From IMG/VR virus record IMGVR_UViG_3300005253_000125, positions 1-27,777 of that record: a stretch of 27,777 bases of DNA; one strand, 5' to 3'. Below the pieces are notes generated by a model. The model did not search any database, was not told the DNA's origin, and was given only the letters and a program-made list of their open reading frames with translations. The stretch is from a virus. The position numbers were made by a program, and so were the translations under genes. The first letter of the stretch is position 1, and every line of letters starts with the position of its first letter. Below are positions 1 through 27,777 of this stretch, piece after piece.

Positions 1-227
1 CTTATATCCCAATTACCACCACTAAAAGAAAAAACTGTATTACCAGCACTACCTGTAAGGAATTTTCCTGTTTGATCACCACCTGATGATATGAATGAAC
101 CCGATGTTGTTAAATCGCCAAGATTGGTGAGACTCTGTCCATTCCAATCAAAGGCAGCACCAGCTTGACCAGTAAGAATTGCAAAAATCTCAGCAGCAGT
201 CTTAGCTGGAGGATTATAAGTTCCCAT
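1..227 (-). CDS. Distal tail or fibre protein, N-terminal part only
   Basis: An open frame begins with ATG at 227 and stays open to the window edge, giving about 75 residues of the N-terminus. The start overlaps the stop of the gene before it (TAATG), the same coupling used by its neighbours. The protein opens MGTYNPPAKTAAEIFAIL, then becomes rich in Gly, Ser and Thr with many short polar beta-type stretches and no Cys. That composition is common in phage tail-fibre or appendage proteins, and the position after the propeller and small distal genes fits. No domain can be named from this fragment, so the tail role is inferred from composition and context only. Confidence 0.7.
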   Translation of the reverse strand, partial: MGTYNPPAKTAAEIFAILTGQAGAAFDWNGQSLTNLGDLTTSGSFISSGGDQTGKFLTGSAGNTVFSFSGGNWDI

Positions 228-610
228 TATACTCTTGCCCCTGAATCTTCCACTGCCAATATTGTAATCTTACCATTATTCCCTACACCAGCGTTTTTGA
301 AATATAAGGTGCTTATATCTATTTTACCCCATCCGATACTACCATTTGTAGCAACAGTGAAAACTTCTACTCCTGTCTTACCTAATAGCATTGGGTTTGT
401 CTCAACAGAAATAACTACGTCCCTGAGTGACTTTTCTGCTGTCTCGAACCTGGTTGCGTTGTCATCGGTCATTGTCATCGTCTTACTGTAAGTATCCCCC
501 CCAGCCCTATTGGGGCAGCCTGTACCCCACAGGTAACATCCCCCAATACCAACACTTGTTTGTGGGCAAGGCAAATTGTAGTAGGGGCAAAATTGTTGAG
601 AATCTACCAT
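227..610 (-). CDS. Small structural-region protein with Cys-rich N-terminus
   Basis: This gene encodes 127 residues. The first 35 carry four cysteines (C8, C14, C25, C32) in a Gly/Pro-rich stretch that could bind a metal or form disulfides. A helical segment follows (about residues 45-70), then a beta-rich C-terminal half with an IGWGKIDISTLYFKNAG-type strand pattern. It overlaps both neighbours by one base (TAATG at each end), so its translation is probably coupled to theirs. The helix then beta layout would suit a short trimeric appendage or chaperone, but I do not recognise the family. Confidence 0.75.
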   Translation of the reverse strand: MVDSQQFCPYYNLPCPQTSVGIGGCYLWGTGCPNRAGGDTYSKTMTMTDDNATRFETAEKSLRDVVISVETNPMLLGKTGVEVFTVATNGSIGWGKIDISTLYFKNAGVGNNGKITILAVEDSGARV

Positions 611-1086
611 TAGCTTCTCCTCTCAACCCATTCAGTATAAGTAGGCGCAAAGGTCTCCACATGCTTGATAAATCCTATTGCCGCGCTCCCCTTCCCGGCA
701 GCACCAGCCATATCCACTTCAACATAAGCCCCTTGCCAACCTGACCACCCTCCAGTAAACGCTATAGCTATATTTACAGTGCTATCGGCTAGATATGCCT
801 CTATTACAGTTTCTTTGTTTGTCCCATCGTAGAACCAGATGGATAGGATAGATGCTGTCTTTTTCTCAGTGGTAATGATGAGATCAGTCAATTCAATATA
901 TCCATTACCTTTAGGCGTAGCTAGTCTCGTTGTATCTACGGCACCTAGAGTAACAGCCTTAAATAACCCATGTAACTTTTGGGGATTACTACTAACAAGT
1001 ATTTTATGGACTACGCCCTCAAACTCCTGCGGAAAGACGTATAAGGGATCGCCATTTACATCAACTAATTCTGCTGGTGTCGCCAT
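610..1086 (-). CDS. Beta-rich virion protein, unknown family
   Basis: This is a 158-residue acidic-to-neutral protein without Cys or an evident signal peptide. It is dominated by predicted beta strands (VHKILVSS, GYIELTDLIITTEKKTASILSIWFYDGT, VNIAIAFTGGW), which suggests a beta-sandwich. Its start lies directly after the TAA of the previous gene with no spacing, and its stop overlaps the next ATG. With the 183-residue protein before it, which has a similar strand-rich composition, it probably belongs to the distal tail or virion-decoration set. Function is inferred from position alone. Confidence 0.75.
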   Translation of the reverse strand: MATPAELVDVNGDPLYVFPQEFEGVVHKILVSSNPQKLHGLFKAVTLGAVDTTRLATPKGNGYIELTDLIITTEKKTASILSIWFYDGTNKETVIEAYLADSTVNIAIAFTGGWSGWQGAYVEVDMAGAAGKGSAAIGFIKHVETFAPTYTEWVERRS

Positions 1087-1638
1087 TTAATCTTCCTTAA
1101 AGAAGCCCCAGATAGAAATATGAGCCTCCCCACCAACTGTAACATAGTCCACCCCGACAGCTTTCTTGTTGTTTAGAATCAAAGCTCCGTTAAAGGGAAT
1201 CTCCATATCGGTATCGGCTTTAATTCGTACACGTTCAATGACATCACCTTGAGTGGCTTGACCTGTCTCGTCCGCGATAGCGGTAGCATAGGCGGTAGCA
1301 TCCACATCAAAAGTTCTATTCAGGCCTTGGCCAACTACGACAGTGCCAGTAGGGGTGTAGTCGGTTGTAGGAACATGAATTTCAACCTCTGTCTCAGTAT
1401 CCCCATGAAGGATAATCTTGTGAATGTGGAGTTTCTTGGTGGCATGAATGTTTCTAACTGAGAGTATGGTATCAGCGGCATCGTAGTTGTAGGTCTCAAT
1501 AGTCCATATAAACGACTCCCCAGTCTTTTCGGAGATAAACTCGAACTCCGACTCTATCATCGCTGATACTAATAGTTGGTCAAACGTTGTAACGTCAGCA
1601 ATTCGACCGCCAGTCTTCCCAAATATTCTCCAGCCCAT
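1087..1638 (-). CDS. Beta-sandwich-like virion protein, unknown family
   Basis: The 183-residue product has a short basic N-terminus (MGWRIFGKTGGR), a helix near residues 15-30, and then alternating strands to the end. A segment around residues 60-85 (ATKKLHIHKIILHGDTETEVEI) is typical of the beta-sandwich proteins found in phage tail and capsid-decoration genes. The ribosome site is excellent: AAGGAGG stands nine bases before the ATG and lies inside the end of the tiny upstream gene. It abuts the following gene exactly. No enzymatic motif is visible. Confidence 0.75.
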   Translation of the reverse strand: MGWRIFGKTGGRIADVTTFDQLLVSAMIESEFEFISEKTGESFIWTIETYNYDAADTILSVRNIHATKKLHIHKIILHGDTETEVEIHVPTTDYTPTGTVVVGQGLNRTFDVDATAYATAIADETGQATQGDVIERVRIKADTDMEIPFNGALILNNKKAVGVDYVTVGGEAHISIWGFFKED

Positions 1639-1639
1639 T

Positions 1640-1747
1640 TTAGTCCTCCTTAAATTCTAAATCGCTCATCATAGATAAGTGCGCCAACATTAGAAGTAAT
1701 TCTATTACGAATTCCTTTAATAGTTCCTCTTTCGTTACGGTACCCAT
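1640..1747 (-). CDS. 35-residue helical peptide, paralogue of the protein before it
   Basis: This short gene runs from ATG at 1747 to TAA at 1640-1642. Its first 13 bases overlap the end of the upstream 72-residue gene. The product opens MGTVTKEELLKEFVIELLL and ends with MSDLEFKED, forming one amphipathic or hydrophobic helix with an acidic tail. The EEL...MSDLE pattern repeats the C-terminal half of the neighbour (EEL...MSDLELEGDD), so the two look like a tandem duplication. Its last codons contain the AAGGAGG that serves the next gene, so it may also act as a coupling peptide. No function is known. Confidence 0.6.
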   Translation of the reverse strand: MGTVTKEELLKEFVIELLLMLAHLSMMSDLEFKED

Positions 1748-1953
1748 GCTATATCATCCCCCTCAAGTTCCAGGTCGCTCATCTTAGCCAAGCACAGGTT
1801 TATGTTTCTCAGAGTAGATATAGCAATCTGCCACAATTCCTCCTCAGTCAAATTAGCTTGGTCAATTATATCCTTGAGACTCTGGGTGAGATTGGAATAC
1901 CTTACCCTGCTTAGAGGAATGCCCGGCTCTCCCTCTGGTACAAATCTTGTCAT
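1735..1953 (-). CDS. 72-residue helical protein of the tail region
   Basis: The protein has a polar N-terminus with Pro/Gly (MTRFVPEGEPGIPLSRVR) and then two helices (about residues 20-35 and 37-58). The second ends in MSDLELEGDD and resembles the whole of the next small protein. The start overlaps the stop of the propeller gene by four bases (ATGA). Small helical proteins directly after a receptor-binding protein can be assembly chaperones for it. That role is only a guess here, since no known family is recognised. Confidence 0.7.
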   Translation of the reverse strand: MTRFVPEGEPGIPLSRVRYSNLTQSLKDIIDQANLTEEELWQIAISTLRNINLCLAKMSDLELEGDDIAWVP

Positions 1954-3461
1954 ATCTCCTTACCCATTGCCCGTTGACCTAATACCCAGTCCTGCCACAC
2001 CCTCAGAGTCAGGACATCAGCCCCCGGTATGCCCCTTAAGATAGCCCTCTGTTCTGCTTGAGTATGAGTGGCTAGCCATTGCCCATATTCCCTTAAGGTA
2101 GGTATGGGCCCAGGTAGTTGCCTTGCAGGGCCCCTCTCCTGTAATGTAGGCTCAGGCTCTTTCTGTGAACTTATAGGTGAGAAGTATTGGCTGAACAAAC
2201 CTCCGGTAAGAATCTCAGTCTGGTATACCGCACCCGGCCCCGCTGACCAGTGAATAACTTGAGCAGTAACACGGACTAGAGCATTAGCAGGAATAGTCGG
2301 CTTCCAAGCTACCGCAGCATCTTCATAGAACTCAATGGTATCTCCTGCAGCAGTTTCGCCTGCCCAAACAAAGACGTACCCAGCAGATGGAGTTGCTTGA
2401 TTGCGCGGATGGAAGGCTCCTACCATTGAGGGGAGGTCTTGAATCTTATCTGTTCGAGTTATTACAGTAGTAGTTGAACCCCACGAGCCAGATGACCGCC
2501 TTCTATGACGAATAATTACAGTACCAGTTGTCCCACTACGCCACACCACATTCAAACTATCACCTGTTTCAAGGCTTGCGGAAGCATCCCCCTTTCCTTG
2601 CCCACCAGCATCTGTTATAGCCTCTTGAGTTTGCCATACCCCTGACAGACGCTTTCTGTATTGTATGTTATATACTGTGGTGTTAGTCCCCCAACCTTTC
2701 CCTGACCACACCAAGTCAATATCTCCGTTGCTATCTATGGCAATGGAGCCAGTTGCCTGGTCTGCGTCTATATCCGTTACTAACTCCTTTGACCCAAAAG
2801 CACCTGCTGTACCTTGCTTATAGAGCATCTGGTTCCTTGCTCCATAAGTACCGTGTCCTTTACCACCCCAAACAATGTGAATAGTGTTAGAACTATCAAT
2901 GGCAAGGTCAGGAAGGGTCTGATCTTCGATGCCAACTACTCCCTCACCAATATCCTCGGCACCAGACCAAGAACCACTACTCCTATTCGAGTATTGTATT
3001 CGAGTAAAATTAGGGCTACCTCCATTATCAAAGGAACCTCTCCAAACTACGTGAGGAATACTAGAGGAGTCAACAGCTACTGATGCGCTGAATTGGGATT
3101 CGGCCTCATCAGTAATACCTTCCTGGCTACCCCAACTCGTAGTACGCTTCTTATATTGGATATTCTCTACAGTGTCATTAGTACCCCAACCCCTACCGTT
3201 CCAAACTATATGGACATTGCCATCAATATCTACAGCTAGGGCTGGCCTCTCCTGGTCGTATGCTTCGGTGGTAAAGGATACCTGTTCCTCAGTCCATGTA
3301 ACTCCATCATCCGTAGAATAGGCAAAGAATATCTGGTTTCGAGAACCATCACTATATCGGTAACAGGTAACATAATCGCCATTAGGTCTCCTGCCTAATT
3401 TACGACCATTCTGGTCTGTGAATCCTATACCTGAGACTTGTTGTATTTCGTAAGTAGGCAT
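1950..3461 (-). CDS. Beta-propeller (BNR/sialidase-like fold) receptor-binding protein
   Basis: The 503-residue product carries at least five propeller-type blades. Each contains an (H/D)(I/V/L)VW(N/R/G/S)G strand, at about residues 84, 137, 195, 249 and 304, spaced 52-58 residues apart and preceded by an acidic Asp-box-like loop (ID..G/SN). The N-terminal blade has the S.DDG.TW signature of BNR repeats. I see no clear sialidase catalytic Arg triad, so a binding role is more likely than an enzymatic one. Residues about 425-503 form a Pro-rich linker and a helical tail that could anchor it. It starts one base before the end of the hub-like gene. A host glycan receptor is the probable target. 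Confidence 0.8.
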   Translation of the reverse strand: MPTYEIQQVSGIGFTDQNGRKLGRRPNGDYVTCYRYSDGSRNQIFFAYSTDDGVTWTEEQVSFTTEAYDQERPALAVDIDGNVHIVWNGRGWGTNDTVENIQYKKRTTSWGSQEGITDEAESQFSASVAVDSSSIPHVVWRGSFDNGGSPNFTRIQYSNRSSGSWSGAEDIGEGVVGIEDQTLPDLAIDSSNTIHIVWGGKGHGTYGARNQMLYKQGTAGAFGSKELVTDIDADQATGSIAIDSNGDIDLVWSGKGWGTNTTVYNIQYRKRLSGVWQTQEAITDAGGQGKGDASASLETGDSLNVVWRSGTTGTVIIRHRRRSSGSWGSTTTVITRTDKIQDLPSMVGAFHPRNQATPSAGYVFVWAGETAAGDTIEFYEDAAVAWKPTIPANALVRVTAQVIHWSAGPGAVYQTEILTGGLFSQYFSPISSQKEPEPTLQERGPARQLPGPIPTLREYGQWLATHTQAEQRAILRGIPGADVLTLRVWQDWVLGQRAMGKEI

Positions 3462-4606
3462 TATCTCGTATCCAATATCCTTACTCTGTCATACAGTTCA
3501 ACCCGAGGGTCAAATGGTATAACTGTTCTGCCTGCAAAGGTCTCGGCTAAACTCTTGTTTAGTTTGAAGGTAGCCAGGGCATCGGCAGCAGCCTGACTAA
3601 TTCCTCTACCGAATCTATGAATCTCAAGGTTGTGCATATACTCCCCTGTGTAAACGGAGTCAGTCCAGTCATCACTAAATGCCTCACCCTCAACAAAGGA
3701 ACTCCAGTCTTGGTCTTCGCTGGTATCGCCGAATACCTTGACCCTATTAGGGATTTTGAGGAACTCCCTGTCGGTATTCTCATAGAATACATGGCCATCA
3801 CTCTGACTGGAGTAGTAGGTTTCATTCACCGAGTCTGTGGATTGCGGGTAGATTATCTTGAAGGACAAACCTGCATCTGCCCTCAGGTAAGAACCAGTGT
3901 ACCCTAGTAGCATTGCAATAACATCGACAAAGGTGTCATAGTTAGCAAGGCTGGTCTCATTACTATGACCTGGGGCATCCTGATTGATTAGGGGTCTCTC
4001 AGGGTCTTTGACTGGTTCTAAAACAAGACTATTGATTATACTATCATCCTGATCTCCGAGAGCATCAAGGGTGAAGTCGTATATCGAACCTGTCATATTA
4101 TAAAGAAACGTCTCAAGCAAGGCTTCTAATATCCCATAGATTGTCTTACCAGTAAAGTTGCCGAAGTTATCGTTATAGAAAGGAGCAGTCCCTATCAGGA
4201 CAAACAGTTCCCTGAGTACAGCCCACACCCCCTCAAGCTCCAAGAGAACTTTGAGGTCTTTCTTTCCATTCTTTGACCCACCAGAAAGGGTGTGTTGTTG
4301 TTTAACCCATAATCGAGGAAACTCCCCATACCTTAATCCTGAATCAGTGTTAGCTCCTAGTCCGAGGTCAATATAGTAGCCAACTAAGGAAGGTACAGCC
4401 AGGTCATCGTTACGAAGTTGAATCTGACAATACTCATCAAAAGGTTCCAGTCTCAATGTCAGGCTTTCAGAGCGGTTGGTGGTAACAGTTGGGTCAAAGG
4501 AATAATCGTAGGTCGTCCCCCCATCCTGAGATGTGAAGACTAACCTTATAGCGGGGTCAATATTTCCCCCAATTTTTGAAAGTAAATCAGCGTGTAAGCT
4601 TCTCAT
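3461..4606 (-). CDS. Tail hub or baseplate-like structural protein
   Basis: This is a 381-residue protein. Residues about 15-120 have a beta-rich layout with a passage on ordered strands (SESLTLRLEPFDEYCQIQLRNDD, then WVKQQHTLSG and LKVLLELEGVWAVLRELF). That resembles the N-terminal domains of phage hub or tail-tip proteins in environmental phages. The middle contains a FIDVIAMLLGY-like helix and a strand-rich region, and the end (VELYDRVRILDTR) looks like a hub beta-barrel strand. It overlaps the connector gene upstream by four bases and the propeller gene downstream by one. Assignment rests on general pattern and position, not a single diagnostic motif. Confidence 0.6.
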   Translation of the reverse strand: MRSLHADLLSKIGGNIDPAIRLVFTSQDGGTTYDYSFDPTVTTNRSESLTLRLEPFDEYCQIQLRNDDLAVPSLVGYYIDLGLGANTDSGLRYGEFPRLWVKQQHTLSGGSKNGKKDLKVLLELEGVWAVLRELFVLIGTAPFYNDNFGNFTGKTIYGILEALLETFLYNMTGSIYDFTLDALGDQDDSIINSLVLEPVKDPERPLINQDAPGHSNETSLANYDTFVDVIAMLLGYTGSYLRADAGLSFKIIYPQSTDSVNETYYSSQSDGHVFYENTDREFLKIPNRVKVFGDTSEDQDWSSFVEGEAFSDDWTDSVYTGEYMHNLEIHRFGRGISQAAADALATFKLNKSLAETFAGRTVIPFDPRVELYDRVRILDTR

Positions 4607-6099
4607 CCTCTCGTATAAACCTGACTTGTCCGGTATTTTCTCGGTACGCTACGCCTTAGTTTGGCTTTGACTCTTTCTAATCCGGCTAATCCCGAGGCCT
4701 CCATGATTCTGCCGGAAGAGGCTATCTGAAGCTCACTGGAGACCTCTTGGAGGTTGACCTGTACCTCTCTGACTTTGGCAAGTACCCCACTAGCTTCTCC
4801 CGCTGCTAGGTTTAAGTATGAATTGGTATTAGCACGATCAGCTTCAGCCTCCCTGAGATAATTTTGCCCAGTAGAGGCAAAACCTAAAGCCACATTAATA
4901 TCAGCATTAGCTAGTGAGATAAACTCAGGCGCACCACCAGCCACTGTGACTGTATTGGCTAAAGGTTCACCCTCTGCTACGGCAGTTTTAGCCAAGCCTA
5001 TTTCAGTGACCAGCTTATCAAACTCAAGGTTGGCTAGAATGATAGCTGCCGGCGCAAGCCCAGCCTCAGTTCTTCCTGAAGCGATATCTGTAAGTATCTG
5101 TGTGATTCGAGCAGCAATGGTAGCCGTAGCCGTTGTAGCCAGAGCAATCGTAACTAGGGCTGCGTGAATCTGCTGGTAGAACTGCATCGGCTCTCTAATA
5201 GCAGCCAGAGCCGTAGCGTACTCAATGACATAAAGTTCTATCATTGGATTGGTGAGCGTGGACTGAGTGAAGGTAACTACCACATCGTTAATAACGTCAC
5301 TCTCTAACCCAGGATAAAAGGTGACAGTCGCCTCGTTAGAAGCTATAGTAGCATCAGCCGTTACTCGGTATATCCCCCTTGTGCCAGCAATAGTAAACTC
5401 TTGGTCGGCTTCTATCGTGCCTGCACTCTGGAGGTCGTCAATAACGATTGAGGTATCCCCCGCCGAATAACCGGCAACAAGGTCTACCGCTCCAAGGAAG
5501 TCCGTTAGCTGGCTAACCCTTTGCTTCACCTTAAACCAGATATAGACCTCAGTGTCGGGCTGAGTGCCACTGGTAACGACCTTGCTATCCCTCACGGAAT
5601 CTACTTTAACCGTCAGGATAGTCCCGTCTATGTCGTAGTTGCGTTTCTGTCCTTTGGGGTACTCCAGTTTGTTGATTCCAAGATAATCGGTTACGTCAGA
5701 GATATTGATTTGGAACTTGGAGGTACACTCATTATTGTAGATTTCGTAGGTCTCCCCGGAAGCCATAATATCTTTAGAGAGAGCCACTGTGGTAGAACTG
5801 GTAAAGGTAACAATCTCAGCCCAAGTCTTATCCCTTGAATTAAAGACCATCTTGCCAACATCACCAGCTAAAAACTGAGACTTGGTAGCATCAACTAGGT
5901 TCCCTGATGAGGTGCTTGAAGCCGTCCCGACCCGTGACTCAATGGTATACGTCTCCATCCTTTCGTGAGGGAAGAACTGGCTCACCTCCCAGATAGCATC
6001 AACAAGCTCTTCGTCAAGTTCTGTGGTGGCGAAGTTGGCAAAGCCCGTATCTCGGAGGTTTGACCCAACCTTATCCTTAATCTGAGTATATGTTCTCAC
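4603..6099 (-). CDS. Head-tail connector/adaptor-like protein with long coiled coil
   Basis: The start is GTG at 6097-6099, confirmed by the upstream peptide whose TGA overlaps it. The product is 498 residues. Residues 1-55 (TYTQIKDKVGSNL... DEELVDAIWEVSQFFP) match the helical opening typical of phage head-tail adaptor proteins. Residues about 55-300 are beta-rich with a DVGKMVF module. Residues about 300-475 are Ala-rich with heptad-like helices, and the end is strongly basic (RVKAKLRRSVPRKYRTS). The long helical region is unusual for a simple adaptor and could form a shaft or tail tube. Its place between decoration genes and hub fits a neck or tail protein. Confidence 0.6.
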   Translation of the reverse strand: MRTYTQIKDKVGSNLRDTGFANFATTELDEELVDAIWEVSQFFPHERMETYTIESRVGTASSTSSGNLVDATKSQFLAGDVGKMVFNSRDKTWAEIVTFTSSTTVALSKDIMASGETYEIYNNECTSKFQINISDVTDYLGINKLEYPKGQKRNYDIDGTILTVKVDSVRDSKVVTSGTQPDTEVYIWFKVKQRVSQLTDFLGAVDLVAGYSAGDTSIVIDDLQSAGTIEADQEFTIAGTRGIYRVTADATIASNEATVTFYPGLESDVINDVVVTFTQSTLTNPMIELYVIEYATALAAIREPMQFYQQIHAALVTIALATTATATIAARITQILTDIASGRTEAGLAPAAIILANLEFDKLVTEIGLAKTAVAEGEPLANTVTVAGGAPEFISLANADINVALGFASTGQNYLREAEADRANTNSYLNLAAGEASGVLAKVREVQVNLQEVSSELQIASSGRIMEASGLAGLERVKAKLRRSVPRKYRTSQVYTRG

Positions 6100-6140
6100 T
6101 TCTTCCTTTTCTTCTTATGGGATGGTGGATGTTTGGTCAT
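6096..6140 (-). CDS. 14-residue lysine-rich leader peptide
   Basis: A mini-frame MTKHPPSHKKKRKK starts at ATG 6140 behind AGGAG and stops with TGA. That stop overlaps the GTG start of the connector gene (GTGA). The ribosome site that serves the GTG start seems to be this peptide's AAGAAG tail, so translation of the peptide probably delivers ribosomes to a weak GTG start. Half of the residues are Lys or Arg. It may be only a coupling leader, and could also be an accident of sequence. Confidence 0.45.
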   Translation of the reverse strand: MTKHPPSHKKKRKK

Positions 6141-6150
6141 TTATGTTCTC

Positions 6151-6870
6151 CTAAACTCCGAATAGATGTCGTTCTTGGTTGCGAATACTGGTTCTTTCGT
6201 CAACACTAAGAACCTTGTTATTGACTATCCTCGCCAAGGCTATACCTCCATCTAGTTCTTCTGAAACACGCCATCTTCCTAAGAGAAGGTCAGCCCCCTC
6301 GTTATCCGTAGCCCCCCCTTTACCTGCGTCAGTCTCAACAGTACCATCATTATCAATAATCAGGTCAGTTCCATCATTCATAAAAAATGCTAAATGCCAG
6401 TTCCCGTCATCAACTGTTATCCCTGAAATAAATAACTTTTCGACATCACTTATCCGATGAGCTAATTGAAGAACGCCAGCAGGTGAAGCATTACGGATCG
6501 TGATAAAGAAATCTCGATTAGTAGTTCCATCATCTTTAGACATTAACCCACCTGTTTCACTTGCCGTATCAGAGGAGAAAAACCACATAAAGATTGTCCA
6601 ACTACTACCGAGGTCTAATGAGGAGTCGGCACCGCAATTTACATTATCACCAGCATCTTCTGTAAATTTCAGATACCAAAGCCCCTGACCTGTCTGTGCC
6701 CAGGTAGCCCCTGTTATCGTGCCATCGTTACCTTGACCACTTCTGTCCCTGATAGTTGAACTGTAGTTATCATCCTGCCCAGGTAGCCAGAGGACAGTAT
6801 TGGCATCGGGGCGGAATTTAAGCCCCCAGTTTGCCCTGGCATAAGTATGTTCTAATGCTCGATTTCTCAT
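6151..6870 (-). CDS. LamG/concanavalin A-like lectin-fold protein
   Basis: The 239-residue product shows the pattern of the laminin-G-3 (concanavalin A-like) fold. An opening strand (VLWLPGQDD) is followed by the DRSGQGNDGTITGATWAQTG loop, the YLKFTEDAGDNVNCG strand, the WTIFMWF strand and then the NWHLAFFMNDGTDLIIDNDGT hairpin. It ends with a helix and strand set (DGGIALARIVNNKVLSVDE) near residue 220. Such domains in phage virions usually bind sugars on the host surface or decorate the shell. Its stop lies 10 bases before the leader peptide, and the start overlaps the previous TAA (TAATG). Confidence 0.8.
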   Translation of the reverse strand: MRNRALEHTYARANWGLKFRPDANTVLWLPGQDDNYSSTIRDRSGQGNDGTITGATWAQTGQGLWYLKFTEDAGDNVNCGADSSLDLGSSWTIFMWFFSSDTASETGGLMSKDDGTTNRDFFITIRNASPAGVLQLAHRISDVEKLFISGITVDDGNWHLAFFMNDGTDLIIDNDGTVETDAGKGGATDNEGADLLLGRWRVSEELDGGIALARIVNNKVLSVDERTSIRNQERHLFGV

Positions 6871-7472
6871 TAAAACTGCTCAATGTAAAGGGTTATATCC
6901 AGCCACTCCGTTGCTGTGTGTGTAGTTGCAGTTACAGCTATTGCTATAAGATATAATTCCCTTTTACCTGGCTCACAAATAAACAATAGAGGAAGATTGC
7001 CAGTTGTTGAAGGAGTAGATACAGCATAGGAATTATCACCCCTGGAATGTAAAGCAGGCAGAGTTATCTCATCCACCATAAACGGCCCATCCGCAGGATT
7101 GGGTGAAGCAGCAGCAGCGTTATCGTCCAGTTCGCTAGTTGGGTACTTAGTGTAAACCTGTAGACCTATTATGTAGTCCTGAGATTCAACCTGAGTATCT
7201 GCCGTTACTTGAACGATTCGCCCAGCACCACCGGGGACACGAACTACATCATGGAATGTCCAGGCCGTTCCTACGCCATCACTATCACTTTCCGAAAGCA
7301 CATCGCCGGCAGCATGAGCACTGCCGTTAGCTTCTAGTTGCTTACGAACCCGTATCTTCTTTACTGTTATTGAACTTTCAGGAGCGATAACAATACGGCC
7401 TTCGGCATCTACTTGAACATAACGGAAAGATTTACCGTCAGCCATCAAGCCTTTAAGTTTTGAGTATGGCAT
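6870..7472 (-). CDS. Virion-associated beta protein, head or neck decoration type
   Basis: A 200-residue protein with no Cys until a single late one. The centre contains AGDVLSESDSDG, WTFHDVVRVPGGAGRIV, and LDDNAAAASPNPADGP, followed by a strand-rich end (LPLLFICEPGKRELYLIAIAVTATT). This order (gDv, f.vvr..G..g.I, DNAA..P..AD) occurs in a widespread but unnamed phage virion protein that usually sits close to the capsid gene. The ribosome site is good (AAAGGAGGC before ATG 7472). A GC-rich hairpin separates it from the gene before it. Role as a shell or neck decoration is inferred. Confidence 0.65.
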   Translation of the reverse strand: MPYSKLKGLMADGKSFRYVQVDAEGRIVIAPESSITVKKIRVRKQLEANGSAHAAGDVLSESDSDGVGTAWTFHDVVRVPGGAGRIVQVTADTQVESQDYIIGLQVYTKYPTSELDDNAAAASPNPADGPFMVDEITLPALHSRGDNSYAVSTPSTTGNLPLLFICEPGKRELYLIAIAVTATTHTATEWLDITLYIEQF

Positions 7473-7493
7473 ATATAGCCTCCTTTGTTAAGA

Positions 7494-7519
7494 GGGGGAG
7501 GGGAAAAGCCCCCTCCCTT
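7494..7519 (-). terminator. GC-rich intergenic hairpin, attenuator-like
   Basis: GGGAGGGG (7496-7503) pairs perfectly with CCCCTCCC (7510-7517) around a six-base loop. On the minus strand the stem is followed by CCTCTTAAC and not a U run, so it is not a classical terminator. It may slow polymerase or block exonuclease, lowering expression of the tail genes relative to the capsid side. Confidence 0.45.
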
Positions 7520-7531
7520 CTTACTTTTTAT

Positions 7532-8218
7532 TTAGCTTTGTAGAGATATGACCTGCGTAGTGTCGAACTCTACCCACTTCACAGACCAGAACCAACTTGG
7601 CTGTGGGGAAGCACAGTAAGTGTAGATAACCAAGCTGGCTGGGCCGATAAGCTCTGGTGCGTAAAATTGTTTCGCTGACCAGTGAACCCTAGTTTCATTG
7701 GCATAAGGCTTTGTTCCCACATCTTGGTCAAGCATCGCACCATGCAGTGTGATGTCATCAGCGTTAGCATTAGCAACAATATCGGTAGTCCCCTCGTAGA
7801 ATGGGCAACTTGAACCACCAGGTCTGTCAAACCTCATATTCTGGGGTGTGACTAAAACACCCCCACTAGAATAGCGGGTTTTATCCGATAAGGTGATTAG
7901 AACTGTAATTACACCACCACCCACAGTTCCACCTTGATTAAGTATAATCTCCAGTGGGACTGCCGTCCTGCCCTCGGGCACATCCAGCAAAAGGGCAGGG
8001 TCAGTATCAGAGAATGACGCTGAAGCTGTCCCCATTGCAGCAGCAGTCTCCCTGGCCACATTGCTGGCTATAAATACTCTACCATCAAAAACCCACTGCT
8101 GACCTGCGTCAATAGTAACCAGTTCAGACCTTCGATTGAGCCTTATTTTCCCTACCGCCCCTTCACCATCCAGTTCGTAGGATTCCTGTCTAACCGCAGT
8201 TCTGATTTCGTCTGCCAT
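7532..8218 (-). CDS. Virion structural protein, unknown family
   Basis: This gene gives 228 residues with a polar, acidic N-terminus and then a beta-rich body. Notable strands are GRVFIASNVARE, LLDVPEGRTAVPLEIILN and GGVITVLITLSDKTRYSSGG, and the end has several aromatic residues (WFWSVKWVEF). Two Cys occur at scattered positions. The layout suggests a beta-sandwich of the type used as capsid decoration or a short fibre. It is flanked by hairpins on one side and by a putative promoter (8248-8277) on the other. No catalytic motif is visible, so it is called virion protein from its place between capsid and tail genes. Confidence 0.7.
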   Translation of the reverse strand: MADEIRTAVRQESYELDGEGAVGKIRLNRRSELVTIDAGQQWVFDGRVFIASNVARETAAAMGTASASFSDTDPALLLDVPEGRTAVPLEIILNQGGTVGGGVITVLITLSDKTRYSSGGVLVTPQNMRFDRPGGSSCPFYEGTTDIVANANADDITLHGAMLDQDVGTKPYANETRVHWSAKQFYAPELIGPASLVIYTYCASPQPSWFWSVKWVEFDTTQVISLQS

Positions 8219-8247
8219 TGTTTCTCCTTGCGTAAGTCTCGATGAGC

Positions 8248-8277
8248 ACTATACGCTTGTTTTAGTAGGCGTTTTAA
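8248..8277 (-). promoter_or_regulatory. Weak sigma70-type promoter candidate
   Basis: On the minus strand TTAAAA (8277-8272) and TATAGT (8253-8248) are separated by 18 bases, about 30 bases ahead of the 228-residue virion gene. The -10 matches five of six positions and the -35 only four. The candidate lies in one of the few gene-free gaps of this block. Confidence 0.3.
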
Positions 8278-8285
8278 GTCCACCC

Positions 8286-8462
8286 CTAAGACTGTTTCTG
8301 TGTATGGCCGCTAACAGGGCAACCAGTTGTGGAAGGTTCATATTTGCTTTCCCTACAGTAGAAACATTTTTCAACAGGGACTTCCACCATAGGAGTTTCT
8401 ACAACCTTAATTACAACTGGCTTTGTTACCCTTGTCTTCCTCTTTTTAGTTGCTGTAGTCAT
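8286..8462 (-). CDS. 58-residue basic protein with CxxC zinc-binding-like tail
   Basis: A frame of 58 residues starts at ATG 8462 behind a strong AGAGGAGGG site and stops with TAG at 8286-8288. The first 20 residues are basic (MTTATKKRKTRVTKPVV), and residues 20-31 are hydrophobic and acidic (VETPMVEVPVE). The C-terminal half holds C33 and C36 (CFYC), C48 and H53, a C-x2-C...C...H set that could bind one zinc ion. It lies between the beta-helix gene and the 228-residue virion gene in the same orientation. The basic head suggests nucleic-acid binding, but no family is recognised. Confidence 0.6.
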   Translation of the reverse strand: MTTATKKRKTRVTKPVVIKVVETPMVEVPVEKCFYCRESKYEPSTTGCPVSGHTQKQS

Positions 8463-8474
8463 TCTTTCCCTCCT

Positions 8475-9425
8475 CTAAGCATTGGCTGCAACGAAACCAT
8501 TGATTTCATAGTTGCCAATTGCCCTTCCTGCGCCATCGTTTTCGAGGTCTAGTGCCAATCCAGAAGCTCTGAGATAGTTGCCAGCAAAGACAATAGCACC
8601 CGCAGTGGCATTGTCGTCAACGCAGATAGCCATAGTTTGGCTGCCATCACCGATGTAGTTATTTTTGAAAATTGACCCGTATCCTTGGGTAACAGTTGAC
8701 GCAATCGTAACGCCAGTGAGCCCCGTAATAAAGCAGTTCTCAACAAGGCAGTTATGGAAGTGTGTCCCTTCAATCTTCATGCCAATGTCTGGCTCGGTAT
8801 CAAGACTGCCACTAGAGCCAATGAAACAGTCCTTAAAGATAACGCTGCCTATTGCAGTAGTTACATAGATTGCAGCAGTTGGGTTTCCTGTGGCTGCTCC
8901 GTTAGTCATAAAGGAACAGTTCACAAACTCTGAACGGTACATACTCGCAATTTGTAGGCAGACTTCATTAAGACCAGCCTGGAATTGAATGTTGTAAACG
9001 CCTAGTCCCCGAACAGTAGCAGTAAGGACACAGCCGCTTTCGGCAACGGTATCTGAGCCAATGCGAGGAATACCCTGATTGGTACCACGAACATTAGCAC
9101 CAAGACCAATGATGTCGCAGTAGAGAGGAAGTGAGGTTAGCTTGGTGTAAGCTGTCCCCGTTCCCTGCACGATAATCTTATTCCTGATATAGTCATTGGT
9201 TGTGGTACCAGGGTGAATTAACCGTGAGGCTTCTGACAGCGTTATGGCGTCACTCACTTGGGCTACTGGGTTGTTCCACGATAAGCCATCAGCCGTAGAA
9301 TTACCAGTGATGTTATTTACGTAGTAGGTTGTACCGCCTTGGTCAAATGAACCATTCCACGAACCAACAACTATTGCTCCTGGGGCAAAGACCAACTCTC
9401 TGCCTACATTTACTTGCTGTCCCAT
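8475..9425 (-). CDS. Right-handed parallel beta-helix virion protein
   Basis: The 316-residue product has an N-terminal YYVNNITGNSTADGLSWNNP motif at about residues 34-54, which commonly precedes pectate-lyase-like beta-helices in phage proteins. After that, regularly spaced short strands with Asn/Gly turns alternate to the end (VYNIQFQAGLNEVCLQI, SEFVNCSFMTNG, VIFKDCFIGSS, NCLVENCFITG, GSIFKNNYIGDG, IVFAGNYLRASG). These are coils of a parallel beta-helix, each 20-30 residues. Members act as tailspikes or capsid spikes that bind or cut polysaccharide. No obvious catalytic acid pair can be identified. It sits only one gene from the capsid cluster, which fits a shell or vertex spike as well as a tailspike. 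Confidence 0.75.
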   Translation of the reverse strand: MGQQVNVGRELVFAPGAIVVGSWNGSFDQGGTTYYVNNITGNSTADGLSWNNPVAQVSDAITLSEASRLIHPGTTTNDYIRNKIIVQGTGTAYTKLTSLPLYCDIIGLGANVRGTNQGIPRIGSDTVAESGCVLTATVRGLGVYNIQFQAGLNEVCLQIASMYRSEFVNCSFMTNGAATGNPTAAIYVTTAIGSVIFKDCFIGSSGSLDTEPDIGMKIEGTHFHNCLVENCFITGLTGVTIASTVTQGYGSIFKNNYIGDGSQTMAICVDDNATAGAIVFAGNYLRASGLALDLENDGAGRAIGNYEINGFVAANA

Positions 9426-9487
9426 TAAATTTCTCCTTCAATTATTTATTTTAAGAGGCTTGGAGCGGAATACACCGACCTCTTCAC

Positions 9488-9512
9488 TGGGGGTGATTAA
9501 GGCTCACCCCCA
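9488..9512 (-). terminator. Perfect 9-bp intergenic hairpin, attenuator-like
   Basis: TGGGGGTGA (9488-9496) and TCACCCCCA (9504-9512) pair perfectly around a seven-base loop, starting 12 bases after the stop of the 132-residue gene. The minus-strand sequence after the stem has no U run. It is therefore more likely a pausing or mRNA-stabilising element than a full terminator. Confidence 0.5.
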
Positions 9513-9523
9513 AAGCCTTTAGA

Positions 9524-9922
9524 TTATGTCGAGTAAGTCCATGTACCAGTACCAGGGATGACAAACCAGTTTGTGCCATCTCCGATAACCGCTGCCCAGC
9601 CACCGATAACCCCAGAGAGAGTTACGGTAGCCCCGACAATTCCAGCACTGGTAGTACCTCCCACTAATATGGAGGTAGCCCCTGCGATTACAAGGTTGTT
9701 AGCCACATAGGAATAGAAGTAGAATATCTTACCCTCGCCATCCGCAACGGCGGGTAGGGTATAGGTGGTAGTCCCAGCCTTTTTGTTGATGAAGAGGATG
9801 CCCGAATCACTGGCATATACCGTCACGGCGGTAGTGTTATTGGTATTATCGTTTATCGCAATACCCCTGAACGGCAAGCCGACTTGGGCTACATCCCGTT
9901 GTCCCTGTGATCTAGTAGTCAT
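9524..9922 (-). CDS. Beta-rich capsid-proximal decoration-like protein
   Basis: This 132-residue protein has a short polar head (MTTRSQGQRDVAQVG) and a continuous beta-rich body without Cys. Strands such as GILFINKKAGTTTYTLPAV, KIFYFYSYVANNLVIAG and a Gly-rich end (VIGDGTNWFVIPGTGTW) are characteristic. The pattern of hydrophobic strands with a final W...P.TGTW resembles small beta proteins that appear on phage capsids and fibre tips. It follows the FmdB-like gene with a good AGGAG site, and the strong hairpin just downstream suggests that its level is set separately. Confidence 0.65.
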   Translation of the reverse strand: MTTRSQGQRDVAQVGLPFRGIAINDNTNNTTAVTVYASDSGILFINKKAGTTTYTLPAVADGEGKIFYFYSYVANNLVIAGATSILVGGTTSAGIVGATVTLSGVIGGWAAVIGDGTNWFVIPGTGTWTYST

Positions 9923-9940
9923 GTTTTTCTCCTTTTCTCT

Positions 9941-10177
9941 CTAGAAATAAACCCTCTTAGGGTCGTGTTCTAACTGTGGGTGATCTCTGAAAGTTGTGTT
10001 CCTTACCTGTTTTCTCCGTGAGGGGTAGCCCCCTTCCCCTGTGATTTTAATCATTGGGGGTGCGGAGAACCTGTGTTCCATCGAAGACCCGCATTCACAA
10101 CTCACCTCAGTCATCCTATTCAGTAAGACTTCAGTTTCGTTTCCACAATCTGAGCATCTAAAATCGTAGAGAGGCAT
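9941..10177 (-). CDS. FmdB-family zinc ribbon protein
   Basis: The 78-residue product opens with MPLYDFRCSDCGNETEVLL, the standard start of FmdB/CxxC-CxxC-SSSS zinc ribbons. C8 and C11 form the first pair and C27 with C29 the second, so the second pair is CxC and not the usual CxxC. A basic stretch (SRRKQVRN, residues 53-60) follows. FmdB proteins are thought to be regulators, but in phages next to the capsid their job is unknown. It starts four bases after the endonuclease stop, behind AAAGGA. Family call is firm, function is open. Confidence 0.8.
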   Translation of the reverse strand: MPLYDFRCSDCGNETEVLLNRMTEVSCECGSSMEHRFSAPPMIKITGEGGYPSRRKQVRNTTFRDHPQLEHDPKRVYF

Positions 10178-10180
10178 TAT

Positions 10181-10612
10181 TTATTTCCTTTGTTTTCTCC
10201 CGTGCAGACTAACAATCAACTTCCTTTGTTCTTCTTCAAACGCTATATCTTCTTCGGTTCTTTCTCCAAACTTGCGCTTGTCCTTTCTCTCTTGGAAACT
10301 AAAAGCTATATCTGCTTCTACCCTCTTAAGTTTGAGATACGGGTAGAGTGTTTTTAGAAACAGATAGGACTGCTTGGCTGCGAACTGTAACTGATAGCAG
10401 GGGCGATTTTGACGGAATACCCCCCTATTCATTGGGGAAATGTTACCTCCGAATGCAGTTTGGGTTTCTACTAGTATTTCTAGGTTAGTGTTCACTAAAC
10501 CACACTCCAACTTAATACCCTTTGGCATCCTCTTGCCAATATAGTACCGAAGGCAAATAAATCCCTCCCCATCAAAAAAACCTGCCAAGTAAGCCGCTTC
10601 TATTTCTTTCAT
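10181..10612 (-). CDS. Free-standing LAGLIDADG homing endonuclease
   Basis: Starting at ATG 10612, five bases before the capsid stop codon is complete on this strand, the product is 143 residues. It carries LAGFFDGEG at residues 9-17, the LAGLIDADG helix with its catalytic acid. The rest alternates strands and helices in the usual single-motif size, so it would act as a homodimer. A basic stretch (RKDKRKFGER) sits near the end. No SD site is evident before this ATG, so translation may depend on ribosomes ending at the capsid gene. A longer frame up to 10699 exists but lies wholly in the capsid gene. Such genes spread themselves by cutting the allele that lacks them; here the insertion is directly behind the capsid gene. 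Confidence 0.85.
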   Translation of the reverse strand: MKEIEAAYLAGFFDGEGFICLRYYIGKRMPKGIKLECGLVNTNLEILVETQTAFGGNISPMNRGVFRQNRPCYQLQFAAKQSYLFLKTLYPYLKLKRVEADIAFSFQERKDKRKFGERTEEDIAFEEEQRKLIVSLHGRKQRK

Positions 10613-10616
10613 TATG

Positions 10617-11477
10617 TTAAGCGAGGCGGGTGTAGATTGGTACGCCTGAAATATCACGGAGCTCGACCACACCCCACAGAGCCGTAGTATTGATAACAAT
10701 CTGATGCTTTAGGGGTTGTTCCACCCTATCAACATCCAGGTTTTGCTGGATAGCGATTGCCAGGGCATCTCGGTGCATATAGACACCATAGCTACCAGTT
10801 CCACTTGTAACGGCAGTCAGGTTATTAGTAACCAGGAGGGGAGCACCATAAATGTCCTTCCGGAACATACCCGTTACAACCGCATCGCTGGCAAAGTAGT
10901 CGTTCCTCGTGAACTTGTCTATCTTCAGTATGTCCGCCTTCACCGAGGGGTCACTTACCCAAACCCGATTCACCTCTGGGACATCCTCTTCATCTAGCTC
11001 TTCCACAGCAGCAATTAGTACATTGTCCGTCCATGCCGCCCCATCACCACCCCTGACTGTGCCTCCGTTGAGGGCAGAAAACAGGTCGCAGAGAGTGCTG
11101 TCTATTTTCTTGGATATTGCATAGGCCGATTCATCCTCTGACTTGCTGACTAGATTAACCTGAGACTGCCGTCTGGACATATAATCCACAGTTATAGGTG
11201 CCTCAAAGTATTTGTCTATGGTCAGCGTTACAGCTGAAGTATTAAACGGATTCTTCTGGGTCCCCTCAGTTCCTATCGTGACCTCTGTAGCAGCTACGGT
11301 GTTAGTTGCCGGGATATACAGGGTATCCCCCATTACCAACTCAGGTTCATAGGAATGGTTCACAACAGGTACAACAACCAACTTGTTTTTTAGTGCAATC
11401 AGCACATTTCTTGAATACAACTTTGGGATGAATTTCTTATCGTCCAACCCAGACGGTATTCTAGCGCTTATAGCCAT
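10617..11477 (-). CDS. Major capsid protein
   Basis: A 286-residue protein with the layout of an HK97-fold coat protein. The N-terminal passage FIPKLYSRNVLIALKNKLVVVPVVNH (about residues 16-41), then GDTLYIPAT (about 50-58), and YFEAPITVDYMSRRQSQ lie in the expected order. A later helical stretch (ESAYAISKKIDSTLCDLFSALN) and the C-terminal strand pattern (HQIVINTTALWGVVELRD) are also typical. It follows a scaffold-like gene with a clean AAGGAG site, the standard order in tailed phages. It has one Cys only. I do not see an N-terminal propeptide, so assembly probably uses the separate scaffold. Confidence 0.85.
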   Translation of the reverse strand: MAISARIPSGLDDKKFIPKLYSRNVLIALKNKLVVVPVVNHSYEPELVMGDTLYIPATNTVAATEVTIGTEGTQKNPFNTSAVTLTIDKYFEAPITVDYMSRRQSQVNLVSKSEDESAYAISKKIDSTLCDLFSALNGGTVRGGDGAAWTDNVLIAAVEELDEEDVPEVNRVWVSDPSVKADILKIDKFTRNDYFASDAVVTGMFRKDIYGAPLLVTNNLTAVTSGTGSYGVYMHRDALAIAIQQNLDVDRVEQPLKHQIVINTTALWGVVELRDISGVPIYTRLA

Positions 11478-11492
11478 TTGTCTTCTCCTTGT

Positions 11493-12203
11493 TTACTTGA
11501 TTTTGCCCGCCAGCCGAGCTTTCTCGATTGCTCCTTGATTTTGCGTATACTCGGCATCGGACATATTGTCAATTTCGGCTAGAGTAAAGGACCCGGCACC
11601 CCCGCCACTATCCGCACCAGAGTCAGTTTTTGTCGGAGGCCTTACCTCCTGTTTCTTTGTTTGTAGATTAGCAAGTGCCTCTATCGCTTCCTTGGAACCG
11701 TCCGTGAACTTTGCAGCGTCAATGAGTTTGTCAGCATCTACATTAAGCCGAGTAGCGATTTCCCTGGCAGTTTGAGTTTTGGTTGTCTCTACACTGGCTG
11801 TTTTTATCTGGCTGAGTTCCTCATTGGCTGAGTCCCGTTCCAGTTTCGTGTCATCGAGTTCAGCTTCAGCTTGCCTGCGCCTTATTCTTTCCTTGACCTC
11901 TTGTTCAGAACGCATTTCTGAGCTCCCTTTAGCAGCTTCAAGGTCAGCGTCATCCTGTTCTTGCCTCATTTTCTTTGTCCGCTCTAATGCTGCTGTGCTT
12001 GCATTCAAAGACCTCTGAGCATCTCTAGAGGCTTTTTCAGCTTCTGCTTGGAACCGCCCGACATCTGCTAATGCTGTATTTTTGCCTTTGCGTTCCGCTT
12101 CATCTAACTGAGTCTGGGTGTACTGGGGTTCCTCTTTTGGAGTTTCCGTCTCCCCCTCCGTGAGTTCTACGTCACTAGGAGCATCTAGTCTGTCCGTGGT
12201 CAT
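11493..12203 (-). CDS. Capsid scaffold protein
   Basis: The 236-residue product is very rich in Glu, Lys, Ala, Gln and Ser. An acidic N-terminus (residues 1-30) leads to a long coiled-coil region at about 30-150 (QLDEAERKGKN..., SRDAQRSLNASTAALERTKKM). A helix and Gly/Ser-rich linker come next, and a basic C-terminal end (IEKARLAGKIK) that could bind the capsid. Size, composition and its place directly before the capsid gene define a scaffold. The start follows AGGAGG. A terminator-like hairpin with U run lies immediately upstream. Confidence 0.8.
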   Translation of the reverse strand: MTTDRLDAPSDVELTEGETETPKEEPQYTQTQLDEAERKGKNTALADVGRFQAEAEKASRDAQRSLNASTAALERTKKMRQEQDDADLEAAKGSSEMRSEQEVKERIRRRQAEAELDDTKLERDSANEELSQIKTASVETTKTQTAREIATRLNVDADKLIDAAKFTDGSKEAIEALANLQTKKQEVRPPTKTDSGADSGGGAGSFTLAEIDNMSDAEYTQNQGAIEKARLAGKIK

Positions 12204-12220
12204 AGTAACCTCCTAATCTT

Positions 12221-12252
12221 AATAACAAAAAAGCCGCCACTTTCGGCGACTT
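12221..12252 (-). terminator. Rho-independent terminator or attenuator before the scaffold gene
   Basis: On the minus strand AAGTCGCC pairs with GGCGGCTT around a six-base loop (one mismatch), followed directly by TTTTGTTATT. This is a standard intrinsic terminator form. It lies after the Com-like gene and 18 bases ahead of the scaffold start. Because it stands between an upstream promoter candidate and the gene, it may work as an attenuator. Confidence 0.75.
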
Positions 12253-12296
12253 GCGCACGTAAAATGACGGCTACATCGAGCACTTTTTATTCTTTT

Positions 12297-12325
12297 ATTA
12301 AATTACCAGACGGGTAGCCTACCAA
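12297..12325 (-). promoter_or_regulatory. Sigma70-type promoter candidate for capsid genes
   Basis: TTGGTA (12325-12320) and TTTAAT (12302-12297) are separated by 17 bases on the minus strand. The -10 matches five of six consensus positions, the -35 four of six. A transcript starting near 12290 would pass through the terminator-like hairpin at 12252-12231 before reaching the scaffold gene. Confidence 0.45.
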
Positions 12326-12344
12326 GCTATTACACACTACAACA

Positions 12345-12518
12345 TTATAGAGTGCTTGTCAAGCTTACCAGTTTATGAGACTGATAAGGGAGTTTCCCAC
12401 TATCGAATATATTATGCCTTTTACACCTCGGACAGGGTATCTCTACTCTACCCGCTAAGTTATAGGCAAGTTTCTTTCTGCACTGATCACATCTCAAGAA
12501 CCCATCCCGGTCTATCAT
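12345..12518 (-). CDS. Com-family zinc finger translational regulator
   Basis: A 57-residue frame begins at ATG 12518, overlapping the giant gene's TGA (ATGA), and ends at TAA 12345-12347. It reads FLRCDQCRKKL, then VEIPCPRCKRHNIF. The Cys pairs at 10/13 and 29/32 and the EI.CPRCKRH.I block match the Com protein of phage Mu, which binds RNA at the start of the mom gene and turns on its translation. No mom-like modification gene is visible here. The coding region lies directly before a promoter and hairpin leader, so a regulatory role in the capsid transcript is possible. The family is well supported; the target is inferred. Confidence 0.75.
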   Translation of the reverse strand: MIDRDGFLRCDQCRKKLAYNLAGRVEIPCPRCKRHNIFDSGKLPYQSHKLVSLTSTL

Positions 12519-15500
12519 CTCAGCAACCCCTCAAGGCCTCGGATATTAGGTGCAGTGGTTTCTGGGGTAGTTGGAGCAGAGGGTGTTATCGTCTCTGTCT
12601 TCTCAACAGCAGGTTTATAGCCATACCACCTAACCAGAATAGCATCAATCTCTGGATTATCTATACGGAATTGTCGTCTTGTCGAACTTGGCGTGGCAGG
12701 CAATTCCCAATAGGGATTTAGTTCCTTCTTTGCCCTTAGATATTCTTGAATCAAAGGAGGATGTGTAGTTAAACCAGTATTTCTTTCCACAAAATTCTTT
12801 TGCTCTGCACTCCAGAAGTTCTCATATCGCTCCATTATTTCGTCAAGTCTATCCCAATCCACTCTGCCGGAAGCAGTTGTCGCCTGGTCAAAAGCCAGAT
12901 AATACTCAGCTAATGCTCTGTCGTTAGGATCATCCGGCATATCACGCTCATCCTGGAAGATATTTAACGCCCTATTGATACCTGATTTCTCATCATGCCT
13001 CGCTTGCTGTATCTCATTATATCTATCCCTGAATTGTTGCGGAGTGATTGTCTTATTCACAAACTCTATAGTTAAAGCATCCTCTTGTGAAAAATACTTC
13101 TCATCAACCTCAGCCCACATCTGGCTGGCATCTGCCCAAACTCCCTGCCCACTGCCCACCATCAATCCGGCTATATCAGGGTGCCGTTTCTCCATTTCTG
13201 CTTCCTGCCAGTTCTCGGCATACCTATAGCTCTTGCCTTCAGGGTTGATGTCAGCATTCTCAGAAGACTGGAATAGTATATCCATTTGGTTATACGGACT
13301 ACCCCTGCCTACAATTCCAAAGACTTCAGCAATAACTGATTCTGGCCTCCCCTCTGGAATAGCCTCCAACGCTTCCTGTATAGATATAGGTACTGCCATT
13401 TCTCCGAGTATTGCCTGAGTTATACCAAGGGGCGTTCTCTCTAGGACATCCCCTTCCCAGGTTCTATATTCTCCTTTAACTAAATAACTAGCTATAATAT
13501 CAGCAGCTCGAATGGGGAGACCCGCCTTAGAGACAAAGAAATTCCTTATCTCCCTCACTGCCTTATCAAAATCACCTTGCGAAGCATAGACACTACTCCT
13601 CGCCATTGCTCTAAAGTACGGATAGAAAGGCCCAAAGGGGTTAAAATACGTCCTACCAATTGGTACTTGCATCCAATCAGGAGCAAATGGATCATCCATA
13701 TTGGGCAACTCTTTCTTTGTAGCCCAAGATACCCCTATCAGGATGGCTAACCCTCCGGCAATTAAGGAACCCATCGCCCTACGTGCTTCCCTTCCTCCCT
13801 GTCCTGCATTTACTGACTGCATTATTATACCAATATTGGCCCTGAAAAATCTTGCAGCGAAGAAGGTTAACTGTTCTATGGTGTGTTGGGTCGGTCTCAC
13901 CCCCAGAATGGCCATTGACTCAGTGCCTAGCTCTTTTCTGATAGCGGAGCCTAATTCAACTAAAGCATCCATGGCCTCTTTTTCCAACTCCACACCAGCA
14001 GGTGTAATCTGGCCTTTTGCCCTGCGTATGGCACCAGTTCTTGTTGATTTGTATAATTCGGTCTGCCCTACTACGATAAACCACTCAAACGCTCGGTTAA
14101 AAGACTTCATAAGCCCACCAATTACGGGGATCCTGGTTGGGAGACTGGCTAACCCCCCCCTAGTAAACATAAACTCTGTTGGGATAGAGATTGCCCCTGT
14201 CCTCATACCTTCATCCATTACCGGGAAATTCTTGGAGACAAAGGCAGTGGGTTCGTGTATCAGGGCTACGACTGCATTAGCCTGCGCCCTCCACCACGCC
14301 AGATTATTCCGATAAAATAAGCTCTGCCCTTGTATAAACCCAGCAGCAAGGTCTACGTTAGTCAGGGTAGTTCTTAAAAGTTGCGATACGGCTAAGACAT
14401 TGCTGGTAACAACACCTCTACCTGTTTTAATTTCAGGTAAATCTATCCACTTTTGGACTTCGTTTACCAATTCTTGAGGAGCAATCCTGCTGTTAGGTAA
14501 CTTCAGTTCGCCAATATTGGGCTGAGATGCTTGAATCTTCTTGTTAAATAACTCTCTCTGTGCATCAATGAAATCAGCCTCTGCTTCCCTGAGAGTCGTT
14601 AGGTTCTCCACCGTCTTATCTTTAATGTATACTGCCTTAGCTTCATCCCTAGCCTGTCTCGCAGCCCTAGCCCCCTCCACGGTTTGCGGGTAGCGGCTCT
14701 CCAATCTCTCTAAAGGCTTCTCTACCCCAGGTAGAGCACTAATAGCTTTTCTGGCTCCTTGGTCAGCGATAGTCCTAATGCCTGCTTCCATGCGACCTTG
14801 AAGAGTCTCAAGGGGATGAGTGTAATACTCAAAGCCCATTGCTGCGCCTTCATCCACAAAATCAAAGGCTCTTTGCCGAGTATACCCCTTCTTAGAGGTG
14901 ATTTGGCTCTGAATCTTCCCTCCCAATAATTTGTCTGCTGGGGCTTTAGCAACTATTCTTCGCCAGTAATCGCCAGTGAGTTCGACAGCATCAACCCCCG
15001 CTCTCTGCGCATCACGAAGTATTTGATTCTGCATATCCTGAGCCAATTTAAGCAACGCCTCTTGCTCGGTAGTAAGAATGTAATTCTCAGGATGTTCTAC
15101 TAAGTCATGTATGGTAGCGTGGTAAGGTTTAGACGGATCAGCCTTATCGGATATTTGAACTTTAGTGGCTCGCCACTTCTGGGTCACTCGCTTGAACTTG
15201 AATGCTTTTTCAGCATCATGCCACCAGCGTAGAGTAGCCAATCTAGCCCTACCTGTTTCTATTTCGATGTATATATTCTTATTAACTCCTATCATAGCTA
15301 CTTTGTTATCTCTGTTCATTTGTGCAGGATTCCAAATAGCTACTGCCTGTGACACACCGGGAGTGTTACGGAGGAACCGCTTAATAGGGGTATCATTCTG
15401 TAGGAGATTTTCACCATGCTCATTGAAGGGCTTAACCTTAAAGAGTAAATCATCTTCACTGATAGGCTTATTAACATCCATTGATGCTGCTCTTTGCTCT

Positions 15501-17326
15501 GGGGTTAAAGCTCTCATGCCCTTAGCTTCTCTACTTAAATCTGCCAATGTTCTCGGCCTACCTGAGACTGGTTCGGGTGATGGGGGCATATCATTTGGTG
15601 GAGGTAAGCCTTTCTTGGGAGGCTGTGTCGGTGGAACCTCAGTAGGTTGCGGTGGAATAGGCTCTACTTCTCCGGTAGGGGCTATCCCTGTAACCTCAGC
15701 AGGCACTTCTGCAACCGCCTCGGTGGGTGGGGGGGTGACTTCAGGAACCAAGCGCCTATCAATAACTACTTGGGCAGGAAACGATTTGGCACCAAGAGAG
15801 ACAAGAGCATCAAACCGATTAGCCCCCTCTAATATATATGCGCCCTTATCATCAATCACTACGATGAGCGGTGTTATTTCACCAGAGGTTTCGATTTCAT
15901 TCGCAAGTTCGGTACGTGCCTTACCCTCAGCAGCCTCTGGGAAAGCCGACATAGGAACTTCACGAATATCTGCCAAGACTTCAAACTCTTCCAATGATGC
16001 TTCTATAGATTCTTGATTAGGAATTGGCATCCTTGTTCTTCTACCATCAACAATTTCTCCCGCAACAGGATAATCGCGAGCAACCATCTCAACTTCAGGC
16101 ACCGCTTCAGGGACAGGTGCAGCAAAACCCTCTTTCACCAATTCTGTCTGAAGCCTAGCCTCTAATGCAGTAGGAGGAACAACATCTGGAGCTGTTTCAG
16201 GGATAACCTTAGCCATAGCCGATTTCTCTGATTCGGTTAAGTTCTCGAAAGCCCTCTCACCTATGGCCGCCTCAAGTCCCGCCCTTTCTGCACTAGCTAC
16301 CCGTTGGGCTGCTGTCATAGTATTCCAGATAGCCACTGTTAAAGCCCCAGGCTGAGCAGGTAGGCCACCAAAGGCCAGCGCCCCTGTCTGCGTGCCCCTT
16401 GGAATGATACTCGATACCTGAGTACGTATTAGGGCTGCTACCTCCTCCTCCATTCGACTCACGGCCTCTGGAGATGCCTGGAATCCCTTTGGAGTTCTCC
16501 TAAAGATAGAATCTACAAACTGCCTCCCCATCATTCTGCGTACCGTTTTGTCCTTCATTATAGTATCAACAAAACTATTCAGAGTATCTTTGGGAATACG
16601 TCCTCCGGCTAACTGTTGCGCCTGACGCATTGTATAAGTTCTGACAAGGAACTGCCAGCCAACCCTAGTTGCCTGTAAGCCACTGTAAGTCAGTAGAGCA
16701 AGGCCAGCAATATCGGTAGCAGATAAACCTCCGCGCCATAAAGGGCTATTAACCAAGCCAATAATCCCTTCAGTATTGGCCAGTGATTCCCTTCGTATCG
16801 CGGCTGCCTTCTGCTCTGATGGTACATTCTCGATATATTCCTGATGTCTTCGCTCCCACCATCCAGCAGGGTCAGTCAGAAATGAAATCCTCCCTACTAT
16901 CGCTTCAGGAACAGCAGTTCGCCTCTCAAGGATAAGACGGTTAATCTCTTCATCAGAGACATCTCCCACCCGTAGAATCTCGGCTACATCTTCATCGGAC
17001 AATTCTGGAGGAAACAACTCATCTATCTCCTCACCCTTAAACCCAAAGCCCTGAAGCATTATCTCAGTGTCTCTAGTCCTGCCTTGTGTCTTTAAATCAG
17101 CCAGAAAAGCGTCAGGGTCCGCATTAGCAAACTCATCGACTTTAACAACCACATCTTCAGGGCTCTTAGCTTCTAGTGCTATCTCAGGGAACCGTCTTTC
17201 AGTAGCCTCAAGGAACGTATCCTCATCAATGGCAGGTAGTTCAGATTGAGGTAATACGCCCTCCCCTATCTTAATGGGCTTGGGCTTTCTAAATAACACA
17301 TCTCTGGATAGTGGCCTTAAGGTCAT
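12515..17326 (-). CDS. Giant polyvalent internal virion protein with ParB-like domain
   Basis: This 1603-residue protein starts with ATG at 17326 (AGGAGA upstream) and overlaps the gene before it. Residues about 1-370 are helical. Residues about 452-530 form a ParB/Srx-like domain (ITPLIVVIDD..., then the ILEGANRFDALVSLG motif at 499-513). A Pro-rich linker lies at about 531-600. The rest is large helical, with a hydrophobic stretch at 1187-1201 (SLIAGGLAILIGVSW) and amphipathic regions near 985-1090. A ParB-like domain inside a giant phage protein is known from the 'polyvalent' proteins delivered into the host. Its place between portal and scaffold is common for ejected proteins such as T7 gp16. 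Enzymatic activity is not shown. Confidence 0.7.
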   Translation of the reverse strand: MTLRPLSRDVLFRKPKPIKIGEGVLPQSELPAIDEDTFLEATERRFPEIALEAKSPEDVVVKVDEFANADPDAFLADLKTQGRTRDTEIMLQGFGFKGEEIDELFPPELSDEDVAEILRVGDVSDEEINRLILERRTAVPEAIVGRISFLTDPAGWWERRHQEYIENVPSEQKAAAIRRESLANTEGIIGLVNSPLWRGGLSATDIAGLALLTYSGLQATRVGWQFLVRTYTMRQAQQLAGGRIPKDTLNSFVDTIMKDKTVRRMMGRQFVDSIFRRTPKGFQASPEAVSRMEEEVAALIRTQVSSIIPRGTQTGALAFGGLPAQPGALTVAIWNTMTAAQRVASAERAGLEAAIGERAFENLTESEKSAMAKVIPETAPDVVPPTALEARLQTELVKEGFAAPVPEAVPEVEMVARDYPVAGEIVDGRRTRMPIPNQESIEASLEEFEVLADIREVPMSAFPEAAEGKARTELANEIETSGEITPLIVVIDDKGAYILEGANRFDALVSLGAKSFPAQVVIDRRLVPEVTPPPTEAVAEVPAEVTGIAPTGEVEPIPPQPTEVPPTQPPKKGLPPPNDMPPSPEPVSGRPRTLADLSREAKGMRALTPEQRAASMDVNKPISEDDLLFKVKPFNEHGENLLQNDTPIKRFLRNTPGVSQAVAIWNPAQMNRDNKVAMIGVNKNIYIEIETGRARLATLRWWHDAEKAFKFKRVTQKWRATKVQISDKADPSKPYHATIHDLVEHPENYILTTEQEALLKLAQDMQNQILRDAQRAGVDAVELTGDYWRRIVAKAPADKLLGGKIQSQITSKKGYTRQRAFDFVDEGAAMGFEYYTHPLETLQGRMEAGIRTIADQGARKAISALPGVEKPLERLESRYPQTVEGARAARQARDEAKAVYIKDKTVENLTTLREAEADFIDAQRELFNKKIQASQPNIGELKLPNSRIAPQELVNEVQKWIDLPEIKTGRGVVTSNVLAVSQLLRTTLTNVDLAAGFIQGQSLFYRNNLAWWRAQANAVVALIHEPTAFVSKNFPVMDEGMRTGAISIPTEFMFTRGGLASLPTRIPVIGGLMKSFNRAFEWFIVVGQTELYKSTRTGAIRRAKGQITPAGVELEKEAMDALVELGSAIRKELGTESMAILGVRPTQHTIEQLTFFAARFFRANIGIIMQSVNAGQGGREARRAMGSLIAGGLAILIGVSWATKKELPNMDDPFAPDWMQVPIGRTYFNPFGPFYPYFRAMARSSVYASQGDFDKAVREIRNFFVSKAGLPIRAADIIASYLVKGEYRTWEGDVLERTPLGITQAILGEMAVPISIQEALEAIPEGRPESVIAEVFGIVGRGSPYNQMDILFQSSENADINPEGKSYRYAENWQEAEMEKRHPDIAGLMVGSGQGVWADASQMWAEVDEKYFSQEDALTIEFVNKTITPQQFRDRYNEIQQARHDEKSGINRALNIFQDERDMPDDPNDRALAEYYLAFDQATTASGRVDWDRLDEIMERYENFWSAEQKNFVERNTGLTTHPPLIQEYLRAKKELNPYWELPATPSSTRRQFRIDNPEIDAILVRWYGYKPAVEKTETITPSAPTTPETTAPNIRGLEGLLR

Positions 17327-17559
17327 TCAATTCTCCTGATACTACGGATACAGCCACGTGGGATTACCTCAAGGTCTACACAGTCTCCAGTATCACTGCG
17401 TGTTGAAGCTACCCTTAAAACCTTCCTGTCTGATTGCATCTTCCATCCAACTGTCACACATTTGGAAGGAGACGTTCGGTTCAAAGAATCCTCTGCACGC
17501 CAATTCTTATAGCCAGCTATATCATCCCATTTTACTTCAATCAACTGTCGTTTTCTCAT
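17323..17559 (-). CDS. 78-residue small protein between portal and giant gene
   Basis: The product (MRKRQLIEVKWDDIAGYKNW...) is a short beta-rich protein with a basic start, one WDD..GYKNW segment (residues 10-20) and three Cys (34, 59, 69). A short strand pattern near residues 30-75 alternates beta and polar loops (CVTVGWKMQSDRKVLRVAST). This W-D-D...W layout occurs in small phage proteins of unknown role that adjust or chaperone portal complexes. It overlaps the gene before it by four bases (ATGA) and ends inside the giant gene start, so expression is coupled to both. Function is unknown. Confidence 0.75.
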   Translation of the reverse strand: MRKRQLIEVKWDDIAGYKNWRAEDSLNRTSPSKCVTVGWKMQSDRKVLRVASTRSDTGDCVDLEVIPRGCIRSIRRIE

Positions 17560-17708
17560 TTAATCTCCTTTATCTTGGGGGGTTTGGGCGTTTGGAGTTT
17601 ATTCCTCTGGAGGATTGTATCAGCAAGGGATAGGTTCTCTGGTTGGGTTTGAGTATCCAGAATATCCCTTATCTGTGTTCTGAATTCTTTCATTCTAAAG
17701 TGTGGCAT
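17556..17708 (-). CDS. 50-residue protein overlapping the portal end
   Basis: A frame of 50 residues begins at ATG 17708 within the last 14 bases of the portal gene, behind a GGAGG site eight bases upstream. It ends with TGA overlapping the next ATG. The product has a basic amphipathic helix (MPHFRMKEFRTQIRDIL), a second helix (residues 27-36) and a Lys/Pro-rich tail (TPKPPKIKEIK). A start further in at 17693 also exists but lacks a nearby SD site. The double overlap strongly supports it as a real gene. No family recognised. Confidence 0.6.
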   Translation of the reverse strand: MPHFRMKEFRTQIRDILDTQTQPENLSLADTILQRNKLQTPKPPKIKEIK

Positions 17709-19404
17709 TCTCTACACCTCCATCACTGAGTAAATCCTGTGGTTGTCTAGCACTCGTAGTGTCAAGGACATCCCTCAAAACGTCATCGGGTGATGACTTT
17801 GTAGGAGTTGGGAGGACTGGTTGTAATCCCCCGACCAATATCTGCTTTAATGTAAGACCCATTTCTTTAGCAGCCATTTCTGCTTTTAACTCAGCATCCT
17901 CATCACCCAACTCCCCTTCCTCTACCAACGCTCTTACAATATCGTATTGCAGTGTAGTTGGGAATACCCTTGCAGCCATCTCTATCAACAGCTGCCTTTC
18001 TTCTCCCGTATTATCTTCAACTTCCAAGATAGTAACACGTTTCGTTCTCTGCGATATTAAGCCCGGTTCAACGGATGCAGCCATTTGGTGTTTGGCAATG
18101 TCTCTACCTGGTGATTTAACTGTATAATCAAACCTAATATCATACTCACCCTCAAGGTCTGAAACCTTATAAGTCTGGCCGGCAATAATTACTTGAGAGG
18201 CACCGCTACTTCGAATCTGATCTATCATCATCTCGGCTACTCCGGTATTAAATAAACCTCTTGTCCCAAGTCTAGGCATAAACACTTGGTCCCGCCCTTC
18301 AGCGACCTGAATTAAAGCTCTACCTGACATCGGTTGACTAAATGTCCCTGCATCAAAGTTGCTGAGTCCACCTCTCTGTATTCTTACTTCAAGCATCTGA
18401 TTCAACCAGAGAGCTTGCTCTCGAAACGCCCCTAGAGGCATCAACTCAAACCCTCCACCCTTAGGGACTTGTGTGACTGCCCTTGGGCTGGTAACCTCAT
18501 CATGATCTGGGGTCTCTTCTAGAGGGTATTCGTCGGAGTCAGTCTTGAATTGTAAGGCATGGTCTAGCTGTTTTTGGTTTAAGCTTTGAAACAAACTAGC
18601 CAAGCGATTCACCTCAGGGACTAAATCTCTTATCATATAAAAGAGGCTTTCGCCTTCAAACTCAATCTCCCCACCGAAAGAACCCACTGGGACTATCTCA
18701 AGGATAACAGGCACATAACCATCCCCGCTAAAGTGAGACTTTATCTTGTGGTCCCTTTTCACAACTTCAGTGTTATCTATCCAGACTTCGTTATGCTCCC
18801 TTGTCCAAATGTCTTGGACTTCAATATCGGTATCAGTGTCTTTCAGGTTCACATCAGGGTATTCTGCCAAGATTACATCTCGTGAGCGTCTGGTTTTATA
18901 TGATGTCCACCATAGACCCTCTTCATCTAGGCCGTAGGTCAGGTTCAATGGGTCCCAGTATCGCAGCTTGGGTATTAACTCATTAGTCTTTGGGTTGATA
19001 TCGAATATAACTCTAGCAGCGCATCTCCCTTTACGGCAGTTCTGTTGGTCAGTGAAATAATTTAAGGGCAACTTCTTTTGCCTTGAAAGAGCCTTATTGA
19101 TCGCCCTGAAACCAGCCCTAATGATTGCCTCAACATTCTCAGTCTTAAACCCCTTATCCTCTGATGTCACAACTACCTGCTCGCTAGCAGCAGCTAGGGC
19201 AGCTTCTACGTTAGTTGCAAAGACAGGAATATCATTAAGAGTAACACTTAAGGCATTGGGGATTGGAGACTGTTCTTTACTAGCATCAAGGAGAATGTAA
19301 GGTATGAGATTGACAAGATCACGATCATCCTTCATCCTTTGAAACAATCCCTGCCAATCATCTTCTGTATTCTTGGCTAGTTTCTTATAGTCTATATCAG
19401 CCAT
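17695..19404 (-). CDS. Portal protein
   Basis: The 569-residue product starts behind AGGAGA. It contains a helical start (residues 1-45), the strand-helix order of the portal clip and wing, and a YWDPLNLTYGLDEEGLWW passage at about 170-190. A stem-type pattern at about 270-310 (DLVPEVNRLASLFQSLNQKQLDHALQF) carries hydrophobic heptads, followed by GGGFELMPLGAF. A late Ser/Thr/Asp-rich tail ends the protein. Length, order and its place between terminase genes and scaffold/capsid genes fit the dodecameric portal through which DNA is packaged. No single signature is absolute, so I rate it likely and not certain. Confidence 0.75.
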   Translation of the reverse strand: MADIDYKKLAKNTEDDWQGLFQRMKDDRDLVNLIPYILLDASKEQSPIPNALSVTLNDIPVFATNVEAALAAASEQVVVTSEDKGFKTENVEAIIRAGFRAINKALSRQKKLPLNYFTDQQNCRKGRCAARVIFDINPKTNELIPKLRYWDPLNLTYGLDEEGLWWTSYKTRRSRDVILAEYPDVNLKDTDTDIEVQDIWTREHNEVWIDNTEVVKRDHKIKSHFSGDGYVPVILEIVPVGSFGGEIEFEGESLFYMIRDLVPEVNRLASLFQSLNQKQLDHALQFKTDSDEYPLEETPDHDEVTSPRAVTQVPKGGGFELMPLGAFREQALWLNQMLEVRIQRGGLSNFDAGTFSQPMSGRALIQVAEGRDQVFMPRLGTRGLFNTGVAEMMIDQIRSSGASQVIIAGQTYKVSDLEGEYDIRFDYTVKSPGRDIAKHQMAASVEPGLISQRTKRVTILEVEDNTGEERQLLIEMAARVFPTTLQYDIVRALVEEGELGDEDAELKAEMAAKEMGLTLKQILVGGLQPVLPTPTKSSPDDVLRDVLDTTSARQPQDLLSDGGVENATL

Positions 19405-19789
19405 CTTTATCTCCTATCAGTGGTTCCCATGCAGAATAGCCATTTGCGTTAAACCAAGTAATAACTGCCGAGCCTGATAACCTTTCAAGCCCCTCAAGAG
19501 GCAACTCCCCCTCCACCTTGAGGACTACACCTTTGGAGGTTTCATACTTCTGGATAGCCTCACGCAAGTCAGTCGCATAGGCACAAACACCTTCCTTACG
19601 ACAATACTCTTGGGCTTCGATTAGTGTTTGCCCTGCCTCAAGAAAGACCACAACATCATCACAACAATCACAGATAACCTCCTCTATCCCCGCCCGTATC
19701 TCCTCCTGCCTGGATTGCTTCCCATAATCAGTGTAGATAGCTGGTTGGGGCTGTTCATACTCAGTGTATATCTTTTCCTGCTTGGTCAT
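19397..19789 (-). CDS. 130-residue acidic protein with CDCC cluster
   Basis: The start is ATG 19789, chosen because AAGGAG lies eight bases before it and because the 37-residue gene overlaps it by ATGA. A longer open frame to 19930 exists but has no SD site and covers that small gene. The product is acidic and Tyr-rich near the start (KIYTEYEQPQPAIYTDY), has CDCCDD at about residues 39-44, a helical middle with another Cys pair (residues 62 and 68), and a C-terminal domain with a WEPLIGDKDG end. Partly overlaps the portal start. It could chelate metal, but the family is unknown. Confidence 0.65.
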   Translation of the reverse strand: MTKQEKIYTEYEQPQPAIYTDYGKQSRQEEIRAGIEEVICDCCDDVVVFLEAGQTLIEAQEYCRKEGVCAYATDLREAIQKYETSKGVVLKVEGELPLEGLERLSGSAVITWFNANGYSAWEPLIGDKDG

Positions 19790-19899
19790 TTCAATAACTC
19801 CTTGGCAGCTTCTATCAGTACTCTCACAGCGTTGGCCTTGCCTGCTGCCAATAACTGCTGACCCAGTATAAATAACTGCCACGCCGTTGGCTTGCTCAT
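19786..19899 (-). CDS. 37-residue alpha-helical protein
   Basis: An ATG at 19899 overlaps the stop of the 153-residue gene (TAATG) and the frame ends with TGA, overlapping the following ATG. The peptide is nearly all helix (MSKPTAWQLFILGQQLLAA and VRVLIEAAKELLK), hydrophobic on one face. Both overlaps match the pattern in this operon, which supports it as a true gene despite its size. Function unknown. Confidence 0.5.
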   Translation of the reverse strand: MSKPTAWQLFILGQQLLAAGKANAVRVLIEAAKELLK

Positions 19900-20360
19900 T
19901 AATCCCAAAGATGGAAAAACCACTTAACAAACGGTTTCATATTATCCTCAAATATTTTAAGGTCTGCTTCAGATAGTTCAATCCAGGATTTAACTTCTTC
20001 ACTTGAGGGCTTCCTGGTTAATATATCTGCATTGGTGCCCATATAATATTCATCTTTCTCTACTCTCTTGGCTGCCTCAAAGCCCTCTATCATGCGGTCG
20101 ATTAGATAATCCCACTTTTCTTGAGTGGCAGCTTCCCCCCATCCAGGGCACCCATGCAAGTCCGTCTTAAACTGCTTGAGCATTGGAGGCATAATCTCAG
20201 TCAGGTAGCTGGCTATGGACCAACAATCACAGTCCGCATATCCTCGAAAAGCCCTTTGCCAACAATGCCGCACCCATAGAAAGGTGGAACAGACATTTTT
20301 CCAAAATGTCGATGGTTTGTAAAACCACCTCAGATAACTTGGCTTAAAATAATCATTCAT
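19899..20360 (-). CDS. 153-residue phage accessory protein (RGYADCDCW type)
   Basis: This protein opens with a cluster of aromatic and basic residues (LRWFYKPSTFW, residues 10-20), followed by RGYADCDCWSIASYL at residues 39-53 and HGCPGWG near 70. A helical C-terminal half (EKWDYLIDRMIEGF) and an aromatic tail (VKWFFHLWD) follow. The RGY..xDxW..xxYL pattern with a HGxP follow-up is a recurrent but unnamed arrangement in phage genomes near the portal. The ribosome site is GTTAGG; start chosen at ATG 20360. It is conserved but without a known role. Confidence 0.7.
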   Translation of the reverse strand: MNDYFKPSYLRWFYKPSTFWKNVCSTFLWVRHCWQRAFRGYADCDCWSIASYLTEIMPPMLKQFKTDLHGCPGWGEAATQEKWDYLIDRMIEGFEAAKRVEKDEYYMGTNADILTRKPSSEEVKSWIELSEADLKIFEDNMKPFVKWFFHLWD

Positions 20361-20371
20361 GGCTACCTAAC

Positions 20372-20581
20372 TCATTCTCCATCAGCTTCACATCCCTCGC
20401 AATACCCCTTATCCGACCTATGCTTCAAGCAAGTCCAGTGTTCACAGTCAGGTTTAGTACAGTGAAATAGCTGATAGTGGTCTACGTGCTGTACGGTCCC
20501 TTCACTATCCGTTAATTCACAGTAACAACACGTCCCTACTGGTACGTTACCTGCAATAGTAACCATCAGATGCTCGTTCAT
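20372..20581 (-). CDS. Cys/His-rich small protein, probable zinc binding
   Basis: A 69-residue product with Cys at 18, 19, 21, 41, 46, 51, 61 and 64, and His at 32, 35, 40, 48 and 54. The spacing CCYC...C...C....C..H......C..C suggests two zinc sites in a ring-like or RanBP-like cross-brace. It lies in the run of small accessory genes between terminase and portal, with an AAGGAA site nine bases before its ATG. Such proteins often bind DNA or host factors. No family is recognised. Confidence 0.65.
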   Translation of the reverse strand: MNEHLMVTIAGNVPVGTCCYCELTDSEGTVQHVDHYQLFHCTKPDCEHWTCLKHRSDKGYCEGCEADGE

Positions 20582-20595
20582 AATTTAATTCCTTG

Positions 20596-20880
20596 TTACT
20601 CTAGCCAGAGGACTTCCACCTCTGGATGTGGATTGTTTCGCTCCGTTGGCCTACAGCTTTTTCTGCTGTGTAGGTTTCCAGTCTGCTTCAACCCGACCTC
20701 ATCATACAGTCTGTGAGCACCGCACCTCTTCTTGGAGTGATTCCCAACCTTTTGCATTGCCCTTCCAGGCAACCATTGGGGACCTGTTAATTCAGGCTCG
20801 GCTGGCCGTCCAGTCTTAATCCACTCACGCACCCTAGCGTCTTTAACGATTCCGCCACTAGAGTTAATTCCTAACGACAT
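20596..20880 (-). CDS. 94-residue basic protein, unknown
   Basis: The product is basic and Gly/Pro/Lys/Arg/His-rich, with two Cys and helical segments. Residues 11-30 (IVKDARVREWIKTGRP) form a helix and residues 45-60 (KVGNHSKKRCGAH) are strongly basic. The start ATG 20880 has GGGGGAG close upstream and overlaps the previous gene by 17 bases, more than usual here. I do not recognise a domain, and the low complexity in the second half leaves some doubt that it is translated. Confidence 0.5.
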   Translation of the reverse strand: MSLGINSSGGIVKDARVREWIKTGRPAEPELTGPQWLPGRAMQKVGNHSKKRCGAHRLYDEVGLKQTGNLHSRKSCRPTERNNPHPEVEVLWLE

Positions 20881-21058
20881 ATCTCCCCCAGTGATAGTCT
20901 ACCATATTCCTGACCGCACACCTACCCGTATGCTCGCAGAGCACCCCACAGTTAAGCGGAGGACACTCATCCCAGGCTATCTTACTAATTATATCATCCA
21001 GCCTGAACCACTCCCCATGCAGGTACTCATTGAGTAGAAACTGCTTTGACTTGTTCAC
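20864..21058 (-). CDS. 64-residue accessory protein, GTG start
   Basis: The start is GTG at 21056-21058, overlapping the TGA of the preceding gene (GTGA) behind AGAGGAGG. The product begins NKSKQFLLNEYLHGEWFRLDDIIS, a hydrophobic and aromatic helix, and has three Cys near the middle (about residues 37, 41 and 48) that may coordinate metal (CGVLCEHTGRC). It ends with aromatic and basic residues (YHWGRYVVRN). It is tightly coupled with neighbours. Family unknown. Confidence 0.65.
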   Translation of the reverse strand: MNKSKQFLLNEYLHGEWFRLDDIISKIAWDECPPLNCGVLCEHTGRCAVRNMVDYHWGRYVVRN

Positions 21059-21387
21059 TCCTCCTCTATTGGAGTAGATATTGTTTTGGTTCTTTCATAC
21101 AACTCTCTATCAGGCACTAAGTAAGATAAGCGCATAGCATAATCCTGTTTAATTGCAGACAAGATTTTAGCAACTTGGTGCCATTCAATATCTAGCCCGT
21201 ACTCGTCCGAACTGCTACCCTCAAGCCCAAAGAAGGCAGAGAATCTCGATATCAGGTTCATCTTGCACTGTCCACAAATAGCAGCATGATAATCTCCTCT
21301 TCTATCGCTACCAAACCAAATGGCTTTACTATCATCGTAACCACAAGGCTTATCACACTTAGCGCACGTTACATCATCTTGACTCAT
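21055..21387 (-). CDS. 110-residue zinc-ribbon-like protein
   Basis: Starting at ATG 21387 (an alternative GTG sits one codon upstream), the protein begins MSQDDVTCAKCDKPCGYDD and has C8, C11, C15, C38 and C41. Two CxxC pairs (8/11 and 38/41) can form a zinc ribbon. A helical acidic C-terminal half (residues 45-110) follows, with ERTKTISTPIEEE at its end. The start shares a 14-base leader with the next gene upstream (GAGGTGAAGTGATG), a repeated initiation cassette. Neighbouring overlaps are minimal. Confidence 0.7.
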   Translation of the reverse strand: MSQDDVTCAKCDKPCGYDDSKAIWFGSDRRGDYHAAICGQCKMNLISRFSAFFGLEGSSSDEYGLDIEWHQVAKILSAIKQDYAMRLSYLVPDRELYERTKTISTPIEEE

Positions 21388-21391
21388 CACT

Positions 21392-21574
21392 TCACCTCAC
21401 TCTTAGATAGGAAGAATTACTCCCTGTAGTTGTCCTGATTTGCAGAGAGTGAGACTTCTTAACGGACAAGAACAGTCTCTTGCATAGTTTCAATCTTAAC
21501 CTTTCGTGCCATTTCAGGTTGCCAGGCACTAAGTAATCCCCATCAGGTAATCCAGGACTTAACACTAAATACAT
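21392..21574 (-). CDS. 60-residue basic protein
   Basis: Starting at ATG 21574 in the TGATG junction with the preceding gene, the product is 60 residues. It has an N-terminal hydrophobic and Gly/Pro segment (MYLVLSPGLPDGDYLVPGNLKWHE), then a strongly basic helix and tail (RLRLKLCKRLFLSVKK, SYLRVR). A GTG one codon earlier is an alternative start. Its high pI would suit nucleic-acid binding, but no motif is present and the family is unknown. Confidence 0.6.
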   Translation of the reverse strand: MYLVLSPGLPDGDYLVPGNLKWHERLRLKLCKRLFLSVKKSHSLQIRTTTGSNSSYLRVR

Positions 21575-21978
21575 CACTTCACCTCTGTCGCCAATCGAGC
21601 ACTCATTCCCTTAAGACTATTAGTAGGTGTCTCCAGTGAATCAATCAGTTTCTCGACCGCATAGCATAGGGACAGGGCAGGCTCCTTATTCTCTATAATA
21701 CATTCATAAACCCAGTCTTCAAAGAGGGGTAATGCTGTCTGGCAATAACCAGGAATAGAAAGGGCTTCATAATGTGCTTTCAACTTCGGCACCACCCACT
21801 TGAACAGGTGGGCTATTCCCGATTCTGGGTCAGTGAAGTCGGGCAATTCACTCTGTGGCCAATGGCGACCGTCAGGTGTTATCCAAAATTGGCATCGGGG
21901 ATTATGATTACAAGTGGGACTACGATAGTTCTTTAACTTGAACCCTGCAAACTCAAGTATCTTCTGGTTTATGTCCAT
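21574..21978 (-). CDS. 134-residue phage protein, ABA-sandwich-like
   Basis: Starting at ATG 21978 behind AAGGAG, the product is 134 residues. A frame to 22014 is open but lacks an SD site and sits in the upstream gene. It has MDINQKILEFAGFKL at the start, a short Cys/His-rich portion (CNHNPRCQFW), ITPDGRHWPQSELPDFTDPESGIAHLF and a C-terminal helix with ALSLCYAVEKLID. The order, with a W-P...FT-D..SG motif and final A..C.A...L, matches an alpha-beta-alpha sandwich protein common in phages, function unknown. The family call is moderate. Confidence 0.65.
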   Translation of the reverse strand: MDINQKILEFAGFKLKNYRSPTCNHNPRCQFWITPDGRHWPQSELPDFTDPESGIAHLFKWVVPKLKAHYEALSIPGYCQTALPLFEDWVYECIIENKEPALSLCYAVEKLIDSLETPTNSLKGMSARLATEVK

Positions 21979-22189
21979 TATTCTCCTTAACCATAACACT
22001 CTCAGTATAACCACCGTATAACATCACTATATTTGGCCTCCACCTGGAAAGATGATTAGCTATGTAATCCAAACCTTCTTGAATAGATGCACCTTCCCTT
22101 ACAATTACTTTATTGGCAAACGGATTAGCCCCGGAATACCACCACCTATGCCACTTCACATATAATCGTCTTCGCCTATTTATCATCAT
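21953..22189 (-). CDS. 78-residue basic accessory protein
   Basis: The protein begins with an Arg-rich head (MMINRRRRLYVKWHRWWYSG), with WHRWW as an aromatic patch, then a helical portion (SIQEGLDYIANHLSRW) and a strand-turn (PNIVMLYGGYTESVMVKE). It overlaps the next gene by 26 bases, relatively long for this operon but typical of coupled small genes. The SD AAGGGAG is five bases before the first of two ATG codons. Basic and aromatic composition suggests RNA or DNA contact, unverified. Confidence 0.65.
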   Translation of the reverse strand: MMINRRRRLYVKWHRWWYSGANPFANKVIVREGASIQEGLDYIANHLSRWRPNIVMLYGGYTESVMVKENNGHKPEDT

Positions 22190-22211
22190 TCTCCCTTAGG
22201 GCAGTAATAGT

Positions 22212-22541
22212 CTAACCCCACTCCTCCCCATCCCACACCTTACCGTGCTTCTCTTTCATTACAACCTGGATACCAGCCATTTCCTTCGTGAGCCAACCAA
22301 ATCGTTCTTGAACCTCAGCACATTTCCTATCATAATCCATCCATGTCAAGCCACTCATCGGATGCAACTCGTCTTGAAGGGGGAGCCAGATGGTACGTGA
22401 GGTTGTAGGATTAACAGCGTAAACCAACTCTCCACGCCGTACTATATCGCCTTGTTTGGCTTCAGCGACATAGGTCTGCTCTTGCATCCCCTGTATCTCA
22501 GGGCAATCGGCCATCTTGATATAGGTTTCGCTAGTATCCAT
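22212..22541 (-). CDS. 109-residue accessory protein with WLPLQDEL motif
   Basis: The product has an acidic N-terminus (MDTSETYIKMADCPE), a beta-rich middle (AEAKQGDIVRRGELVYAVN, then TIWLPLQDEL at about 51-60) and a helical end (DYDRKCAEVQERFGWLTKEM..). It ends in KVWDGEEWG. The strand-loop-helix order with a WLP.QD.L segment recurs in phage proteins near terminase, but I cannot name a family. It has its own strong GAGGAGGGGG upstream and no overlap, so it may begin a sub-block of the operon. Confidence 0.65.
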   Translation of the reverse strand: MDTSETYIKMADCPEIQGMQEQTYVAEAKQGDIVRRGELVYAVNPTTSRTIWLPLQDELHPMSGLTWMDYDRKCAEVQERFGWLTKEMAGIQVVMKEKHGKVWDGEEWG

Positions 22542-22581
22542 TACTTCTATACCCCCTCCTCGTCTACTACAAGGCTATCTG

Positions 22582-22764
22582 CTATGCGTCATAGGTTATT
22601 TTAATATCATGTATATTACTAATGGCATACATTCGCACCACCCTGTCGTTTGCATCTTCTTCCCCCTGCCTTAGACAGAAAAATTCCCCATCTTGCCAGA
22701 AATGGGTGACGCCCTCATTCGTCACAATTACCCTGTCATTATGTAGTGTTACAGCAACCTTCAT
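22582..22764 (-). CDS. 60-residue beta-rich accessory protein
   Basis: This short protein (MKVAVTLHNDRVIVTNEGVTHFW...) shows consecutive beta strands and turns (VAVTLHNDRVIVTNEG, EFFCLRQGEE, IHDIKITYDA), a pattern of a small beta-barrel or SH3-like fold. One Cys only. It is preceded by GGGGG four bases after the stop of the small helical gene. Function unknown; similar small beta proteins bind nucleic acid or proteins. Confidence 0.6.
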   Translation of the reverse strand: MKVAVTLHNDRVIVTNEGVTHFWQDGEFFCLRQGEEDANDRVVRMYAISNIHDIKITYDA

Positions 22765-22768
22765 TATC

Positions 22769-22933
22769 TTACCCCCGTAGTATTATACTTATAGCCTCTT
22801 GTATTTTTATCCTAGCCTGTAGAAGTAACTCCTTGTCTACCTGCTCCTTCGATGTAACCGCTGGAGCTTCGGCGAGCGTCTTGGTGAGCAAGTCATCCAC
22901 TGACCTCAATGCCTCTAAAACATTTGCGTTCAT
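22769..22933 (-). CDS. 54-residue helical protein after the large terminase
   Basis: A frame from ATG 22933 to TAA 22769 gives 54 residues. Two amphipathic helices (residues 3-21 with VLEALRSVDDLLTK, and 28-50 with KEQVDKELLLQARIKIQEA) suggest a dimeric coiled coil. The SD GGAGG lies in the last codons of the terminase gene and the start is one base after its stop, so both should be co-translated. Acidic and Leu-rich, without a recognised family. Confidence 0.6.
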   Translation of the reverse strand: MNANVLEALRSVDDLLTKTLAEAPAVTSKEQVDKELLLQARIKIQEAISIILRG

Positions 22934-22934
22934 T

Positions 22935-24191
22935 CTATCTCCTCCATACCGTCTGGCTGGTTCTCGTTCTTACCGATAGGCTGGTCTTGTACTTCTGGCC
23001 TACCCTAGAGAGGTAAGAAGCTACCCCGTACCGCCTAGCATCCATTCCGTGACTCCATTGGTGTGTAGTATCATCACTAAGATATACAGCACCGCTCCCC
23101 GGCTCTTTCCTCTTTAAAAACTTGTAGTTTCTCTGTTCTTTGATACAGTTAAGACTATCCCTGGTCCAGTGTTGGTAATACTCGTTGACCCTCTTTATTC
23201 CAAACTCCACACTCCCCTTACCTTTTACTGTATCTAAGATATTCCAACCGAGTTTCTTTAACGCCACAAATGTCCGGTCTGATTCATTTGGGTCAGGATA
23301 GATAGGGGAAATCCTGCTAACCTGACAAAGTTCCATTTGCCTTGAAATCTGGTCATTAGTCATTCCCTTAATAAAAAACATCTCTCCGGAGTAAAGTCTC
23401 TCACCGATGATAGTGTTTTTAACTAGCACTGTAGGATCTGATTCTTTAGTTGCCCCACCAAAGTCCAGCCCATAGAAATAGTCGCCTTGGGGCAGCTCAT
23501 CTACTTGCTCAAAGTAAGGATATACCAACGCCTCAATCTTGCCAAGTAAACCTAATTCGTAGATATTATGATAGTTGGGGTCTTTCCTGCCCAAGTCCTC
23601 AATGTCGTCCCGTTTACCGAAAGGTATGACATCTAGGGCATCAAGGTAAGTCGAGTGGTCGTATGCCCACCTAGGGTCTTCTAAGTAATACTCGTGGACC
23701 CAGAACTCACTTCTAGGATTCCAGTCAATGATAATAAATATATTAGTCCGGCTGATTAACTCCTTGGCTACCTCCCAGGACAGAGTATCCCCTTCATTGA
23801 TAAATAGAATGTCCCTTCTCATACCAAGTGCCTTCTCATTGTCCGCACTCAGGAACGTCATAACTCCCTTCCACCCTTCCCCCCTGTAGATATGGTCTGT
23901 CTGGTTATAACGTGCGTTGTTCTCGGAGCTTTCAGCCAGGATATTAAAGAAGTCCTTAATACAGCCACCCTTTAAGTGAGGGATGGACTCAGACACTATA
24001 TCAATATCCAACTTACTGGAAGCTTTGCTAGCCACCACATACAATGCTTGGAGGGTGGAGTAGGTTTTAGAAGAATATGTTCCCCCTTCCAAGAGGATAC
24101 CCTTCTTACCATCCTTCATGGCTTGAAGAACAGCCTCGTAGACCTTAGTAGTCTTTAAGGTTATCTCGGTGTCAGCTGTCTTGGTTGTCAT
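22935..24191 (-). CDS. terL: Terminase large subunit
   Basis: The 418-residue product contains the ATPase and nuclease domains of a phage packaging motor. Residues 36-43 (GGTYSSKT) are a Walker A-type loop with variation at the first Lys position. Residues 127-135 (DILFINEGD) are Walker B with the catalytic Glu, and IIIDWNP at 153-159 the coupling region. YGLDFG at 240-245 starts the RNase H-like nuclease, with acidic D300 (IYPDPNES) and DARRY near 384 as further nuclease elements. Its size and pattern match the PBSX-type/terminase-3 group. Preceded directly by the 40-residue zinc protein and the small subunit. Confidence 0.9.
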   Translation of the reverse strand: MTTKTADTEITLKTTKVYEAVLQAMKDGKKGILLEGGTYSSKTYSTLQALYVVASKASSKLDIDIVSESIPHLKGGCIKDFFNILAESSENNARYNQTDHIYRGEGWKGVMTFLSADNEKALGMRRDILFINEGDTLSWEVAKELISRTNIFIIIDWNPRSEFWVHEYYLEDPRWAYDHSTYLDALDVIPFGKRDDIEDLGRKDPNYHNIYELGLLGKIEALVYPYFEQVDELPQGDYFYGLDFGGATKESDPTVLVKNTIIGERLYSGEMFFIKGMTNDQISRQMELCQVSRISPIYPDPNESDRTFVALKKLGWNILDTVKGKGSVEFGIKRVNEYYQHWTRDSLNCIKEQRNYKFLKRKEPGSGAVYLSDDTTHQWSHGMDARRYGVASYLSRVGQKYKTSLSVRTRTSQTVWRR

Positions 24192-24314
24192 TTAGTCTTT
24201 TCCCGCCTCTGTCCGAAAACACCACAGACAATGACGAGTTATACCCAACCCAAAGGGGGGATCGTGGACCACCCAATCATGGAAAGAAAGAAAGCATAAT
24301 AGTCGTCTTATCAT
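24192..24314 (-). CDS. 40-residue HxW/CxxC protein abutting the terminase
   Basis: An ATG at 24314 behind AGGGGG gives a 40-residue protein that stops with TAA directly before the terminase ATG. It reads FHDWVVHDPPFGLG and then ITRHCLWCFRTEAGKD, a H-x-W....DPP.....C..C.. arrangement. This recurs in tiny phage proteins located next to terminase genes and looks like a single zinc-knuckle. The hydrophobic start (IRRLLCFLS) includes another Cys. Correct reading of the six-C run at 24260 is essential; no other frame spans the interval. Role unknown, but conservation of layout supports it. Confidence 0.6.
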   Translation of the reverse strand: MIRRLLCFLSFHDWVVHDPPFGLGITRHCLWCFRTEAGKD

Positions 24315-24353
24315 CGTGCCCCCTATATATAGTACCTAGTTACTTCCATACCA

Positions 24354-24497
24354 CTATATACGCCCTATCATCCTCATATACAAGAAACTAATAAACCTTC
24401 GCCTCTTCTCGATAGTGTGTCTGATATGCTTCATTGCTGCAACAAATTCCTTGTCTCTCGGTGATAAAACAACCAATTGAAACGCTGATTCTTTCAT
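24354..24497 (-). CDS. 47-residue basic helical protein
   Basis: The ATG at 24497 overlaps the TAA of the small terminase gene. The product begins MKESAFQLVVLSPRDKEFVAAMKH, followed by a strongly basic hydrophobic helix (IEKRRRFISFLYMRMIGRI). The last 20 residues could sit on membrane or bind nucleic acid. It stops with TAG about 40 bases before the next start. Its GAGAGG upstream and the TAATG overlap argue for translation; the family is unknown. Confidence 0.5.
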   Translation of the reverse strand: MKESAFQLVVLSPRDKEFVAAMKHIRHTIEKRRRFISFLYMRMIGRI

Positions 24498-24943
24498 TAT
24501 TCCTCTCTATTAAATATCCCGAAGTCCCCCACCCTCTCGGTGAGTTCCTTAGCCTTTTCGCTGGAGACAATGATATTGACCACCCTGTTGTCTTGGTAGG
24601 TGGCTGGTGAGTCAGTGTAGAGTTTGTCCATTTTGTTGAGCTCCTGGATGGCTGCGATGTTGGATTGCCTACTGATTCCGAACTTACCCTCAATCGTCTC
24701 GCGGCCAAACTCTGATAGTTTCTCTTCACGTTCAGCGACTAGCATCTTTGTTGAATTTACAGCCGGAAGACGTAGCTCCTCGATTCTTGCTTTCACCTTG
24801 CTGTCAGCCGCCATCCTTGAGGCATTCTCGTCAATAGTAGAGGAAAGTTGCTTTGCAGAGTATCCAGCGGAAAGATAAGCCTCTCGTTGTTTCATCCCAG
24901 AGAAGAGATTAAGCGCGAAGCTCTCCTGCTTCTGAGTAAGCAT
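24497..24943 (-). CDS. terS: Terminase small subunit
   Basis: The 148-residue product opens MLTQKQESFALNLFSGMKQREAYLSAGYSAKQ, the standard helix-turn-helix of the terminase-2/small-subunit group, which recognises the packaging site. The next helical segment (NASRMAADSKVKARIEELR, residues 40-58) and the later coiled coil (AEREEKLSEFG... IQELNKMDKLY) are also typical. It precedes the large subunit by two small genes. SD GGGGAG stands before the ATG. Family and role are well supported. Confidence 0.85.
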   Translation of the reverse strand: MLTQKQESFALNLFSGMKQREAYLSAGYSAKQLSSTIDENASRMAADSKVKARIEELRLPAVNSTKMLVAEREEKLSEFGRETIEGKFGISRQSNIAAIQELNKMDKLYTDSPATYQDNRVVNIIVSSEKAKELTERVGDFGIFNREE

Positions 24944-25089
24944 TATCTCCCCACCTTGTAGATAAAGCCGGCCAGCCTATTTGAAATCAATCTAAAAAGC
25001 AAAACCCCGGCAGCACAGCAAGCCAGAGTCACACCCATCAATATAACACTATGGCCCGTAAGAAAGAATAGGTTTATAAGTTCTGCCAT
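24943..25089 (-). CDS. 48-residue single-span membrane protein
   Basis: Start ATG 25089 is selected because AAGGAG lies four to nine bases ahead. A longer open frame to 25143 would run over the structured leader. The product reads MAELINLFFLTGHSVILMGVTLACCAAGVLLFRLISNRLAGF in two parts: hydrophobic residues about 15-34 form one membrane span, and the end is basic (SNR..IYKVGR). A small span with Cys near its centre could be a holin-like or phage membrane protein, but lacking a lysin nearby I do not call a holin. It overlaps the small terminase by TAATG. Confidence 0.65.
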   Translation of the reverse strand: MAELINLFFLTGHSVILMGVTLACCAAGVLLFRLISNRLAGFIYKVGR

Positions 25090-25099
25090 ATTCTCCTTG

Positions 25100-25164
25100 A
25101 GGGGCCGGGGTATGGGAGCAAAACCAGGCGACTCTCCCAGCATTTTGTACCCCCGGCGCTCCCA
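25100..25164 (-). promoter_or_regulatory. Pseudoknot-like or switching 5' leader
   Basis: On the minus strand segment A (TGGGAGC, 25164-25158) and B (GCCGGGGGTA, 25157-25148) are followed by A' (GCTCCCA, 25119-25113) and B' (TACCCCGGC, 25112-25104). A pairs A' over seven bases and B pairs B' over seven to nine. The A-B-A'-B' order permits a pseudoknot or two exclusive hairpins. B' is close to the SD of the membrane-protein gene. Folding is by eye only. Confidence 0.45.
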
Positions 25165-25197
25165 ATTCAGTGAAAGCAGGTGATCCCTTTCAAATAA

Positions 25198-25226
25198 AAG
25201 GTAGCACAGGTTCTAATAGTTGTCAA
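25198..25226 (-). promoter_or_regulatory. Leftward promoter, proximal
   Basis: TTGACA (25226-25221) is a perfect -35. After 17 bases comes TACCTT (25203-25198), a weak -10 that keeps the T-A....T positions and is preceded by TG in extended-10 spacing. Transcription near 25191 would enter the terminase block. Confidence 0.5.
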
Positions 25227-25234
25227 GTATAACA

Positions 25235-25274
25235 GAGCGTTACGGTGTTATTTTATAACGTTATAGTAACGCTC
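25235..25274. promoter_or_regulatory. Operator-like inverted repeat with inner palindrome
   Basis: GAGCGTTAC (25235-25243) and GTAACGCTC (25266-25274) are perfect inverted copies 22 bases apart. Inside is the 12-base palindrome TATAACGTTATA (25254-25265). It lies nine bases upstream of the proximal leftward -35 and could bind a phage repressor or activator. Confidence 0.5.
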
Positions 25275-25345
25275 GTGTGTAAAACAAGAATTCTAGATAC
25301 AGGCAGAGGTAATGAGATTTAGAATATAGCCCCTGCCCTCCACTC

Positions 25346-25369
25346 GCTATCGCTTTAGAGGCTATCGCT
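25346..25369. repeat. Tandem GCTATCGCT nonamers
   Basis: GCTATCGCT occurs at 25346-25354 and 25361-25369, in the same orientation and one and a half helical turns apart (15 bases). Two copies alone do not establish an iteron origin, but they could be protein-binding sites in the control region. Confidence 0.45.
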
Positions 25370-25378
25370 CTTGGTCTA

Positions 25379-25412
25379 ATTATAACATACTCCCGAACCC
25401 TGGGAAAGTCAA
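25379..25412 (-). promoter_or_regulatory. Leftward promoter, distal, extended -10
   Basis: TATAAT (25384-25379) is a perfect -10 preceded by TGT, giving an extended -10. A TTGACT at 25412-25407 is 22 bases away, too far to be a regular -35; TTCCCA at 16 bases is the alternative. Output would pass the direct repeats and the operator before reaching the terminase block. Confidence 0.5.
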
Positions 25413-25523
25413 GCCCTCGTAATACTTAGGCATGATATTCGAGGATAAGGCTGATTAAGGGAGTATTCAAGAGGTTAAGAGAGTTATTGCACAACCCTAT
25501 TAGATAAACAAGGATTAATCACA

Positions 25524-25553
25524 TTGACAGGGTAGTTATTGGGGGTGTATAGT
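25524..25553 (+). promoter_or_regulatory. Rightward promoter for small genes
   Basis: TTGACA (25524-25529) and TATAGT (25548-25553) are 18 bases apart, matching six and five of six consensus positions. It stands about 30 bases before the first plus-strand gene, with GGAGG at 25571-25575 as its ribosome site. Confidence 0.65.
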
Positions 25554-25581
25554 ATGGGTAATTAAACATTGGAGGTTAAAG

Positions 25582-25800
25582 ATGAGGATAGAAAGGGACC
25601 CGTTTAAAGGTTATCGGGTATATCTTGGTGACGGGAAACGTGGTGGTTACAAAGCAAATGATGAGGAAGAGCTTATCGCAGCAGTCAAGCATCACTTTGG
25701 AAAGAATGAGTTGGGTGAGATCCCGGGCTGCCCTCTTTGTAGGGCAATTCATGCTGAAATGGCTGCGATGGGGAGAGGGTCGAGTTGGCGCTCTGCTTAG
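25582..25800 (+). CDS. 72-residue small protein with CPLC
   Basis: The first rightward gene, behind GGAGGTTAAAG, gives 72 residues. A beta-type basic start (RDPFKGYRVYLGDGKRGGYKA) is followed by a helix (DEEELIAAVKHHFG) and CPLC at residues 50-53. The tail is Ala/Met-rich and helical (AIHAEMAAMG). The first 45 residues resemble small beta-beta-alpha phage proteins without known role. The CxxC with nearby His could bind zinc or form a redox pair. Confidence 0.7.
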   Translation: MRIERDPFKGYRVYLGDGKRGGYKANDEEELIAAVKHHFGKNELGEIPGCPLCRAIHAEMAAMGRGSSWRSA

Positions 25801-25808
25801 AGAACAAA

Positions 25809-25910
25809 ATGAAAAAGATGATATGCGCTAAATGTATCAAGCCAATCCATAAAAGGTCGGTATGGTGGCTCATCGGAGCTAAATATTACCATCCTGGCTG
25901 TAGGAGGTAA
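25809..25910 (+). CDS. 33-residue zinc-knuckle-like peptide
   Basis: Starting at ATG 25809, nine bases after the previous stop, the frame gives 33 residues. It holds CAKC (residues 6-9), H14, H28 and C31, a C-x2-C...H...C arrangement fit for one zinc ion. Basic residues flank it (KKMI, KPIHKRS, RR). Its TAA is preceded by GGAGG, which forms the SD of the next gene, so it is embedded in a coupled run. No SD of its own is strong, which lowers confidence. Confidence 0.5.
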   Translation: MKKMICAKCIKPIHKRSVWWLIGAKYYHPGCRR

Positions 25911-25914
25911 GGAA

Positions 25915-26076
25915 ATGAAAGTAACAAAAGAGGAAACCTGGACGATGGGAGAACTGGAGGATTATCAACTAGAGGAATTAGCAAGGCAGATAGGGGAGGG
26001 TTATACTTCAGGTAGACTTGATGATGAGAACGCTAATATCTATTGGGAGCTGAAATATAACGTGTGGAAAGATTAA
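25915..26076 (+). CDS. 53-residue acidic helical protein
   Basis: ATG 25915 follows GGAGG at a good distance. The product is acidic and helical (MKVTKEETWTMGELEDYQLEEL... then IYWELKYNVWKD) with several Trp and Tyr residues and no Cys. Acidic small proteins in phage early regions can be DNA mimics or inhibitors of host enzymes; this is only a possibility. A structured spacer begins at its stop codon. Confidence 0.6.
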   Translation: MKVTKEETWTMGELEDYQLEELARQIGEGYTSGRLDDENANIYWELKYNVWKD

Positions 26077-26144
26077 GCTAACCCCTTGACCCACTGCCCC
26101 TTAGTCTCATCGACCGCTAGGGGGCAGCAGTGAGCGGGTAAGCT
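26076..26144 (+). ncRNA. Candidate structured RNA spacer
   Basis: An outer stem AGCTAACCC (26076-26084) with GGGTAAGCT (26136-26144; one mismatch) encloses an inner stem CTGCCCCTTAG (26094-26104) with CTAGGGGGCAG (26117-26127), which has one GU pair and a 12-base loop. It starts at the stop codon of one gene and ends shortly before the SD of the next. No U run follows, so it is not a terminator. Confidence 0.4.
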
Positions 26145-26169
26145 CTAATAAAATAAAGGACGGTGAGTA

Positions 26170-26334
26170 ATGAGAGTCCATATGCAGTTCATCGACCAGG
26201 GGGGATTTATACACTTTGGGACGGCTAAGAGTAAGACAGCGGCCGTCAAGAGCCTGAAGACCCTCAAAGAAGGCACCGAGATACGCTGGACGAGCCCAAA
26301 TGAAGTAATTGTAAGCCAGCAATATATTAAATAA
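26170..26334 (+). CDS. 54-residue basic protein
   Basis: ATG 26170 follows AAAGGACGGTGAGTA, a leader almost repeated at the next gene. The product (MRVHMQFIDQGGFIHFGTAK...) has beta-type strands, a basic helix (AKSKTAAVKSLKTLKEG) and a final strand pair (TEIRWTSPNEVIVSQQYIK). Without Cys. Size and pattern suggest a small nucleic-acid or protein binding beta-alpha-beta unit of the early region, no family recognised. Confidence 0.6.
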   Translation: MRVHMQFIDQGGFIHFGTAKSKTAAVKSLKTLKEGTEIRWTSPNEVIVSQQYIK

Positions 26335-26348
26335 AAGGATGGTGAGTG

Positions 26349-26546
26349 ATGATTTGTGTAAAACTTTCTGAGGATAACAGCGCGTATCTGCATATCAAGG
26401 GTGCGCCCGATACGATGTATGAAACACTCTGTGGTTTCTGTGATACTGATGGTTCCAAGCAGTATGTCAATGGGCTACCTGATTGCCCAACTTGCTTAGG
26501 AGTGCTCCGGTACTGCAAAGGACTACGTTTAAGGAGGACTAAATGA
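26349..26546 (+). CDS. 65-residue zinc-ribbon protein
   Basis: Starting at ATG 26349 (GTG one codon earlier is an alternative), the protein carries CGFC (residues 28-31) and CPTC (46-49), two CxxC knuckles 14 residues apart, plus C3 and C56. The GLPDCPTCLGVL segment is typical of tiny phage zinc ribbons. The C-terminus is basic (KGLRLRRTK). It is coupled to the next mini-frame by ATGA, and has the repeated leader AAAGGATGGTGAGTG. Confidence 0.7.
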   Translation: MICVKLSEDNSAYLHIKGAPDTMYETLCGFCDTDGSKQYVNGLPDCPTCLGVLRYCKGLRLRRTK

Positions 26547-26602
26547 CTGACAAACAATTCCGGGCACTACTGGAATACTACCCGAGAATACTATGGAGGT
26601 AA
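26543..26602 (+). CDS. 19-residue coupling peptide
   Basis: An ATG overlapping the prior TGA (ATGA), with AAGGAGG just upstream, opens a 19-residue frame MTDKQFRALLEYYPRILWR. Its last codons supply the GGAGG SD of the next gene four bases away. It may act mainly to pass ribosomes on. As a protein it is a hydrophobic and aromatic helix; real function is uncertain. Confidence 0.4.
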   Translation: MTDKQFRALLEYYPRILWR

Positions 26603-26605
26603 ACT

Positions 26606-26869
26606 ATGCGACTCGGTAAAAAACAAAAGTACGTCTTAAAGAAAATGGCTTTAAATTGGGAACTGGGCCGGGACTTGGCTTTCCGTGGAACTCCTTGGCT
26701 TCAAGAGGGTGGCTGTGGGTACGGAGGGGAGACTGACTATTCTATAAGTTCAAGCGTTCTTCAGTCTTTATATGTTAAAAAGTTAATTAAGGTCGCCTAC
26801 AAAAGATTCCCTCTGGAGGGCTACGAATTAACAACCTCTGGTAAGGCAATTGTTGAGAATATACTTTAG
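26606..26869 (+). CDS. 87-residue winged-helix-like small protein
   Basis: The product starts with a basic helix (MRLGKKQKYVLKKMALNWE), followed by a loop with GCGYGG, then SSSVLQSLYVKKLIKVAYKRFPLEGYELTTSGKAIVENIL. That last order, helix with S..L..L..K.LI, then a beta pair with Y.LT..G, is the recognition helix and wing of small DNA-binding regulators (winged helix). It is the last rightward gene and could be the regulator of the operator at 25235-25274, though this is only suggested by the fold. Confidence 0.65.
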   Translation: MRLGKKQKYVLKKMALNWELGRDLAFRGTPWLQEGGCGYGGETDYSISSSVLQSLYVKKLIKVAYKRFPLEGYELTTSGKAIVENIL

Positions 26870-26895
26870 TCAGCGCACCTCTATCCAAACTAAAA

Positions 26896-27171
26896 TCATC
26901 TCTGCCTCTCAAACTTACCTTCCTCCCATGAGGCTAACATATCCTTTAGTCTACACGGCTCACAAAGGATTCTACCATTCTTAACATCAAAGGCCAATTC
27001 AGGGTAGTTGACCACGGGTTTAATGTGGTCGGCGGTTAATTCAGCGGTGCTACCACACAAGCAACAGCGATAGCTGCCCTGGTTCATAACAGCATAGCGC
27101 CATTCTATATACCGCTGCCCTCTATGGCTCTTTCGACTCTTGAAAAGTACCTGGTCTCTTTTCTCCCCCAT
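26896..27171 (-). CDS. HNH-type endonuclease with altered final His
   Basis: This 91-residue protein has the HNH zinc framework C36-x2-C39...DH (48-49)...N65...C70-x2-C73. The residue after C73 is Arg (R74), where the usual enzyme has the last metal-binding His. A basic head (GEKRDQVLFKSRKSHRGQR) suits DNA binding. HNH proteins near terminase genes can nick DNA at cos during packaging; the missing His may reduce or modify activity. It starts behind GGAGGACAA and overlaps the gene before it by 50 bases, and converges with the rightward genes. Confidence 0.8.
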   Translation of the reverse strand: MGEKRDQVLFKSRKSHRGQRYIEWRYAVMNQGSYRCCLCGSTAELTADHIKPVVNYPELAFDVKNGRILCEPCRLKDMLASWEEGKFERQR

Positions 27172-27352
27172 TTGTCCTCCAAATCAATACTCCTGCTAAA
27201 ATCACCCCTGCTACATACAGTACCCAGATAAAAGCTATCTCAAAGATATATTGCCACTCCATGGAAGTATAAACAATTATTGCTCTAGTCAATTCTGCCG
27301 GAGCATAGATGGTCAGAATAATAACCAGTAAGAAGAGTTGTTTTTTAATCAT
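27122..27352 (-). CDS. 76-residue two-span membrane protein
   Basis: Start ATG 27352 overlaps the previous stop by eight bases; a longer open frame to 27427 lacks an SD site and covers the preceding gene. Residues about 5-22 (QLFLLVIILTIYAPAEL) form the first hydrophobic span, and residues about 36-59 (IFEIAFIWVLYVAGVILAGV) a second. The end is basic and polar (WRTNGGEKRPGTF). Two spans with a short loop resemble small holins, but no lysis neighbours exist here. I call it a membrane protein only. Confidence 0.65.
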   Translation of the reverse strand: MIKKQLFLLVIILTIYAPAELTRAIIVYTSMEWQYIFEIAFIWVLYVAGVILAGVLIWRTNGGEKRPGTFQESKEP

Positions 27353-27662
27353 CTCTTCCCTCTTCAAACGGATTGGCTCCAGCCACGTACACCTTTGGGT
27401 CTGAGAATAGCATCCTGATTCCCACACAGTCGGGAGCGCATAAAGGTGATTCCCCGCACCATTTACAAGGCTTCTTTCGTTCTGTACAACCTACATCCGA
27501 TTCACAGGAAACCATACCATCCTCATCGGGCTCACCCCACGGAATAAGCTCATTACAGTAGTCACAACGCCAGCCATTCTCTTCAGGCGAGGGCTCCATA
27601 ATCATATGCGGATATAGCCGCCACTTCTCACTATGCTTATCCCACCATTTATCTTGTTCCAT
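27345..27662 (-). CDS. 105-residue Cys-rich zinc protein
   Basis: Starting at ATG 27662 behind GGGGGAG, the product has Cys at 33, 36, 53, 59, 66, 69, 75 and 79. Pairs CDYC (33-36), CKWC (66-69) and a spaced CAPDC (75-79) suggest two zinc sites. The N-terminus is Trp-rich (MEQDKWWDKHSEKW). An upstream open extension to 27722 is not SD-led and overlaps the preceding gene. No family recognised; probable nucleic-acid or protein binding. Confidence 0.65.
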   Translation of the reverse strand: MEQDKWWDKHSEKWRLYPHMIMEPSPEENGWRCDYCNELIPWGEPDEDGMVSCESDVGCTERKKPCKWCGESPLCAPDCVGIRMLFSDPKVYVAGANPFEEGRDD

Positions 27663-27777
27663 CACTCCCCCCTCTGGTCGTATTGAGCCTGGGCTATCAA
27701 CCCCCACCGCTTTTCCTCCCACTCTGCGTCAGTCATCACTACATCTTCATATTCATCTTCCCACTGCTCATTCAGTT
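27662..27777 (-). CDS. Acidic helical protein, C-terminal part only
   Basis: An open frame enters from the right edge and ends with TGA overlapping the next ATG (TGATG). The visible about 37 residues are acidic and Trp-rich (NEQWEDEYEDVVMTDAEW, then EKRWGLIAQAQYDQRG). The start is not visible, though an internal ATG exists. The strong overlap with the zinc protein supports translation; function cannot be judged. Confidence 0.55.
   Translation of the reverse strand, partial: LNEQWEDEYEDVVMTDAEWEEKRWGLIAQAQYDQRGE

Follow-up and report, generated by a model that had tools for sequence, protein, structure and literature searches.

Com is known chiefly for activating the translation of a single gene, mom, and in phage Mu it binds a hairpin loop with the consensus CC(N)2-3GAG (PMC6483171). 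In annotated phages (Mu, KS5, AP3, phiARM81ld, Chuche, TJ1, and Bise), a com-like gene is followed directly, and usually with an overlap, by mom or by the gene for an N4/N6 or a Dam-type methylase. In phage Bise (L015), the com-like gene directly before the DNA adenine methylase gene is itself unannotated (about 3487-3690, plus strand). The ribonucleic antiterminators BglG, SacY, and LicT are RNA-binding proteins that stabilize a hairpin overlapping the 5' arm of a terminator.

The DNA that we analyzed (the window; 27.8 kb, 27,777 nt) comprises an entire IMG/VR record, IMGVR_UViG_3300005253_000125, and this record probably covers only part of the viral genome. A sequence-only reading had related a 57-residue frame to Com on the basis of two sequence blocks, and this relationship was upheld: the frame (12345..12518), its strand (minus), and the blocks RC..C.K and VEI.CPRCKRHN were all confirmed in the 57-aa product, MIDRDGFLRCDQCRKKLAYNLAGRVEIPCPRCKRHNIFDSGKLPYQSHKLVSLTSTL, which matches phrog_6417 ("translational regulator," 7.4e-8) and phrog_13819 ("gpCom," 1.7e-5). 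Com-family HMM searches agreed in part, in that the PHROG gpCom family was matched and the Pfam model Zn_ribbon_Com (PF10122) scored 15.8 bits, below its cut-off of 22.9. The Cys4 signature of the family (RC..C.K ... EI.CPRC) is present with its conserved spacing, and C10, C13, C29, and C32 are invariant in an alignment across 20 relatives. The AlphaFold2 prediction is a zinc ribbon of four strands, with a mean pLDDT of 76 that rises to 83-88 in the confidently modeled core. A Foldseek search with this model gave no significant match, comparison with solved structures gave only weak zinc-ribbon matches (AccD, eS27), and a Pfam scan found zinc-binding domains only, the CAT and PRD domains of the BglG/LicT type being absent. 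Judged by its sequence, the gene product is a Com-type zinc ribbon, a kind of protein already known, and we propose that it acts as an RNA-binding antiterminator.

The minus strand carries, in order, terS, terL, a portal-type gene, a giant gene, com, a 141-nt leader, a scaffold-type gene, and the major capsid gene. The giant gene (12515..17326; 1603 aa) has a distant homologue that precedes com in the related record L042, and its stop codon overlaps the com start codon within an ATGA (12515..12518), an arrangement by which the two genes are likely to be translationally coupled. ParB-like domains are matched weakly by the giant gene of the window (0.057) and better by that of L042 (1e-5; L042:6253-10425). 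The first gene past the leader (11493..12203, minus strand) gave no match in Pfam and PHROG family searches and is called scaffold-type from its position and from a homologue (41% identical) that precedes the major capsid gene of the related record L225. The major capsid gene (10617..11477, minus strand) was identified through phrog_267 (1.5e-33). An HNH-type endonuclease frame (10181-10699, minus strand; phrog_5046, 3e-17) extends into the 3' end of the capsid frame, and an FmdB-type zinc ribbon directly 3' of the capsid gene (9941-10177, minus strand) is kept in com-less and com-bearing relatives (L008, L009, L225, and L235). As previously read from the sequence, no mom-like gene is visible: models of N6/N4 and D12 methylases (PF01555, PF02086) found no match in the 27.8-kb fragment, whose ORFs were partly covered, no modification domain was found in a subset of ten further ORFs, and no defence-gene model was matched.

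Within the leader, two small hairpins, both proposed Com sites on the minus strand, are interwoven with an intrinsic terminator (12232..12272, minus strand; about -21.7 kcal/mol), which consists of a 12-bp outer stem, AGCCGUCAUUUU/AAAGUGGCGGCU, and a U-tract after it. Hairpin H1 (12270..12281) is GCU[CGAUGU]AGC, and its 3' arm, AGC, is also the foot of the terminator, so that the layout makes the two structures mutually exclusive; hairpin H2 (12246..12256), GCG[CAAGU]CGC, lies 25 nt after H1, is nested in the terminator, and is compatible with it. The ribosome-binding site of the scaffold-type gene falls outside the terminator stem. The hairpin leader reported earlier is real, and a leader scan also yielded an alternative, shorter terminator-like stem (12252-12231, minus strand). 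The promoter that had been placed in this leader was not borne out, since no sigma-70-like site occurs in 12204-12344 on the minus strand and the TTGACA and TATAAT found there are merely 7 nt apart. A search of 12100-12600 against Rfam gave nothing near threshold. The strict Mu consensus taken alone, which has one stemless match just upstream of the com start, was set aside as too short to inform.

A single-protein search of IMG/VR, which responds to near-exact peptide stretches, returned no match for window Com. Relatives were recovered instead with degenerate DNA patterns and with a two-sequence profile built from window Com and its L042 relative (63% identical over 38 aa), the latter recovering L225, L226, and L227. 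Several of these relatives, which also include L235 and L238, share the same synteny, and L225 is identical to the window at 70% of capsid, 41% of scaffold, and 35% of portal positions. The leaders of the window, L042, L225, L226, and L227 follow one plan: H1, terminator 5' arm, H2, terminator 3' arm, U-tract, and scaffold gene. H1 and H2 read GCUA[CACGA]UAGC and GUUC[CAAGA]GAAC in L225, GCUA[CAUUGA]UAGC and GAAC[CUAGA]GUUC in L227, GCUA[CACAGA]UAGC and GACU[CUUGA]AGUC in L042, and GCU[CGGAGU]AGC and GAC[CCAGU]GUC in L226. Accordingly, a C-N2-3-G-A loop is present in L042, L225, and L227, as it is in L235 and L238. The window hairpins fall below this family norm, with 3-bp stems and loops of the form C-N2-3-G-U that end in GU rather than GA; this variant recurs in one independent relative, L226, and since L226 was found through its protein and not through its RNA, the GU variant is replicated.

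In addition, the terminator and H2 stems covary. MAFFT misplaced the stems when given the five whole leaders, and the alignment was therefore trimmed by hand to fit the structure, a procedure biased in favour of covariation. In it, both sides had changed in 8 of 14 base pairs of the terminator and H2, 97% of cells were paired, and none of 500 shuffles reached the covariation score. A descriptor of tandem hairpins plus terminator, composed after the window had been seen, was matched in 4.1 Mb of strand-sequence only by the window, L042, L225, L226, L227, and L200, each time just after com. The leaders are intact even where a homing-endonuclease gene (L042) or a tRNA-like insertion (L227) separates them from com. 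Paired hairpins are absent from the com-less relatives L008 (major capsid protein 84% identical), L009 (major capsid protein 40%), and L002 (giant gene 56%), and both com and paired hairpins are absent from L005, which has a capsid or giant gene in common with the window.

To place this locus among others, we searched IMG/VR with a degenerate DNA pattern for EI.CPRCK..N, and nearly all of the 119 stretches obtained were true Com-like zinc ribbons. Collectively, some 80 distinct Com-like genes can be divided into two kinds, one followed by a DNA-modification gene and the other inside structural operons. The next genes of the first kind cluster as D12, N6/N4, and C5 methylases and Mom. The second kind stands between portal and scaffold or major capsid genes (L022, L035, L040, and L102) or before a head protease (L045), portal (L114), tape measure (L116 group), or tail tube (L053) gene, and spans several unrelated major capsid families (phrog_1357, 212, 544, 267, 29, and 1328). 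Relatives are therefore not always found beside mom: many adjoin scaffold/capsid, protease, portal, terminase, or tape-measure genes. In the records of the structural set, neither an N6/N4 nor a D12 methylase was found, except in that of L042, where one lies far from com. A gene near the structural-type com of L030 (also L036, L115, and L128) encodes a head-morphogenesis protein with an additional match to a family that takes its name from an ADP-ribosyltransferase. Five Saganbacteria/WOR-1 contigs (L143, L179, L203, L209, and L212) have a Com-like zinc ribbon beside genes of ~415 and ~598 aa, with no hairpin, and these Com-like genes perhaps serve a host function.

We scanned the end of each com, together with the leader that follows, for hairpins of a 4-bp stem and a C-N2-3-G-A loop. 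Among 24 distinct modification-type loci, in a few of which the next gene is unannotated, 21 had such hairpins, 34 in all (dinucleotide-shuffle mean, 0.63; maximum, 4); among 18 structural loci, 10 had them, 12 in all (mean, 0.58; maximum, 4), about half of the structural loci being without a strict hairpin. The same scan found none on the reverse strand and 0-3 with other loop sequences, and the background in the same contigs was 0.23 per kb. In 28 new distinct Com loci of bacterial genomes, the motif, fixed beforehand, occurred as 19 hairpins spread over 15 loci, as against a shuffle mean of 0.67 loci (maximum, 4) and none on the reverse strand.

The hairpins of modification-type loci are often paired, 22-23 nt apart. 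Such tandem hairpins lie upstream of phage methylase genes in L025, L047, L059, L089, L095, L204, and others, and probably form a general operator through which Com controls DNA-modification genes other than mom. The gene that follows com and tandem hairpins in L037 (8310-9404) has weak matches to ABC transporters and GNAT acetyltransferases and possibly encodes a DNA-modification enzyme of a new type.

In ten loci, hairpin and terminator overlap. The whole 4-nt 3' arm of the hairpin lies inside the terminator 5' arm in L022, L045, L106, L108, L114, and L120 and, in the replication set, in L171, L185, and L187, and three of its four nucleotides do so in L042; none of the modification-type loci shows such an overlap. 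Because the 3' arm of the hairpin is the 5' foot of the terminator, binding to the hairpin and formation of the terminator exclude each other. The gene after the L185 element encodes a tape measure, and those after the L171 and L187 elements are not clearly structural.

A search that started from the RNA alone led back to the protein. The pattern GAGCTAC N2-3 GATAGCC ... GGCTTTTT retrieved 13 stretches from IMG/VR, among them 9 distinct new loci; since the pattern itself partly specifies a terminator, the terminators of these 13 do not count as separate evidence. A Com-like zinc ribbon is encoded upstream on the same strand in all 9, although L237 (degenerate zinc ribbon) and L228 and L234 (divergent ones) are weaker cases for that reason. 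In 7 of the 9, com lies within about 540 nt of the element; the distance is 1.6 kb in the record of L230 and 7 kb in that of L232, where a second element directly follows com. The genes past these elements are scaffold and major capsid, protease and major capsid, protease, or terminase genes and, once, a ParB-like gene. In genome G027, a second copy of the element lies 7 kb away, before the head protease gene, and the presence of two elements in a single genome implies that Com acts in trans.

The reading that we favour, and hold to be reasonably probable on these comparative grounds, is that a Com-like RNA-binding antiterminator gates scaffold and capsid transcription in the window. Upstream transcription would yield the giant protein and Com and then halt at the terminator (12272-12227). 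Once Com had accumulated, it would bind H1 and H2 in the nascent RNA, and the hairpins held in this way would block folding of the terminator, because the 3' arm of H1 is the terminator foot and both hairpins flank the 5' arm. Polymerase would then proceed into the scaffold and capsid genes, and the circuit would serve as a feed-forward timer that delays capsid synthesis until Com builds up. The earlier suggestion that the RNA target is the capsid transcript thus gains support from the comparative RNA evidence; as for the mode of action, antitermination is favoured over translational activation of the Mu type because the target hairpins are part of an intrinsic terminator.

Activation of the Mu type is nonetheless a real rival, in which Com would refold the leader so that the scaffold gene, and hence capsid, is translated, the stem serving only to inhibit translation or to add stability. 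This is the established mechanism of Com (PMC6483171), modification-type com genes overlap their target gene, and in the tape-measure-linked loci L021, L043, and L107 a hairpin covers the Shine-Dalgarno sequence of the tape-measure gene; that hairpin resembles the translation-inhibiting structure of mom, and translational control looks likelier there. We consider it rather unlikely for the window, where, as in ten other loci, a hairpin lies within a stem directly preceding a U-tract and the ribosome-binding site lies beyond that stem. Com could also work in the opposite direction, as a feedback repressor or attenuator that strengthens the stop and limits capsid, for example by clamping H2 at the terminator apex. 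The nesting of H2 in all five leaders would suit such a role, which is improbable given that H1 represents the type of site found in every terminator-type locus and that H1 and the terminator exclude each other.

The degenerate hairpins of the window and the loss of com from L002, L008, and L009 might instead mark a leftover gene, an ordinary small zinc ribbon without a role in the leader, next to a plain terminator. The tandem variant replicated in L226, the covariation, the reciprocal co-occurrence in 9 of 9 loci, and the confinement of descriptor matches to sites after com genes make this quite improbable. Finally, the target of window Com might, as in Mu, be a DNA-modification gene, located beyond the ends of the fragment, given that the record is probably incomplete and that the L042 record holds a distant N6/N4 methylase. 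We regard this as extremely improbable, for a modification-type com directly precedes its target, whereas scaffold and capsid genes come next here, and neither of the two methylase models tried has a match in the window.

More broadly, Com-type zinc ribbons could make up a common class of phage antiterminators that has so far escaped notice, a generalization to which we give about even credence. Hairpins of the C-N2-3-G-A/GU type woven into terminators before capsid, protease, terminase, and tape-measure genes would let Com act in trans on several transcripts and set late structural timing, and Mu Com/mom would be a special, translational case of the same RNA recognition. If true, one zinc ribbon and a 13-nt hairpin would form a compact RNA switch that explains delayed synthesis of capsid, protease, and tape measure in many unrelated phages, and the RNA motif would be a search tool for com-dependent regulons. 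Our searches of open-access papers turned up no description of Com acting as an antiterminator or belonging to a capsid operon; by that measure, what is new is the structural-operon setting with target hairpins embedded in terminators.

Like Mu Com (PF10122; phrog_13819), window Com is a Cys4 zinc ribbon of ~60 aa encoded by a small gene that lies immediately before the presumed target, and its predicted binding site is likewise a small hairpin, with a loop resembling the C-N2-3-G-A type. It differs in that its gene precedes scaffold and capsid genes instead of a DNA-modification gene, its hairpins are embedded in a terminator and have loops ending in GU, and its Pfam score is under the cut-off. 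The com-methylase pairs of KS5, AP3, phiARM81ld, Chuche, TJ1, and Bise share the zinc ribbon, and the IMG/VR loci related to them share the hairpin type, often as tandem copies spaced 22-23 nt apart; in these pairs, however, com lies before or overlaps a methylase gene, and there is no terminator overlap. BglG, SacY, and LicT follow the same logic as that proposed for window Com but belong to an unrelated protein family, whereas window Com lacks sugar sensing, would use a smaller hairpin, and is encoded in a phage structural operon. The phage antiterminators N, Q, and P7 and put RNA (see PMC6624301 and PMC9378689) likewise control genes by letting polymerase pass terminators; they modify polymerase processively, whereas window Com would act locally, through RNA folding.
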